Of a stretch of 64,000 nucleotides of DNA, positions 1 through 64,000 are shown piece by piece. The stretch spans positions 62,001 to 126,000 of the forward strand of contig NZ_JAFLWW010000002.1 of assembly GCF_018555685.1 (NCBI RefSeq), in the 5' to 3' direction. The notes under the pieces were generated by a model. That model made no database searches and was not told the origin of the DNA. It saw nothing but the letters and a program-made list of their open reading frames with translations. The stretch's first letter is position 1, and each line of letters opens with the position of its first letter. Origin of the DNA: Aminobacter anthyllidis. GTDB taxonomy: Bacteria > Pseudomonadota > Alphaproteobacteria > Rhizobiales > Rhizobiaceae. Position numbers and translations under genes: made by a program.

Positions 1-29
1 GGCTGAACGCTTCGGATTGGACAGGGCGC

Positions 30-467
30 TCATTCGCATTGATACTGGCTGAGCGCCCATTCGTTGGTCACAGACAGCAGGTCGGCGATCTTCCATTCGC
101 CATCGACCTTCTTCAGTTTCCACTGCATGCGATGCGGCTCGCCCGCCGCCATGAAGGCCGCTACCACGATCGCCGTATCGCCGGTCTCCGACCCGATGAT
201 CTTCAGGGTCTTGTCGAGCTCTGCCTTGTCGTAGGCGACGCTGTCGAGCGGCATGTTGGTATCAATGCAATCGCCCTGCTCCGATTTCTCAAGCCGGTCG
301 CGCGCATCGAACACCGCCTTGGCCGGGTCGACGAAGCGGCCGCGCTCGGCCGGATCGAGTTCGAGCCCGATGCGGTCGTAGAACGGCTTGACGGCTTCAA
401 CGGCAGTCCCAGCCATGGCCGGCGTGACCAGCAAGGGCAGGATGACGGTGGCAAAAGCAGCTTTCAT
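30..467 (-). CDS. Small exported protein, DUF3828-like, unknown function
   Basis: A 145-residue protein with a clear N-terminal signal peptide: a short MKAAF start, a hydrophobic stretch, and a probable signal-peptidase site after AMA near residue 20. The mature part begins with a PFYDRIG segment and ends with a WKI-DLLS segment, a layout that recalls the DUF3828 family of small secreted proteins. I chose the start at 467 because the frame upstream of it only adds residues that would spoil the signal peptide. It lies 41 bases downstream of the NTF2-like gene on the same strand and is probably cotranscribed with it and the MttB-family gene. No catalytic motif is visible. Confidence 0.7.
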   Translation of the reverse strand: MKAAFATVILPLLVTPAMAGTAVEAVKPFYDRIGLELDPAERGRFVDPAKAVFDARDRLEKSEQGDCIDTNMPLDSVAYDKAELDKTLKIIGSETGDTAIVVAAFMAAGEPHRMQWKLKKVDGEWKIADLLSVTNEWALSQYQCE

Positions 468-508
468 GGCGGCCTCGGCGTTGGATTGGCTGCCCTCAAT
501 ACCACGCA

Positions 509-916
509 TCATTGACGGCTGCCTTGCGCCGCAACGTCATCTTTCACCTCGACCCGCACGATCCTGCCCTGCGCATCGAAGTGGACCATCTCCTCGCCCG
601 ACCGGCTGAGACGCGCGCCGGTGAGGGCATGCGTCGCCTCGAGCCGCCAGCGCGACCATGCGGAGCGCGGCGACAGCGCAGCCACTGCCTCGTCCTTGGA
701 AATCTGGTCGCCATAGATCGCGAAATAGCCGCGAAAAGCCTCCATGATCGCGTCGCGGCCAGCAATCGTGCCGACTCCGTCCGAGACGTATTCAGCATCG
801 GGGACAAAGCAGGCCTCGATGGCCTTGAAGTCGAGAGCGTCGATCGCGGCGTGGTACTGCGTCAAGGCCGCAACCGGCTCGAATGGCTGATCGCGCGAAG
901 AGCCGTCGTCGACCAT
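509..916 (-). CDS. NTF2-like / SnoaL-like domain protein
   Basis: A 135-residue protein with the alpha-plus-beta cone pattern of the NTF2/SnoaL superfamily: an N-terminal helix around PVAALTQYHAAIDALD, then FVPDAEYVSDG, GRDAIMEAFRGYF and a C-terminal strand FDAQGRIVRVEV. Such proteins are small ligand-binding folds, isomerases or accessory subunits, and function cannot be assigned from fold alone. The start at 916 shares one base with the stop of the MttB-family gene (TGATG), so translation is probably coupled and the two proteins may act in the same pathway. A longer in-frame upstream extension exists but overlaps the methyltransferase gene and has no family support. Confidence 0.75.
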   Translation of the reverse strand: MVDDGSSRDQPFEPVAALTQYHAAIDALDFKAIEACFVPDAEYVSDGVGTIAGRDAIMEAFRGYFAIYGDQISKDEAVAALSPRSAWSRWRLEATHALTGARLSRSGEEMVHFDAQGRIVRVEVKDDVAAQGSRQ

Positions 917-2481
917 CAATACCACGCGTCTTCCATCGACGCCTTCTTGCGCGTCATGAACTCCTGCAGCGCCTCGTCGATGCCGGGATCGAGCGGCGGC
1001 GCCTCGTATTCGGCGAGCATCGTCTTCCAGCGCTTGTTGGCGCGGGTGGCCGCGTCGGAAGAGCCTGCCGCCTCCCATTTTTCATAAGGCTCGTTGTCGG
1101 CGATCGCCGAATCCCAGAAAGCCGTCTCGTAGTTCTGCATCGTGTGGGCGCAGCCGAAGAAATGACTGCCGGGCCCGACTTCCTTGAAAGCGTCGAGCGC
1201 CAGCTGGTTGTCGTCGATCTTCACGCCGTCGAGATAGGTGTGCAGCGCGCCGCAGAAATCGGCGTCCATGACGAACTTCTCGTAGGACATCGACAACAGC
1301 CCGTCGAGGAAGCCGGCCGAATGCAGGATGAAGTTGGCGCCGCAATGCACCGCCGCCAGCATCGACATGGTGCCCTCGTTCATGGCGTGGGCGTCGGGCA
1401 GCTTCGAGGTGGTGAAATTGCCGGAGCAGCGCAACGGCAGGTTCAGCCTTCTCGCCAGTTGCCCGATGACCATCGAGCCGATGGCCGGTTCCGGCGTGCC
1501 GAAGGTCGGTGAGCCCGAGCGTAGCGACATGGACGAGAGGAAGTTGCCGAAGATGACCGGCGCGCCGGGCCGCTCGAGCTGGGTCAGGGCGCAGCCAGCC
1601 ATGGTCTCGGCCAACGACTGGGCGATGGCACCGGCATTGGTGACCGGGCCCATGGCGCCGCCGAGGATGAAGGGCACGATGACCGCCGCCTGGTTGGCGC
1701 GGGCATAGGCACGCAGCGCCGTTGTCATGGTCGCGTCCCAGACCAGCGGCGAGTTGACGTTGACGTTGCCGAGGATGACGCAATTCTCGTCGGTGAATTT
1801 TTCGCCGAAGACAATGCGGGCCATGTCGATGGAATCCTCGGCACGGCTTTCCGACGTCACCGAGCCCATGAAGCCGCGGTCGGAATAGCGGATGTGGCTG
1901 TAGACCATGTCGAGATGGCGCTTGTTCACAGGCACGTCGACCGGCTCGCAGATCGTACCGCCGGAATGATGCAGCCAGGGCGATGCCTGCGCCAGCTTCA
2001 CGAAATTGCGGAAGTCCTCGATGGTACCGTAGCGGCGGCCCTTGTCGAGATCCATGACAAAGGGCGAGCCATAGGCCGGAGAGAAGACGACGCTCTTGCC
2101 GCCGATTTCGACCGAACTTGCGGGGTTTCGCGCATGCTGGGTGAAGGCCGCAGGCGCGGTCTTGAGTAGCTCGCGGAGCAGGCCGGGCTCGAACTTGACC
2201 AGCACACCCTCGACCTTGGCCCCTGCCCGCCGCCAGTGGTCGAGCGCCACGGGATCGTCGCGGAACTCGATGCCGATTTCGGCGAGGATACGATCGGCAG
2301 TCTGCTCGACGCGAACCAGATTTTCCTCCGACAGGATGTCATATGTCGGGATGTTCCTGACGATATAGGGCCGGCCATGCGCCTCCGGCCCATGCGAACG
2401 CTGCTCCCGGCGGGCGTTGCGGCCGCCGCGCTCGCGCCGCTTGGCGGGTTCGCTGGGTGCTTCGGCTGTGGCAACGCTCAT
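916..2481 (-). CDS. Trimethylamine methyltransferase (MttB) superfamily protein
   Basis: A 521-residue member of the MttB family (COG5598). Archaeal members transfer a methyl group from trimethylamine to a corrinoid protein using pyrrolysine; bacterial members without pyrrolysine, such as the MtgB type, act on quaternary amines like glycine betaine or have unknown substrates. Here there is no in-frame TAG, so it is of the non-pyrrolysine type. Family-typical segments include the glycine-rich FILGGAMGPVTNAGA and the PTFGTPEPA stretch. The start at 2481 has a GGAG eight bases upstream; a longer frame to 2676 would run through the divergent regulator. No corrinoid protein gene lies nearby in this window. 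The divergent LysR gene is the likely regulator. Confidence 0.85.
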   Translation of the reverse strand: MSVATAEAPSEPAKRRERGGRNARREQRSHGPEAHGRPYIVRNIPTYDILSEENLVRVEQTADRILAEIGIEFRDDPVALDHWRRAGAKVEGVLVKFEPGLLRELLKTAPAAFTQHARNPASSVEIGGKSVVFSPAYGSPFVMDLDKGRRYGTIEDFRNFVKLAQASPWLHHSGGTICEPVDVPVNKRHLDMVYSHIRYSDRGFMGSVTSESRAEDSIDMARIVFGEKFTDENCVILGNVNVNSPLVWDATMTTALRAYARANQAAVIVPFILGGAMGPVTNAGAIAQSLAETMAGCALTQLERPGAPVIFGNFLSSMSLRSGSPTFGTPEPAIGSMVIGQLARRLNLPLRCSGNFTTSKLPDAHAMNEGTMSMLAAVHCGANFILHSAGFLDGLLSMSYEKFVMDADFCGALHTYLDGVKIDDNQLALDAFKEVGPGSHFFGCAHTMQNYETAFWDSAIADNEPYEKWEAAGSSDAATRANKRWKTMLAEYEAPPLDPGIDEALQEFMTRKKASMEDAWY

Positions 2482-2554
2482 GTCGGGCTCCAGATCGCTC
2501 TGACATGAAGCTAGCCTTTGGATCGCGTGCTGTGACGCTTGAAAATCCTCATGA

Positions 2555-2579
2555 TTTGCATAAGCATGGCTTATGCAAA
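2555..2579. promoter_or_regulatory. Perfect palindrome, probable LysR operator overlapping the lysR start codon
   Basis: Two 11-base arms, TTTGCATAAGC and GCTTATGCAAA, separated by ATG, form a perfect inverted repeat in the 91-base space between the divergent MttB-family and LysR genes. It contains the T-N11-A spacing expected of LysR-type operators. The right arm contains the regulator's own start codon at 2573-2575, so binding here could block both initiation of lysR expression and the divergent promoter. That it binds this LysR protein is inference. Confidence 0.6.
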
Positions 2580-3475
2580 GCCTTCGCCACCTGCTACCCT
2601 CCGCGGGCAGCCTGATCGTCTTCGAAGCCGCCGGGCGGCTGGCGAGCTTCACCGCCGCCGGCCGCGAGCTCGGCATGACCCAAGCCGCCGTTTCTTATGC
2701 GATCCGCGGACTTGAAGACCAATTTGGCGCCAAGCTGTTCCAGCGCCGGCACAGACAGGTGCTGCTGACGGAAGCCGGCGAACGTTTCCATGCCGATGTC
2801 ACGCTCGGCCTGTCACATATCCGCAAGTCGGCGGAGGAGCTCAGGGCACGCGCCGGCGGCATGCATGTGACGCTGTCGGCCTCTACGGCCTTTGCCTCGT
2901 TCTGGATGATGCCACGTCTGCAGAAGTTCCGCGACGACCTGCCCGGCATCGACCTGCGTATCCAGACAGCCGATCGCGACCTCGACCTGGTGGCGGAGGG
3001 CATCCCTTTGGGCATTCGCGGCGGCGGCGCCTCTGACTGGCCGGACTATGAACTGGCCCCGATTGCCGGCGAGGAGGTCTATCCCGTCGCCGGCCCGGCC
3101 TATCTGGCGCGTGCCGGCACGCCAATGACACCTGCGGAAATGACCCTGCACCACCTGATCCATCTCGAAGAACCCTATCGCCCGGCCGCGACCTGGAACG
3201 AATGGTTCCAGTCAGCCGGTCTCAACGGCGCGGTTGCCAAGCGCGGGCTGGTCATCAACGACTATGTGCTTGTCATCCAGGCGGTCATGGAAGGCCAGGG
3301 CATCGCGCTCGGCTGGCGCCACCTCACCGACCGGCTGATATCAGCTGGGCTTCTGGTCAGGCTTTCCGACCACGTGATGACGACAGGCAAGGGCTTCCAT
3401 GTGGCGTGGCCGAGGAACCGCACCCTCACTGAAAGCGCGGAGAAGGTGCGCGACTGGCTGGCGGCGCAGGCGTGA
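2573..3475 (+). CDS. LysR-family transcriptional regulator, GcvA-like
   Basis: A 300-residue LysR-type regulator. The winged helix-turn-helix occupies about residues 8-65, with [24 protein letters not shown] as the core region, followed by a linker helix and a substrate-binding domain with the GIALGWRHL segment typical of the GcvA-like group. It is divergent from the MttB-family gene and probably controls it in response to a ligand related to that pathway. The start was chosen because homologues begin a few residues before the helix-turn-helix. No Shine-Dalgarno sequence is visible before it; the start codon lies inside the operator-like palindrome. Confidence 0.88.
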
Positions 3476-3517
3476 GGCGCTGCGTGTTGTGCCGCCCCTT
3501 GTTGGCACTGTCGCGCC

Positions 3518-3640
3518 GCCCCTCATCCTCCTGCCGGGACCTTCTCCCCGTAAACGGGCGAAGGGGCAAGCGGCGCCGTTGCGGCCAACCTCCTTCTCCC
3601 CGTATTTCACGGGGAGAAGGTCCGGCAGGGGATGAGGGGC
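3518..3640. repeat. Palindromic intergenic repeat (RIME-like)
   Basis: The 272-base gap before mutL holds a large imperfect palindrome. The left arm (3518-3551, starting GCCCCTCATCCTCCTGCCGG) is matched by the right arm (3609-3640, ending GGGGATGAGGGGC). Inside it is a perfect hairpin, CCTTCTCCCCGT and ACGGGGAGAAGG with a five-base loop, at 3592-3620. This agrees with the rhizobial intergenic mosaic elements that are dispersed in these genomes. It may fold in transcripts reading through from lysR and act as a terminator-like or processing structure. Confidence 0.7.
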
Positions 3641-3747
3641 AGAGCTGCCATGACCGCAAAAGCGGATGTCCACCAATCCGCTGTGGACGGTCCCGCGCGC
3701 CGCAATGCACCTGTCCCGGCGCAACCGAATCCCGCTATAGTCCTGCC

Positions 3748-5592
3748 ATGCCCATTCGCCAGCTTTCCGAGACAATGATCAACCAGATCGCCGCCGGCGA
3801 GGTCGTCGAACGGCCGGCCAGCGTGGTCAAGGAACTGGTCGAGAACGCGCTCGACGCCGGTGCCTCGCGCATCGAGGTGGCGACATCAGGCGGCGGGCTC
3901 AATCTGATCCGCGTCGTCGACGACGGTTCGGGCATGCCCGAAGAAGAGCTTTCGCTGGCGATCTCACGCCATTGCACCTCAAAGCTCGGCGAAGACATTC
4001 TCGACATCCGCTCGCTCGGCTTCCGCGGCGAGGCTTTGCCGTCGATCGGCTCGGTATCGAAGCTCGCCATCCGTTCGCGAACGCGCCAGGCCGACAGCGG
4101 CGCAGAAATCTCGGTCGAGGGCGGGCGCGTGTCGGGCGTGCGTCCGGCGCCAGGCAATCGCGGCACCACAGTCGAGGTGCGCGACCTGTTCTACGCCACG
4201 CCCGCCCGGCTCAAGTTCATGAAGACCGAGCGCGCCGAGGCAACGGCAATCGCCGATACCGTCAAGCGCATTGCGATTGCCTTCCCCGCCGTGCGCTTCA
4301 CTCTGTCGGGTACCGACCGCTCGACGCTGGAACTTTCGGCGACTTCCGATGAAGTCGAAGGCAGACTTGCCCGCATCGCCCAGGTGATGGGCACGGATTT
4401 TCCCGACAATTCGATCGTCATCGATGCGGCGCGGGAGAGCGTTCGGCTCGAGGGCCATGTCTCGATCCCGTCCTACACCAGGGGCAACGCGCTGCAGCAA
4501 TATGCCTATGTCAACGGCCGGCCGGTGCGCGACAAGCTGATCGCCTCGGCGATACGCGGCGCCTATGCCGACGTTCTGCCGCGCGACCGCCATGCGGTGA
4601 CTGTGCTGTTCCTGACGCTCGACCCGGCCTATGTCGACGTCAACGTGCATCCGGCCAAGGCCGATGTGCGCTTTCGCGATCCCGGACTGGTGCGCGGCCT
4701 GATCGTCGGTGCGATCCGCCAGGCGCTTGCCAATGCCGGCATCCGGCCGGCGACGACCGGCACGCAGGCGATGATGGGGGCATTCCGGCCGGGAACCACC
4801 ACCTACGGCCACCCTGGTCCAGCCAACGGCCATCGCGCCTACAATCCGGATTTCCGTGCCGCAGCCTCGACAAACTATGATCCGCAACGCTCGCCATTCC
4901 GGCCGCTCGACGCCGGCTTCGCCGAGGCAGCACAGGCGCACTTCGACACCGGACCGCTGCATAGCGCCGATGCCCGCGCCGGCCAGGCCGAGGTGGTTGA
5001 AGCGCTGCTGCAGACCGAACTGGGTGCCGCGCGAGCGCAGGTCCATGAAAGCTACATCGTCGCCCAGACCAGCGACTCGCTCGTCATCGTCGACCAGCAC
5101 GCTGCCCATGAGCGCCTTGTCTATGAGGCGCTGAAGAACGCGCTGCATTCGCGCCCGATCCCCTCGCAGATGCTGTTGCTGCCCGAGATCGTCGATCTGC
5201 CGGAGGAAGACGCCGAGCGGCTGGCACTGCATTCCGAAACACTTGCCCGCTTCGGCCTCGGCGTCGAACGTTTCGGCCCCGGAGCGGTGGCCGTGCGCGA
5301 AACGCCTGCAATGCTTGGCGAAACCGATGTCACCCAGCTGGTGCGCGACCTCGCCGACGAAATAGCCGACAGCGACACCGCTGATACGCTGAAGGAGCGG
5401 CTGCATGCGATTGCCGCCACCATGGCCTGCCACGGGTCGGTGCGGTCAGGCCGCCGGCTGCGGCCCGAGGAGATGAACGCGCTGCTTCGCCAGATGGAGG
5501 CGACGCCGGGATCGGGCACCTGCAACCACGGGCGCCCGACCTATATCGAACTCAAGCTGGCCGACATCGAAAAGCTGTTCGGACGCAGGTAG
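3748..5592 (+). CDS. mutL: DNA mismatch repair protein MutL
   Basis: A 614-residue MutL. The GHKL ATPase domain shows NALDAGA (residues 33-39), DDGSGMP (58-64) and GFRGEALPS (91-99). The C-terminal domain has the DQHAAHE endonuclease motif at about residue 449, followed by an ACHGSVRSG motif and a CNHGRPT motif. These are the metal-binding signatures of nicking MutL proteins found in bacteria that lack MutH, so this MutL should cut the new strand after MutS recognises a mismatch. The start at 3748 matches the conserved [20 protein letters not shown] beginning; upstream in-frame sequence lies in the palindromic repeat and is not coding. Confidence 0.97.
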
Positions 5593-5596
5593 CTTA

Positions 5597-6502
5597 TCAA
5601 CGCTTGAGATTGACCAGCACCACGCCGGCCAGCGCCAGCGCGCCGCCGAGGATGCCAAACAGGCCGGGGGTCTCGCCGAGCCAGAAAAAGCCGATCGCAA
5701 CAGCCACCGGCGGCACGCAATACATGAAGTTGGAGGCGCGCGACGCAGGCAGTCGCGACAGGGCCACCGACCAGCTGGCATAGGCGATCAGGCTCGGCAC
5801 GATGCCGAGATAGATGACCGACCAGAAGGGTTCGGCATCGGCGACCGACATCTGGGCAAGGCCGTTGGGCAGTGCCGGCGCCAGGAAAAGCGCGCCGAGG
5901 ATCATGTTCCAGGCCGAGACGGTGAGCGGCCGATGGCGGCTGTACAGCCGCTTCTGGACGATGCTGCTGAGCGAGGTGCACAGCGCCGAGCCCAGGATCA
6001 GCAAGGCGCCGGTGTTGAAGGTCAGCCCCTGCCCCTCGCCGAGCGCGATGATGCCGATGCCGGCAAATGACAGGAAGGTGCCGACCCAGGCAAGCACTGG
6101 GAAGCGCTCGCCGAGCAGGATCATCGCCAAGACGGCGGTGATGATCGGATTGACGTTGATGATGAAGCTCGCCGCACCCGCCGAGACGGTCATCTCGCCA
6201 TAGTTCAGCAGGACCGTATAAAGCGCGATGAAGACGGCGCCACCGAAGGCAAAGCGCCAGAGTTCATTCAACGCCGGCAAGGCTGGGCGCAGAACCATCA
6301 GGTAGATCGCCGACGGCACCGCGGCGATGGCGAAGCGCAGCGCGCCAAGCTCTATCGGATCGATGGCGCTCAGCCCGGCGCGGATGGCGGGAAAGGACGA
6401 GGCCCAGCCGACGATCGTCACGACCACTGCGAGCACGGTCACGGCGGAAGCCCGCTGTGTCGGATTCGACGTGCCGGTCTGGGTGCTGGTCTGGACGGTC
6501 AT
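5597..6502 (-). CDS. EamA/DMT-family transporter
   Basis: A 301-residue membrane protein with about ten hydrophobic segments arranged as two EamA repeats (about residues 20-145 and 160-300), the pattern of the drug/metabolite transporter superfamily. Members export amino acids, purines, amines or drugs; substrate cannot be told from sequence. The second repeat has the characteristic late segment FFWLGETPGLFGILGGALALAGV. It is convergent with mutL, with stops four bases apart, and divergent from the LysR gene at 6591, which is the obvious candidate regulator. Confidence 0.88.
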   Translation of the reverse strand: MTVQTSTQTGTSNPTQRASAVTVLAVVVTIVGWASSFPAIRAGLSAIDPIELGALRFAIAAVPSAIYLMVLRPALPALNELWRFAFGGAVFIALYTVLLNYGEMTVSAGAASFIINVNPIITAVLAMILLGERFPVLAWVGTFLSFAGIGIIALGEGQGLTFNTGALLILGSALCTSLSSIVQKRLYSRHRPLTVSAWNMILGALFLAPALPNGLAQMSVADAEPFWSVIYLGIVPSLIAYASWSVALSRLPASRASNFMYCVPPVAVAIGFFWLGETPGLFGILGGALALAGVVLVNLKR

Positions 6503-6590
6503 GGCTGGGCCTCGTCAGTTTGGGTCTGGCCTAGATTTCCCTGACGCGGAGCTGATTGACAAACGAATAAATCGAGGCTCAGCTGTGAGC

Positions 6591-7517
6591 ATGGATCACA
6601 GCTCAGAACAGATGCTCCCCCTCGAAACCTTGCGTGCCTTCCAGGCGGCGGCGCGCAGCGGCAGCTTCTCGGCGGCAGCCGAAAAGCTCAACATGACCCA
6701 TGGCGCGATCAGCCGGCAGGTCGCCAAGCTCGAGGACTGGCTCGGGCTCAGGCTGTTCGAGCGCGGCGCGCGCGGCGTGACGCTGACGCTCGAAGGCCAG
6801 CGGCTGCACCTGCGCGCCAGCGAGGCGTTCTCGCTGATATCGGATACCACCGACCGGTGGGTCGAGCCGCGCGGCACCGCTGTCGTGCGGCTGACTTCCA
6901 TCCCGTCCATCGCCAGCCTGTGGCTGATGCCGCGCCTGTCGGAACTCGAAGCCGGCGCGCCAAAACTGCGCGTGGTGCTCGACATCGACATCCGCCAGGC
7001 CGATCTCGCCGACGAGGGCATCGACCTGTCCATTCGCTGTGGACGCGGCAAGATCCCGGGCCGCATCTCAACGCAGCTGTTCGAGGAGCACTGCTTTCCC
7101 ATCGCCGCGCCGGATCTTGCGGCCCGCATCGGCAAAGGTAACGCCGAAAGGCTGCTGGACTTCCCGCTGATCCACGATTCCGACGCGTCGAGCTGGCGCG
7201 CCTGGTTCAGCACCCACGGCCTCGACTACCGCCCTCGCCCGCAGGACCGCCGCTTCGAGGACTACAATCTGGTGCTGTCGGCGGCGAGCCATGGCCTTGG
7301 GATCGCACTTGCGCGTCCGCCGCTCACCGAAAACCAGCTGAAGGCGGGCCATCTCGTCGTCGTCGACGAGCACCGCGCGCTGAACCCGGTCTCCTACTGG
7401 CTCGACCGCCCGCAGGGACGGCCCAGAAGTGCTGCGGCTGAACTGGCGCGTCGCATCGGCCACCATGCTAAGCTAGCGCCAGAGACGGTCGAGCGGTTCC
7501 TCTCTGAAGACAGGTAG
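6591..7517 (+). CDS. LysR-family transcriptional regulator
   Basis: A 308-residue LysR-type regulator with the helix-turn-helix at about residues 10-68 (core AAEKLNMTHGAISRQVAKLE) and a GcvA-like effector-binding domain ending in a GIALARPPL segment. It is transcribed away from the EamA exporter gene, with 88 bases between the starts, so it probably controls that exporter and itself. The ATG at 6591 was chosen; a second in-frame ATG seven codons on (6612) is possible, and the longer reading frame upstream overlaps the exporter and has no support. Confidence 0.86.
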   Translation: MDHSSEQMLPLETLRAFQAAARSGSFSAAAEKLNMTHGAISRQVAKLEDWLGLRLFERGARGVTLTLEGQRLHLRASEAFSLISDTTDRWVEPRGTAVVRLTSIPSIASLWLMPRLSELEAGAPKLRVVLDIDIRQADLADEGIDLSIRCGRGKIPGRISTQLFEEHCFPIAAPDLAARIGKGNAERLLDFPLIHDSDASSWRAWFSTHGLDYRPRPQDRRFEDYNLVLSAASHGLGIALARPPLTENQLKAGHLVVVDEHRALNPVSYWLDRPQGRPRSAAAELARRIGHHAKLAPETVERFLSEDR

Positions 7518-7653
7518 CTTGACCTCCGACATTTTGTGACCGTAAAAGCCGGGCACTGCACGGCACGCCCTTCTTAATGGGCCCAAGAAACTGTAGATTT
7601 CAGGTCCAGGCGATGGCGCCGGCGATCGGCACAGGGAGATTGAGCGAAAGCCC

Positions 7654-7887
7654 ATGATGAACCGTTTCGAAGGCCCCGGCGCACGCGAAGCCCGCATCCG
7701 CTATCTCGACGGCGATTTCCAGGTGACGAGCCCCGGCTCCTTCGTGCGCTGCGCGGTGACGGGCGACTTGATCCCGCTGGACGAGCTCAAATACTGGAGC
7801 GTCGCCCGCCAGGAGCCTTACCGCGATGCCGCGGTTTCGCTTTCGCGCGAAATCGACATGAACCCGGACCTGCGCACGCGCAAATAG
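7654..7887 (+). CDS. DUF2093 domain-containing protein
   Basis: A 77-residue protein that is nearly all DUF2093: the core is RIRYLDGDFQV, then FVRCAVTGDLIPLDELKYWSV, with Cys and the TG-IPL-LKYW pattern conserved. The family is restricted to alphaproteobacteria and has no known function. Two ATG codons are adjacent (7654 and 7657). It is convergent with lpxK, a neighbour it keeps in related genomes, but a role in lipid A synthesis is not established. Confidence 0.88.
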   Translation: MMNRFEGPGAREARIRYLDGDFQVTSPGSFVRCAVTGDLIPLDELKYWSVARQEPYRDAAVSLSREIDMNPDLRTRK

Positions 7888-7936
7888 CGCCCGTCAGGAT
7901 CTCGCCCGTCAGCCCGTAATCTTCAGCCGGATATCT

Positions 7937-8962
7937 TCAACCTGATATCTTGCGCCGCCGCCAGGCTTCGAGCGTCTCACTGATGATGCGCTCGGGCGCG
8001 TTCTCGATGTCGAAGACCGCGTCGATCTCCAGCACGTTCAGGTTTTCCAGGAATTCGGGTGACGCCGCACCATGGCGCAGCCTGGCCGCGTCCTTGGACG
8101 TGGTGACCAGCTCGAGCTCGCCGGCGCGGGCGGCGGTGGCAAGGTCCTCGAGCTCGTCCGGCAGGTAGAAATGATGGTCGGCGAACGGATGCGCCAAGAC
8201 CACCGTAGCGCCGGCCTTGGTCAGAGTGGCGAAGAACTTTTCCGGGTGGCCGATGCCGGCGAAAGCGAGGAACCGGCGGCCAGCGAAAGCCTTCTTACCA
8301 CGGGGACGCGCAATCGCGGCAAAGACCGGCTTGCCGGCGCGCGCTGCCTGGCGAACCACCGCATCGGCCTTTTCGCCCTCGCCCATCTTGAGCACGGCGT
8401 CGGCGAACCTGAGCTGGTCGATCAGCCGCGCCCGCATCGGCCCGCCCGGGATGACGTGTCCGTTGCCCAGGCCGTAGCGGGCATCGACGACGATCAGCGC
8501 ATAGTCGATGTGGATGCGCGCGCTCTGGAAGCCATCATCCATGATGAGGAAGTTGCAGCCGCGCTCAATCAGCATCCGCGCGCCGGCGGCCCGATTGGCA
8601 GAGACCGCAACCAGCGCATGTTCGGCCAGAAGCAGCGGCTCGTCGCCGACATGCTTGGCACTGTCATGATGGGCGTCGACGATGTGCGGTTCGGCAAAGC
8701 TGCCGCCATGCCCGCGCGACAGGAAGCCGGGCACCAGCTGCATCCGCTTGGCCTGTCTGGCGAGCGCGATGGCGACCGGGGTCTTGCCTGTACCGCCGAC
8801 GGTGAAATTGCCAACGCACAGCACCGGCGCGTCCATCTTTTCGCGCTTGGCCGCCTTCATGCGCCGGCCCGCCACCAGGGCATAGAGCGCCGACGCCGGA
8901 TAGAGCGCAAAAGCGCGCCAATCCGGCTTTTCCCACCAGAAAGGAGGCGCTTCGCTGGCCAG
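7937..8962 (-). CDS. lpxK: Tetraacyldisaccharide 4'-kinase LpxK (probable CTG start)
   Basis: LpxK phosphorylates the 4' position of the tetraacyldisaccharide lipid A precursor at the inner membrane. The P-loop is GGTGKTP at about residues 56-62, preceded by GNF, and a DDGFQ segment follows. Family members start with a short region ending in a membrane anchor, and that region (ASEAPPFWWEKPDW, then a hydrophobic ALYPASALYALVAG) is encoded upstream of the first ATG or GTG codons. The only plausible start is CTG at 8962, five bases after a GGGAGG sequence, giving 341 residues. A start at GTG 8875 would delete the anchor. waaA ends three bases before it. Confidence 0.85.
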   Translation of the reverse strand: MASEAPPFWWEKPDWRAFALYPASALYALVAGRRMKAAKREKMDAPVLCVGNFTVGGTGKTPVAIALARQAKRMQLVPGFLSRGHGGSFAEPHIVDAHHDSAKHVGDEPLLLAEHALVAVSANRAAGARMLIERGCNFLIMDDGFQSARIHIDYALIVVDARYGLGNGHVIPGGPMRARLIDQLRFADAVLKMGEGEKADAVVRQAARAGKPVFAAIARPRGKKAFAGRRFLAFAGIGHPEKFFATLTKAGATVVLAHPFADHHFYLPDELEDLATAARAGELELVTTSKDAARLRHGAASPEFLENLNVLEIDAVFDIENAPERIISETLEAWRRRKISG

Positions 8963-8964
8963 AT

Positions 8965-10281
8965 CTACCTCCCGCCCGCGCCCTTGAGGCGCGACTGCAC
9001 GATCAGCGGATGGATATAGGGTTCGAGCGCCTTCAACGTCCGGGCGAGCGCGCCGCGCATTTCCTCGACGGTGGCGGCACCCGCCGTCATCATGTCGTGG
9101 CGCGCGATCTCGTTGCCGAGCAGGAAATTGACCGCCCCGGCGAGCATGTCGCGGTCGCGAACGATCTTGGCGCCGCCTCGGTCGATGAGACGCTGGTAGG
9201 TGTCGCGGAAATTCTGCACGTTGCGCCCGGCCAGCACTGCGGTGTCGAGCATCGCCGGTTCAAGCGGGTTCTGGCCGCCATGCGCGGTCATCGAACGGCC
9301 AACGAACGCGATCTCGGTGAGGCGCAGGTAAAGCCCCATCTCGCCAATGGTGTCGCCGAGCAGGATATCGGTGTCAGGCGTGATGCGGTCGCCTGTGCTG
9401 CGACGGGCGACATTCAGGCCCATGGCCGTCAGTTCCGTCGCCAATGCCGCGGCGCGATCGGGATGGCGCGGCACGATGATGGTCAAGAGACTGCGGTGGC
9501 GGCTGCGCAGCATGGCGTGCACTTCGGCAGCCATCACTTCCTCGCCGTCGTGGGTCGACACGGCGGCCCAGGTCGGGCGGCGGCCGATCTGGCGCTGGAT
9601 GGCGTAAAGGGCGCCTTCGTCGGCCGGCGGCGGCGACGTATCGACCTTGAGGTTTCCCGACACGGTGACGGGGCGCGCGCCGAGCGCACGGAAACGCTCG
9701 CCGTCGACCTCCGACTGCGCCACCACATGGGCCATGTTCTCGAACAGCGCCTCGGCGATGTAGGCGCGCTTTTTCCACGACTTGAACGAGCGGTCGGACA
9801 GCCGCCCATTGACCAGAATCTGCGGCACGCGGCGCGCGCCGAGTTCGAGGATCGTCATCGGCCAGATTTCCGATTCGGCGATGATCGCAAGGTCGGGGTG
9901 CCAGTGATCCAGGAAACGGCTGACCGCCGGCTTGAGGTCGAGCGGCACATACTGATGGATGATGCGGCCGCCCAGCCGTTCCTCCGCGACCTGTGCCGAG
10001 GTAACGGTACCCGTCGTCAGCACGACATGGATGCCATAACCAAGGATCGATTCGATCAACGGCACGACCGCAATCGTCTCGCCGACGCTCGCCGCATGGA
10101 ACCAGATCAGTGGCCCGTCAGGCCGCTCCCGGCTCGGCACGCCGTAGCGCTCACGCCGGCGGTTGTGGTCTTCCTTGCCCTTGGAAGCCCGCCAGGCGAC
10201 ATAGGTGCCAACCATCGGATAGGCAGCTGCACCTGCGTAGCGATAGGCTCTGAGGAAGGCGCGCGCCCAGCGTTCGCTCAT
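8965..10281 (-). CDS. waaA: 3-deoxy-D-manno-octulosonic acid (Kdo) transferase WaaA
   Basis: A 438-residue GT30 glycosyltransferase that adds Kdo to lipid IVA at the cytoplasmic face of the inner membrane. It has a short N-terminal membrane anchor, a GPLIWFHAASVGE segment (the base-containing loop of the family), HQYVPLDLKPAVSRFLDHW, and a C-terminal donor-binding part with FVGRSMTAHGGQNPLEPA. The start codon overlaps the stop of the DUF374 gene by ATGA. It sits in a lipid A and envelope operon directly before lpxK, as in other rhizobia. Confidence 0.96.
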   Translation of the reverse strand: MSERWARAFLRAYRYAGAAAYPMVGTYVAWRASKGKEDHNRRRERYGVPSRERPDGPLIWFHAASVGETIAVVPLIESILGYGIHVVLTTGTVTSAQVAEERLGGRIIHQYVPLDLKPAVSRFLDHWHPDLAIIAESEIWPMTILELGARRVPQILVNGRLSDRSFKSWKKRAYIAEALFENMAHVVAQSEVDGERFRALGARPVTVSGNLKVDTSPPPADEGALYAIQRQIGRRPTWAAVSTHDGEEVMAAEVHAMLRSRHRSLLTIIVPRHPDRAAALATELTAMGLNVARRSTGDRITPDTDILLGDTIGEMGLYLRLTEIAFVGRSMTAHGGQNPLEPAMLDTAVLAGRNVQNFRDTYQRLIDRGGAKIVRDRDMLAGAVNFLLGNEIARHDMMTAGAATVEEMRGALARTLKALEPYIHPLIVQSRLKGAGGR

Positions 10282-11072
10282 TTGCCACCGTCCACCAGGC
10301 GATAGGCCTGCTCGGTGGCATAGTCGATGGCGGCGGTCAGTTCCTGGCGCTTGCGCTCCATCTCCGCGTCGTCGGCGTCGGCAGGAACCTCGATCAGGGG
10401 GGCGACGAAAATGGCGCAGCGGCCGAACGGCAGGTTGATCGTGGTCTTGTCCCAGCTGCCTTCCAGCACCTTGCGGCGGCTGCTGGCAATCGCCGCCGGC
10501 GCGATCGGACGCCCGGAAAGGCGCGCCAAAAGCACGATACCCATGCCGGCGTCGCGCGGCGTGCCATGCGGAATGTCAGCGATCATGCATACGTTCTTGC
10601 CGGCATCGAGCGCCTTTTTCAGGGCGATCAGCGCGGTCGCACCACCTTTTTCGAGCTTGCTCTTGGTTTCACGCCCGCCGGAGCCACGCACAGCCTCGAT
10701 GCCGAACTTGTTGATGACCAGCGCATTGAGCTCGGCATCGGCGCTGCGCGACACCATAGCCACCAGGCCGCGCTTGCTCGGATAGAGCGCCGGCGCCAGC
10801 AGATGTTGGCCATGCCACAGGCCGACGATCAGCGGTTCACTGTCGGCGTAGCTGCCCCCGGCCAGCTCATACGAGCCTTTGACCAGCGGATTGGTCAGCT
10901 TGATGAAACGCATCGCGCCGGCAAACAGGCTCGCCACCGCACCCTTGGCGAAACGCGACTTGGCAAGCGGCTCGCGAATGCGGCGCCAGAACGCCTTCGA
11001 CGCCGGCTGCTTGACGCGCTTCTTCTTCGCCGCGGGCCTCACGGCCGGCGACGCCATGCGGGGTTGCTCCAT
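10278..11072 (-). CDS. DUF374 lysophospholipid acyltransferase-family protein
   Basis: A 264-residue protein with a basic N-terminus, a region likely to associate with the membrane, and the DUF374 domain over about residues 65-240. The segment LIVGLWHGQHLLAP carries the histidine of the acyltransferase-like active site, and IADIPHGTPRDAGMGIVLLARLSGRPI follows the family pattern. DUF374 proteins are related to LpxL/PlsC acyltransferases; the position between DUF4170 and waaA supports a role in lipid A or another envelope lipid, but the acyl donor and acceptor are unknown. Its start shares a base with the DUF4170 stop (TGATG) and its stop overlaps waaA by ATGA. Confidence 0.85.
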   Translation of the reverse strand: MEQPRMASPAVRPAAKKKRVKQPASKAFWRRIREPLAKSRFAKGAVASLFAGAMRFIKLTNPLVKGSYELAGGSYADSEPLIVGLWHGQHLLAPALYPSKRGLVAMVSRSADAELNALVINKFGIEAVRGSGGRETKSKLEKGGATALIALKKALDAGKNVCMIADIPHGTPRDAGMGIVLLARLSGRPIAPAAIASSRRKVLEGSWDKTTINLPFGRCAIFVAPLIEVPADADDAEMERKRQELTAAIDYATEQAYRLVDGGK

Positions 11073-11323
11073 CAGTTCTGACCGGCGGCCTTTGTGTCGG
11101 GCTCCAGCAACCGATGCAGGTGGACGACGAAATAGCGCATGTGGGCGTTGTCCACGCTCGCCTGCGCCTTCGCCTTCCAGGCCAACTCGGCCGACTTGTA
11201 GTCGGGATAGATGCCAACCATGTCGAGCGCATCGAGATCGCGGAACTCAGTTCCGCCGAGCTTCGTCAACTCGCCGCCAAACACCAGATGCAGGAGCTGC
11301 TTTTTTCCGTTTTCTTCGGACAT
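11072..11323 (-). CDS. DUF4170 domain-containing protein
   Basis: An 83-residue cytosolic protein matching DUF4170: LLHLVFGGEL, then FRDLDALDMVGIYPDYKSAELAWKAKAQASVDNAHMRYFVVHLHRLLEP. The family is found in alphaproteobacteria and often lies next to the DUF374/waaA genes, as here. Function is unknown. It is translationally coupled to the DUF374 gene by a one-base overlap and follows the CysQ-like gene after 78 bases. Confidence 0.88.
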   Translation of the reverse strand: MSEENGKKQLLHLVFGGELTKLGGTEFRDLDALDMVGIYPDYKSAELAWKAKAQASVDNAHMRYFVVHLHRLLEPDTKAAGQN

Positions 11324-11401
11324 CTGTTTCCTTGATTCATCATCTCAGGGCTTGCCTGATCTAGACCAAAGCGAGCCGTTTTGGAACACTTGGTAAAATC
11401 A

Positions 11402-12208
11402 TCAACCGTTGTAGCGGGCAATCACCTCGGCCATGACGTCGAGCAGCGTCCCGCTGCCGGCCATCAGCGCGCCATGAACGATATCGCTGCCCGCAAAGGC
11501 GAGCTTGTTGCCGTGCCGGTCAAGCAGCTTTCCACCAGCCTCGGTCAGTATAAGTTCGGCCGCCGCGATGTCCCAATCATGGGCATTCGGCTTGACGAAG
11601 GTTGCGTCGAGCGCCCCGTTGGCGATCATCGCAACGCGGTAGGCCAGGGACGGAATATAGGCCTCGCGATCGAGCCTGTCCTGCCATTCCGCAGGCATCC
11701 CGTCGATCATCGGCTTGGGGCCGGCGATACGGATGCGTTCGCCCATCTCACGCACCTCGAGCGGCGCGCCATTTAGAAAGGCGCCACCGCCGGCGACCGC
11801 CCAATAGGTCTCGTTACGGGCAGGGCATTCGAGCACGCCGGCAAGCGAGCGGCCGTTCTCGACGACGGCAACGCTGACGCACCATGCCGTGCGCCCTTCG
11901 ACAAAACCGCGCGTGCCATCGATCGGATCGACGACGAAGGTACGGCGCGCGCCGAGCCGGTCGGGATTGTCTGCGGTTTCCTCCGACAGCCAGCCATAGT
12001 CAGGCCGTGCCGCCAGCAACGTGTCGCGCAGATAATGGTCGGCGGCGTAGTCGGCCTCGCTGACCGGCGAATTGCCGCCCTTGAACCAGACTTCCGGGCT
12101 CTGGCGGAAAAAGCCCATGGCGATCCGCCCTGCCTCGGTGGCCGCAGCACGCAGCAGTTCGAGTTCAGCCTTGAGATCGGCGCTGTCGATGTTGTCAGTC
12201 ACCGGCAA
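11402..12208 (-). CDS. Inositol monophosphatase-family phosphatase, CysQ-like
   Basis: A 268-residue member of the lithium-sensitive phosphatase superfamily. Metal-binding motifs are visible: SEETAD near residues 75-80, DPIDGT at 94-99 with FVEG after it, and WDIAAAELILTEAGG towards the C-terminus. This pattern fits 3'(2'),5'-bisphosphate nucleotidase (CysQ, which hydrolyses PAP) or an inositol/sugar phosphatase; sequence alone does not separate these. The gene overlaps the 3' end of the pmbA gene by 14 bases and is followed by the DUF4170-waaA-lpxK genes. Confidence 0.85.
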   Translation of the reverse strand: MPVTDNIDSADLKAELELLRAAATEAGRIAMGFFRQSPEVWFKGGNSPVSEADYAADHYLRDTLLAARPDYGWLSEETADNPDRLGARRTFVVDPIDGTRGFVEGRTAWCVSVAVVENGRSLAGVLECPARNETYWAVAGGGAFLNGAPLEVREMGERIRIAGPKPMIDGMPAEWQDRLDREAYIPSLAYRVAMIANGALDATFVKPNAHDWDIAAAELILTEAGGKLLDRHGNKLAFAGSDIVHGALMAGSGTLLDVMAEVIARYNG

Positions 12209-13538
12209 GGGTCATGCCTTCGATCAGAAGCGTTGGCGCGGCAGTGCCAAAATTGCGGTCGAGATCGCTCGCTGGCACCATGCGCAGGAACATGTCCTTG
12301 AGATTTGAGGCGATCGTCACCTCCGAGACCGCCCAGGTGATCTCGCCATTTTCGATCCAGAAGCCCGAGGCGCCACGGCTGTATTCGCCCGTCACCATGT
12401 CGACGCCCTGGCCGAACACCTCGGTGACGTAGAAGCCGCGCTTGAGCGAACGGATGATCTCCTCGGGCGAACGGTCGCCCGGCTCGATGCTGAAATTGGT
12501 CGACGACGGCGACACCGACGAGCCGCCACGCGCGCCACGGCCGTTGGTGACGAGGCCGAGCTCGCGCGCCGCCGATGTCGACAGGAACCAATGGTTGAGC
12601 ACGCCCTTGTCGACCATCCTGAGCGTCGCACCCTCGATGCCTTCGCCGTCGAACGGACGCGACGCCTGGCCGCGCAGCTTCAACGGCTCGTCGATGGCGG
12701 TGATGGCGGCGGATGCCACCTGCTTGCCCATCATGTCGCGCAGGAAGCTGGTCTTGCGGGCTACCGACGCGCCATTGATGGCGCCTGCGAGGTGTCCTGC
12801 GATGCCGCGCGCGACACGCGGATCGAAAACGACGTCGACAGGCCCGGTCGCAGCCTTGCGCGCGTTGAGCCGCTTGACGGCGCGCTCGCCGGCCTTGCGG
12901 CCGATTTCGTCAGCCGCATCGAGATCGGCGAAGTGAATGCGTGACGAAAAATCGTAGTCGCGCTCCATCGACGTGCCCTCGCCGGCGATGACGCTGGCGG
13001 AGCGTGAGAAGCGCGATCCGACATAGTGGCCGACGAAGCCGTGCGACGTCGCAAGCACGAGCCCGCCAAGACCAGCGGCAGCGCCTGCGCCGGATGAATT
13101 GGTCACGCCCTTGACAGCGAGCGCGGCCTCTTCGGCGGCGAGCGCGTCTTCCTTCAGGCGTTCAGCCGAAACGACCGCGTTGTCGAACAGATCGAGGTCG
13201 CGCGGCGCATGCGCCAGCAACGATGCATCCGCCAGACCCTGATAGGGATCCTCGGGCGAAACCCTGGCCATCGCCACGGCGCGTTCGGCCAACACCTTGG
13301 GATCAGAAGCGGCAGTGGCCGAAACGCTGGCGACGCGCTGGCCGACGAACACCCTGAGCGACATATCCTCGCTCTCGGAGGCTTCGGTTGCCTCGACCTT
13401 GCCGAGGCGCACCGAAACACTTGTCGAGCGCCCACGCACGGCAACGGCGTCGGCTGCGTCGGCACCGGCCTTTTTTGCCGCCTCGACGAGGCTCGCCACC
13501 CGGTCGGCCAGTTTCGCGGCGTCGTTGGTATCGTTCAT
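12195..13538 (-). CDS. pmbA: TldD/PmbA family protein, PmbA-like
   Basis: A 447-residue TldD/PmbA-family protein. TldD and PmbA (TldE) form a heteromeric metalloprotease that processes some modified peptides and CcdA antitoxin. Visible family segments are VRGRSTSVSVRLGKVEATEASE near the N-terminus, VFDPRVARGIAGHLAGAINGASV, and GDRSPEEIIRSLKRGFYVTEVFGQGVDMVTGEYSRGASGFWIENGEI. It lacks an HExxxH motif, so it is the PmbA rather than the TldD partner. ATG codons at 13538 and 13544 are both possible; 13538 has the better-spaced GGAAA. It heads a minus-strand run that ends at lpxK. Confidence 0.9.
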   Translation of the reverse strand: MNDTNDAAKLADRVASLVEAAKKAGADAADAVAVRGRSTSVSVRLGKVEATEASESEDMSLRVFVGQRVASVSATAASDPKVLAERAVAMARVSPEDPYQGLADASLLAHAPRDLDLFDNAVVSAERLKEDALAAEEAALAVKGVTNSSGAGAAAGLGGLVLATSHGFVGHYVGSRFSRSASVIAGEGTSMERDYDFSSRIHFADLDAADEIGRKAGERAVKRLNARKAATGPVDVVFDPRVARGIAGHLAGAINGASVARKTSFLRDMMGKQVASAAITAIDEPLKLRGQASRPFDGEGIEGATLRMVDKGVLNHWFLSTSAARELGLVTNGRGARGGSSVSPSSTNFSIEPGDRSPEEIIRSLKRGFYVTEVFGQGVDMVTGEYSRGASGFWIENGEITWAVSEVTIASNLKDMFLRMVPASDLDRNFGTAAPTLLIEGMTLAGD

Positions 13539-13681
13539 TGGCATTTTCCGATTGCTTGCCGCCCGTTGGTCGCGGCCCGTACCACCCCATCTATTGTCCC
13601 CAACCCGCTTGTGCAATGGGCGGGTGCATGGTCAAACGGCCCTAATCAGGCGCTTCGCCGTCGAAATCTTTGGGAAATCGC

Positions 13682-15112
13682 ATGTCCACACAGGCCCCGG
13701 CGGCGGCACCGGCAAAATTCACCACCGGTTCGACCATGCGCCATGTCGTGGTCATGACCGGCACCGGATCGGTCGGCCTGATCGCCATCTTCATCGTCGA
13801 CGCGCTCAACCTGTTCTATATTTCGCTGCTCGGCATCGAGGAACTGGCTGCCGCGATCGGCTTTGCCTCGACACTGCTGTTCTTCACCCTATCGATCTCG
13901 ATCGGCTTCACCATCGCCTGCGGCGCGCTGGTGGCGCGCTGCCTTGGCCGTGGCCAGCGCGAGGAAGCCCGGCGCATGGGCGGCGCATCGATGGTCTTCA
14001 TGGGCATTGCCACGCTGGTGATGACGCTCGCTGCCCTGCCTTTCCTGCGCCCGCTGCTGTCGCTGCTTGGCGCCACCGGCGCCACGCTCGACCTGTCGAC
14101 GCGGTTCCTGCAGATCGTGCTGCCGTCTTTCCCTATCATGGCGCTCGGCATGTGCACGACAGGCATTCTGCGCGGCGTCGGCGATGCGCGACGGGCGATG
14201 TATGTGACGCTAGGCAGCGGCATCGCTGCGGCCATTCTCGACCCGATCCTGATCTTCGGCTTCGACCTCGGCCTCGACGGTGCGGCCATCTCGACGGTGC
14301 TGACGCGTTTCGTGATGCTGGCCATTGGCCTGCACGGTGCCCATGTCGTGCACAAGCTGATCAAGATCCCCGATCTGAGCGGGTTGCGCGAGGCTGTTCG
14401 TCCATTCTTCGCCATCGGCGTGCCGGCGATGCTGACCCAGGTCGCAACCCCTGTCGGCAACGCCTATGTCACTATCGAAATGGCCGCTTTCGGTGACCAG
14501 GCGGTGGCCGGCTGGGCGATCATTGGCCGGCTGGTGCCGGTCGCCTTCGGCGTCATCTTCGCGCTTTCAGGTGCCGTCGGGCCGATCCTCGGGCAGAACT
14601 ACGGCGCCCGCAAGTTCGACCGCCTGACAACGACGATGCGCGACAGCCTGCTGTTCACCATCGTCTATGTGCTGGCCGTCTGGGCGCTGCTGGCGATCTT
14701 CGCCAACCCGATCGCCAGCGCCTTCGGGGCCGAGGGCATCGCCCGCGAACTGATCGTGTTCTTTTGCCATTTCGCCGCCGGCAGCTTCCTGTTCAATGGC
14801 GCGATCTTCGTTTCGAGCGCTGCCTTCAACAATCTGGGCTATCCGACCTACTCAACCGTGTTCAACTGGGGCCGCTCGACGCTCGGCGTCATCCCCTTCG
14901 TCTGGATCGGCGCGCATTACTGGGGTGCCATCGGCGTCATCGCCGGATGGGGCCTGGGCGCGGTCGTGTTCGGGGTGGTGTCGATGTTTGTCTGCTTCCG
15001 CGTCGTCAACGCGATCGCGCGCGAACCGCAGCATCAGGACGAGCCGGTGCCGGCGCCGCCTCCGGCAGCGCAGTCGCCGTTCTCCACCGGCAAGGCATCC
15101 ACCCTGCAATAG
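13682..15112 (+). CDS. MATE-family efflux transporter
   Basis: A 476-residue protein with about twelve hydrophobic segments in two homologous halves, as in the multidrug and toxic compound extrusion family, which uses a sodium or proton gradient for export. Family features include LFYISLLGIEELAAAIGFA in helix 1-2, RGVGDARRAMYVTLG, and the second-half counterpart GPILGQNYGARKFDR. The C-terminal tail is proline-rich and cytosolic. It is divergent from pmbA with 143 bases between starts. Start at 13682 is preceded by GGGAA. Substrate unknown. A second, distinct MATE gene lies at 38471. Confidence 0.92.
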   Translation: MSTQAPAAAPAKFTTGSTMRHVVVMTGTGSVGLIAIFIVDALNLFYISLLGIEELAAAIGFASTLLFFTLSISIGFTIACGALVARCLGRGQREEARRMGGASMVFMGIATLVMTLAALPFLRPLLSLLGATGATLDLSTRFLQIVLPSFPIMALGMCTTGILRGVGDARRAMYVTLGSGIAAAILDPILIFGFDLGLDGAAISTVLTRFVMLAIGLHGAHVVHKLIKIPDLSGLREAVRPFFAIGVPAMLTQVATPVGNAYVTIEMAAFGDQAVAGWAIIGRLVPVAFGVIFALSGAVGPILGQNYGARKFDRLTTTMRDSLLFTIVYVLAVWALLAIFANPIASAFGAEGIARELIVFFCHFAAGSFLFNGAIFVSSAAFNNLGYPTYSTVFNWGRSTLGVIPFVWIGAHYWGAIGVIAGWGLGAVVFGVVSMFVCFRVVNAIAREPQHQDEPVPAPPPAAQSPFSTGKASTLQ

Positions 15113-15144
15113 GCGGAAACCGACGGCCCGTTCGGCCTACTGGC

Positions 15145-15966
15145 CTACTGAAGGATCTCGTCCACGGCGCGCTTGAGCTCGTCCTTGATGGCCGCCGTCT
15201 CGGCCATCACCTGGTCGATCTTCAGGAAATCGAGCGCCTTGAAGCGCGACACCGGCGGCCTCAGGAAGATGTCGGGCGGGTTCTGGCCGAGCTTGTTGGC
15301 GATGATCGACTGCATCATCAACTGGGTTGCGCCAAACATCAGGTCGATGGAGTTGGGCTGCTTGCGCCCGTTTTCGAACGGCGCGCCAACGACGTCGATG
15401 GCGATGATGTGGTCGGCCAGGCCCTCGAGCAGGTCGAACGGCACCGGATTGTAGATGCCGCCGTCGATATAGAGGGTATTGCCGCGCGTCACCGGCTTGA
15501 ACACCGCCGGGATTGCCGCCGATGCGGCAAGGGCTGAAAACAGCTCGCCCTCCTCGAACACCTTCAGGCAATGGCCGTAATAGTCGGTTGCCGTCACCTT
15601 CAAGGGCAGCTTCAGCTCCTCGAAGGTTGCCGGCACGCCCTCGGGCAGGAACGACTTGAGGATGCGCTCGACATTGAACTGGGTGACCCTGATGCCGGTC
15701 TCGACCATCTCCGAGAGCGTGCCCGGCCGGGCCCGCCACATGCGGCTTGCCACCTCCGCCGGCCGGCCAAGTACGGATCGGGAATGCTCGTGGATTTCCT
15801 TGCCGGTCAGGCCGGCGGCCATGCCGGCGCCCATGACCGCGCCGATGGAAGAACCCGCGATCGCCACCGGCTTGATGCCGAGTTCGTCCAGCGCCTCGAT
15901 GACATGGATATGGGCGAGGCCGCGCGCGCCGCCACCACCGAGAGCGAGTGCGAAGGTGGCGCTCAT
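15145..15966 (-). CDS. Patatin-like phospholipase family protein
   Basis: A 273-residue patatin-type serine hydrolase. It has the oxyanion motif GGGGARGLAHIHV at residues 10-22, the nucleophile elbow GSSIG near residue 40, and the DGG catalytic aspartate motif (YIDGGIYNPVP). There is no signal peptide, so it probably acts on phospholipids from the cytosolic side. Its ATG overlaps the stop of the M16 peptidase gene upstream by ATGA, so it is cotranslated with the peptidase pair. Confidence 0.92.
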   Translation of the reverse strand: MSATFALALGGGGARGLAHIHVIEALDELGIKPVAIAGSSIGAVMGAGMAAGLTGKEIHEHSRSVLGRPAEVASRMWRARPGTLSEMVETGIRVTQFNVERILKSFLPEGVPATFEELKLPLKVTATDYYGHCLKVFEEGELFSALAASAAIPAVFKPVTRGNTLYIDGGIYNPVPFDLLEGLADHIIAIDVVGAPFENGRKQPNSIDLMFGATQLMMQSIIANKLGQNPPDIFLRPPVSRFKALDFLKIDQVMAETAAIKDELKRAVDEILQ

Positions 15967-17321
15967 CCCTTGCTCGCTTCGACAAATTTCGGACCGAGGA
16001 TCATGATCGCCGGTTCGACCGACAGCAGCTTGCGTGCCGCCGCCTTCACGTCGTCGAGTTTGACGGCATTGATCAGGTCGATGCGCCTTTGCATGTAGTC
16101 GATACCGAGCTTGTCGGTCTGCAGGTCGACAAGCGTGCCGGCGATAGCGCCTGAGGAATCGAGATTGTTGATGGCATAGGCGCCAAGCATGTATTTCTTG
16201 GCCGCGTCGAGTTCGGCCTCGGTGGGGCCCTCCTCCGCCATCTTGCGGATCACCTCGCGGATGACGCCAAGCGTTTCGGCTGCCCGGTCCGACCGCGACG
16301 CGGTGCCGATGATCAGCGACGACGAATGCTCCTGGTTGATCAGCGCCGAGCTGACGCTGTAGGCCAGCCCGCGCTTTTCGCGCACCTCGTCAAACAGCCG
16401 CGACGAGAATGTGCCGCCGCCGAGGATATGCTCCATGAGAGCGGCGGCGAGGAAGTCCGGCGCCTCGCGCGGAACACCTGGGTAGACGAGCTGCAGCGAG
16501 GTCTGCGGCAGCGGATACTCGATGTGCATCGTCTGGCCGAGCCTCGGCTCGACACGCTCGACCGGCCGCAACTCGGCCTTTTCCGGCAACGCGCCGAACA
16601 CCTGGTCGAGCCGCTTCTTCAGAGCTTCGGCATCGATAGCCCCGACAACGGCGACATGGATGTTTTCGCGGGTGAAATTGGCCTTGTGGAAAGCGCGCAG
16701 GTCATCCGCCGTGATCGTGGCCAGCGATTTCTCCGTGCCCATGTCGGGCCGCGCATAAGGATGCGTGCTGTAGATCGCCTCGGCCCATTTGCGTGCCGCC
16801 TGGGTTTCGGGGTCGCGCGCATTGGCGACGATGCCGTTGACGATCTGCGAGCGGATGCGGTCGATCGGTGCCTGGTCGAAGCGCGGCTTCTCGACGGCGA
16901 GCTTCAGCAACTCGAACGCATCGTCCTGCCGCTCGGCCAGCATGCGCATGCCGCCGCCGACGGCATCATTGCCTTCGTTGAAGCCCATTTCCGCGCCGGC
17001 TTCGTCAAGCTTGATCTGAAAGGCGTCGCTGTCGAGATCGCCGGCACCTTCGTCGAAAAGCCCGGTCATCAGATTGGCGAGCCCTTCCTTGCCGACAGGG
17101 TCTTGCGTGCTGCCGCCATCGAACAGGAACTTGATGGCGATGATCGGCACCGAATAGTCCTCGACCAGCCAGGCGGTGATGCCCTTGTCGGACTTGACCT
17201 CCTGGATCCGGACCTCTGCGCGTGCGGCAACCACCGCCGGCAGCACTAAAAACACGAGCGCCAGCATCAGCGTCGCAGCCGATACAAGAACCTTTAAACG
17301 CATTGCCATGAGCGTGGTCAT
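15963..17321 (-). CDS. M16-family peptidase homologue lacking the zinc motif
   Basis: A 452-residue exported protein with a signal sequence or membrane anchor (about residues 7-33) and the two-domain M16 (pitrilysin/MPP) fold. The position where active members have HxxEH reads LANLMTGLFDEG, so zinc binding and catalysis are not expected here. In the C-terminal half it keeps the LGGGTFSSRLFDEVREKRGLAYSVSS segment that binds substrate and closes the chamber. It is probably the inactive partner of the preceding HxxEH-bearing protein, like the alpha/beta pair of mitochondrial processing peptidase. Start at 17321 is four bases after that gene's stop. Confidence 0.9.
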   Translation of the reverse strand: MTTLMAMRLKVLVSAATLMLALVFLVLPAVVAARAEVRIQEVKSDKGITAWLVEDYSVPIIAIKFLFDGGSTQDPVGKEGLANLMTGLFDEGAGDLDSDAFQIKLDEAGAEMGFNEGNDAVGGGMRMLAERQDDAFELLKLAVEKPRFDQAPIDRIRSQIVNGIVANARDPETQAARKWAEAIYSTHPYARPDMGTEKSLATITADDLRAFHKANFTRENIHVAVVGAIDAEALKKRLDQVFGALPEKAELRPVERVEPRLGQTMHIEYPLPQTSLQLVYPGVPREAPDFLAAALMEHILGGGTFSSRLFDEVREKRGLAYSVSSALINQEHSSSLIIGTASRSDRAAETLGVIREVIRKMAEEGPTEAELDAAKKYMLGAYAINNLDSSGAIAGTLVDLQTDKLGIDYMQRRIDLINAVKLDDVKAAARKLLSVEPAIMILGPKFVEASKG

Positions 17322-17325
17322 CAAA

Positions 17326-18699
17326 TCATTTCTCGACAGATTTGGCAGGCAACAGATAGCCGGCAACCGAATGGTCGGGATTGAGGTACTTGGCGGCAAC
17401 CGCCTTGATCTGGTCGGTCGTCACCGCGCGGATCCTGTCTGGCCACTGCTCGATGTCGGCAACCGTGCCTCCGGTCGCCAGCGTGGCGCCATAGATGTTG
17501 GCCATGCTCGCCTGGTTGTCGCGGGCAAAGATCATCGAGCGGACAAAGCGGTCCTTGGCCTTTTCGAGCTCGTCCGATGTCACGCCGTCCTTGATGATGC
17601 GGCGGATCTCGACGTCGACGGCGGCTTCCACCTGCTGCAGCCCGGCTTCGCCACGCGGCGCACCATAGACGGTGAAGCTGGTGTCGTCGACCATCGTGCC
17701 CTGGAAGAAGGCGCCGGCGGAGGAGGCAATGCCGTCCTTGACGACCAGGCCCTGGTAGAGCCGGCTGCGGCTGCCACCGCCAAGGATCTCCGACAGAAGA
17801 TCGAGCGCCTCGGCCTCGCCAGGCTCGGCCGTCTGGTAGGACGGAACAACCCAGGCCTTGGAGAAGCTCGGCACGCTGACGCGCTCGTCGGTCAGCTCGA
17901 CTGTACGCTTGGTGTTCTGCTCTGGCTCGGTCGGGCGGATGCGCGGCGGAAGCTCCGGGCCGCGCGCCACCTTGCCATAGGTCTTCTCGGCAAGCGCCTT
18001 GACCGTCTCCGGCTCGACATCGCCGGCAACAATCAGGATCGCGTTGTTGGGCGCGTAATACTGTCCGTAGAAAGCGGTCGCGTCGACCCGGTTGAGCTTC
18101 TCGATCTCATGCATCCAGCCGATGACCGGAATGCGATAAGGCTGGTTCTGGTACAGCGTCGCGTCGACTTCCTCGTTGAGCAGCGCGCCCGGATTGTTTT
18201 CGACGCGCGAGCGGCGTTCTTCCAGGATGACGTCGCGCTCGGGGCCGATCACCGCATCGGTCAGTACCAGATTGCGCATCCGGTCGGCCTCGAAGCTCAT
18301 CATCGTTTCGAGTGCACCAGGTGTCACCGTCTGGTGGTAGGCGGTGTAGTCGTAGGTGGTGAAGGCGTTCTCGCTGCCGCCGATCTCGGCGATCTTCTGG
18401 CCGAACTCGCCGGCCTTGTGATTAGCCGTCCCCTTGAACATCAGGTGTTCGAAGAAGTGGGCGATACCCGACTTGCCGGGCATCTCGTCGGCGCTGCCGA
18501 CCTTGTACCAGACCATGTGCGTTGCGATCGGCGCACGATGGTCGGGGATGACGACGACCTGCATTCCGTTGTCGAGCGTGAAGCTGGTGACCTTCCAGTC
18601 GCTGCGTGGCGCTTCGGCCAGAACCGGTGCCGTCCAGGCAAGGCCCAAGGCAAATACGGTTGGCAGCGAAGCTTTCGCCCGCAAGAATTTCAAGATCAT
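17326..18699 (-). CDS. M16-family zinc metallopeptidase, exported
   Basis: A 457-residue protein with a signal peptide (hydrophobic to about residue 28, likely cut after VLA). The inverted zinc motif HFFEH is at residues 81-85, with a glutamate-rich helix near 150-160 that supplies the third ligand. The C-terminal domain has [22 protein letters not shown]. This should be an active periplasmic peptidase cutting peptides inside a closed chamber. With the next gene it makes an active/inactive pair; both belong to one operon with the patatin gene. Confidence 0.93.
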
Positions 18700-18813
18700 C
18701 GACTGCCTCTGAATGTGGACGTGCCCGCCTTATAGGCTTCGGCACAAAGCGGCGGGAAGTGAATTGTTCGTAATCTTCCGGTCCGAAAGAGGCCGAAGTC
18801 GGGCGCCTGCCAG

Positions 18814-19368
18814 CTATTCGGCTTCGATGAAGCGGATAACCGTCTCGCCATACGAACGTTCGTCGACGATCGAAAAGCCTGGGCCCGGCTCGAATGCCGC
18901 GGCGGCGGCTTCTTCGACGACGCATAGCGCACCAGGTGCAAGCCAGCCGCCGGCGCGGGCCGAGCGCAGGGCCTTTTCGCCCAGTCCTTTGCCATAGGGC
19001 GGGTCGGCGAAGACCAGCCCGAATGGCCCGAGCGTGCCCGCATCGCCGAGACCAGTTGCGTCGCGGCGGAAGATCTTGGTCCGGCCGGTCAAGCCGAAGC
19101 TTTCGACATTGGTGCGGATGAGCCCGCGGCCTTCCGCTGATTCCTCGATGAACACGCAATAGGGCGCGCCGCGCGACAGCGCTTCGATACCGAGTGCGCC
19201 GGTGCCGGCAAAAAGATCGAGCACGCGCGCACCCTCGAGCCTGTCGGCGAAGCGATGGGCAAGCATGTTGAACACCGCCTCGCGGGTGCGATCGGTGGTC
19301 GGACGGATGGCGTTGTCACGCGGCGTGGCCAACGGCCTGCCGCGCAATTCGCCACCAACAACCCGCAT
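18814..19368 (-). CDS. rsmD: 16S rRNA (guanine(966)-N2)-methyltransferase RsmD
   Basis: A 184-residue Rossmann-fold methyltransferase that methylates G966 of 16S rRNA during 30S assembly. It starts with MRVVGGELRGRPL, has the AdoMet-binding DLFAGTGALGIEALSRG (residues 51-67) and the catalytic DPPY motif (122-125). Its ATG shares one base with the stop of the pseudouridine synthase gene (TGATG), tying two rRNA-modifying enzymes in one operon. Confidence 0.95.
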   Translation of the reverse strand: MRVVGGELRGRPLATPRDNAIRPTTDRTREAVFNMLAHRFADRLEGARVLDLFAGTGALGIEALSRGAPYCVFIEESAEGRGLIRTNVESFGLTGRTKIFRRDATGLGDAGTLGPFGLVFADPPYGKGLGEKALRSARAGGWLAPGALCVVEEAAAAAFEPGPGFSIVDERSYGETVIRFIEAE

Positions 19369-21611
19369 CAGCCGCGATCCCGGCGCGGACCGCCCGGACG
19401 TCCACCGCGCGGGCCATCACCCTTGGGCCTGTCAGAACGGGGCCTGTCAGAACGGGGCTTGTCAGAATGTGGCTTATCAAAGCGCGGCTTGTCGCGCGGC
19501 GGCCTCGCAGCTGCTTCGGCCTTGGCCTTTTCGCTCTGCGGACGCGCGCCCGGAGCCATCCAGACATTGGCCTTGCGGGCGCCAGGGGTTTCGAACGGCT
19601 TCTTCTCGCGTTCGTCGCCCTTCTTGCCACCGAACTTCGGCTTATCGCCAAACTTGGGCTTGTCGCCAAACTTGGGCCGATCACCGAACTTCGGCTTGTC
19701 GCCGAAACCGGGCTTGTCGCCAAATTTGGGACGCTCGGTCGACAGGCGGCCGAGCACGTCCTCGCGGTGGCGCTCGTTGGAGCGCTTGCGGTTCTTGATC
19801 AGGCCGCCCTCGCCGATACGCCCACGCTCACCGTCGCGCTGGAACTTTGGACGCTCCGGCTCTTCGACACGCGGCGGCGTTGCATTGCGGAACGTCGGCT
19901 TGTTGGAGAAGGGCTTGACGATGTCGGCGTCGAAATTGGCACCCGACTCCTCGATCAGCCGCTCGCCAAGCTGGTCGCGCAGCATCTTGCCCTTGATCTC
20001 CTGGACATGGCCTTCAGGCAGCTCGCCGAGCTGGAACGGACCATAGGAGATGCGGATCAGGCGGTTCACTTCGAGGCCGAGCGCGCCGAGGATGTTCTTG
20101 ACCTCGCGGTTCTTGCCTTCGCGCAGCCCGATGGTGATCCAGGCATTGCTGCCCTGCTCGCGGTCGAGCGTCGCTTCGATCGAGCCGTAGAACACGCCCT
20201 CGACGGCGATGCCATCCTTGAGACCGTCAAGCGTCTTCTGCTCGACCTTGCCATGTACGCGCACGCGGTAGCGGCGCAGCCAGCCGGTCGCCGGCAGTTC
20301 CAGGACTCGCGACAACCCACCGTCATTGGTCAGCAGCAGCAGGCCTTCGGTGTTGATGTCGAGCCGGCCGATGGTCATCAGGCGCGGCAGCTCCTGGGGC
20401 AGCACGTCGAAGACGGTCTTGCGGCCCTCGGGGTCGCGGTTGGTGGTGACCACGCCTGCAGGCTTGTGGAACAGGAACAGGCGGGTACGCTCGATCGGCG
20501 GGATTTCCATGCCGTCGAGATGGATGATGTCGTCCGGCATGACGTTGACCGCCGGTGACGCCAGTATCTTGTTGTTGACCTTGACGCGGCCAGCGGCAAT
20601 CAGCTCCTCGGCATCGCGACGCGAGGCCAGGCCTGCACGCGCCAGGCGCTTGGCGATGCGTTCGCCCGGCTCGGGTGCTTCCTCGGGAGCGCGCGAACGC
20701 GGCTTGAAGCCGTCTGGCTTGGGACCACGGTCGCCATCGGTCCGGGGCCGGAATGCTCTTGCTTCGCCACCTTCGCGCTTCTCGTAAGGCCTGCCGCCTT
20801 CGGGGCGTGGCCCGGAACGGAACGGGCGATCGCCACTTGCAGGCCGTGCTTCGCCGTCACGCGGGCGGAACTCGCGGTTCGGACGCTCGCCGCCTTCGGC
20901 GGGACGCGCCCGGTAAGGCTTGTCGCCACCAAAAGAGCGGCCGCCTTCACGCTTTTCATAGGGCTTGCCCTCTGGACGCGGGCCCTTGTGGAACGGTGTC
21001 GCCGAGCGTTCGGGACGCGCAGCCCCATCACGCGGACGATCGTCACGGTTGAATTCGCGGCGCGGACGCTCAGCGCCCTCGGCACCTTCGGCAGCACGCG
21101 GACGATATGGCTTGTCGCCAAAAGAGCGGCCGCCTTCACGCTTTTCGTAGGGCTTGCCTTCCGGGCGCGGGCCCTTGCGGAATGGCGCTGCCGAGCGTTC
21201 GGGACGCGCAGCACCGTCGCGCGGAGCAAAATCACGCTTGGGACGTTCGCCGCCTTCAGCACCTTCGGAACGCTTCACAAAAGGCTTCTTGGCAAAGGGC
21301 TTGTCGCCAAAAGGCTTGCCTTCGCGCTTCTCGTAAGGCTTGCCCTCCGGGCGCGGCCCCTTGTTGAAGGTACGCTCGCCGCTTGCAGGACGCGCTTCGC
21401 CGTCGCGCGGACCGAAATCACGCTTGGGACGATCAGGCCGATCGCCACCGCTTGCACTAGCAGGACGCGGTGCGTACGGCTTCTTGGCAAAGGGCTTGGC
21501 GCCACCTTCCGCGCGCGGCTTGCCGAATTTCTTCGCACCGCCGTCGCGGCCGCCTGCACCAGCCGGTTTTGACCCGCCCTTGCGGGGGAATTTCTTACGA
21601 TCGTCGTCCAT
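19368..21611 (-). CDS. rluB: RsuA/RluB-family pseudouridine synthase with long basic repetitive tails
   Basis: A 747-residue protein built as a 315-residue Arg/Lys/Gly/Pro-rich N-terminal region, an S4 RNA-binding domain (ERIAKRLARAGLASRRDAEELI, from about residue 317), the RsuA-type synthase domain with catalytic Asp in GRLDINTEGLLLLT, and a C-terminal basic tail. The enzyme core matches RluB, which makes a pseudouridine in 23S rRNA helix 90. The tails are much longer than the E. coli enzyme's, and contain four copies of a roughly 60-residue unit with GPRPEGKPYEKREG, plus a KFGDKP array. They are probably disordered and bind RNA. The stop overlaps rsmD. Confidence 0.9.
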   Translation of the reverse strand: MDDDRKKFPRKGGSKPAGAGGRDGGAKKFGKPRAEGGAKPFAKKPYAPRPASASGGDRPDRPKRDFGPRDGEARPASGERTFNKGPRPEGKPYEKREGKPFGDKPFAKKPFVKRSEGAEGGERPKRDFAPRDGAARPERSAAPFRKGPRPEGKPYEKREGGRSFGDKPYRPRAAEGAEGAERPRREFNRDDRPRDGAARPERSATPFHKGPRPEGKPYEKREGGRSFGGDKPYRARPAEGGERPNREFRPRDGEARPASGDRPFRSGPRPEGGRPYEKREGGEARAFRPRTDGDRGPKPDGFKPRSRAPEEAPEPGERIAKRLARAGLASRRDAEELIAAGRVKVNNKILASPAVNVMPDDIIHLDGMEIPPIERTRLFLFHKPAGVVTTNRDPEGRKTVFDVLPQELPRLMTIGRLDINTEGLLLLTNDGGLSRVLELPATGWLRRYRVRVHGKVEQKTLDGLKDGIAVEGVFYGSIEATLDREQGSNAWITIGLREGKNREVKNILGALGLEVNRLIRISYGPFQLGELPEGHVQEIKGKMLRDQLGERLIEESGANFDADIVKPFSNKPTFRNATPPRVEEPERPKFQRDGERGRIGEGGLIKNRKRSNERHREDVLGRLSTERPKFGDKPGFGDKPKFGDRPKFGDKPKFGDKPKFGGKKGDEREKKPFETPGARKANVWMAPGARPQSEKAKAEAAARPPRDKPRFDKPHSDKPRSDRPRSDRPKGDGPRGGRPGGPRRDRG
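19634..19731 (-). repeat. Short tandem coding repeat (KFGDKP units) in rluB
   Basis: About six imperfect copies of an 18-base unit encode successive KFGDKP-like hexapeptides in the C-terminal tail of the pseudouridine synthase. Copies differ at third positions and at a few residues (GFGDKP, KFGDRP). Such arrays can change length by slippage. Confidence 0.8.
20738..21443 (-). repeat. Four-copy ~180-base coding repeat in rluB
   Basis: The N-terminal region of the pseudouridine synthase contains four diverged repeats at protein residues of about 57-290. Each holds an RDG-ARP block followed by GPRPEGKPYEKREG (residues 85-98, 147-160, 209-222 and 267-280), giving periods of 62, 62 and 58 residues. 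At DNA level long blocks between copies are near identical, so recombination between copies is possible. Confidence 0.85.
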
Positions 21612-21687
21612 GGTGGCCTTTGCCCTTTTCGGCGGCTAGATAACAGGAAGCTCGGGGGTTAGCGAGGGGTAACAGGATGGTTGAGGC

Positions 21688-22140
21688 GTGAAACGGCCCG
21701 ATTACATGGCATTGGCCTTTGCCGAGGCGGAAGCCGCGGCCCTACGCGGCGAAGTTCCGATCGGCGCAGTCATCGTCCACGGCAGCGAAATCGTCGCCCG
21801 TGCCGGCAACCGCACACGTGAACTCAACGACGTCACGGCCCACGCCGAAGTGCTGGCGATCCGCGAGGCGTCGGAGAAACTCGGCTCCGAGCGGCTCACC
21901 GGCCACGATCTCTATGTCACGCTGGAACCTTGCACGATGTGCGCCGCCGCCCTCTCCTTCGCACGGATCAGGCGGCTTTATTTCGGAGCGGTCGACGACA
22001 AGGGCGGTGCGGTGGTCAGCGGCGTACGTTTCTTCGCCGCGCCTACCTGCCATCACGCGCCCGACGTCTATCCGGGAATAGGCGAAACGCGCGCGGCTGA
22101 AATACTGAAAGGTTTTTTCAAAGACCGTCGCGACCTCTAA
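21688..22140 (+). CDS. tadA: tRNA-specific adenosine-34 deaminase TadA
   Basis: A 150-residue zinc deaminase that converts A34 of tRNA-Arg(ACG) to inosine. The HAE motif is at residues 52-54 with catalytic Glu54, and PCTMC supplies the zinc cysteines at 82 and 85; FFAAPTCHHAPDVYPGI follows near the C-terminus. The start is probably the GTG at 21688; ATG at 21706 would lose six residues and keep the whole fold. It is divergent from the rluB gene. Confidence 0.94.
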   Translation: MKRPDYMALAFAEAEAAALRGEVPIGAVIVHGSEIVARAGNRTRELNDVTAHAEVLAIREASEKLGSERLTGHDLYVTLEPCTMCAAALSFARIRRLYFGAVDDKGGAVVSGVRFFAAPTCHHAPDVYPGIGETRAAEILKGFFKDRRDL

Positions 22141-22166
22141 TCGATCGCGACGCGTTCAAGCTTGGA

Positions 22167-22784
22167 TCAGAACGGCCACCAGCTGCTGCCCTTCTTGGCA
22201 AGCTTCTTCTTGCGGCGTTCCTTCTTGATCTCGTCTTCGCCGAGCTCATCCTGCGCAGCGGTGGCCGATGCCTGACGGTATGTCACAGGCGGCTCGCTCA
22301 GATATTTGCGCGTGGTGGCACTGCCCTGCTTGTTCTCGCGCAGGCGGCGCTCGATCTCGATCTTGCGCTGGGCCGGTGTCCACTTACTCATGTCAGGGCC
22401 GTTCAGCGCGGACATGTCGTTGACGACCTGAGGTTCGAAATTGGGATTGTCACGGTTCTTGGTCGCATCGTCGCGAATGCGGGCGCGACGCGCCTCGGGC
22501 GATTCGGGCCAATCGGCGCTCGCCGTCGTCACAATGTTGTCCTGCGGCGCCGGCAGCGCCGCCACCTGGCCGGTCTTCGGCTTCACCAGTTCGGGGCGCG
22601 GCTTGTAGTCGATGCTGTTGGTCTTCGGCTTCAACGACAGGATGTTGGTGATGTCGCCAGCAAGCTGGGTCGTCGCCGTCTTGTCGGTGCCGTAGGTGGG
22701 CGCGCTCATGCAGCCCGTAAGCGCCAGGCCGGAAACGGCGAGCGACGCAAGCAAAGCTCCGCGCGCGCTGATGCGGTCCGTCAT
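22167..22784 (-). CDS. Putative lipoprotein of unknown function
   Basis: A 205-residue protein with a signal sequence ending in LALTGC, a good lipobox, so the mature protein starts at Cys near residue 24 and is lipid-anchored. The rest is polar and low in hydrophobic residues, with a KWTPAQRKIEIERRLREN segment and a very basic C-terminus (IKKERRKKKLAKKGSSWWPF). It has no domain I recognise but looks like a conserved rhizobial lipoprotein. ATG at 22784 was chosen over the GTG at 22799. Confidence 0.75.
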   Translation of the reverse strand: MTDRISARGALLASLAVSGLALTGCMSAPTYGTDKTATTQLAGDITNILSLKPKTNSIDYKPRPELVKPKTGQVAALPAPQDNIVTTASADWPESPEARRARIRDDATKNRDNPNFEPQVVNDMSALNGPDMSKWTPAQRKIEIERRLRENKQGSATTRKYLSEPPVTYRQASATAAQDELGEDEIKKERRKKKLAKKGSSWWPF

Positions 22785-22923
22785 GCCAGTAATTTTCACT
22801 CGAACGCCTCTCGCTAGATGCCGGCCTTGAGCCGGGTCCCGGTCCGTATGCTCATCCGACGGAATTCCGGCGACAATTTGTCTGCCGAAGTTTCGCGCTT
22901 TTACCTTAATGGGCAGTCAAGGG

Positions 22924-22956
22924 CAACGACCGGCCGGAGATGTCCGCCGGTCGTTG
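22924..22956. other. Strong hairpin after ileS, no T-tract
   Basis: A perfect 11-base stem (CAACGACCGGC with GCCGGTCGTTG, 11-base loop) lies 15 bases downstream of the ileS stop. It is well placed to be the ileS terminator or an mRNA 3' stabiliser, but on the minus strand it is followed by CCCTTGACTG rather than a run of T, so intrinsic termination is uncertain. Confidence 0.5.
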
Positions 22957-22970
22957 TATTTCAGCATCTG

Positions 22971-25892
22971 TTAGAGTCGGCCGAGCGACTTCAATTCGTG
23001 CAGCGCCGCGGCGTCGCGAGCCGACACGTCGGCAAAGGCAGCGTCCGAACCGACGTCGCTTGTGTAGCGCCAGGAGCGCGCGCACTTGACCAGTCCGCGA
23101 TCTTCCGCCTTCTCGACGACGACAGCCACACCAGGAACTTCGCGCAACATGAAAGAATCGCCTGTCAAGTCTTCGTGCGAGATGACGAGGTCGCTGGTGA
23201 TGCTGATCTCGGCCAGATCGATTCCCGACAAGGCTTCCTCGAGCACCGCATCGCTCATGTAGACGACCGGAACCGCTTCAAGCGACGAGCCGATGGTCTT
23301 CTTGGCCCGTTCCAGTTCCAGGGCGCCGGTAACGACGCTGCGAACCTGGCGGATCTTGCGCCACTTCTCGGCCAGCGCCTCGTCGTGCCAGCCGGCCGGC
23401 ACTTCGGGGAACTGCTCGAGATGAACCGAAACAGCCTCAGGGTTGCGTTCGAGCCATGCCTCTTCGGTAGTAAAGGGCAACATCGGCGCCAGCCACTTGA
23501 CCAGGCAGTTGAACAGCTCGCGCACGACATGAACGGCCGCCTTGCGGCGGGTGCTCGACGGCGCGTCGCAGTAGAGCACGTCCTTGCGGATGTCGAAGTA
23601 GAAGGCCGACAGCTCGACAACCATGAAATCGATCAGCGCACGGGTGATGCGCTTGAATTCAAAGTCGTCATAGCCCTTGCGCACCAGTGCATCGAGCTCG
23701 GACAGCCGGTGCAGCATCAACCGCTCCAGCTCCGGCATCTCTGCCAGCGCAACTTCCTCGCCATCGTCATGGGCAAGCGTGCCCAGCATCCAGCGGATGG
23801 TGTTGCGCAGCTTGCGGTAGGCATCGATATTGGTCTGCAGCACGTTCTTGCCGAGGCGCTGGTCTTCCCAATAGTCTGTCGTCATCACCCACAGGCGCAG
23901 GATGTCGGCGCCCGACTGCTTCAAGACGTCCTGCGGAACGACCGTGTTGCCGAGCGACTTCGACATCTTGCGGCCTTCCTCGTCCATGGTGAAGCCATGG
24001 GTGACGACGGCCTTGTAAGGCGCACGACCACGCGTACCGCAGCTTTCGAGCAGCGACGAATGAAACCAGCCGCGATGCTGGTCGGAGCCTTCGAGATAGA
24101 CGTCGGCAGGCCATTTGAGATCGGGGCGATCCTCAAGCGTAAACGCGTGCGTCGAGCCCGAGTCGAACCAGACGTCGAGAATGTCCATCACCTGCTTCCA
24201 CGCCTCGTTGGCGCGGGAGCCCAGGAAGCGCTCACGTGCACCCTCGGCGAACCAGGCGTCAGCGCCTTCCTTTTCGAAGGCCTCGACGATACGGGCGTTG
24301 ACTGCCTCGTCCTTCAGCACATTGCCGTCGGCATCGGCGAAGATGGCGATCGGCACGCCCCAGGCGCGCTGGCGCGACAGCACCCAGTCCGGGCGATCCT
24401 CGATCATGGCGCGCAGGCGCGTCTGGCCGGCAGCTGGCACAAAGCGTGTGTCGTCAATGGCTTGCAGCGCGCGGCTACGCAGCGTCGTGCCATCGCCCAG
24501 CTGCTTGTCCATGTAGACGAACCACTGCGGCGTGTTGCGGAAGATGATCGGCTTCTTCGAGCGCCAGCTATGCGGATAACTGTGCTTGAGGCGGCCGCGC
24601 GCGAACAGCGCGCCGCGCTTGATCAGCTCGTCGATGACGGCCTTGTTGGCGTCGCCCTTCTTGCCGTGATCGTCGATGACACGCGCAGCGCCGCCCTCGC
24701 GATCCGGACCGAAGCCCGGCGCGTCCTTGGTGAAGAAGCCGCCATCGTCGACGGTGAAGGGGATTGCCGTGTCGATGCCACGGTTGCGAAGCTCGACGCC
24801 CGCGTCCATCCACGCTTCAAAGTCCTCGCGGCCGTGGCCAGGCGCTGTGTGCACAAAACCGGTGCCGGCATCGTCGGTGACATGATCGCCGGCGATCATC
24901 GGCACGGCGAAGCCGTAGCCGCCGCCGAGACCCTTGAACGGATGCGAAAGTACAAGCATTCCAAGCTCTTCGCCCGAAAGGCTGCGGATCAGATTCAACG
25001 TCACCTTGGCCTTGGCCGCGGATTCGTCAGCCAGGGCTGCGGCAAAGATCAGCTTCTCGCCCGGCTGCGGGCCGAAATCGTTCTCGGCAGCGGTGACCTC
25101 ATAGAGACCATAGGCGATGCGCGGCGAATAGCTGACGGCGCGGTTGCCCGGGATGGTCCAGGGCGTGGTCGTCCAGATCACGACATGAGCGCCGGCCAGG
25201 GCTTCCGAACCGGACGCCACCGGGAATTTCACCCAGATCGTATCGCTCTCGTAGTCCTGATACTCGACCTCGGCTTCGGCCAGTGCCGTGCGCTCGACCA
25301 CCGACCACATCACCGGCTTGGAGCCGCGATAGAGCTGGCCCGACATGGCGAACTTCAGCAGCTCGCCGGCGATGCGCGCCTCGGCGTGGAAATTCATCGT
25401 GGTGTAGGGATTGTCGAAATCGCCGACGACGCCAAGGCGCTGGAATTCCTCGCCCTGGACCTTGATCCAACCGGCGGCGAATTCACGGCATTCCTTGCGG
25501 AACTCGTTGATCTCGACCTCGTCCTTGTTCTTTCCGGCGGCGCGATACTTCTCCTCGATCTTCCACTCGATCGGCAGGCCATGGCAGTCCCAGCCCGGAA
25601 CGTAATTGGAGTCAAAGCCGCGCATCTGGAACGAGCGGGTGATGACGTCCTTGAGGATCTTGTTCAGCGCGTGGCCGATATGGATGTTGCCGTTGGCATA
25701 GGGCGGGCCGTCGTGCAGCACGTATTTCTCGCGGCCGGCGGCGCTTTCGCGCAGCCGCTTGTAGAGGTCCATCTTCTGCCAGCGCGCAACCGTCACCGGC
25801 TCCTTTTCGGGCAGGCCAGCGCGCATCGGGAATTCCGTCTGCGGCAGGTAAAGGGTCTTGGAATAGTCGATCTTTTCGAACGTATCGGTCAT
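22971..25892 (-). CDS. ileS: Isoleucyl-tRNA synthetase
   Basis: A 973-residue class I aminoacyl-tRNA synthetase. HIGH is at residues 71-74 ([10 protein letters not shown]) and KMSKS at about 640 ([10 protein letters not shown]); the CP1 editing domain lies between, with a [11 protein letters not shown] threonine-rich editing segment. The anticodon-binding domain follows. The size and order fit bacterial IleRS. The ATG at 25892 was chosen because homologues begin close to the [24 protein letters not shown] segment; an upstream in-frame start adds eleven residues. Confidence 0.97.
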
Positions 25893-26124
25893 TTGTCTTG
25901 CCATCTTGCCCGGCAAAGCTGCCACGGGCGTTCAATTGTCATGATCTGGAAAAGGCGCTGTGCAGCGCGCAGGCAAAAAGTCCCGGACTTGCGGACAGCC
26001 TCAGGCCACCCGGAAGGCCGGGCCCGTAATTCGTATCGCAGTCGCGAAGACGGGCGCGAAAAATCTCATGGCCGCGCTTTTAGCGGAGCCGGAGCGCGGA
26101 ATAAAGCGCCTAATTCGCTTGAGA

Positions 26125-26928
26125 TCAAAGGTTGAAGTCGAAGCGGTAGCTGGTCGACACGCCAACGGTCAGTTGGTCGCGCGAACCGCGCTCCTTGACG
26201 ATCGTCGAATCCGCCGCCGGACCCATCAGTCGCGAATACTCGGTGAACAGGCTGGCGGTAACGTTGTCGGTCGCCTTCCATGTGACGGCGCCACCGACGC
26301 CAGCCGACCGCATGCCCCCGCCGGGATTGTACTGGCTGATGCCGGAAGCTGCGGCTTCCTGCGCGCTGACGCCATAGTAGGTGTCGAAATAATCGTTGGA
26401 GGCAAAGGATACGCGTGGACCGCCGGAAATCCTGATCTCGGGTGTCACGTCGTGGAATGCATCGACGGCGATATCGGCAACGATGCCGCTATGAGCGCGA
26501 ATACCGTGGCGGACCTCGGCGCGGGCGCGCATCCAGTCGGTCGGATAGAATTCGAAGAAACCGCCGATTTCGCCGCCCCAGCGCACATCGTGGAGGCCCT
26601 GCAACTCGTGTTCGGCATCACGTCCGAAGATGATCTTGCCGTTCAGGCCGGCGCGGACGCCACCGTCGTCGATCAGCGCCAGCGAGATGTTGTCGTTACG
26701 CGAGGAGAAGCGCACGTCGTTGCCCGCCTTGCCCAGTGAAATAATCGGCTGGGCGCTGAACAGGTATTTCTTGGAGCCCTCGAAGCGGGGCGCAACCATG
26801 CCGGTGGCGCCGAGCGTCAGGTACCAGTCGCCGGAGAGAAAGCCGAATGCGCCCTCGCCGGCCATCGCCGGTCCGCTGACCAAAGCAAGAGCAGAAACCG
26901 CTGCCGAAATACGACCGAAAGCCCTCAT
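26125..26928 (-). CDS. MipA/OmpV family outer-membrane protein
   Basis: A 267-residue protein with a signal peptide (cut likely after AMA near residue 23) and alternating beta-strand pattern of a small outer-membrane barrel, ending in phenylalanine-containing SYRFDFNL. The segments DWYLTLGATGMVAPRFEGSKKYLF and SGGPRVSFASNDYFDTYYGV are typical of the MipA/OmpV family. Family members serve as scaffolds for murein enzymes or as porins, so role is open. The next 210 bases upstream are AT-richer and presumably carry its promoter and that of the divergent hdeD-like gene. Confidence 0.88.
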   Translation of the reverse strand: MRAFGRISAAVSALALVSGPAMAGEGAFGFLSGDWYLTLGATGMVAPRFEGSKKYLFSAQPIISLGKAGNDVRFSSRNDNISLALIDDGGVRAGLNGKIIFGRDAEHELQGLHDVRWGGEIGGFFEFYPTDWMRARAEVRHGIRAHSGIVADIAVDAFHDVTPEIRISGGPRVSFASNDYFDTYYGVSAQEAAASGISQYNPGGGMRSAGVGGAVTWKATDNVTASLFTEYSRLMGPAADSTIVKERGSRDQLTVGVSTSYRFDFNL

Positions 26929-27141
26929 CACAACCCCGCGTACGCTACGAACCCAATCGCCAGGACCATTTGGTTTGACGCAAACAACGTAAAATTTGAA
27001 TTAAATTCGATCGTTCGCACTGACGTTTATTTCCCTCTCCGGTTGCGCGCCACTGGACCGACTCGGCTGCCAAGACTAGCCTCCATCTCAGGCGCAGTGC
27101 CACCGTTATTGAGACTTGTTCATTTCAAGGAGACGGGATTG

Positions 27142-27705
27142 ATGGCTATTTCCGATCAACTGCCGCAAGGCGACGTCGCTGCGTTACGCTCCAAATGGGG
27201 CTGGTTCGTGCTGCTCGGCGTGGCGCTCACCGTTCTGGGAATCGTCGCAGCAGGCAATCTGCTCGTTGCGACCGTTGCGTCGGTCTATTTCGTCGGCTGG
27301 CTCATGATCCTGGCCGGCGTGTTCGAGATCATCCACGCCTTTGGCGTGAAGAACTGGGGCGGCTTCCTGCTTTGGCTGCTCGGCGGCGTCCTGTACATCG
27401 TTGCCGGCTTCCTGGCCTTCAGCAACCCGCTGCTGGCTTCCGCCATCCTGACACTGTTCCTGGCCGCCAGCCTCGTCGCCTCCGGCCTGATGCGCATCTG
27501 GATGGGCATCAAGGGCAAAGGCATGCTCGCGAGTTGGGGCTGGATCGTGGCCGCAGGTGTCGTGACGTTGCTCGCTGGCATCGTCATCGCCATCGGCTGG
27601 CCGGTGAACAGCCTGATCGTCCTGGGCGCCTTCCTGGCGATCGACCTGATCTTCCAGGGCATCACCTACATCGCCTTCGGCTTCGGCCTGAGAAAGGCAG
27701 CCTAA
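27142..27705 (+). CDS. HdeD family acid-resistance membrane protein
   Basis: A 187-residue inner-membrane protein with six hydrophobic segments, the HdeD/DUF308 pattern: each pair of helices repeats a WF-LLG-ALTVLGI type segment followed by glycine-rich turns. In E. coli HdeD is linked to acid resistance at high cell density; mechanism is unknown. ATG at 27142 follows AAGGAG with nine bases spacing. Its stop codon overlaps the ribF stop on the other strand (27702-27705). Confidence 0.88.
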   Translation: MAISDQLPQGDVAALRSKWGWFVLLGVALTVLGIVAAGNLLVATVASVYFVGWLMILAGVFEIIHAFGVKNWGGFLLWLLGGVLYIVAGFLAFSNPLLASAILTLFLAASLVASGLMRIWMGIKGKGMLASWGWIVAAGVVTLLAGIVIAIGWPVNSLIVLGAFLAIDLIFQGITYIAFGFGLRKAA

Positions 27706-28685
27706 AAGGCGATCGCCTGATCAAGCTCGGACAGAGGGCGCACGCCTGACAGCAGCGCCCTCGCCTCGGCTTCGTCCTGCTTCATCTGGACGACCAGCGC
27801 GTCGAGGCCTTCGAACTTCACCTCGCCCCTGAGGTAACTGAACAATGATACCGAAGCGATCTCGCCATAGAGATCGCCGGAAAAGTCGAACACGAAGGTT
27901 TCGAGCAGGGGCGCACCATTGTCGTTGACCGTCGGGCGACGGCCGAAGCTTGCCACGCCGTCATGCAACGAGCCGTCGGCACGGCGGAAGCGGACGGCAT
28001 AGATGCCCTCCTTCAGCCCGGTCTCGGGCGACAATCGCATATTGGCGGTCGGAAAGCCCAGCGTACGGCCAAGCTGCGCGCCACCAACGACCTCGGCTTC
28101 TACGGTATAACGATAGCCAAGCAATCCAGCCGCCTCCGCCGCCTCGCCGCTCGACAGCAATTCGCGGATGCGGCTCGACGAGATGATCTCGGCTCCCTCG
28201 TCGCGGAAGGCATCGACCAGGGTCACGCCAAAGCCATGGCGCTCACCCGCTTGCATCAGGAAAGCGGGGCCGCCCTGGCGGTTCTTGCCAAAATGAAAAT
28301 CGAAACCGGTGACGACGTGGCTGATGCCCAGTCGCTGTTCCAGAATGGACGTCACGAAATCCTCGGCCGAAAGGCTGGCGAATTCCCGCGTGAAAGGCCG
28401 TTCGACGACGCCGGCAAATCCGAGCGCCTCGATCAGCCGCGCCTTGACCGGCGGCGGCGTCAACACGAACAGCGGAACGTCGGGGCGAAACACCTTTCGC
28501 GGATGCGGCTCGAAGGTCAGCACGAGTGCTGCCACGCCGCGTCGGCGCGCCTCTTCGAGCGCACGCTCGAGCACCGCCTGATGGCCGCGATGGATGCCGT
28601 CAAAGTTGCCGATGGCAACGACACCGCCGCGCAGCCACGCCGGCACCGGCTCTTCCCCCGAAATGCGAAGAAAGCTTTGGTTCAT
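27702..28685 (-). CDS. ribF: Bifunctional riboflavin kinase / FAD synthetase
   Basis: A 327-residue RibF. The N-terminal nucleotidyltransferase has the GNFDGIHRGH motif (residues 26-35) that binds ATP and flavin; the C-terminal riboflavin kinase domain holds GRTLGFPTANMRL and the acidic LLETFVFDFSGDLYGE segment. It makes FMN and then FAD in the cytosol. It is eight bases downstream of the HAD phosphatase gene and cotranscribed with it. Confidence 0.96.
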   Translation of the reverse strand: MNQSFLRISGEEPVPAWLRGGVVAIGNFDGIHRGHQAVLERALEEARRRGVAALVLTFEPHPRKVFRPDVPLFVLTPPPVKARLIEALGFAGVVERPFTREFASLSAEDFVTSILEQRLGISHVVTGFDFHFGKNRQGGPAFLMQAGERHGFGVTLVDAFRDEGAEIISSSRIRELLSSGEAAEAAGLLGYRYTVEAEVVGGAQLGRTLGFPTANMRLSPETGLKEGIYAVRFRRADGSLHDGVASFGRRPTVNDNGAPLLETFVFDFSGDLYGEIASVSLFSYLRGEVKFEGLDALVVQMKQDEAEARALLSGVRPLSELDQAIAF

Positions 28686-28693
28686 CGTCGTGC

Positions 28694-29554
28694 TTACCGC
28701 AGCCTGGGAATGGTCGCCACTGGCGAATAGCCGTGCTTGTCGAGGAACGCCGACAGCATTTCCGGGTCGGGCGCGTGCGGGTCGCCATAGTCGCGGGCAT
28801 GGATGCCGCCGGAGACATACAAAACGTCGATGCCGTTGTCTGCCGCGCCCTTGACGTCGGTGAACATGCCGTCGCCGATGGCCAGCGCATCGGCCAGCTT
28901 GACCTCACGGCCGAGAACTTCCGCGGCAGCCGCCAATGCTGCCTCGTAGATCGGCCGATGCGGCTTGCCTGAAACCAGCGTGCGCCCGCCAAGCTGGCCA
29001 TAGTCGCGGGCCAAGGCACCAGCGCACCAGATCAGCTCGTGGCCGCGCTCGACGACTATGTCGGGATTGGCGCAGATGAACGGCAGGTTGCGCGCGCGCA
29101 AGCGCCGCAGCATCTCGGCATAATCGTCCGGCGTTTCGGTCTCGTCGTCGAAAAGCCCCGTGCAGACGACCGTCGATGCTTCGAACTCCTCGACCAGATC
29201 GACGTCGAGACCGTCATAGATCGGGTAGTCGCGATCAGGGCCGATGTGGAAGATTCGACGCGGACCCGAACGGATCAGGTCGCGGGTTACGTCGCCCGAA
29301 GTCACGACCCGATCCCATGCGGTTTCAGGCACGCCAAGGGTGGCGAGCTGGGCGATGACACCAGCGCGCGGACGCGGCGCATTGGTGATCAGCACCACGG
29401 CGACGCCCTTCTCGCGTGCCGTCTTGAGGGCTGCAGCTGCCTCTGGAAAGGCATCGACACCGTTGTGGATGACACCCCAGACGTCGCACAAGATTGCCGA
29501 GTAGCGGCTGGTGAGCGCTTCGAGCGACGCGATTGATTGCGGCAAGCCTGCCAT
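28694..29554 (-). CDS. TIGR01459-family HAD-type phosphatase
   Basis: A 286-residue HAD-superfamily hydrolase. The nucleophile motif is DVWGVIHNG at residues 24-32, where the second acidic residue of DxD is replaced by tryptophan-glycine as in this family (NagD/4-nitrophenylphosphatase type, class IIA); VLITNAPRP is motif II and GDGMFTDVKGA is motif IV. TIGR01459 members lie next to ribF in many alphaproteobacteria. A role in dephosphorylating a flavin-pathway intermediate is plausible but not shown. Confidence 0.9.
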   Translation of the reverse strand: MAGLPQSIASLEALTSRYSAILCDVWGVIHNGVDAFPEAAAALKTAREKGVAVVLITNAPRPRAGVIAQLATLGVPETAWDRVVTSGDVTRDLIRSGPRRIFHIGPDRDYPIYDGLDVDLVEEFEASTVVCTGLFDDETETPDDYAEMLRRLRARNLPFICANPDIVVERGHELIWCAGALARDYGQLGGRTLVSGKPHRPIYEAALAAAAEVLGREVKLADALAIGDGMFTDVKGAADNGIDVLYVSGGIHARDYGDPHAPDPEMLSAFLDKHGYSPVATIPRLR

Positions 29555-29782
29555 TGTCTGTCCTTCGATCAATCCCAACGGGAGACTTTGGCTGAACGGC
29601 CAAGCAGCCCGGAATTATCCGAACCGGCCCGTCCTGTCACCAGCTTTCGCCGGGACCAGCAGCATCGCAAAATCGGGCTTGGACACCAGCCGGTAACGGG
29701 CACGGTAAACAATGACCTAACCGCAAGCTACGATTTCACCATAGATTAGGAACCGCAAATTTAATGGTTGTGTGCGATTTTG

Positions 29783-29799
29783 CCCGAGTCGAACTCGGG
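29783..29799 (+). promoter_or_regulatory. 5' leader hairpin before the TadG-like gene
   Basis: CCCGAGT and ACTCGGG form a seven-base stem with a three-base loop, ending 11 bases before the ATG at 29811. The 3' arm takes in part of the only G-rich stretch (CGGGGG) that could act as ribosome binding site. Folding may therefore limit translation. Confidence 0.5.
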
Positions 29800-29810
29800 G
29801 GCAAAATTCC

Positions 29811-31766
29811 ATGATCCGGAAATTCCTGCAGGACAGGCGCGGTAGCTATGCAATTCTCACCGTCGCCGCAATGGTTCCGATCATGGGCGCGCTGGCTATC
29901 GCGATCGATTATTCGGAAATGTCACGCCAGCGCGAGATCACCCGAAACGCACTCGACGCCGCTGGCATAGCAACAGCCCGGCGGATTATCGAAGGCGCAA
30001 CCGACGACCAGCTCAAGATCTATGCGAACGACTTCTTCAAGGCCAATCTCGGTCCGGTGAAGCCATCGAACACGACCCTCACGGTTACGCTTCCCAACAG
30101 CAGCTCCGGTGGCGGGACGCTGAAGCTGGAGGCAAATCTCAAATACGATCCTTACTTCCTTCCGGCCGCCGCCGCCTTGCTTGGCCATGGCAGTGGCTCG
30201 AACCAGATGGATTTCGCGGTCATGTCCGAAATCCGCCTGAAGAACACGCTCGAAGTTGCACTTGTTCTCGATAACTCCGGCTCTATGAGTTACCTCGGGT
30301 CCGGCACTGGCCAGAAGCGCATCGACCTCCTGAAGTCTGCTTCCAAGCAACTTGTCGACACGCTTGCTGCGCAAGCCTCACAAATGAAACAGATCGACAA
30401 GCCGGTCCAATTCGGACTCGTGCCGTTTGCCGCATCCGTAAACGTTAGCCCAACCAACGCCAATGAAAATTGGATGGATATCGACGGCATCTCGCCAGTC
30501 CATCATGAAAATTTCGACTGGACCACAGTGAATGCGCCGAACAAACGCGCGGAGAAAGCAGGCGATGTTTGGTACAAGCGAGGTAGCGATTGGGGCGAAA
30601 CCGAAAACATGCCTTTGACACGGTTCTCGCTCTACATGGACACGCAGAAAGTAGTAGCTCGAGAGTTTGTCGAAACTAGCCGCGAGTGGGTCTGCAAGAA
30701 GAAGAATTGGCTTGGTGGATGCCAAACCTATGGCTGGAAAATCGAGGGCTACGATGTTGATATTCCAGGCCCTTTTGCAACTTGGCAGGGCTGCGTGGAG
30801 GCCAGGCCCGCACCCTACAATGACAACGATGTGACGCCAACGACCAGCACGCCTGCAACACTTTTTGTCCCAATGTTTGCACCGGACGAGCCCGGCGACA
30901 ACTGGGAAACAGTCGCAGACACAACCCCTGACGAACGCAGTGCTGTCAACAATTGGTGGAACGACGGCATTGAGGGAAGCTCAACACTAAACAACAACCA
31001 GGCCCGCCAGAAGAATATGACGAAATACTTCGATATTCGTCCCTTTGACGCCGCTCCGCCAAAACAGGGCAAGGGTCCAAATTACTCCTGCACGACCAAC
31101 GCTATCACCTCTTTGCGAGATGTCAGCAAGGTGGAGGGCAAAAACGAGATCAAAGACGCCATAGATGCCATGGCTCCGAGTGGGAATACCAACGTGCCCG
31201 AAGGCACCGCGTGGGGCTGGCGCGTGGTCTCCAGTGCAGCGCCATTCATCGAAGGTCGCTCGGACGGCGAGAGAGGCAATGACAAGGTCGTCATCGTCCT
31301 GACCGACGGCGCCAACACCTACGGTGACCTCGAAGGCACGGATCCAGCCGGCAACAAGTCGACCTACGCCGCCTATGGTTACACCGGTAAAGGCTACAAT
31401 GGAGGGGGCACGAGCCGCATCTTCATGGACACGAGCAGCTCCGTGGGCAAGTCCACCTACACCAATGACAACTATCAGGCTGCAATGGACGAGCACATGC
31501 AGATGGTATGTGCCAACGCCAAAGGCCCGAACGCCCGCAAGGTAACAGGCGAAGGCAACGACAACATCATCGTCATGACAGTGTCGCTCGACCTGAGTGA
31601 ATCCTATTCGGACGAGAAGAAGGCAATCACCGCGCTCAAGAACTGTGCATCCTATTCGCGCAGCACCGCCGGCAAGAAGCTCTACTGGAACGCAACCGGC
31701 GCCAACCTGATGCAGGTGTTCAAGGAGATCGCCGACGAACTGTCCAACCTGCGTATCGTCAGCTGA
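29811..31766 (+). CDS. TadE/TadG-type pilus assembly protein with VWA domain
   Basis: A 651-residue TadG-like protein. The N-terminus (RRGSYAILTVAAMVPIMGALAIAIDYSEMSR) is the TadE/TadG membrane helix. A von Willebrand A domain follows with the MIDAS motif DNSGS at residues 154-158, then a long insert of about 300 residues containing aromatic and Asn/Thr-rich stretches, and the later MIDAS parts VPEGTAWGWR and LTDGANTYG. TadG proteins are assembly factors or pseudopilins of the Flp/Tad secretion system at the cell envelope. No other tad gene is in the window, so this is a solitary copy. The central part is visibly lower in GC than its neighbours. Confidence 0.88.
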   Translation: MIRKFLQDRRGSYAILTVAAMVPIMGALAIAIDYSEMSRQREITRNALDAAGIATARRIIEGATDDQLKIYANDFFKANLGPVKPSNTTLTVTLPNSSSGGGTLKLEANLKYDPYFLPAAAALLGHGSGSNQMDFAVMSEIRLKNTLEVALVLDNSGSMSYLGSGTGQKRIDLLKSASKQLVDTLAAQASQMKQIDKPVQFGLVPFAASVNVSPTNANENWMDIDGISPVHHENFDWTTVNAPNKRAEKAGDVWYKRGSDWGETENMPLTRFSLYMDTQKVVAREFVETSREWVCKKKNWLGGCQTYGWKIEGYDVDIPGPFATWQGCVEARPAPYNDNDVTPTTSTPATLFVPMFAPDEPGDNWETVADTTPDERSAVNNWWNDGIEGSSTLNNNQARQKNMTKYFDIRPFDAAPPKQGKGPNYSCTTNAITSLRDVSKVEGKNEIKDAIDAMAPSGNTNVPEGTAWGWRVVSSAAPFIEGRSDGERGNDKVVIVLTDGANTYGDLEGTDPAGNKSTYAAYGYTGKGYNGGGTSRIFMDTSSSVGKSTYTNDNYQAAMDEHMQMVCANAKGPNARKVTGEGNDNIIVMTVSLDLSESYSDEKKAITALKNCASYSRSTAGKKLYWNATGANLMQVFKEIADELSNLRIVS

Positions 31767-31788
31767 CGAGCGGCACTGAAAGGAAATG

Positions 31789-31823
31789 AAAAAGGCGCCA
31801 TCTCTTGGGGACGGCGCCTTTTT
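31789..31823. terminator. Bidirectional intrinsic terminator
   Basis: AAAAAGGCGCC and GGCGCCTTTTT pair perfectly around a 13-base loop, giving a GC stem with T-runs in both directions. It lies between the stop codons of the convergent TadG-like and DHA2 transporter genes and can serve both. Confidence 0.9.
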
Positions 31824-31827
31824 CTTG

Positions 31828-33366
31828 TCAGTCCATGTGCGCGGCCGGAGCACCGCCTGTCACCTGAGCCTTTGGCTTGCGCAAAAACAGCGCCAGCGGG
31901 ATCGCGCAGAGCGACACGATCATCATCAGCTTGAAGTCGTCGATGTAGGAGATCATCAGCGACTGGATGTTGACCAGGCCATCGACCTGCGACAGTGCAG
32001 CCGGATTGCCGGCGGCAGCACCTGGCGACAGCGCCCAGAGGTTGGGGTTGAACGGCGTGATGTTCGTCGACAATTCGGCATGGTTGATCTGCACATTGCG
32101 TGTCAGCAGCACTGTCACGATCGAAATGCCGATCGACGAGCCGATGTTGCGCACAAGGCTGAACAGGCTCGCCGCATCGGTCCGGTGCTGCGGCGCCAGC
32201 GTCGCAAACGCCACCGTCGACAGCGGCACGAACACAAGTCCCAGCCCCAGCCCCTGCACGACGCCGGTCGAGACGATCAGGAACGCATCCATCTGCGGCG
32301 TGAAACCGGTCATGTAGTAAAGCGAAAGGGCGGTCAGCAGCAGCCCGGCGACGACCAGGTAGCGGTTGTCGACCATGCGCACCAGGCGTCCGACAAGCAG
32401 CATCGAGATCATCGTGCCGACACCGCGCGGCGCCATGACCAGGCCGGTGGTGATGGTCGGATAGCCATAGATGCGCGCGAGCATCGGCGGCAGAAGCGCC
32501 AGGCTCGCGAGCAGGATCACTCCGATGACGAAGATGAACACCAGCCCGGTGACGAAGTTGCGATCGGTGAAAATCTTGGGGTCGAGGAAAGTGTTCTGCG
32601 ACATTGCCATGTGGACGGCAAAGACCCAGAAACCGGTGATGGCGAGCCCCAGTTCGATCCAGATCTCGACGGCCGAGAACCAGTCGACCTCACCGCCGCG
32701 GTCGAGCATCAGCTGCAGCGCCCCGACGCCGAGCGACAGCATGGCGAAGCCGAAGAAATCGAAACCGCGCAGGCGCTTGACGATGGCCGGCAGGTAGGCT
32801 GCCGATCCCAGGAAGGCGACGATGCCGACAGGCAGGTTGATGAAGAACACCCAGCGCCAGTTGAAGCTCTCGGTCAGCCAGCCGCCGAGCGTCGGGCCGA
32901 TGATCGGGCCGACCATGATGCCGGCGCCCCACATCGCCATGGCCTGGCCGTGGCGTTCCTTGGGATTGATGTCGAGCAGGAAGGTCTGGCTCAGCGGAAC
33001 GATCGCCGCGCCGAACACGCCCTGGAGGACGCGGAACAGCACCATCGATTCGAGGCTCCAGGCCACGCCGCAAAGCATCGACATGATGGTGAAGCCGACG
33101 ACGGAAACAAGGAACAGCTCCTTGCGGCCGAAACGGTCCGACATCCAGCCGGTCAGCGGCGTCATGATGGCGGCGGCGACGATGTAGGAGGTCAGCACCC
33201 AGTTGATCGTGTCCTGGGAGGCGCCGAGATCGCCGACCATCGAAGGCAGCGCAACATTGGCGATGGTGGTGTCGAGCACCTGCATCACGGTCGCCAGCAT
33301 GATGGCAACCGTGATCAGGCCGCGATGCGGCACATCGGTGAGGGATTTTGCGGCTGACTGGCTCAT
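31828..33366 (-). CDS. emrB: DHA2-family multidrug efflux permease, EmrB-like
   Basis: A 512-residue major facilitator with 14 predicted membrane helices, the DHA2 pattern. Motif A is WMSDRFGRKELFL, motif C is GPIIGPTLGGWLTE, both characteristic of drug/proton antiporters. With the HlyD-type adaptor encoded just upstream (118-base gap) it should form an EmrAB-like pump that, with an outer-membrane channel, exports hydrophobic toxic compounds. Control is likely by the MarR repressor at the head of the operon. Confidence 0.92.
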   Translation of the reverse strand: MSQSAAKSLTDVPHRGLITVAIMLATVMQVLDTTIANVALPSMVGDLGASQDTINWVLTSYIVAAAIMTPLTGWMSDRFGRKELFLVSVVGFTIMSMLCGVAWSLESMVLFRVLQGVFGAAIVPLSQTFLLDINPKERHGQAMAMWGAGIMVGPIIGPTLGGWLTESFNWRWVFFINLPVGIVAFLGSAAYLPAIVKRLRGFDFFGFAMLSLGVGALQLMLDRGGEVDWFSAVEIWIELGLAITGFWVFAVHMAMSQNTFLDPKIFTDRNFVTGLVFIFVIGVILLASLALLPPMLARIYGYPTITTGLVMAPRGVGTMISMLLVGRLVRMVDNRYLVVAGLLLTALSLYYMTGFTPQMDAFLIVSTGVVQGLGLGLVFVPLSTVAFATLAPQHRTDAASLFSLVRNIGSSIGISIVTVLLTRNVQINHAELSTNITPFNPNLWALSPGAAAGNPAALSQVDGLVNIQSLMISYIDDFKLMMIVSLCAIPLALFLRKPKAQVTGGAPAAHMD

Positions 33367-33484
33367 TCGAGCAACCCTTGGGACCTGGTGGTCGTCAAGC
33401 GGCGACCGGAAAGCCGGAGTTCCGGCCGCATCCTCGCGGTCGGATCTAGTCCGGAGATTTACAAGTGCGCGGAACGGGCGGCTG

Positions 33485-34633
33485 TTACTCCGCCGCCACC
33501 GCGTGGCCGAAGATGCTGCCGAAGCCGCGCGACACGCCGGTGTCGATCGACACGGTGGCGCTCATGCCGGTGCGCATCGCGAGCCCGCCATCGGCGGTGT
33601 CGACCTTGACCCGCACCGGAATGCGCTGGGTGACCTTCACCCAGTTGCCGGTGGCGTTCTGCGCCGGCAGAAGTGAGAATTCAGCGCCGGTGCCGGCACC
33701 GATTGCCTCGACCGTGCCGCGGAAGGTGCGGTCCGGATAGGTGTCGAGCACGATCTCGGCCTCCTGGCCTGGCTTCATATGGGTCAGCTGCGTCTCCTTG
33801 AAATTCGCCTCGACCCAGGTATCGCTGGTCTCGACAAGACTGAACAGCGCAGTGCCGGTACCGACGAACTGGCCGACCTTGAATGAAGCGGCCTGCGAGA
33901 CCACGCCATCGGCGGGTGCGCGAACCGTGGTCTGTGCCAGGTTGAAGGCTGCGTTGTCCCGTGCGGCGAGTGCCGACAACACCGTGGGGTGCTTGTCCGT
34001 CTCGATATCCGGGTTGCCGCCGAGTGCCGCCTTGGCGCTGACAATGCCCTGCACGGCAGCACTGTGCTGCTCCTGAGCCTTGTCGAGATCCATGCGGGCC
34101 TCGTCCAGCGAAGACTTGGTGTTGACGCCCTTGTTGACCAGACCGTTGCTGCGGTCGAACTGCGCCTGGGCATAGTCGAGGCCACTCGCCGCGACCCGCT
34201 CCTGAGCCACGGCCTGGCTGTAGGCGGCGCGAAGCTGCTCGACATTGAGCCGTGCGGCGGCAAGGGCCGCGTCCGACTGCGCCAGGGCGATCTTGTAGGG
34301 CTCGGGATCAACCTCGAACAGAACGTCGCCGGCCTTCACCGTCGTGTTGTCGGCGACGTCGACCTTGACGATGCGGCCTGCCGCTTCCGAGGCGATGTTC
34401 ACCTTGGCCTGGCGCAAATTGGCGTTTTCGGTTTCCTGGTAGCGGCCGCCGGTCACCCAGAAATAGCCGCCGCCGACCACCATCGCCAATGGCAAGGCTG
34501 CCATCAGCACAAAGCGGCCGCGCTTCTTCGGCGCGGGCGCAGGTGCGGCCACAGCCTGTTGAAGCTGGGCTGCCGCCGGGCTCTCGAGTTCGATCTTTGC
34601 GCTGTCTTCGTTCACTTTCGCCACCGCGTTCAT
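33485..34633 (-). CDS. emrA: HlyD-family efflux adaptor, EmrA-like
   Basis: A 382-residue membrane-fusion protein: a cytosolic N-terminus, one membrane helix (RGRFVLMAALPLAMVVGGGYFWVTGG, about residues 40-65), a lipoyl-like half motif (ASEAAGRIVKVDVADNTTVKAGDVLFEVD), a long coiled-coil hairpin, the second lipoyl half (VRAPADGVVSQ) and a beta-barrel. It couples the EmrB-type pump to an outer-membrane channel. Its ATG overlaps the marR stop as ATGA, which supports this start over the upstream codon. Confidence 0.92.
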   Translation of the reverse strand: MNAVAKVNEDSAKIELESPAAAQLQQAVAAPAPAPKKRGRFVLMAALPLAMVVGGGYFWVTGGRYQETENANLRQAKVNIASEAAGRIVKVDVADNTTVKAGDVLFEVDPEPYKIALAQSDAALAAARLNVEQLRAAYSQAVAQERVAASGLDYAQAQFDRSNGLVNKGVNTKSSLDEARMDLDKAQEQHSAAVQGIVSAKAALGGNPDIETDKHPTVLSALAARDNAAFNLAQTTVRAPADGVVSQAASFKVGQFVGTGTALFSLVETSDTWVEANFKETQLTHMKPGQEAEIVLDTYPDRTFRGTVEAIGAGTGAEFSLLPAQNATGNWVKVTQRIPVRVKVDTADGGLAMRTGMSATVSIDTGVSRGFGSIFGHAVAAE

Positions 34634-35100
34634 TTCGTCGTCTCTCTCAAACAATTCGCATTGGCGGGCTCGCCCGCGGAAAGGTTGTCGACAATCGTGC
34701 GCAGGCCATGGACCGTGGCGAGCCGCTCGTCCGGCGACAGCCCGGCCAGCGCCCGCTCATAGACCTCGCCGGCAACGGCCTTGACCTTGGAAAAGGCCTC
34801 GAGCGCCTTGTCGGTCGGGAAGATCATGCGCACACGCCTATCGGCGCTGTCTTGACGGCGCTCGATCCAGCCGCCCTCCTCCATCCGGTCCAGCAATCGC
34901 GACACGCTGATCGGTTCGATTTCCAGAAGCTCGGCAAGACGCGCCTGCGCCACGCCCTCTTCCTTGACCAGCCGGACCAGCAGGCGCCATTGCGCCGCCG
35001 ACAGCCCAAACTCGCTGCCGCGCTGCTCGAAATTGCGCCGCACCAGCCTTGCCGCGTCGTGGATCAGGAAGCCCAGCCTGTCGATGCCTTCGTTGTTCAT
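34630..35100 (-). CDS. MarR-family transcriptional repressor
   Basis: A 156-residue MarR-type winged-helix regulator (159 if the ATG at 35109 is used). The DNA-binding part is LAELLEIEPISVSRLLDRMEEGGWIERRQDSADRRVRMIFPT, with the wing at RRQDSADRR. It is the first gene of the marR-emrA-emrB operon, overlaps emrA by ATGA, and probably represses the operon until a drug-like ligand binds. The start at 35100 is favoured because a TATAAT box at 35112-35117 would place the transcript start inside the codon at 35109. Confidence 0.9.
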   Translation of the reverse strand: MNNEGIDRLGFLIHDAARLVRRNFEQRGSEFGLSAAQWRLLVRLVKEEGVAQARLAELLEIEPISVSRLLDRMEEGGWIERRQDSADRRVRMIFPTDKALEAFSKVKAVAGEVYERALAGLSPDERLATVHGLRTIVDNLSAGEPANANCLRETTK

Positions 35101-35111
35101 GAGCGGCATAT

Positions 35112-35127
35112 ATTATAAGCATGCTTA
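35112..35127 (-). promoter_or_regulatory. Probable MarR operator overlapping a TATAAT -10 box
   Basis: On the minus strand TATAAT (35117 to 35112) precedes the marR start by about 12 bases and partly overlaps the perfect 12-base palindrome TAAGCATGCTTA at 35116-35127. MarR proteins bind short palindromes of this kind over promoters. Expected effect: autorepression of the efflux operon. The short distance implies a leaderless or nearly leaderless mRNA. Confidence 0.6.
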
Positions 35128-35270
35128 CCATTCAAGCGGCGTTTTTGCATTGCACACCTGCATTCACGTCCCGGCATTCACATCATCGTGTGCCGGCGCG
35201 GCGATTAGGCGACTGTTAATCATGCGCGCTCATCGTCTAGGAGATCGCGACGAAAAACAGGATCGATCGC

Positions 35271-35885
35271 ATGCCGGACCCGTCGCCCAACCGGCGTCAT
35301 ATCCTCAAGCTTGTTGTTGGCCTTGGCGCGCTGGCGCCGCTGCCGCTCTGGGCCAACCCGCTGCCGACGGTCGAAGACGTCGCCTTCGACCCTGACATTC
35401 CCGTGCTCGGCAATCCGGACGGCGACGTCACCATCGTCGAATTCACCGACTACCAATGCCCCTATTGCAAGCTGAGCTTCCTGCAGCTGTCGGAGGTGAT
35501 GAAGGAAGATACGGGCATCCGCCTGGTGCTGCGCGACTGGCCGATCTTCGGCGAGATCTCGCGCAATGCCGCACTGCTGACCCTGGCCTCCAACAGCCAG
35601 GGCCGCTATGCCGACGCCGTGCACACGCTGATGGCGACACGCGACCGGCTGACATTCCGCAGCACCGCCAACCTGCTCGGCGAGGCCGGCATCGATGTCG
35701 AGCGCGCGCGCGGCGACCTCGCGGCCGGGCAGGATTTGCTCGTCGGCCTGCTTGCACGCACCGCGGCGCAGGCCAGCGCCTTCCAGCTCCAGGGCACGCC
35801 TGGCTTCCTGATCGGCAAGGCGCTCTACAAGCGCGGAATGACGGCTGACGATTTTCGCAAGGCCGTCGCCCAGGCACGGGCATAA
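35271..35885 (+). CDS. DsbA-family thiol oxidoreductase
   Basis: A 204-residue thioredoxin-fold protein. The N-terminus NRRHILKLVVGLGALAPLPLWA is an export signal with twin arginine, so Tat-type export is possible. The active site is CPYC (residues 63-66) in EFTDYQCPYCKLSF, with the helical insert of the DsbA/BdbD family and a cis-proline loop QGTPGFLIG. It should form or exchange disulfides in the periplasm. It is divergent from the MarR operon and upstream of groES but separately transcribed. Confidence 0.92.
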   Translation: MPDPSPNRRHILKLVVGLGALAPLPLWANPLPTVEDVAFDPDIPVLGNPDGDVTIVEFTDYQCPYCKLSFLQLSEVMKEDTGIRLVLRDWPIFGEISRNAALLTLASNSQGRYADAVHTLMATRDRLTFRSTANLLGEAGIDVERARGDLAAGQDLLVGLLARTAAQASAFQLQGTPGFLIGKALYKRGMTADDFRKAVAQARA

Positions 35886-35921
35886 TCCGCGATTTCTCGC
35901 CGTCGCGAAGCTGTCGTTCCC

Positions 35922-35950
35922 TTGACAGTAAAAGGGCGACGGACTATCTC
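35922..35950 (+). promoter_or_regulatory. Sigma-70-type promoter of groESL
   Basis: A consensus -35 TTGACA at 35922-35927 and a -10 TATCTC at 35945-35950 are separated by exactly 17 bases. The transcript would start near 35957, just before the CIRCE operator. Confidence 0.85.
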
Positions 35951-35959
35951 ACCGTCACG

Positions 35960-35986
35960 TTAGCACTCGCCTGAAGTGAGTGCTAA
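35960..35986 (+). promoter_or_regulatory. CIRCE operator (HrcA binding site)
   Basis: TTAGCACTC, nine bases, GAGTGCTAA: an exact match to the CIRCE consensus. HrcA bound here represses groESL until heat shock makes GroEL scarce. It lies at the predicted transcript start, so it also forms a hairpin in the 5' leader. Confidence 0.97.
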
Positions 35987-36041
35987 CCGCGTCCGGCCAG
36001 ACCGGACAGAGGGTTCTCAACAGTCCACCGAGGAAGTTCAA

Positions 36042-38058
<2,017 letters not shown>

Positions 38059-38084
38059 TCCAGCCATCTGGCTCAAGCTTACGG

Positions 38085-38110
38085 AAAGGGCGCCTTCGGG
38101 CGCCCTTTTT
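38085..38110 (+). terminator. Intrinsic terminator of groESL
   Basis: GGGCGCC, a TTCG loop, GGCGCCC and TTTTT, 26 bases after the groEL stop; a UUCG-loop hairpin with a T-run, typical of strong terminators. Confidence 0.93.
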
Positions 38111-38470
38111 CGTTGCGCCAGTTGGCGCCGAGCTATCGGCTATTTGTGTGCGCGCACGACCGAAACGCCGGCGTTTGCGAATACGGCGATGCGCTCGCAA
38201 TCGAGTGACGGAAGAACTTGCCGCCTGGCTTGTGGATGCCAGCCGAGAGGGCGTCTTCGGGCGCACCTCTTGTCCAGCATGATCCGAGCACGGAGCCGGA
38301 TTGACAGCGTGCATCCACAGGCCTAGTGAGCGCCCAGGGTATGAAGGGCCCGCCGCCCGCAGCGCAAGCACGGTAAAACCTTCCCTGTGTCAGTCGAAAC
38401 CGACGCATCAGACCAATGGCAATGCGGGCCCCATTTGATCTCCGTTTGATGCGATATCGGAGACGACTAG
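38111..38470. other. 360-base stretch without a supported gene
   Basis: Between the groEL terminator and the MATE gene I see no reading frame with family-like sequence; short frames on either strand are Arg/Ser/Ala-rich and look random. The last 30 bases hold the ribosome site GGAG for the MATE gene. The base composition is like that of decayed coding DNA, but no parent gene can be named. Confidence 0.5.
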
Positions 38471-39868
38471 ATGAATTCTCTCGACCCTAAAGGCGCGAAT
38501 GCCTTTCTGCATGCCCCCCTGCCCGGCCTTTTCCTCAGGACGGCGGCACCAATCATCCTGATCATGGCCACCAACGGCCTGCTCGCCATCGTCGATGCCT
38601 ATTTCCTCGGCGCTTATGTCGGGCCCGACGCGCTGGCTGCCGTCACCCTGATGTTCCCGGCCTTCATGCTGCTCGTTGCCTTGTCGACGCTGGTGGCAAG
38701 CGGCATGGCGAGCCAGCTCGCCCGCATGCTTGGCGCCGGCGACCTCGACAGGGCGCGCGCGACATTTCTAGATGCGCACGGCCTTGCCCTGCTCGTCTGC
38801 GCGCTGGCCATCGCTGCGTTCCTGCTCGGCGGCAAGGAGCTCGCCTTGCGGCTCGCCAACGGATCCCGGCCGCTTGCCGACATGGGCTACACCTACATCT
38901 CCATTCTGATCTGGGGTGCGCCACTGATGTTTGCACTGTCGCTCAATGGCGACGGGCTGCGCAGCGAAGGCCGCCTCGGCATCGTCGCTGCAGCCAATCT
39001 GCTGACGTCGGTTGCCAATGCCGGCTTGAACTACCTGCTCATCGTCGGCTTCGACTACGGTGTATCAGGCTCGGCGGCGGGCACGGTGCTGGCCCAGCTG
39101 ATGGCCGTCGTCTTCATCGTCGTCTACAGGCTGCGCGCCCGTACGGTGCTGCAATATGCGCTGGTTCCGTCGATGCGCTGGACCGCCGCCTGGCGGCAAT
39201 TTCTGTCGCTCGGGGCGCCGCAGAGCCTGAGCTTCATCGGCATCACGCTGCTCGCCGCTTCAGTCATCACGGCGACGCAGCTGTGGGAAGGCGAGGCCTA
39301 TGCCACGACCGTTGCCGCCTACGGCATCATCACCCGTATCATGACCTTGGCCTTCCTGCCGATGCTCGGGCTGAACATGGCGATGCAGACCATCGTCGGC
39401 AACAATTTCGGCGCCGGCCTCTGGCTGCGCTCGGATGCCGGCCTCAAGCTCGGCCTCGTGCTGGCGCTGGGCTATTGCGCGCTGTTCGAGGCGGCGATGC
39501 TGCTGAGCCATGGCAGCCTGGGCGCGATCTTCGTCGACGATCCAGCAACACAAGGCGAAGTCGGCCGCATCCTGCTGATGACGGTCTCGCTCTACATCCT
39601 GGCCGGGCCTGTGATGATGCTGTCGGGTTACTTCCAGGCCATCGGCGATGCCCGCCGCGCCCTGCTGCTCAGCGTCGCGCGCACTTATCTGTTCGCCATC
39701 CCGCTGACCATCGGCCTGCCCTATATGCTGGGCGAACGCGGCATCTGGCTGGCCGCGCCCATGGCCGAACTGCTGATGGTGCTGGTGGTCTCGGCGCTGC
39801 TGTTGCATGCAAGGGCGAGAACCGGCTTCGCCTGGGGCCTGTTCCGGGCCAAAGCCGCCATCGCCTGA
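38471..39868 (+). CDS. MATE-family efflux transporter
   Basis: A 465-residue, twelve-helix MATE transporter, with PGLFLRTAAPIILIMATNGLLAIVDAYFLGAYVGPDALAAVTL in the first two helices and FNSxG-type equivalents LSLNGDGLRSEGRLGIV and LSGYFQAIGDARRALLLSV at matching places in each half. It exports cationic or other drugs with proton or sodium coupling. It is clearly paralogous to, but well diverged from, the MATE gene at 13682. GGAG eight bases upstream supports the ATG at 38471. Confidence 0.92.
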   Translation: MNSLDPKGANAFLHAPLPGLFLRTAAPIILIMATNGLLAIVDAYFLGAYVGPDALAAVTLMFPAFMLLVALSTLVASGMASQLARMLGAGDLDRARATFLDAHGLALLVCALAIAAFLLGGKELALRLANGSRPLADMGYTYISILIWGAPLMFALSLNGDGLRSEGRLGIVAAANLLTSVANAGLNYLLIVGFDYGVSGSAAGTVLAQLMAVVFIVVYRLRARTVLQYALVPSMRWTAAWRQFLSLGAPQSLSFIGITLLAASVITATQLWEGEAYATTVAAYGIITRIMTLAFLPMLGLNMAMQTIVGNNFGAGLWLRSDAGLKLGLVLALGYCALFEAAMLLSHGSLGAIFVDDPATQGEVGRILLMTVSLYILAGPVMMLSGYFQAIGDARRALLLSVARTYLFAIPLTIGLPYMLGERGIWLAAPMAELLMVLVVSALLLHARARTGFAWGLFRAKAAIA

Positions 39869-39878
39869 GACGGCGTCG

Positions 39879-39900
39879 AAAAAACTTCGAAGTTTTTTTT
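39879..39900 (+). terminator. Intrinsic terminator after the MATE gene
   Basis: AAAAAACT and AGTTTTTT pair around a TCGA loop ten bases after the MATE stop, followed by further T. A-rich and T-rich arms make it usable in both directions. Confidence 0.75.
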
Positions 39901-39993
39901 CGAAACCGGCGGAACCTTTCTGCCGCCCGCGCATTGATGTGGTGTCGTCGGTACCGGAAGAAGCAATTCAGAAGGAAAATCGAACGGCGAAAA

Positions 39994-40037
39994 GGACGCC
40001 TCCAGCACTATCAAAGGTGCGGGAGGCGTTCTTTTTT
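39994..40037. terminator. Bidirectional hairpin terminator after the patatin gene
   Basis: ACGCCTCC pairs with GGAGGCGT, and an inner GCAC pairs with GTGC, with T6 following on the plus strand and T4 on the minus strand. It lies about 58 bases beyond the stop of the minus-strand patatin gene, and can also back up the MATE terminator. Confidence 0.8.
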
Positions 40038-40077
40038 GTGCCTTCGGCGAACCATTGCTTTGTGCCTTCGGCGAACC
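40035..40077. repeat. 19-base direct repeat pair
   Basis: TTTGTGCCTTCGGCGAACC occurs twice, perfectly, with a 24-base period, between the hairpin terminator and the patatin stop codon. No function is evident; it could be a duplication made by slippage. Confidence 0.85.
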
Positions 40078-40094
40078 GGCGCAATGCTCGCGGC

Positions 40095-41558
40095 TCAGTT
40101 CGCGCCGCCCGAGGCGACCTGCTGTTGGCCAAGCACGTGGTCGAGCACGCGGGCATGGCTGCGGATGTCGGCGACGGCCTCCTGGAAGCTGTCATTGCCC
40201 CGAAGCGCCTCGCGTCCTGCCGCAATCGTCAGGTCGACCTGCTCGACGGGCAGCTTCAGCCGCGTCGGCACGCGGTTCAGCTTTGCCTGGGCCGCAGGGT
40301 CGAGATCGGCAAATGACAGATGTTCGAGGACGAGCCGCACGTCGCGGCAATTCCAGCCGGCCAGCGAACCGCGATAACGCCTGACCGTTTCAGCCGACAG
40401 GCTGCAGCGGTAGCGGATCAGTTCGCCGCGCCACTCTCCGACGGCAAATTTGAGCGCATCGAGCTGATCGCGAACCGCAGCTGAGAAGGTCGTGTTGGTC
40501 ACCGCCTCGAGCAGGTCGCCGAGGCCCGGACCGCGTATGGTTTCGCCCCAGTCGACATCGTCCTCGCGACCGGCATCGGCAACGATGAACAACAAGGTCC
40601 GCAACTTGACGGCCGCCGCCGGCGACAGCGGACCATAGGGCGTGCCGGCCGACGAGCGCTCGATGGTGAAACCGGTAATGCCGAGATTGTCGGTCAGCCC
40701 GCCGTCGAGCAGCTTCACATAGTCGAGCCGGTCCTCGTGCTGATAGGTCTTCAAGGCGCCGGCATAGGCCTTGAGCCGCACCGAGGCATCGGGATCGGCA
40801 AGCGCGCGGCTCAGCCACGCAGGCTGGCTGTACCCGCATTTCGGCATGGTCGCCGACAGGACGACCGGTGCGAAGACCACGGGAACCGCGGCTGACGCTG
40901 CAACGGCATCGGACAGCCTGACCTTGTCGAGATCGCTGCACAGTGCAGCGAACGTGTCATAGGTGAACAGGAACGGCGTGCGGTTGTAGATGTCGGAGGC
41001 GTTTATCCAGACGATCGGGGCATCGGGTCGCCTGAAATTCGCATAGGTCGCGCCGTTGAAAAGATTGTCCTCGAGCCATCTGGCGAAGCCGTTGCGGTCG
41101 TTGACGCCGCCATTGAGCGCGCGCGCCAGGTTGACCGGCGATAGCGTCGACGTCCTGAGATAGGCTTCGGCGTCCTTGACCAGGAAGCGCTCGCGGAAAT
41201 CGCGGTAGTCGTCCCGCCCCCTGTAGCCGAAATAGGATGCCGCCACCGCCCCGCCCGAAGCGCCCGATATCATGCGGATATCGTCGACGAGGCTGCGCGT
41301 CACCGGATGTTCGTCGATGATGGTGTCGTCGAGTTCGCGCAACACGCCATAGGCGAAAGCTGCCGCCCGCGTGCCGCCGCCGGAAAAACTCAAGCCCACC
41401 ACCGTCGAGCCGTCATCACCGATATCGGGGATGAATTCCGGCGAGGCCTGGCCGACATGGGCGGTGAGCGTGTTAATCGGGCCGACGTCGCTGGCGACGC
41501 AGCCGCCTGCCGACAATCCCGCCATCACGGCCCATGCCGTGCGAATTGCCAACCGCAT
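40095..41558 (-). CDS. Patatin-like phospholipase, exported (possible lipoprotein)
   Basis: A 487-residue patatin-family hydrolase with an N-terminal hydrophobic segment ending AGGC, a passable lipobox, so it may be envelope-anchored. Catalytic elements are the glycine loop SFSGGGTRAAAFAYGVL, the nucleophile elbow GASGG and the DGG of KLLDGGLTDNLGI. The C-terminal 150 residues form an extra helical region absent from the small patatin at 15145. The ATG at 41558 was chosen to start at the signal sequence; longer frames run into tandem repeats upstream. Confidence 0.87.
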   Translation of the reverse strand: MRLAIRTAWAVMAGLSAGGCVASDVGPINTLTAHVGQASPEFIPDIGDDGSTVVGLSFSGGGTRAAAFAYGVLRELDDTIIDEHPVTRSLVDDIRMISGASGGAVAASYFGYRGRDDYRDFRERFLVKDAEAYLRTSTLSPVNLARALNGGVNDRNGFARWLEDNLFNGATYANFRRPDAPIVWINASDIYNRTPFLFTYDTFAALCSDLDKVRLSDAVAASAAVPVVFAPVVLSATMPKCGYSQPAWLSRALADPDASVRLKAYAGALKTYQHEDRLDYVKLLDGGLTDNLGITGFTIERSSAGTPYGPLSPAAAVKLRTLLFIVADAGREDDVDWGETIRGPGLGDLLEAVTNTTFSAAVRDQLDALKFAVGEWRGELIRYRCSLSAETVRRYRGSLAGWNCRDVRLVLEHLSFADLDPAAQAKLNRVPTRLKLPVEQVDLTIAAGREALRGNDSFQEAVADIRSHARVLDHVLGQQQVASGGAN

Positions 41559-41626
41559 CCCCATCCCCGGTGCCGACAAGATCGCCCCCCAATGCCAGCA
41601 AGATCCGGCTGAGCCTAGCGGCATTG

Positions 41627-41686
41627 AAACAGTGCAGCAACTTGGGAAACAGCGCAGCAACCCGGGAAACAGCGCAGCAACCTGGG
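41627..41686. repeat. Three tandem copies of a 20-base unit
   Basis: The unit AAACAGCGCAGCAACCCGGG is repeated three times without spacing, copies differing at two or three positions. It lies between the divergent patatin and csbD genes, immediately upstream of the EcfG-type promoter of csbD. It could be a regulator-binding array or a simple slippage product. Confidence 0.9.
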
Positions 41687-41691
41687 ACGCG

Positions 41692-41716
41692 GGAACCGGA
41701 AGGCATCCAAAACGTT
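41692..41716 (+). promoter_or_regulatory. EcfG-type general stress response promoter
   Basis: GGAAC at 41692-41696, a 16-base spacer, then CGTT at 41713-41716 match the consensus of promoters read by the alphaproteobacterial sigma factor EcfG (RpoE2/SigT). The transcript would start about 25 bases before the csbD start codon. CsbD genes are known members of this regulon in rhizobia. Confidence 0.8.
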
Positions 41717-41748
41717 TTCAAGCGCCACATAGCCACAGGAGATGCGAA

Positions 41749-41928
41749 ATGGTGAACAAGGATCAGGTCAAGGGCGTTGCCAAGCAGGTTGCCGGTTCCG
41801 TCAAGGAAGCGGCCGGCAAGGCCACTGGCAACAAGACGACCCAGGCCAAGGGTACCGCCGAGAAGATCGCCGGCAAGGTGCAGAAGGCCTATGGCGACAC
41901 CAAGGAAAAGATCAAGAAGGCACTTTGA
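41749..41928 (+). CDS. CsbD family stress protein
   Basis: A 59-residue hydrophilic protein of the CsbD family: QVKGVAKQVAGSVKEAAGKATGNKTTQAKGTAEKIAGKVQKAYGD. It is lysine- and alanine-rich with an 11-residue-like helical repeat and is likely largely disordered or helical. The molecular role is unknown, but the family is a standard marker of the general stress response. AGGAG precedes the ATG at 41749; the gene has an EcfG promoter and its own terminator. Confidence 0.95.
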   Translation: MVNKDQVKGVAKQVAGSVKEAAGKATGNKTTQAKGTAEKIAGKVQKAYGDTKEKIKKAL

Positions 41929-41950
41929 CCACGAGCACCTGGGAAGAATG

Positions 41951-41973
41951 AGGCGGCTTCGGCCGCCTTTTTT
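41951..41973 (+). terminator. Intrinsic terminator of csbD
   Basis: GGCGGC, a TTCG loop, GCCGCC and TTTTTT begin 23 bases after the csbD stop. Confidence 0.93.
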
Positions 41974-42110
41974 CGTCGCTTGAGCACTGATCTTCAAACG
42001 ACGTCTCAGCTGAACCGATTAGGATTCCGGACCGGCCCAATCTCCGCTTGAAGCTGTGTGTGCAACGCGATAGGCCGATGCCCGCAAAGAGATTTTTCGG
42101 AGACCTGATC

Positions 42111-43508
42111 GTGACAGCCCAGAAGACCAGAACCGAGACAGACACCTTCGGACCGATCGAGGTCGCTTCCGACCGCTATTGGGGTGCGCAGGCGCAGCGC
42201 TCGCTGGGCAATTTCAAGATCGGCTGGGAAAAGCAGCCGCTGTCGGTCGTGCGCGCGCTCGGCATCGTCAAGCGTGCAGCCGCCGAAGCCAACATGGCGC
42301 TCGGCCGCCTCGACCCCAAGATTGGCAGCACCGTGGTGGCCGCAGCCCAGGAAGTCATCGACGGCAAGCTCAACGACCATTTCCCGCTGGTGGTCTGGCA
42401 GACCGGCTCGGGCACGCAGTCGAACATGAACGCCAATGAGGTGATCTCCAACCGCGCCATCGAGATGCTGGGCGGCGAGATGGGCTCGAAAAAGCCGGTC
42501 CACCCCAACGACCACGTCAACATGAGCCAGTCGTCGAACGACACCTATCCGACGGCCATGCATATCGCCTGTGCCGAGCGCATCGTCCACGATCTGCTGC
42601 CGGCGCTGAAGCACCTGCATGCCGCCCTCGACCAGAAGGCGCGCGAGTTCGACCACATCATCAAGATCGGCCGCACCCACACGCAGGATGCGACGCCGCT
42701 GACGCTCGGCCAGGAGTTCGGCGGTTATGCCGCCCAGGTCGCCTCGTCGATCAAGCGCATCGAGCTCACCCTGCCCGGCCTGCAGGAACTCGCCCAGGGC
42801 GGTACCGCCGTCGGTACCGGCCTCAACGCGCCGGTCGGCTTCGCCGAAAAGGTCGCCGAGAGCATTGCCGCCATCACCGGCATAGCCTTCGTGACCGCGC
42901 CGAACAAGTTCGAGGCGCTCGCCGCCCACGACTCGATGGTCTTCTCGCACGGCGCCATCAACGCGGCCGCCGCTGCCCTGTTCAAGATCGCCAATGACAT
43001 CCGTTTCCTCGGCTCCGGCCCGCGCTCGGGCCTCGGTGAGCTGTCGCTGCCGGAAAACGAGCCGGGCTCGTCGATCATGCCGGGCAAGGTCAACCCGACC
43101 CAGTGCGAAGCGCTGACCCAGGTCTGCGTCCAGGTGTTCGGCAACAACGCTGCACTTACCTTCGCTGGCAGCCAGGGCCATTTCGAGCTCAACGTCTACA
43201 ACCCCGTCATGGCCTACAACTTCCTGCAGTCGGTGCAGCTGATGGCCGACGCGGCGGTCTCCTTCACCGACAATTGCGTCGTCGGCATCGAGGCACGTGA
43301 AGACAACATCAAGGCAGCCCTTGATCGTTCCCTGATGCTTGTGACGGCACTTGCGCCGACGATCGGCTACGACAACGCCGCCAAGATCGCCAAAACCGCG
43401 CACAAGAACGGCACGACCCTGCGTGACGAAGCGCTTGCGACCGGGCTGGTCAGCGCCGAGGACTACGACCGCATCGTTCGTCCCGAGGACATGACCCGTC
43501 CGGGCTGA
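42111..43508 (+). CDS. fumC: Class II fumarate hydratase
   Basis: A 465-residue FumC that interconverts fumarate and malate in the TCA cycle and needs no iron-sulfur cluster. It has the superfamily signature [11 protein letters not shown] at about residues 318-328, the [11 protein letters not shown] active-site segment and the conserved [20 protein letters not shown]. The start is taken as GTG at 42111, eight bases after GGAGA and matching the usual length; an in-frame ATG at 42078 would add eleven residues with no family support. Confidence 0.96.
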
Positions 43509-43534
43509 TTATCAGGCAGGCTGATCCCATCGTT

Positions 43535-43565
43535 ACGGCGCGGCACTCACCTGCCGCGCCGTTTG
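43535..43565 (+). terminator. Probable terminator of fumC
   Basis: ACGGCGCGGC pairs with GCCGCGCCGT around an eight-base loop, followed by TTGC, 26 bases after the fumC stop. The T-run is short, so strength is uncertain. Confidence 0.65.
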
Positions 43566-43706
43566 CTTACGTGCCGCGCTTCGCCCGGCCGACGGTTTCG
43601 AGCAAAACGTTCCATCTGTGAACGATCTGTCGACATATTCGCACCTTTAGTGAACAGTCGAAATCCACTAGGTGTTGGGCATCGAATTTCAACGGAGCCC
43701 ACCCCA

Positions 43707-44132
43707 ATGTCCAACGCTTCCATTGCCACTGCAAAGTCCGGCGTCAGCGCCAACGCCTCGGCCCTCATCCTCGTCGGCCGCGTTCTGCTGTCGGTCATCT
43801 TCATCCTCGCCGGCTTCGCCAAGCTGACCGCCATTTCCGGTACAGCCGGCTGGTTTGCCAGCATCGGCCTGCCGCTGCCGACGGTTACGACCGTCGTTGT
43901 CGGCCTGGTTGAGCTCGTCGGCGGCATCGCCATCCTCGTCGGCTTCCAGACCCGCATCGCCGCTATCGTGCTTGGCGTCTTCACCCTGGCTGCGACCGGC
44001 ATCGCTCATCTCGACTTCGCCGATCAGACCCAGCTGATGTTCCTGCAGAAGAACCTGGCCATCGCCGGCGGCCTGTTCGTTCTCGCCGCCTTCGGCGCCG
44101 GCGCCCTGTCGATCGACGGCCGCCGCCGCTAA
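43707..44132 (+). CDS. DoxX family membrane protein
   Basis: A 141-residue protein with four hydrophobic helices and the DoxX pattern: GRVLLSVIFILAGFAKL, then GWFASIGLPLP, VVGLVELVGGIAILVGFQTRIAAIVLGVFTL and a final helix near KNLAIAGGLFVLAAFGAGALSIDG. DoxX-like proteins have been tied to thiosulfate or quinone-linked oxidation and oxidative stress, but for this group function is unknown. GGAG nine bases upstream supports the start. A shorter paralogue follows at 44263. Confidence 0.9.
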   Translation: MSNASIATAKSGVSANASALILVGRVLLSVIFILAGFAKLTAISGTAGWFASIGLPLPTVTTVVVGLVELVGGIAILVGFQTRIAAIVLGVFTLAATGIAHLDFADQTQLMFLQKNLAIAGGLFVLAAFGAGALSIDGRRR

Positions 44133-44157
44133 ACTTCAGAAACTCCTCCCAAGAATG

Positions 44158-44182
44158 GCCCGGGTTCGTCCCGGGCTTTTTT
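44158..44182 (+). terminator. Intrinsic terminator after the first doxX-like gene
   Basis: GCCCGGG and CCCGGGC pair around a TTCGT loop, followed by TTTTTT, 25 bases after the stop codon. It separates the two DoxX genes into different transcripts. Confidence 0.92.
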
Positions 44183-44262
44183 GTGCGTTGAGATATCCAG
44201 CGATCGCTCGATGATGACATCCAGCGGTCGCGAGTGCATCCTGCGGCTGCGAGGACATGCCG

Positions 44263-44676
44263 ATGCTCAACAGCCTGTTGCTGCTTGTCGCCAGAATTCT
44301 GATCGCCGCGCTGTTCGTGCCTGCCGGCATCAGCACGCTTTCCAACATCGCCGGAACCGCCAGCTATTTCGCCGGACTGGGTTTTCCCTTGCCGACACTG
44401 GTCGCGCCAGGTGTCGGACTGTTCGAACTGATCGGCGGCTTTCTGGTGCTGATCGGCTTTCAGGCCCGCGTGGTGCCTGTCCTGCTGGCAGCCTTTGCCC
44501 TCGCGGCAGGACTCATCGGCCACTACGGCCAAGGCGGAGACGACGCAGCCATGGCCTTCATGCACCAGCAGGCGCTGATGAAGGACATCGCTACCGCAGG
44601 CGGATTGCTGGCGCTATCGGTGGCAGGCGCAGGCGCGATCTCGCTCGACCGGATTTTGCTGCGCCAGCCTATTTGA
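44263..44676 (+). CDS. DoxX family membrane protein
   Basis: A 137-residue four-helix DoxX protein with the same elements as its neighbour: LLLVARILIAALFVPAGISTL, FAGLGFPLPTL, GLFELIGGFLVLIGFQARVVPVLL and KDIATAGGLLALSVAGAGAISLDR. The ATG at 44263 lies eight bases after GAGG; the ATG two codons earlier (44257) is too close to that site. It probably arose by duplication of the upstream gene. Its stop overlaps the end of the convergent ppx gene by eight bases. Confidence 0.88.
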   Translation: MLNSLLLLVARILIAALFVPAGISTLSNIAGTASYFAGLGFPLPTLVAPGVGLFELIGGFLVLIGFQARVVPVLLAAFALAAGLIGHYGQGGDDAAMAFMHQQALMKDIATAGGLLALSVAGAGAISLDRILLRQPI

Positions 44677-46204
44677 CCGAGATGCTCGGGCCGTCCTCGA
44701 CCGCCAGCACCAGCTTGCGGCCGGTGACCTTGGCGAGTTGGGCGAGACGTCCCGCCGGGCGCTCGCCATAGAGCTGGTCGAACTCCGCGGGAATGACCAG
44801 CGCCAAGACGCCGCCGCCCCGGTCTTCCCAGCGCAGCTTCGGCATCACACCAGGCATCGAAGCCGAGAGCAGGTAGACCACCCGCATCATCGCACCGAGA
44901 ATACGGGCACGCTCAAGGTAGCGCGGCGTGGCCAGTTCCTTCAGTTCCGGGGCGAAGCTGTCATTGAAGACACCGTCGTGGCGGAACAGATTGGCCAGCG
45001 CCAGGAACGCGCGACCCGGATGGTCGACGCCGATGAACGAGGCGTGCGCGATGATGTTGAGCGACTGGCGGCCGCGATATTCGGGATGGGCGCGCCAACC
45101 GATGTCCGCGAGCAGGCAAGCGGCGTGGCGATAACGCGCCTCCTCCTCGGTCTCTTCGATGCCAAAGGCTGCAAATGACCTGCGGGTCCATTCGACAAGC
45201 TCGTGCGCATGACGCACCGAACGCGCCCGCAGCACCGCCAGTTCCTCGGCCGCCGAGATCAGCGGGTCTGCGCGCTGCTCCTGCTCGTCGAGCAACGAGA
45301 ACAAAAAACCCTCGCGCACGCCCAACGCCGAGACGACGATCTTCTCCGGCTTCATCGCCGTGATGATCTCCTGCAGCACCAGCGCGCCATAAGGCAGCAG
45401 CGAACGGCGGTTCTTGGACACGCCTTCGATGCCTTTGATCTTCTCGACTTCGCCACGCGCCACCTGGCGCAAGAAGGGCATAAGGCTGACTGGATCCATC
45501 TCGTAGTGATGCATCACTTCCAGCGGGTAATTCGTCGCATTCATGTGGAGCCGGGCAAGATTTCGCCAGGTACCGCCGACCGCATAGAACGTCCGCCCCT
45601 GCCCGCCCTTGAGCAGCTTGGCGCGGGCCAGTTCGGCCTGCGCAATCTTGGCCGCCGCCACTGGCGAGCCCTTGGCCATGTCCTGCAGCCTGAGGCCGCC
45701 AAGCGGCAAGGTGATGCCATCGCCGATGTCCTCACCCCTGACATCGACAAGTTCGAGGCTGCCGCCACCCAAGTCGCCGGCAATGCCGTCGGCGGGATGG
45801 AAGCCCGAGATCACGCCAAGGGCGGAATAATGGGCCTCTTCGCGGCCAGTCAGCACCTGGATCTTGGTGCCCAGCACATCTTCAGCCCGCTGGATGAAGT
45901 CGGGGCCATTGATCGCCTCGCGCGCGGCAGCGGTTGCCAGCACATACATCTTTTCCGCGCCAGCCTGTTCCGACAGCGCACGAAAGCGGCGGAACTCCTC
46001 CATCGAGCGCGTCACGCCCTCGGGGTCGAGTTTGCCCGTTGAAACTATGCCCCGGCCGAGGCCGGCCAGCATCTTCTCGTTGAACAGAAGGGTTGGCGAA
46101 CGCGCCAACCCTTCATAGACGACGAGACGTATGGAGTTCGAGCCGATATCGATGATCGACAGCGGTCGGCGGTCCTTGAGCCGGCCCTGCGAAAGTTGCG
46201 CCAT
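44669..46204 (-). CDS. ppx: Exopolyphosphatase (Ppx/GppA family)
   Basis: A 511-residue actin-fold phosphatase. It has IDIGSNSIRLVVYEG (residues 18-32) and the second phosphate-binding segment DLGGGSLELVDV, then a C-terminal HD-like helical region with RHAACLLADIGWRAHPEYRG. It removes phosphate from the ends of polyphosphate or pppGpp. Its ATG shares one base with the ppk stop (TGATG), so synthesis of the maker and breaker of polyphosphate is linked. Confidence 0.94.
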   Translation of the reverse strand: MAQLSQGRLKDRRPLSIIDIGSNSIRLVVYEGLARSPTLLFNEKMLAGLGRGIVSTGKLDPEGVTRSMEEFRRFRALSEQAGAEKMYVLATAAAREAINGPDFIQRAEDVLGTKIQVLTGREEAHYSALGVISGFHPADGIAGDLGGGSLELVDVRGEDIGDGITLPLGGLRLQDMAKGSPVAAAKIAQAELARAKLLKGGQGRTFYAVGGTWRNLARLHMNATNYPLEVMHHYEMDPVSLMPFLRQVARGEVEKIKGIEGVSKNRRSLLPYGALVLQEIITAMKPEKIVVSALGVREGFLFSLLDEQEQRADPLISAAEELAVLRARSVRHAHELVEWTRRSFAAFGIEETEEEARYRHAACLLADIGWRAHPEYRGRQSLNIIAHASFIGVDHPGRAFLALANLFRHDGVFNDSFAPELKELATPRYLERARILGAMMRVVYLLSASMPGVMPKLRWEDRGGGVLALVIPAEFDQLYGERPAGRLAQLAKVTGRKLVLAVEDGPSISVK

Positions 46205-48411
46205 CAGGTGGCCGCCGCCTCCGCCTTCTTGCGGCGCTTGAACTGGGCAATACGTTTGGGCGCGTGAGACTTCAGCGCGTCACCCCGTCCGGAGAGGCTC
46301 GGATTGGTCATGAAATATTCCTGCGCATTGAACGGCTCTTCGCCCTCGTCGAGCGTTATCCGCCGCGAGGTTCCATCCGCCAATACTTCGAAACTTTGCT
46401 GGTTGTCCATGATATTTCCCAGCATGACCTGGCCGAGCACCTGCTCGTGCACGGTCGAATGTTTGGCGATCGGCACCATGCATTCGACGCGGCGGTCGAG
46501 ATTGCGCGGCATCAGATCCGCCGAGCTGATGTAGACGATTGCCTCGTCCGACGGCAGGCCGTGGCCATTGCCGAAGCAATAGATGCGGCTGTGCTCAAGG
46601 AAGCGGCCGACGATCGACTTGACGCGAATGTTCTCCGAAAGCCCCGGAACCTGCGGCCTGAGACAGCAGATGCCGCGCACCACGAGGTCGATCTCGACGC
46701 CACTGCGGCTGGCATCGTAGAGCGCGTCGATCACGTCAGGATCGACAAGCGAGTTCATCTTCATCCAGATCTGCGCCGGCCGGCCCGCACGGGCGTGCTC
46801 GACCTCGTCGGCGATGTGCTTGAGGATGCGGCTGCGCAGCGTGTAGGGCGACAGCGCAATGCACATCTCGTCGGCCGGCTCGGCATAACCGGTAATGAAG
46901 TTGAAGATGTGCGCCACGTCGCGCGCGATCGCCGAATCGGTGGTGAAGAACGACAGGTCGGTATAGATGCGCGCGGTGATCGGGTGATAGTTGCCGGTGC
47001 CGAGATGGACGTAGTTGCGCAGTCGGCCATCCTCGCGGCGCACCACCAGCGACATCTTGGCGTGCGTCTTGAGCTCGAGGAAGCCGAACACGACCTGCAC
47101 GCCGGCGCGTTCGAGATCGCGCGCCCAGCGGATGTTGGCCTCTTCGTCGAAACGGGCCTTGAGCTCGACCAGTGCCGTCACCGACTTACCGGCCTCGGCG
47201 GCGTCGACGAGCGCGCGCACGATCGGGCTGTCGTTGGACGTGCGGTAGAGCGTCTGCTTGATCGCCACGACTTCGGGATCGATCGCTGCCTGGCGCAGGA
47301 ACTGCACGACCACGTCGAACGATTCGTAAGGGTGGTGGACGACGAAATCCTTCTCCCGGATCGCCGCGAAACAGTCGCCGCGGTGGTCACGGATGCGTTC
47401 GGGAAAGCGCGGGTTGAAGGGCGGGAACTTCAGGTCGTCACGCGGTATGGAGACGATCTCGGAAATCTGGTTTATGGCCAGTGGTCCGCTCAAAATACTG
47501 ACGCGGTTCGACGACACGCCGAGTTCGCCGGCGACGAACTCGCGCAGGAACGCCGGCATCTGGCTATCGAACTCGATGCGGATCACCGAACCGCGGCGGC
47601 GGCGCTTCAGCGCGGTCTCGAACAGGCGGACCAGGTCTTCGGATTCTTCTTCGACTTCGATATCGCTGTCACGAATTATCTGGAACGTGCCGGAGCCCTT
47701 GACCTCATAGCCAGGGAAGAGCTTGCCGATGAACAGGTTGACGGTCTCTTCGATCGGGATGAAGCGCACCGAGCGCTTGCGGTCTGGCAGCCTGATATAG
47801 CGACGCAGCGCCATTGGAAGGCGCAGCAGTGCCGTCATTTCCTCGCCGCTCTTGCGGTGACGCAACTGCAGGGCGATCGAGAAACCGAGATTGGGGATGA
47901 ACGGGAACGGATGCGCCGGATCGATCGAAAGCGGCGTCAGCACCGGGAAGATCTGCTCCATGAAATGGTCTTCGAGCCACTTCCGCTCCTCCTTGGTCAG
48001 GTCAGCCGAAGCGATGGTCTCGATGCCTTCATGCTTGAGCAGTTCGAGCAGGCTGGCGAGACTTTTCTGCTGGTCCTCCTGGAGCCGCTCCACCTCGTGC
48101 AGCAACTGCTCAAGCTGCTGCTCCGGCGTGCGGCCGTCAGCACTGCGGATGGTGATGCCTTCACGCACCTGGCCGGCAAGGCCGGCTACGCGAACCATGA
48201 AGAACTCGTCGAGATTGCCAGCGGAGATCGACAGGAAGCGGACGCGTTCGAGCAGCGGATGGTTCGGGTTCTGCGACTGTTCGAGCACGCGCCTGTTGAA
48301 TTGCAGCCAGGAAAACTCGCGATTGACGAAGCGATCGGGATTGCCGTCGACAGCGCCGGTCGGCGACTTGTCGTTGACGAAATCGGTATGCACCGGCTTC
48401 AACTGATTCAT
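46204..48411 (-). CDS. ppk1: Polyphosphate kinase 1
   Basis: A 735-residue PPK1, which reversibly transfers the gamma phosphate of ATP to polyphosphate. The four-domain layout is normal: an N-terminal helical domain ([14 protein letters not shown]), head domain, and two catalytic phospholipase-D-like domains. The autophosphorylated His is in [10 protein letters not shown] at about residue 450, followed by [17 protein letters not shown]. The ATG at 48411 is used; a TTG two codons earlier is less likely. It forms an operon with ppx. Confidence 0.96.
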
Positions 48412-48563
48412 ATGCAAACCTTCCCCACTGCCGCGTTCCGCCGCTTATCCGGCTCAACTTATCCTCTGACAGGCAATTGCGACAGTTTCATTTCACCATC
48501 TTGCAAACCCGTCGCTTATGATACAAACGCTCTCCAATAAGGTTCCTTAGAAGGGAAAATACC

Positions 48564-48812
48564 ATGGCCGGCGGCTCCATCCCCCACTTCCAGAACGATG
48601 CTGGACATGCCGTGATCGAGATCGGCGTGAAGGAGTTCATGTGCGTGGGCGCAAGCGCACCCTTCGACCATCCGCATGTCTTCCTCGACATGGGTGCTGA
48701 CGCCGAGAAGGTCTGCCCGTATTGCTCGACGCTGTACCGTTATTCCTCGAAGCTGAAGGCCGCCGAGACCCAGCCGACGGGGTGCATCTACCTCGTCGAC
48801 CGCGCTGCCTGA
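48564..48812 (+). CDS. Zinc-finger protein, NDUFS6-like (zf-CHCC)
   Basis: An 82-residue protein with the zf-CHCC pattern of the mitochondrial complex I subunit NDUFS6: a Cys in FMCVGASAPFDHPHVFLDMG with His ligands, and CPYCSTLYRY. In mitochondria NDUFS6 helps the last assembly steps of complex I; alphaproteobacterial homologues are presumed accessory subunits. GAAGGGAAA precedes the ATG. A homologue of another accessory subunit, NDUFS4, is at 59461. Confidence 0.9.
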   Translation: MAGGSIPHFQNDAGHAVIEIGVKEFMCVGASAPFDHPHVFLDMGADAEKVCPYCSTLYRYSSKLKAAETQPTGCIYLVDRAA

Positions 48813-48828
48813 CGACAAAGCCGCGGTC

Positions 48829-50061
48829 ATGCAATCGCGGCGGATCGTGATCGCAGGAGCCGGTATCGCCGGGCTCACCGCGGCACTTGCCTTCGCCCGG
48901 CATGGCCTTGGCGTTCGTATCTACGAACGCTCGCCGGTGCTGGAGGAAGTCGGCGCCGGTCTTCAACTCTCTCCCAACGCCACCCGGATACTTGGTCGTC
49001 TCGGCGTGCTCGACCTTGTCAGCGCCTCGACGGTGCGCCCCGAAGCCATCGTCCTGCGCGACGCAGCAACCCTTGCCGAGCGCGCGCGGATGCCGCTCGG
49101 TGCCGCGGCCGAACGGCGCTGGAAAGCCCCCTACCTCGTTGCCCATCGCGCCGACTTGCAGGGCGCACTGCTCGCTCGCGTGACCGAAAGCCCGCTGATC
49201 GAGATCGCCACCGGGGCAACCGTCGGCACGGTCGACGCGCAGGCGGACGGCGTCAAGGTGTCTTTGACGCAAGGCGGCATCGACTCCCACGAGCATGCCA
49301 CCCTGTTCGTTGCAGCCGACGGCGTCTGGTCGGCCAGCCGACGCCTGGTCGGCCCGAATGAAAAGAGCCGGTTTTCCGGCGAACTGGCCTGGCGCACGAC
49401 CATCCCTGTCGACAGTGATGTCGGCCGCCAGTTCGCCGGACTGACCTCGCTGGCGACGGTGACGACGTTCCTGCACCCCGGCTTTCACCTCGTCGCCTAT
49501 CCGATCCGCGCCGGCCATGCGGTCAATCTCGTCGCCTTCACGCCTGGCACAGCTATCGCCGAGCAATGGTCTGGCGAAACCGACGCCGGCGCGATGAAGC
49601 GTGTAATGCACGGCACCGCTCCTGCACTGGCCAGGCTTGTCGATGAAGCCGGGCCGTGGACGGTGTGGCCGCTGCACACGGTCGACCCTACCCGCCCCTG
49701 GACCGCGCCAAGCGGCATCGCGCTGATCGGCGATGCGGCGCATGCCATGACGCCGTTCGCGGCCCAGGGCGCTGCCATGGCGATCGAGGATGCCTACACG
49801 CTGGCCGACGCCGTCGCTGCGGCAGCAAACACAGCGGAAGCGCTTTCTCGGTGGGAAGCGGCCCGCAAAGTCCGCGTGCGCAAGGTGGCGAGGCGTGGCG
49901 CCCTCAACCATTTTGCCTGGCACGCCGCCGGTCCAGTGGCTTTGGCCCGCAACCTGTTCCTCAGGCTCAAATCGCCGGCAAGCCTGGCGGCCGACATGGA
50001 CTGGCTCTATGGCTGGACACCGCCCGGCTGGTCGCCAGATGGACCGGGCGGCCAGTTGTAG
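48829..50061 (+). CDS. FAD-dependent monooxygenase, UbiH/salicylate hydroxylase-like
   Basis: A 410-residue flavoprotein hydroxylase. Residues 5-33 hold the FAD-binding GAGIAGLTAALAFARHG and the following ERSP loop; a DG segment (FVAADGVWSASRR) comes mid-protein and the ribityl-binding GDAAHAMTPFAAQGA near residue 300. It should hydroxylate an aromatic ring using NAD(P)H and oxygen. Its closest type is the salicylate 1-hydroxylase/6-hydroxynicotinate monooxygenase group; no degradation genes flank it. Its 3' end overlaps the convergent TIGR02117 gene by 55 bases. Confidence 0.88.
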   Translation: MQSRRIVIAGAGIAGLTAALAFARHGLGVRIYERSPVLEEVGAGLQLSPNATRILGRLGVLDLVSASTVRPEAIVLRDAATLAERARMPLGAAAERRWKAPYLVAHRADLQGALLARVTESPLIEIATGATVGTVDAQADGVKVSLTQGGIDSHEHATLFVAADGVWSASRRLVGPNEKSRFSGELAWRTTIPVDSDVGRQFAGLTSLATVTTFLHPGFHLVAYPIRAGHAVNLVAFTPGTAIAEQWSGETDAGAMKRVMHGTAPALARLVDEAGPWTVWPLHTVDPTRPWTAPSGIALIGDAAHAMTPFAAQGAAMAIEDAYTLADAVAAAANTAEALSRWEAARKVRVRKVARRGALNHFAWHAAGPVALARNLFLRLKSPASLAADMDWLYGWTPPGWSPDGPGGQL

Positions 50062-50717
50062 AGGCCGAGCGACCAGTTCAGCGTCACCGGCAGCGGGTTC
50101 CACCATCCGGTCGTCAAACCGGCTTCCCTCAGTGCTGCGGCCGTCCAGGTGTTGCAGCCGGCAAAAGCGTTGAACTTGCCGTTGGCTTCGAAAAAACCGT
50201 CATAGGCGCCATAGGCAACCTCGGGAATGCGTTGGACGCCAGCGTTGCCCCGGACAAAACTGCGGTCGATGAAATCGAGCATGGCGGCAAAACCTGCTTC
50301 GTCGATCTCGAAGCGGCGGACAGTTTGCTGCGGCAGGGCGACAGCACCGGCGAGATCGACATGCATGACCGAGTCGTCGAGCGTCAGCGCCGCGAACACC
50401 GGACCGGGCCTGAGTTCGGACCATGTCGGGGTGCCGATGTAGAAGGCCTTGCTGCCCCATCCGAACACAAGGTAGCGCGCTTCCGGCAGGTCCGCCTCGA
50501 TGCCGGCGTCGAGCAGGAAGCCAAACCTTTCCAGCACCCCCTTGTCGATAGGTACGGCGATGTCGGTGTGGATCGGGTTGGTGAACACGAGGATGTGGCG
50601 CGGCGTGGCCTCATCTGCTGCACTGCTGTACAGCGGCCGTGGCACCAGTGTGCCAAATGCCACGGCTGCCACCGCCACGAGGAGGACAACGCCCAGCAGA
50701 CGTAGAATTCTTCTCAC
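50007..50717 (-). CDS. TIGR02117 / DUF2459 family protein
   Basis: A 236-residue protein with a single N-terminal membrane helix (RILRLLGVVLLVAVAAVAFGTLV) and the DUF2459 domain: FTNPIHTDIAVPID, YLVFGWGSKAFYIGTPTW, and a C-terminal NAFAGCNTWTAAALREAGL. The last Cys-Asn-Thr segment is conserved and suggests a catalytic cysteine. Function is unknown; some members sit beside PHA or cell-envelope genes. The GTG at 50717 is the likely start. The last 55 bases overlap the flavin monooxygenase gene tail to tail. Confidence 0.82.
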   Translation of the reverse strand: MRRILRLLGVVLLVAVAAVAFGTLVPRPLYSSAADEATPRHILVFTNPIHTDIAVPIDKGVLERFGFLLDAGIEADLPEARYLVFGWGSKAFYIGTPTWSELRPGPVFAALTLDDSVMHVDLAGAVALPQQTVRRFEIDEAGFAAMLDFIDRSFVRGNAGVQRIPEVAYGAYDGFFEANGKFNAFAGCNTWTAAALREAGLTTGWWNPLPVTLNWSLGLYNWPPGPSGDQPGGVQP

Positions 50718-50753
50718 CTGCCCGCCGTCCCCACTTTCGGTGCCTGTTCCAAC

Positions 50754-50784
50754 AAAAAAGCCCGGCCGAAATACGACCGGGCTT
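50754..50784 (-). terminator. Intrinsic terminator of the aap operon
   Basis: On the minus strand AGCCCGGTCG pairs with CGGCCGGGCT around TATTT and is followed by a T-run. It lies 23 bases after the aapP stop. Confidence 0.9.
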
Positions 50785-50805
50785 CTTGTTTCTTGTGAGC
50801 AGATC

Positions 50806-51609
<804 letters not shown>

Positions 51610-51633
51610 GGGCCAGTTCCCTTTTGTTGTTCG

Positions 51634-52791
51634 TTATCGTTTATGCCCGGTGTCGAGCCGGTGTTCCATATAAATAGAATAGCGCGACATGCCAAAACAG
51701 AACATCCAGAACACCAACGCCGCAAAGACGAGCCCTGATGACGGGGTCTGGGGCGATGCCCAGGCCGGATCCGAGAAATTCTGGCGCACGACGCCAAGCA
51801 GGTCGAACATCGAGATGATGTAGACGAGGCTGGTGTCTTTGAACATGCCGATGAAGGTATTGACGATGCCGGGAATGACCAGCTTCAACGCCTGAGGCAG
51901 CACAACCAGCCTCATCTTTTGCCAATAGCCGAGACCGAGCGAATCGGCACCCTCATATTGGCCCTTGGGTATCGCCTGCAGACCGCCGCGCACCACTTCC
52001 GCCATGTAGGCCGAGGCGAACAACGACACGCCGATCAGGGCGCGCAGGAATTTGTCGAAGCTGACGCCCGCCGGCAAGAACAGCGGCAGCATGACGCTGG
52101 CCATGAACAGCACGGTGATCAGAGGTACGCCGCGAATCGTTTCGATGAAAATGACGGAGAGCATCTTGACCACCGGCATCTTCGAACGCCGTCCAAGCGC
52201 CAGGATGATTCCGAGTGGCAGCGACACCACGATGCCGACGAAGGACAGCGTGAGCGTCACCAGCAGCCCGCCCCAGAGCGGGGTTTCGACATGCGGCAGG
52301 CCAAACACGCCGCCGATCAGCAGCGTGAAGGCGACGATTGGGAACACCACGAAGAACAGCAGGGCATTCAGCCCCTTGCGGGGCACGCGCGGGATTAGCA
52401 GCGGCACAAGCAGCGCCACGAACATGATCGCCACCAGTATGACCCGCCAGCGCTCCTCGATGGGATAGCGGCCGAACATGAACTGGCCGAACTTCGCGTG
52501 GACAAACGCCCAGCAGGCGCCCGACCAGCCGTCAGGCTGGATGCCGCCCTGCGCCACGGTGGCGCAGAAGGTTCGATCCGTGCCGGTCCACTGGGCGTTG
52601 ACGAATGCCCAGTTGAACAATGGCGGCACGATCATGGCCACAACCAACATGCCGATGATCGTGAGCACAGAATCGAATGGATTGGCAAAGAGGTTCTTGC
52701 GCACCCAGGCCAGTGGCCCGCGCTCGCGAAGGGGCGCTGGCTGTGGCAGCGCCATTTCACTGCGGACGTAATGAAGGTCGTTTTGCGACAT
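51634..52791 (-). CDS. aapM: General L-amino acid ABC transporter permease AapM
   Basis: A 385-residue permease of the HisM/GlnP class with about eight hydrophobic helices. The EAA loop that contacts the ATPase is [32 protein letters not shown] periplasmic insert between the first helices is characteristic of AapM and BztC-type subunits. It pairs with AapQ to form the membrane channel. Confidence 0.94.
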
Positions 52792-52800
52792 GTCCGCCTC

Positions 52801-53991
52801 CTACCTTTCCACCAGCGCCATTTTGGCGTTGAACCAGTTCATGAAGGCTGACGTGATCAGGCTGAGGCCAAGATAGACGACCATCCAGATGACCACGATC
52901 TCGATCGCCTGTCCGGTCTGGTTGAGCACCGTGCCCCCAACCGCGACAAGATCGGGGTAGCCGATGGCGATTGCCAGCGACGAGTTCTTGGTCAGGTTGA
53001 GGTACTGGCTGGTCAGCGGCGGGATGACGATGCGCAGTGCCTGCGGCACCACGACCAATCGGAGTGCATGCCCCGCGCGCAGGCCAAGTGCGCTGGAAGC
53101 TTCGGTCTGACCCTTGCTGACGCCCTTGATGCCGGCTCGCACGATCTCTGCGATGAAGGCTGCGGTATAAAACGACAAGGCCAGATAGAGCGCCAGGAAC
53201 TCCGGCTTGATCTGGAAACCGCCCGTCAGGTTGAAGGTCGATTTCTGCGGGAAATCGAAGCTCATGGGAAAGCCTGTCGCGGCGAGCGCCAGAAGCGGCA
53301 AGCCGATGATCAGCGCCAGCGACGTCCAGAACACAGGAAAAGTCTGTCCGGTCGCCATCTGCCGCAGACGGGCACGCCGGGCAACGAACCACGACATCCC
53401 GATGCCAAGCAGCAACGCCACCGGCACCAGCATCGACCCCTCGCCCCAGATCAGCTTCGGGAAATAGAAACCTCGGCTGTTGAGGAACGAGCCGAAAGGC
53501 AACTCGATGCTCTCCTTTGGCAGCGGCAGCACCGAAAGCACGCCGAAATACCAAAAGAAGATAACGAGCAGTGGTGGGATGTTGCGGAAAACCTCGACAT
53601 AGACAGTGCAGATCTTGCGGATCAGCCAGTTCTGCGACAGCCGGCCGATGCCGAGGAGGAAGCCCAGAATCGACGCGGTTACGATGCCGGCGACCGCTAC
53701 GACGAGGGTATTGAGGAAGCCGACAAGCAAAGCACGCTTGTAGGTCGAGTCGGAATCGAAAGCGATCAGCGAATCACTGACGTCGAAGCCGGCACGGCCG
53801 TTGAGAAAGGCGAAACCCGAGGCGATGTTGGCGCGCTTAAGGTTTTCGATCGTGTTTCCAATGATCCACCAGACGAACGCCGTAAGCGCAACGATCACGA
53901 GAACCTGGAAGAAGATGCCGCGCACCTTCGGGTCGTAGAGCAGCGACGCGCGGCCGCCCCCTACGTCATGGGGTATGTCCTGCGTAGCCAT
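52801..53991 (-). CDS. aapQ: General L-amino acid ABC transporter permease AapQ
   Basis: A 396-residue permease with about eight helices and the EAA loop GQTEASSALGLRAGHALRLVVVPQALRIVIPPL. The long loop between early helices (FAFLNGRAGFDVSDSLIAFDSDSTY) is shared with AapQ and BztB. Nine bases separate it from aapM. A stable hairpin in the gap before this gene (54015-54041) probably sets its level below that of aapJ. Confidence 0.94.
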   Translation of the reverse strand: MATQDIPHDVGGGRASLLYDPKVRGIFFQVLVIVALTAFVWWIIGNTIENLKRANIASGFAFLNGRAGFDVSDSLIAFDSDSTYKRALLVGFLNTLVVAVAGIVTASILGFLLGIGRLSQNWLIRKICTVYVEVFRNIPPLLVIFFWYFGVLSVLPLPKESIELPFGSFLNSRGFYFPKLIWGEGSMLVPVALLLGIGMSWFVARRARLRQMATGQTFPVFWTSLALIIGLPLLALAATGFPMSFDFPQKSTFNLTGGFQIKPEFLALYLALSFYTAAFIAEIVRAGIKGVSKGQTEASSALGLRAGHALRLVVVPQALRIVIPPLTSQYLNLTKNSSLAIAIGYPDLVAVGGTVLNQTGQAIEIVVIWMVVYLGLSLITSAFMNWFNAKMALVER

Positions 53992-54014
53992 CGGAAGTCC
54001 CTCGTAAAGAGTAA

Positions 54015-54041
54015 CCGGAAGGCGGATTCGCCGCCTTCCGG
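54015..54041 (-). other. Intercistronic hairpin between aapJ and aapQ
   Basis: A perfect 11-base stem, CCGGAAGGCGG with CCGCCTTCCGG, and a five-base loop lies 14 bases after the aapJ stop. There is no strong T-run. Such hairpins protect the 3' end of binding-protein mRNA and allow it to be made in excess over permease. Confidence 0.8.
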
Positions 54042-54054
54042 GTGAGACTTCGGA

Positions 54055-55083
54055 TCAGCGGATGGGCGGCGCGTACTGCAGTCCACCCTTGGTCCAGAGC
54101 GCATTGATGCCACGGGCGATCTTCAGCGGGCTGCCCTGGCCGACATTGCGTTCAAAGACTTCGCCGTAGTTGCCGACGGCCTTGACGATGTTGACGACCC
54201 AGTCATTGCCGAGGCCGAGATCGGTGCCGATCTTGGTGTCCGTCTCGGTGCCGAGCACGCGCTTGACCTCGGGGTTACCCGACGCCTTCATTTCTTCGAC
54301 ATTGGCCTGGGTGATGCCGAGTTCTTCGGCCGTCAGCAGCGCGAAATAGGCCCACTTGACGATGTGGTACCATTTGTCGTCGCCCTGGCGCACGGCAGGT
54401 CCGAGCGGCTCCTTGGAGATGATCTCGGGCAGCACGACGTGATCGTCCGGCGAGCCGAGCGTCAGGCGGATGCCATAGAGGCCCGACTGGTCGGTGGTAT
54501 AAACATCGCAACGGCCGGCGTCATAGGCGGCGTTGACCTCTTCGAGCTTCTCGAAGACGACCGGATTGTACTCCATCTTGTTCGCCTTGAAGTAGTCGGC
54601 GAGATTGAGTTCGGTCGTGGTGCCGGTCTGCACGCAGACTGCGGCGCCCGAAAGCTGCAGCGCGGAATTGACGCCCGGCAGCTTCTTGGCGTTGATCATG
54701 AAGCCCTGGCCGTCGAAATAGGTGACGCCGACGAAGTTCAGGCCCAATGCGGTGTCGCGGTTGATGGTCCAGGTGGTGTTGCGCGACAGAAGGTCGATTT
54801 CGCCCGACTGAAGTGCGGTGAAACGCTCCTTGGCGGAGAGCGGCGTGAACTTTACCTTGGTGCCGTCACCGAACACCGCAGCGGCCACCGCGCGGCAGAA
54901 ATCGGCGTCCAGACCCTGCCAGTCGCCCTTGTCGTTCGGCGCGGAGAAACCGGCCAGGCCGGTGCTGACGCCGCATTGCAGGAAGCCCTTTGCCTTGACG
55001 TCCTCAAGGGTGCCGGCAGATGCGGCGGTCGCCACCATGCCGAGCGTAGCAGCCCCGAGAATGCCTGAAATGATGTACTTCAT
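54055..55083 (-). CDS. aapJ: General L-amino acid ABC transporter substrate-binding protein AapJ
   Basis: A 342-residue periplasmic binding protein. It has a signal peptide cut after ASA near residue 23, then TLEDVKAKGFLQCGVSTGLAGFSAPNDKGDWQGLDADFCRAVAAAVFGD, the usual family-3 start, and SRNTTWTINRDTALGLNF. AapJ binds many L-amino acids and delivers them to AapQM. It is the first gene of the operon. The 257 bases upstream carry no other gene. Confidence 0.96.
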   Translation of the reverse strand: MKYIISGILGAATLGMVATAASAGTLEDVKAKGFLQCGVSTGLAGFSAPNDKGDWQGLDADFCRAVAAAVFGDGTKVKFTPLSAKERFTALQSGEIDLLSRNTTWTINRDTALGLNFVGVTYFDGQGFMINAKKLPGVNSALQLSGAAVCVQTGTTTELNLADYFKANKMEYNPVVFEKLEEVNAAYDAGRCDVYTTDQSGLYGIRLTLGSPDDHVVLPEIISKEPLGPAVRQGDDKWYHIVKWAYFALLTAEELGITQANVEEMKASGNPEVKRVLGTETDTKIGTDLGLGNDWVVNIVKAVGNYGEVFERNVGQGSPLKIARGINALWTKGGLQYAPPIR

Positions 55084-55107
55084 GACCCACGAACCCTTCT
55101 GTTTATT

Positions 55108-55128
55108 ACAGGCTTTTGCCTGTCTTTT
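55108..55128 (+). other. Small hairpin in the aapJ leader region
   Basis: ACAGGC, TTTT, GCCTGT followed by CTTTTT on the plus strand. On the minus strand it lies in the aapJ 5' leader, 25 bases before the start codon. It might end a plus-strand transcript or affect aapJ translation; there is no plus-strand gene to terminate, so the latter is as likely. Confidence 0.4.
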
Positions 55129-55340
55129 TGAATTGTGAACTCAGCATCCCCTATCCGGCCCAAATCCGGATTGCGCGTCCTTGCCGGCGCGCTTTGCTGC
55201 AGTCCGGTCCACGGATGCATCGAAGGCGATAATTCTTATTAGGTCAAGCAATAAAGGCCCCACGCTGCCGGCTGCGCCTTTAGTATTAGAAATCAGGAGG
55301 AACGATTGCTGCGGCGTGCATCGAACTCACTTCAAAGAAG

Positions 55341-56222
55341 TTAGCCGGCAGTAGGTTTTCGTCTGCCAAAGCCTATTGCTAAAGGCAGCAGCTTTCCTAG
55401 CGCCAGCCTGAAGCCGACGCGGCGCACGGCAAAGAACCGCGCCGCCACGATCGTCACGATAAAGCCGAACAGATAGCCGGCGGTGACGTCGGATGGATAA
55501 TGCGCCGCCGCCGGAATCCGCAGGGCCGACAGCATCAAGCCGACGATCGCAATAGGCAGCCATTGGCGCGGAAACCAGATCATCAGGATGGCAGCTACCG
55601 TGCCGATGGTCGTCGCATGGCCAGAGGGAAAGCTCGAGGAATAGCGCGTCACCACGAACGGGTCGAAATGATAGGCGCCGTATTCGCCGTAGAAGGCCGG
55701 CCGAGCACGGCCGAAGAACAGCTTGACGATATTGACCGCAATGCCGGTGAAGGCGACCATGCCAAAAACAAAGGCGGCCTGGCCGAACAACGTCACCAGC
55801 CGTGCTTTCAAGTCATAGCCGACGCCGCGCCAGTCGGCGGCTGCGGTCGCGAGATAGACCAGCAAGGCCGGCACGAGATACCATTCCGACCTGCCGATAT
55901 CGCTCAGCCAGGCCAGCCAGGCAGTGAAGCCGTTGCGGTTGCTGAGCATGAAGTTCATCACTGCCGAATCGACGGTGAACAACAGCGCAACCGCCACGGC
56001 GCCGCAAAGCAGCAGCAGCGTCAGCCCACGCGACCACACCGGCTGCGGCGAGCCGACCGGACGGCGCCGGAGGCGACGCGAGGAAAACGCCACCGTCTCC
56101 ATAAGCCGCCCGGCAAAGCCGGCCGGCCAGACCTGGCCCAGCCGAACACGCGCCTGCGGCGGTTGCACGGGTCGGGCCGTCGCATTATGGCTGGCGTCTT
56201 CACTGAAAGGGTGCGGATTCAT
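55341..56222 (-). CDS. PAP2-family phosphatase
   Basis: A 293-residue membrane phosphatase with a basic cytosolic N-terminus of about 75 residues and roughly six helices. The three PAP2 motifs are visible: KLFFGRARP, SFPSGHAT and RIPAAAHYPSDVTAGYLFG. It removes phosphate from phosphatidic acid, undecaprenyl pyrophosphate or lipid A. The start at 56222 shares bases with the divergent metC start codon; an in-frame ATG at 56102 is an alternative that would leave room for a promoter. Confidence 0.85.
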   Translation of the reverse strand: MNPHPFSEDASHNATARPVQPPQARVRLGQVWPAGFAGRLMETVAFSSRRLRRRPVGSPQPVWSRGLTLLLLCGAVAVALLFTVDSAVMNFMLSNRNGFTAWLAWLSDIGRSEWYLVPALLVYLATAAADWRGVGYDLKARLVTLFGQAAFVFGMVAFTGIAVNIVKLFFGRARPAFYGEYGAYHFDPFVVTRYSSSFPSGHATTIGTVAAILMIWFPRQWLPIAIVGLMLSALRIPAAAHYPSDVTAGYLFGFIVTIVAARFFAVRRVGFRLALGKLLPLAIGFGRRKPTAG

Positions 56223-57396
56223 GACTCGAGACAATGGCAGGATCAAAGGCGTCAACACGCGGCTGACGCACTCCGGGCACGATCCACACGGCTTTCATGG
56301 CTTTGTCAATCCGCCGGTCGTGCACGCCTCGACAGTTCTGTTCCCCAACGCTGCGACGATGGCCGCGCGTGCTCAAAAATACACATATGGCACCCGCGGA
56401 ACGCCCACCAGCGACGCCCTTTGCCACGCCATTGACGAGCTCGAAGGTTCGGCCGGCACCATCGCCGTGCCATCGGGCCTCGCCGCGGTGACGATTCCCC
56501 TGCTCGGCTTCCTGTCGTCGGGCGACCACATCCTGATCACCGATTCCGTCTATCTGCCGACCCGCCATTTCGCCGACACCATGCTCAAGCGCCTCGGCGT
56601 CGAAGTCGACTATTACGATCCGCATGTCGGCGCAGGTATTTCGGCGCTGATCAAGCCGAACACCAAGGTGGTGTTCACCGAATCACCGGCGTCCAACACC
56701 TTCGAGATCCAGGACATTCCGGCGATAGCGAAGGCAGCGCATGCCGCGGGCGCCATCGTCATGATGGACAACACCTGGGCGACGCCGCTCTATTTCAAGG
56801 CGCTCGACTTCGGCGTCGACGTCACCATCCATGCCGCGACCAAATATCCCGCCGGCCATTCGGACGTGCTGAGCGGCACCGTGTCGGCCAATGCCGCCTG
56901 CTGGCCGAAGCTGCACGACGCCTTCGTCACGCTCGGCTGCTGCGCCGGCCCCGACGATGTCTACCAGGTGCTGCGCGGCCTGCGCACGATGGGCGTCCGG
57001 CTCGCCCATCACCAGAAGAGCACGCTCGAGATCGCGCGCTGGCTCGAAGGCAAGCCGGGCGTCGCCCGCGTGCTGCACCCCGGCCTCGAAAGCCATCCCG
57101 ACCACCAGCTCTTCAAGCGCGACTTCTCCGGCTCGAGCGGCATCTTTTCCGTGGTGCTTTCGGGCGGCGGCACGCCAAGGGCGCATGCCTTCCTCGACGC
57201 GCTCGAGATCTTCGGCCTCGGCTATTCCTGGGGCGGCTACGAAAGCCTGGCGGTGCAGGTCAACCTCGCCGACCGCAGAATCGCTAACGGCCCTTATGAA
57301 GGCCCGATCATCCGGCTGCAGATCGGCCTGGAAGACGTGGCCGACCTGAAGGAAGACATCGCCGCAGGCCTTAGGGCAGCGAACGCGGTGGGCTGA
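56221..57396 (+). CDS. metC: Cystathionine beta-lyase
   Basis: A 391-residue Cys/Met-metabolism PLP enzyme. PLP Lys is K208 in HAATKYPAGHSD, and the YGTRGTPTSDALCHAIDELEG segment and DNTWATPLYFKAL are characteristic of the cystathionine beta-lyase branch. It cleaves cystathionine to homocysteine, ammonia and pyruvate in methionine synthesis. GAAAGGG lies nine bases before the ATG. The start codon overlaps that of the divergent PAP2 gene within CATG. Confidence 0.9.
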   Translation: MTRDNGRIKGVNTRLTHSGHDPHGFHGFVNPPVVHASTVLFPNAATMAARAQKYTYGTRGTPTSDALCHAIDELEGSAGTIAVPSGLAAVTIPLLGFLSSGDHILITDSVYLPTRHFADTMLKRLGVEVDYYDPHVGAGISALIKPNTKVVFTESPASNTFEIQDIPAIAKAAHAAGAIVMMDNTWATPLYFKALDFGVDVTIHAATKYPAGHSDVLSGTVSANAACWPKLHDAFVTLGCCAGPDDVYQVLRGLRTMGVRLAHHQKSTLEIARWLEGKPGVARVLHPGLESHPDHQLFKRDFSGSSGIFSVVLSGGGTPRAHAFLDALEIFGLGYSWGGYESLAVQVNLADRRIANGPYEGPIIRLQIGLEDVADLKEDIAAGLRAANAVG

Positions 57397-57550
57397 TGGC
57401 TTGGCAGGGCGGGCAGCGGCAAGGCTGCTCCGCCTGATCCCCGCCAGGATAACTCGTCCCATAACTCGTTCCGCGACCTCATATTGACAGGCAGCGTCGC
57501 CATCGCGACGTTTGCCTTCCGAACCTGGCAAGCTCTTCGGGAAGATCGAC

Positions 57551-58081
57551 ATGACTGCATCCGGCCGCCCTTCCGAAATCGTCCATTGGACCGAGGTCGA
57601 AAAGCCCGACGGTGAAACCTTCATCGGCACATCGGAACTCAGGGGGCTCGGTGCGCCGCTTGCCGTCCATTTCGGCCTTGAGCGGCTCGGCATCCACCAT
57701 GTCAGGCTGCCGCCGGGCCGGCGCACCTCGTTTCCGCATGCCGAAAGCCTGGAGGAGGAATTCGTCCACGTGATCGACGGCGAACCCGACGTCTGGCTGG
57801 ACGGGGTGCTGCATCGCCTGAAGCCGGGCGATTCCGTCGGCTTCCCCGCCGGCACCGGGCTGGCGCACAGCTTCCTCAACAACACCGACAGAGAAGTCCG
57901 CCGACTGGTGGTCGGCGAAGCCAACAAGGACGAGAACCAAATCGTCTATCCCGTCAATCTCGAGCGCAAGGCGATCCGCGACGACTGGTGGCACGATGTA
58001 CCGAAACGCGTGCTCGGCGATCATGACGGCCTGCCGGACCTGGTGCGTGCGGCACGCGATGCCGACAAGGACGGCAGCTAG
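57551..58081 (+). CDS. Cupin domain-containing protein
   Basis: A 176-residue protein with a single cupin barrel. Motif 1 is around FPHAESLEEEFVHVIDGEPDVWLDG, with Glu residues and His in metal-ligand places; motif 2 is around GDSVGFPAGTGLAHSFLNN, with the late His. The C-terminal tail RDDWWHDVPKRVLGDHDG is not in standard short cupins. Enzyme activity or sugar binding cannot be settled. The ATG at 57551 is preceded by GGGAAG. Confidence 0.82.
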   Translation: MTASGRPSEIVHWTEVEKPDGETFIGTSELRGLGAPLAVHFGLERLGIHHVRLPPGRRTSFPHAESLEEEFVHVIDGEPDVWLDGVLHRLKPGDSVGFPAGTGLAHSFLNNTDREVRRLVVGEANKDENQIVYPVNLERKAIRDDWWHDVPKRVLGDHDGLPDLVRAARDADKDGS

Positions 58082-58307
58082 CAGCGCCTTGCACGCAAAA
58101 TGCAGTGTACTTAACCGGCACCCAAATAGGCACGAAACCCGCATGGAACCAATTCGGTTCGCCCGGGCGTGGACGCAGACAAGGCCATTGGAAACCGGTA
58201 AGAAGTGTCGTGCCTCAAGCAGAGGCCGCCGCTCAGGCGTCCCTTACAAGCAGGACGCGCGTCGTCTCAGCCATGAGAAGTGGGAGACGCCGGCGGAGAA
58301 GCCTCGC

Positions 58308-59012
58308 CTATGCCCTCATTCTCGCGTGAATCTGCCAACCCATTGTAAGCAACTGCGCGGAATTTCGCCGTTCGCGCTCACCATCCTTCGCGGCAGCCTT
58401 TCGCATCACCTTGCGGGCCAGCTTGATTATCTTCCTTGCTATAAAGGAGGGACGGACACCAACGTACTCTTCATGGACGCTTGCCGCCCTGCCCAACTCT
58501 TGATCGAGGAAGTCAAAATACCCTCCGTTCGGCGTGATTTCCAAAATCTCAAGCCCGAGGCGATCAAGGTGGTGGCTATAGAAGTAAGATGAGAACCCCG
58601 TTGCGTAGTGGTAGGGCGCAAAATGCGTCAGTGAAGAAAATGGCGCAGTTAGCAGAACATCGCCACCTGGCTTGACCAGCCGCGCGATCTTTTCAACCAC
58701 CCTCACAGGGTCAGGAACATGTTCCAACACTTCTGTGCACAAGATCGCATCGTATTGCACATCTTCGGGGATATCGACGGCATCGCATCGAATGTCGATC
58801 TGGCTGAAATCCCATGTCCCCGTCTGGAGCCCCGCTTGGTTGCCCTCTCCGTCATAGATGGCGACATCTTGCGAAACATAGGTCAGATGTGGACAAAATT
58901 TCTTGTACTGACACTCGCCAGCCCCAAGATCGAGAATCAAACGGCCTCTGGGGACCGAAGCGAGTTTCTTCTCAACCCAGATCTCACGCGTCTTTTCATT
59001 GATGTTAGCCAT
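58308..59012 (-). CDS. Class I SAM-dependent methyltransferase
   Basis: A 234-residue methyltransferase of the methyltransf_11 type. Motif I is [13 protein letters not shown] near residues 26-38; [48 protein letters not shown] covers motifs II to III. The C-terminal part, with [20 protein letters not shown], resembles methyltransferases from polysaccharide clusters, but substrate is unknown. A GTG seven codons upstream is another possible start. Its DNA is clearly lower in GC than flanking genes and it stands alone beside tRNA-Arg, which suggests acquisition by transfer. Confidence 0.82.
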
Positions 59013-59339
59013 CCGGTCGCGATACCAGCGCACTAGAGAAAGCTCAAGTGGTAGGCCAGCCCATTACTGGCAACTCCTCAAAAAGTTCTCCACGACTGAC
59101 TGCACCCTTTGACCGGCTTTTATCAGCTCTCCATAGTCGTGCCCTTGCTGCACGGCGCAAAGCCACAAAACATGCTTGCTTTTGTAGATGCCAACTTAGG
59201 TCGAGAGCGGCGCTTTCGTAAGCTTCGCCCCGTAAGCTTTCTCGTCGAGATGAGGCATCTATCGTCGACAAGCAAACGGCAAAGGTGGAGACGACGGCTC
59301 CGGCGTTGAAAAATGAACAATATCAACGATGAAAAAAGG
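59013..59339. other. 327-base AT-richer stretch without a supported gene
   Basis: Between the methyltransferase and tRNA-Arg there are only short overlapping frames on both strands, none with recognisable family sequence. Composition is like that of the methyltransferase gene, so this may be remnant DNA from the same transfer event. No repeat of the tRNA 3' end, which would mark an integration site, is visible. Confidence 0.45.
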
Positions 59340-59416
59340 TGGCGATCCCGACAGGATTCGAACCTGTGACCATCGGCTTAGAAGGCCGGTGCTCTATCCA
59401 GCTGAGCTACGGGACC
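59340..59416 (-). tRNA. tRNA-Arg (anticodon TCT)
   Basis: A complete 77-base cloverleaf with encoded CCA. The acceptor stem is GGTCCCG with CGGGATC (one G-T pair), D-arm GCTC, anticodon loop CTTCTAA, T-arm ACAGG-TTCGAAT-CCTGT. The first anticodon-stem pair is a C-A mismatch. It reads AGA and AGG codons. Confidence 0.97.
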
Positions 59417-59460
59417 GCTGGCCGGCCGCTGTTGGGCCGGCGTGATCGTGCCTTGGGACG

Positions 59461-59766
59461 TCAGTGCGTCCAGGGCGTCCTGCGGTCATAACGGAAATTG
59501 TCGGAGTAGGAAATCTGCCGGCGCTTGGCTTCCTTCGGCTCCTGCACGCGGAAGGCGATGCCTTCCTTTTCGGCGTAGGCGACCGCCTCTTCGCGGGTCT
59601 CGAAAGTCAGCCTGATCTGGCTCTTCATGTCGCCGGAGCTGGTGTAGCCCATCAGCGGGTCGATCTTCTTCGGCTTCTCGGCGTCGAATTCGAGCACCCA
59701 GTGCCCGGTCTTGGCTTTGCCCGACTGCATGGCGGTCTTGGCAGGGCTGAAAATTCGCGCGGACAT
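59461..59766 (-). CDS. NDUFS4-like complex I accessory subunit
   Basis: A 101-residue protein matching the ETC complex I 18-kDa (NDUFS4) family: ARIFSPAKTAMQSGKAKTGHWVLEFD near the start, DPLMGYTSSGDMKSQIRLTFETREEAVAYAEKEGIAFRV, and a final RRQISYSDNFRYDRRTPWTH. In mitochondria NDUFS4 stabilises the NADH-binding module of complex I; bacterial homologues occur in alphaproteobacteria. It lies between two tRNA genes and is transcribed towards tRNA-Arg. Confidence 0.93.
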   Translation of the reverse strand: MSARIFSPAKTAMQSGKAKTGHWVLEFDAEKPKKIDPLMGYTSSGDMKSQIRLTFETREEAVAYAEKEGIAFRVQEPKEAKRRQISYSDNFRYDRRTPWTH

Positions 59767-59924
59767 AATTCCCTCATTCGTGAGTCCGCAGCATGCGCGG
59801 ACATCCAGATGCGCCCGTCATTTACTGCGCAATCGCCATTGCTGCAAGGCGAAAGCCGGTTTCCGCTTTTTTGCCCTTGCCATGTCGAGCGGAAGCCACT
59901 AGGCACGGCGTCGAAATGTGATTT

Positions 59925-60001
<77 letters not shown>

Positions 60002-60096
60002 TTTTTCCCCTTGGACATCGATCTATCCCCACCGCACCATGGTGCTGGTGCGTCATGCGCAGGCGAATTGCGCGCCATGGAATGCGCCCGGCTATC

Positions 60097-60762
60097 TCAA
60101 TCCTTTCCTGCCGGCCGGCATGACGCGACCGAGAGGAATCGGACCCGCGGCTTCAGCAGTTGGTCGGGGCCGTGCGGTGAGGCTGCGTCGAAGAACAGGC
60201 TGTCGCCCGGCGCCATGCCGTAAAGTGCCGCCCCATGGCGCCAGACCATCTCGCCCTCCAGCATGTAGATGAACTTCATGCCGGCATGCTGGCTCAAGAG
60301 GGGACGGTCGGCATCATCAGTCAGGGTGACGAGGCAGGGTTCGACCGAGACGCCGGCGGCATCAGGGACGACGTAGCCGAGCGAGCGATGGCCGGCACGC
60401 GTGCCGCAGCGCTCGGCCGCGGCGCCGGCCTTCACGAACTTGGCGTCACGCAGTTCCTCGGACGGCTTCAGCAATACGCTGAGTGGCACGGCTAATGCGC
60501 GCGACAGCTGATGCAGCGTGGTCAGCGATGCCGAGATGATGCCGTTCTCGATCTTCGACATCATGCCGAGCGACAGGCCGGCGGCCCGCGCAAGCTCGAT
60601 GATAGTCATGCCATGCTTGCGCCTGTAAGCCCTCACCTCGCGGCCGATCGCCATTTCTAGCCGGTTGCCGTTCGCGCCGCGCAAGGCATGCTGGTCCTGA
60701 TTCAACGCCAGCGCTGCGTCCGCCATGTCGCGTCCGCCAAAGTCGAGGCCGGTTGTCGTCAT
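60097..60762 (-). CDS. XRE-family regulator with C-terminal cupin domain
   Basis: A 221-residue regulator. After a 30-residue lead, a helix-turn-helix of the XRE type covers LEMAIGREVRAYRRKHGMTIIELARAAGLSLGMMSKIENGIISASLTTLHQLSRAL; the last 80 residues form a cupin barrel (HAGMKFIYMLEGEMVWRHG, GDSLFFDAASPHGP). This class senses small molecules such as amino acid or polyamine derivatives with the cupin part. The ATG at 60762 was chosen because the frame above it runs through a leader with a hexaloop hairpin and terminator. It lies next to the amiCR and hyuA genes and shares their leader design. Confidence 0.88.
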   Translation of the reverse strand: MTTTGLDFGGRDMADAALALNQDQHALRGANGNRLEMAIGREVRAYRRKHGMTIIELARAAGLSLGMMSKIENGIISASLTTLHQLSRALAVPLSVLLKPSEELRDAKFVKAGAAAERCGTRAGHRSLGYVVPDAAGVSVEPCLVTLTDDADRPLLSQHAGMKFIYMLEGEMVWRHGAALYGMAPGDSLFFDAASPHGPDQLLKPRVRFLSVASCRPAGKD

Positions 60763-61151
60763 GCTCGCCACCTCCTGAAATGTCAAAATCGCTGCCGGCT
60801 GCCCGACGTCGCGGCCGTGACCGGCCCGCCCACTTGTTTCCGGCAGCCCATCGTGCATGGGCCGCGCTTGCCGCAATGCGACATGCAAGCGACCAGCCCG
60901 TGGCTGCGTCCAGAAACGCAAAAAGCTCCCGGCGGAGTAACCCGCGGGAGCTTTTTTGCTCTGCTATCGGCCCGCATCGGTGCGGGCGTGATGGGCTGAA
61001 GCGTCAGGGATTTAGCCGGTCATGTCAATGGCAAGTCTCGGCGTGGGCAACCTGCGGCTCGCCGGCATTCCATGCGCCACAGGTTCGGGCCGCAGGCTGG
61101 TCGACCGGGAGCGACGGCAGATCGCATCGGCCCTCCCCGGTCGATACAAGC
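60763..61151. other. 389-base region between amiR and the XRE-cupin gene
   Basis: It holds, in the minus-strand direction, a dyad at 61102-61143 (CGACCGGGAG with CTCCCCGGTCG), a longer one at 61051-61096 (GCCGCAGG with CCTGCGGC), a TTGACA at 61028-61023, the hexaloop hairpin, the terminator at 60920-60957 and then about 157 bases to the start codon. The two dyads have no T-run. No gene is supported here. Confidence 0.6.
60920..60987 (-). promoter_or_regulatory. Candidate ANTAR-controlled leader terminator of the XRE-cupin gene
   Basis: Minus-strand order: hairpin GCCCGC, loop ACCGAT, GCGGGC (60987-60970), then a linker ending GAGCAAA, then a terminator of 11 paired bases, AAAAAGCTCCC with GGGAGCTTTTT (60957-60920). 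The six-base loop has A at position 1 and G at position 4, the ANTAR-target signature. A TTGACA begins 41 bases before the hairpin. The terminator is nearly identical to that before hyuA. It could alternatively be the simple terminator of amiCR. Confidence 0.65.
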
Positions 61152-61808
61152 CTACGCAACGTGCACTGCCTCCTTCACCGGCAGCTTGAGCACATCGCTG
61201 GCGTTGATGATGGCGAGCGCGATCGCCTCGATCGTGGTGCGCTTGTTCATCGCCTGCTCGCGCAAGGTCTCGTAAGCGACCTGTTCCGATACGTTGTTGG
61301 TGGCCATCAGGATTTCCTTGGCCTTGTCGATGTCGCGGTGTGCCTTCAGCTTCGCCGACAGCCGCTCGACACGGATGCGCAGCCGCTCCTCGCGCCGGTG
61401 ATTGTTGACGCTCAGAAGTATGTTCGCCAGGATTCCGAAAGTCCGCAGCGGCAGGCCGATCACCGCCTGCGCCCGCAGGCGCAAAACCTTCTCGACAATG
61501 ATCGGGTTCTCATAATCAACGATGGCGATCAGCACCGCCGGCGGATCGTCTGCATTCCAGTTCCAGGTGATGCCGCCTTCGACAAGCGGGCGGATGAAGG
61601 CGAACACCACGTCGATGTTGGCAGGAATTTCGGCCGGCGGCGGCCAGTTGGTCTGGACCTGGCAGCCGATCCTGTTGAGGTGCTGCCAAAGCTCTTCGCC
61701 TTCGCTGCTCTTGGGTTGCAGCAGCAGGACGCGGAGCGAGCGTATGTCCTTGATCTGGATCGGCGCGGATCCGTCATGCGGCGCCACGTGGGGGCTACGT
61801 GATACCAT
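61152..61808 (-). CDS. amiR: ANTAR-domain antiterminator, AmiR/NasT-like
   Basis: A 218-residue protein of the AmiR type. Residues about 24-125 form a pseudo-receiver domain (RVLLLQPKSSEGEELWQHLNRIGCQVQ) without the phosphorylated aspartate context; a coiled-coil helix links to the ANTAR RNA-binding domain at about 143-205 (DKAKEILMATNNVSEQVAYETLREQAMNKRTTIEAIALAI). ANTAR proteins bind paired six-base-loop hairpins in leader RNA and prevent formation of a terminator. It follows the AmiC-like gene by 92 bases, as amiR follows amiC in Pseudomonas aeruginosa. Symbol is by homology only. Confidence 0.92.
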   Translation of the reverse strand: MVSRSPHVAPHDGSAPIQIKDIRSLRVLLLQPKSSEGEELWQHLNRIGCQVQTNWPPPAEIPANIDVVFAFIRPLVEGGITWNWNADDPPAVLIAIVDYENPIIVEKVLRLRAQAVIGLPLRTFGILANILLSVNNHRREERLRIRVERLSAKLKAHRDIDKAKEILMATNNVSEQVAYETLREQAMNKRTTIEAIALAIINASDVLKLPVKEAVHVA

Positions 61809-61900
61809 TGTTCCTCATCGCGGCAATGTCGCGGTTCCGAATTTCCAACGCTTGCCTGTGGTGTCGTTTTGTTGGTTGGCCTGCGCCCTTCGGCACAGGA

Positions 61901-63058
61901 TCATAGCGAATGCATCGCCAATCGCTCCCCCCATTCTTCGGGATTGTAGCTGGCCAGATAGGGATCAGGCCGAATTGCGGATGCGGATTTCGACAGGATC
62001 TCGAACTGGCCGTCCTCACGCGCCCGTGCCACCCGCGGCCACACATAGGTGTGCGCGTTATCAGGATCGATGCGGATGCGCCCCTGGGGCGCGTCGAATT
62101 CCGAGCCGAGAATTGCCGGCCGCAACGCCTCGACATCGTCGGTCCTGGCTTTGCGCAGCGCATTCGCCACCACGTGGACCTGGAAGTAGGCCGCTTCCCA
62201 ACACATGTTGGTCACGGCATCGCCGCCGAACTTCTTTTTGTAGCGCTCGACACAGCGTTCGTTCTGCATGCCACCGACGGACTGAAAATAGGTGGCTGAC
62301 GTAATATGCCCGGCGCCCACATCGATGCCCATCGCCTGGATGTCGGACTCACTGGTTGTCAGGCTGGCGATCGGCATCGACTTCGCATCGAGGCCCGCTT
62401 CCGCAAACGCCTGATAGAAATGGACGATGCTTTCGCCGACGAAATTGCAGAAGATCAGGTCCGGCTGCTTGCGTTTGATGTCTGATATCAGCGGCTTGTA
62501 GGCCGCCCGCCTGGCGTCGAGCTTCAGATAGCCCCGGCCAGCCACCTCCCCGCCATGCTTCAGCACCATCTCGGTCATGATGCGGTCTGACTCGCGCGGC
62601 CATATGTAGTCGGAGCCGACCATGTAGAAGCGCTTGCCGACATGGTTGAGGAGATGCTCCCCCAGCTGAACGCTGTTCTGGTTGGGGGCGGCACCGCAGT
62701 AGATGGCATTGCGCGAGTACTCGAAGCCCTCATACTGGGCGGGGTAGCAGAGCAGCCCGTTGCGGTGCTCGACCGCTTTCAGCACAGCCTTGCGCGTGCT
62801 CGACATGTAGCAGCCAAAGATGATCCTGACGCTGTCCTCGACAAGCAACCGGTTTGCCAGGCGATTGTAGGCGACTGCATCGGAGAATGGGTCGTAATGG
62901 ACCGCCACGAGCTCACGCCCGTTGATGCCGCCGGCTTCATTGACCTCGTGGATCGCAAACAGCGTCGCATTCAGCATGCTGCGTTCCATCACCGAAGTGA
63001 CGCCGGTCTGGGAGAACAACACGCCGACCTTCATCGGCTCCTCGGTTCTTGTCGCCAT
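61901..63058 (-). CDS. amiC: AmiC-like cytosolic ligand-sensor, periplasmic-binding-protein fold
   Basis: A 385-residue member of the AmiC/urea-short-chain-amide binding protein family. There is no signal peptide: it starts MATRTEEPMKVGVLFSQTG, so the binding-protein fold stays in the cytosol, as for AmiC, which holds AmiR inactive until an amide binds. Family segments include HYDPFSDAVAYNRLANRLL, GCYMSSTRKAVLKAVE and GLLCYPAQYEGFEYSRNAIYCGA. Ligand may be an amide, urea or hydantoin-like compound connected to the adjacent hydantoinase gene; that is inference. ATG 63058 is used; a TTG one codon earlier is unlikely. Confidence 0.92.
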   Translation of the reverse strand: MATRTEEPMKVGVLFSQTGVTSVMERSMLNATLFAIHEVNEAGGINGRELVAVHYDPFSDAVAYNRLANRLLVEDSVRIIFGCYMSSTRKAVLKAVEHRNGLLCYPAQYEGFEYSRNAIYCGAAPNQNSVQLGEHLLNHVGKRFYMVGSDYIWPRESDRIMTEMVLKHGGEVAGRGYLKLDARRAAYKPLISDIKRKQPDLIFCNFVGESIVHFYQAFAEAGLDAKSMPIASLTTSESDIQAMGIDVGAGHITSATYFQSVGGMQNERCVERYKKKFGGDAVTNMCWEAAYFQVHVVANALRKARTDDVEALRPAILGSEFDAPQGRIRIDPDNAHTYVWPRVARAREDGQFEILSKSASAIRPDPYLASYNPEEWGERLAMHSL

Positions 63059-63101
63059 CAATTGCCAACTCCGTCAGATTGTTCATCCGCGAACTCGACA
63101 C

Positions 63102-63170
63102 AAAAAAAGCGCCCAGCGCGGGGAAACCGCAGCAAGCGCCTTTGCTCGACCGTCAGGGACATCGCTGTCC
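63102..63170 (-). promoter_or_regulatory. Candidate ANTAR-controlled leader terminator of amiCR
   Basis: Minus-strand order: hairpin GGAC, loop AGCGAT, GTCC (63170-63157), then a linker with GAGCAAA, then a terminator (63140-63102) of about 13 pairs including G-T pairs, GGCGCTTGCTGCGG with CCCGCGCTGGGCGC, followed by T7. The loop has A at position 1 and G at position 4. It lies 44 bases before the amiC start codon, within a transcript leader, so it must be overcome for expression. A TTGACG lies 37 bases before the hairpin. Confidence 0.7.
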
Positions 63171-63362
63171 TTACGTAAGTTGTGCCTGAAGCTACATAGC
63201 GCGTCAACTCGCTTGCGCTTCGGCAGGCAACATTCGTCTTCGAGACGAAAACTCATTCGCAGGCTTCAGCGCCGAGCGCGCGTCGAGCAGGCTTCTGCCA
63301 AGCCGGCAACCGTGCAAATCCAAGGCTTTCCCTGGCATTGGACGCGTCGCGCGAATTGCCAG

Positions 63363-63391
63363 TTGACAGAAATCCGCAAGTCTCGGATGAT
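63363..63391 (+). promoter_or_regulatory. Candidate promoter of the hyuA leader
   Basis: TTGACA at 63363-63368, a 17-base spacer, and GATGAT at 63386-63391 (four of six matches to TATAAT). The transcript would start a few bases before the hexaloop hairpin at 63404. A hairpin ATCCG-CAAGTCT-CGGAT lies between the two boxes. Confidence 0.55.
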
Positions 63392-63403
63392 CATCGACAT
63401 CAG

Positions 63404-63472
63404 GCCTGCGACGCTGCGGGCTGAGAACAGAGCAAAAAGGCTCCCGCGGGTTATCTCCGCCGGAGCCTTTTT
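63404..63472 (+). promoter_or_regulatory. Candidate ANTAR-controlled leader terminator of hyuA
   Basis: Hairpin GCCTGC, loop GACGCT, GCGGGC (63404-63421, one G-T pair), linker ending GAGCAAA, then terminator AAAAAGGCTCC with GGAGCCTTTTT (63434-63472) and an inner GCGG-CCGC pair. The loop has G at position 4 but G rather than A at position 1. The terminator core, CCCGCGGGTTA followed by CTCCGCC, matches the one before the XRE-cupin gene even in unpaired positions. About 212 bases separate it from the hyuA start. Confidence 0.68.
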
Positions 63473-63684
63473 GCGTTTCATCACCAGTGCGCTGCGCCCG
63501 ACTTTTCTTCGGCTCCGCAGACAGCAACGACGCTGACAATACCCATTGCCGCTTGGAGCAACGCAAGTCGCTCTCAAACAAAAATCACCGGGATTCCTTT
63601 GGGAACTCGGACATGCGGAGCTTTGTCAAAACAATCCGCGTGGTGGGAACTTCGAAAAAACATCAGCCTGAGGAGGAACTGGAC

Positions 63685-64000
63685 GTGAATAAAGTAGAAA
63701 CGTTTGGCACTGCGGTGCGCGTGGCCTGCGATGTGGGCGGCACGTTTACCGACGTGTGCATCCTGAACGAGGCTTCCGGCAAGATACATGTGGCCAAGAC
63801 GCCGACGACGCCGGATCCGATCGACGGCGTGCTCAAGGGCATCGAAGCGGGCGGCGTCGCCCTTCGCGACATCATCCTGTTCTCGCACGGCACGACGCTG
63901 GCAACGAATGCGCTGATCACCCGCCGCTTCCCGCCCGCCATCATGGTGACGACCAAGGGTTTTCGCGACGTCATCGAAATTCGGCGCGGCACGCGTGACG
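63685..64000 (+). CDS. hyuA: Hydantoinase/oxoprolinase family protein, N-terminal part (runs off window)
   Basis: The first 105 residues of a HyuA-type protein (hydantoinase A, 5-oxoprolinase or acetophenone carboxylase alpha family). The actin-like ATP-binding motif DVGGTFTDVCI is at residues 16-26, followed by SHGTTLATNALITRRFPPAIMVTTKGFRDVIEI, which is highly conserved in the family. Enzymes of this type use ATP to open cyclic amides or carboxylate ketones, usually with a HyuB subunit encoded next. Start is GTG at 63685, eight bases after AGGAGG. The gene continues beyond base 64000. Confidence 0.9.
   Translation, partial: MNKVETFGTAVRVACDVGGTFTDVCILNEASGKIHVAKTPTTPDPIDGVLKGIEAGGVALRDIILFSHGTTLATNALITRRFPPAIMVTTKGFRDVIEIRRGTRD

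Follow-up and report, generated by a model that had tools for sequence, protein, structure and literature searches.

The window analysed here (the whole 64-kb stretch of DNA, from a soil bacterium) carries towards its end a locus that we read, with a probability of about 0.88, as an AmiC/AmiR-type ANTAR antitermination regulon, consisting of hyuA-hyuB-permease, amiC-amiR and an XRE-cupin regulator gene. The minus strand harbors an XRE-family HTH regulator gene with a C-terminal cupin (60097..60762; Pfam HTH_3 and Cupin_2; ATG at 60762 after AGGAGG), an amiR-like gene for an AmiR_N plus ANTAR antiterminator (61152..61808; Pfam, PDB 1qo0_D) and an amiC-like gene for a Peripla_BP_5 sensor (61901..63058; Pfam, PDB 1pea AmiC). 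The plus strand harbors hyuA (hydantoinase/oxoprolinase A; Pfam Hydant_A_N; 63685..64000), which runs past the window end and is followed there by hyuB and then by an apparent multi-span membrane protein gene (hyuA-hyuB-membrane gene, L006:4186-9723), for which Pfam and NCBIfam gave no credible match and which is called the permease here. The Pfam domains confirm the four protein identities of the initial annotation, which also placed the XRE and hyuA genes outward on either side; the XRE gene does point outward, but it shares the amiC-amiR strand directly 3' of amiR, so that hyuA alone is divergent. AmiR consists of a pseudo-receiver AmiR_N and an ANTAR domain, as an AmiC/AmiR pair demands (Pfam 3.5e-32 and 4.8e-14), and matches AmiR 1qo0_D at 2.9e-21 and EutV at 5.9e-11 among PDB entries. 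Ten EutV residues are named as RNA contacts in PMC8934654; seven are identical in AmiR, including the Tyr that stacks on G4, one K is replaced by R, and R142 and R177 differ, on a mapping made by hand from the alignment with the offset fixed by the Tyr. AmiC matches PDB 1pea AmiC at 4.5e-79, and nothing resembling a signal peptide was seen by eye alone at its N-terminus, while HyuA and HyuB match 7hk5 N-methylhydantoinase and 6yra 5-oxoprolinase/hydantoinase.

ANTAR antiterminators are described as two hexaloop hairpins with A1 and G4 in the loops, the second of which (P2) excludes the terminator (Ramesh 2012, PMC3369931; PMC8934654), and the scan found this dual-hexaloop architecture, with P2 overlapping an intrinsic terminator, in all three leaders of the locus. 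The XRE leader (60920-61028, minus strand) contains a promoter-like TTGACA-17-GACGCT (61000..61028; recognised by eye and because its spacing equals that of hyu), P1 with loop ACCGAT (A1, G4; 60971..60986), P2 with loop AAAAAA (A1, no G4; 60948..60961), and an overlapping terminator (60920..60957; RNAfold -23.9 kcal/mol) that by position is also the amiC-amiR 3' end. The ami leader (63102-63207, minus strand) contains TTGACG-17-CACAAC (63179..63207; by eye), P1 with loop AGCGAT (A1, G4; 63157..63170), P2 with loop AAAGGC (A1, G4; 63134..63147) and a terminator at 63102..63143 (RNAfold -19.9 kcal/mol), whereas the hyu leader (63363-63472, plus strand) contains TTGACA-17-GATGAT (63363..63391; generic scan, 10/12 consensus matches), P1 with loop GACGCT (G1, G4; 63405..63420), P2 with loop AAAAAG (A1, no G4; 63430..63443) and a terminator at 63434..63472 (RNAfold -24.4 kcal/mol). 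All six hairpins rest on both scan and fold. Of the three, the ami leader thus has the strict A1/G4 consensus in both loops; in this strain the leaders of hyu and XRE depart from it, despite equal architecture. From the end of the TTGAC(A/G) hexamer to the P1 start there are 36 (XRE), 36 (hyu) and 31 (ami) bases, or 42, 42 and 37 when counted from its first base, and the -10-like hexamers, 17 bases after the TTGAC box, are weak in all three leaders. P2 has the form GAGC-six bases-GCTC, its loop and 3' arm overlapping the 5' arm of the terminator, and the P1-P2 linker measures 9-10 nt when counted with 4-bp stems. The P1 loops, the GAGCAAA and the terminators were found where the initial annotation had placed them; the GAGCAAA that it took for the end of a linker is, however, the P2 5' arm, and the dual-hairpin logic had been missed, together with its agreement with the known AmiR/NasR/EutV mechanism. 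The generic promoter/terminator scan left the XRE and ami promoters and all three terminators unreported, and RNAfold was therefore used for the terminators. Above the cut-offs Rfam cmscan (E up to 10) gave only two tRNAs, and among its four sub-threshold matches two, mir-934 and ctRNA_p42d, coincide with the terminators of hyu and XRE.

The rule scan, which combined a P1 hexaloop with G4, a linker, a P2 hexaloop with A1 and an overlapping terminator, returned four register matches on both strands of the window, at three places that correspond to these leaders. No match occurred in 20 dinucleotide shuffles, and 1000 shuffles gave 44, with a maximum of 2 per shuffle; as the leaders had been seen before the rules were drawn up, this control is generous, and the real odds are less extreme. 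Mutually exclusive folds were observed for the leaders of seven genomes: when cut from P1 to the P2 end, 15 of the 16 leaders fold as P1 plus P2 (the exception being the Root552 ami leader), and when complete, all 16 fold with the terminator, 3.7-14.9 kcal/mol better than the P2-forced form. With 5' sequence added and the cut placed after P2, the XRE and hyu leaders retain both hairpins; the ami leader retains P1 only, as another pairing displaces P2. RNAfold also gave a small additional hairpin in the linker of two XRE leaders, a three-base P1 loop in two ami leaders, and a further pair between loop positions 1 and 6 in most P1 hairpins.

The initial annotation had proposed a check in relatives, and the leaders are indeed kept in most of them. 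amiR is present in 6 of 10 Aminobacter genomes, and P1, P2 and the terminator are kept 5' of hyuA in five of these six; the hyu leader of G002 retains P1 and lacks ~50 bases with P2 and the terminator, possibly by an assembly fault. Within the window's clade the three elements are kept in 3/4 hyu leaders and 4/4 XRE leaders (counting the genomes that have the XRE gene at that place), with the P1 G4 retained in every one of these, and the XRE P1 retains A1 and G4 in all four genomes, one loop having changed to ATCGAA. The ami leader passed the strict scan in 4/7 genomes and has P2 and the terminator in 7/7, the strict scan being failed in A. niigataensis, A. aganoensis and Mesorhizobium sp. Root552, the last of which is the seventh genome and has no close hyuA. 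Between the two clades hyuA is 95.6% identical and the hyu leaders 61-66%; the leaders have diverged far more than hyuA, yet keep the same architecture, which thus outlives the sequence. Across nine leaders, which are related rows, the P1+P2 pairing reached 95.1% against 81.6% in shuffles (91.1% for P1 alone), and neither the eight cells changed on both sides nor the covariation score was reached by any of 500 shuffles; the number of double-sided pairs (3/9, all in P1) is not unusual, being reached by 92/500 shuffles, and an earlier eight-leader alignment had a single such pair. P2 varies at one pair on one side and has no covariation support. MAFFT had shifted some hexaloops, so the alignments were anchored at P1 instead, and the pair counts accordingly lean toward structure. 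Further away, an AmiR match at 1e-45 occurs in 5/397 genomes of the order, the own genome included, and amiC-amiR and hyuA-hyuB-permease are also linked in two other families, one represented by UBA7697 (Hyphomicrobiaceae) and the other by two congeneric genomes. The strict scan found no leader at four distant amiC-amiR loci (L106-L109, two from one genus); a P1-like TCGC-AAAGAT-GCGA lies upstream of hyuA in UBA7697.

From these parts we infer a scheme for AmiR binding, the ligand, the direction of control and the role of the XRE regulator. When the ligand is absent, AmiC would keep AmiR inactive, and RNA polymerase would halt at each leader terminator. When the ligand is present (likely a cyclic amide or ureide, or else something formed in its breakdown), AmiR would be freed and would bind first P1 and next P2 as the leader is transcribed. 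The terminator's 5' arm is used in P2, so that with P2 held transcription would proceed, giving read-through into hyuA-hyuB-permease, apparently a cluster for the degradation of nitrogen rings, into the XRE-cupin regulator gene and into amiC-amiR itself, the last being a positive feedback. The XRE leader terminator, just 3' of amiR, would probably stop the amiC-amiR message for as long as AmiR is inactive; with AmiR active, this message would extend into XRE.

The three leaders appear to be the whole set in this genome. In the 6.7-Mb genome the P1+P2 model (R2) ranked them as the top three of 17 hits, with E-values of 3.8e-9, 7.7e-8 and 1.1e-5 that are circular, as the model was trained on leaders including these three, and a fourth hit at 0.055; the motif is absent from the other 14 hits even under loose rules. 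The self-contained regulon of the initial annotation was upheld in that this model found no fourth member, although the first pass scored 150 of 1792 candidates and a divergent target could be missed by a model trained on these leaders. A general ANTAR control of HyuA relatives was rejected: 31 genomes with a distant hyuA were found, and the 26 of these loci that were scanned, 1.5-kb flanks included, all lack the strict motif. It is likewise absent from 16 additional XRE homologues, scanned from a total of 44 matches. At other amiC-amiR systems, inspection by eye showed a looser dual hairpin at L006:13220 and no clear one at L007. Loose-rule matches in L019 (two), L085 and L108 were set aside, none combining A1/G4 loops with a strong terminator. 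A second model, R1 (XRE plus hyu), hit G007 at E 2.4e-5, which by eye is an ordinary intergenic terminator; some other R1 hits lie opposite these leaders on the complementary strand, the hits taken singly being those below E 5e-4.

Differential gene orders were observed for the two clades and bear on how the set arose. In A. aganoensis amiC, amiR, a leader, hyuA, hyuB, the permease, a dehydrogenase-like gene and XRE follow one another on one strand, and in A. niigataensis the order looks the same, with XRE truncated. The clade of the window differs: hyuAB-permease has a leader of its own and runs divergently from amiC, and XRE occupies the position of the other clade's hyu leader. In the tree the XRE genes form one group across the two clades (99/97), separate from 15 other rows, although their identity between clades is only 56%, or 71% over the part left in the truncated copy. 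Within the window strain the XRE leader is 78% identical to the hyu leader, against 66% for hyu leaders between clades, with a column bootstrap of 0.98. The XRE leader therefore appears to be a duplicate of the hyu leader that stayed behind after the rearrangement, gene conversion being a possible alternative source of the likeness.

The departure of two leaders from the loop rule can be read in more than one way. In A. niigataensis and A. aganoensis both loops of the hyu leader have A1 and G4 (AACGTT, AAAGAA), and the two clades do not differ at any of the ten mapped AmiR positions; in the EutV system a G4-to-A change in P2 lowered induction (PMC3369931), so that the hyu and XRE leaders of the window's strain either respond weakly, or are read by an AmiR that can do without G4 in P2. 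It is conceivable that only the ami leader, with A1/G4 in both loops, is functional, and that those of hyu and XRE are degenerating copies, reduced to ordinary leaky terminators, as the P2 without G4 in both, the G1 in the hyu P1, and the loss of the hyu P2 and terminator in one species would suggest; the retention of P1, P2 and terminator in 3/4 hyu and 4/4 XRE leaders, all with the P1 G4, argues against such decay, which we consider unlikely. In place of decay we tentatively propose, as a reading that may well prove wrong, that one AmiR reads three graded leaders, from ami (A1/G4 in both loops) through XRE (no P2 G4) to hyu (neither P2 G4 nor P1 A1), with the P2 G4 dispensable and loop identity setting the strength or order of induction. 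The set would have grown by duplication of a complete leader during the relocation of the hyu operon, and the leftover copy behind amiR would have captured XRE, making an attenuator that doubles as a switchable end of the regulator message.

Whether XRE belongs to the regulon depends on its leader, which lies directly 3' of amiR on the same strand and whose promoter went unreported in the generic scan, so that it might be a mere 3' terminator of amiC-amiR next to a chance P1-like hairpin. Against this stand the promoter-P1 spacing, the same as in hyu, the 78% identity to the hyu leader, the P1 A1/G4 kept in 4/4 genomes although one loop became ATCGAA, and the position of the A. aganoensis XRE orthologue as the last gene after hyuA-hyuB-permease, and an XRE outside the regulon is quite improbable on this evidence. 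The reader of the leaders might also be another protein, as four further ANTAR-type proteins are encoded in the genome, two on contig 25, one ~12 kb away and one elsewhere on contig 12, and one or several of these AmiR-like or ANTAR proteins could antiterminate the three leaders. Similar leaders lie beside at least one of them. The strict scan found no leader at the loci of other amiC-amiR systems (L007-L009), and the one loose match, at L008, consists of two hairpins whose loops both have G4, with T1 in that of P2. The stems and loops of the L008 leader differ, however, the four proteins are 25-38% identical to this AmiR, and in seven close genomes such leaders adjoin this amiC-amiR pair, leaving only a slim chance for another reader. 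The preferred reading accordingly remains the three-leader regulon under the neighboring AmiR.

If true, this regulon would extend ANTAR antitermination to a hydantoinase/oxoprolinase-type catabolic cluster and to a DNA-binding regulator, and would indicate that a regulon may gain a target through leader duplication. The P2 G4-to-A change, the P1 G1 and the leader without P2 and terminator would serve as natural tests of the EutV loop rules, and the inducer may point to the substrate of this HyuAB. The initial annotation had regarded the link of ANTAR control to hydantoinase genes as not known to be described, and an ANTAR-controlled hydantoinase or oxoprolinase was not found in the text of the openly licensed papers searched. 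For ANTAR together with XRE and cupin, the same literature gave one match, a Mycobacterium avium diagnostics study; PMC8164766 deals with actinobacteria. Two other points of novelty in that annotation do not hold: AmiR already antiterminates the full Pseudomonas ami operon, amiC and amiR included (PMC5259723), which takes away the self-control of the sensor operon, and multi-operon ANTAR regulons, mostly of nitrogen metabolism, are in print (PMC3369931), which takes away the wide reach as against one or a few operons.

Compared with known systems, the locus resembles the ATP-dependent hydantoinase/oxoprolinase family (N-methylhydantoinase, caprolactamase, acetophenone carboxylase) in the matches of HyuA and HyuB to 7hk5 and 6yra, and differs in scores that fall under the NCBIfam cut-offs for the named enzymes of the family. 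With amiEBCRS of Pseudomonas aeruginosa it shares the protein pair (PDB 1pea, 1qo0), the autoantitermination and the two-hexaloop leader, whereas the operon controlled there is for an aliphatic amidase, and the locus here has three leaders and includes a DNA-binding regulator beside a HyuA/HyuB enzyme. With EutV/eut of Enterococcus faecalis it shares the P1 and P2 hexaloops, the short linker, the overlap of P2 with the terminator and the presence of several leaders; EutV is activated by phosphorylation, whereas control here is presumably by AmiC, and the P2 of two leaders is without G4. The switch type, its mechanism and its autoregulation are thus already known, and the target genes and the growth of the set look new.

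The perfect palindrome GATGATCATC (window 63386-63395) overlaps the -10 box of the hyu promoter and was observed in all four genomes that carry a separate XRE-cupin regulator gene, whereas it is missing from both genomes of the A. aganoensis/A. niigataensis clade, and it might, speculatively, represent an operator of the XRE regulator. The XRE end of the locus adjoins the genes for tRNA-Arg(tct) (window 59340-59416) and tRNA-Pro(tgg) (window 59925-60001). The hyu leader of the related Aminobacter genome G002 (L021:8080-8372) retains hairpin P1 and is missing both P2 and the terminator, and the hyu operon of this genome is predicted to be constitutive, unless the missing part reflects an assembly fault.

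Three further AmiC/AmiR-like pairs were observed in the genome under study: the pair with leader-like elements on contig 25 (L008:8866-10957), which is followed in order by a TTGACG box, P1 (GAGAC-AATGTG-GTCT(G)), P2 (TGGC-TATGTA-GCCC) and a terminator, with genes resembling, by eye, a UrtA-type ABC transporter downstream of this leader; the pair at L006:13214-15051, which lies about 3.5 kb beyond the hyu operon and has ABC permease genes downstream; and the pair at L007:4203-6033, with transporter-like genes (by eye) some distance downstream.

The third gene of the hyu operon (L006:8386-9723, beyond the window end) encodes a 445-aa product that appears by eye to be a multi-span membrane protein and has no credible match in Pfam, NCBIfam or PDB. 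This gene is linked to hyuAB and amiCR across three taxonomic families, and its product may represent an undescribed transporter family.
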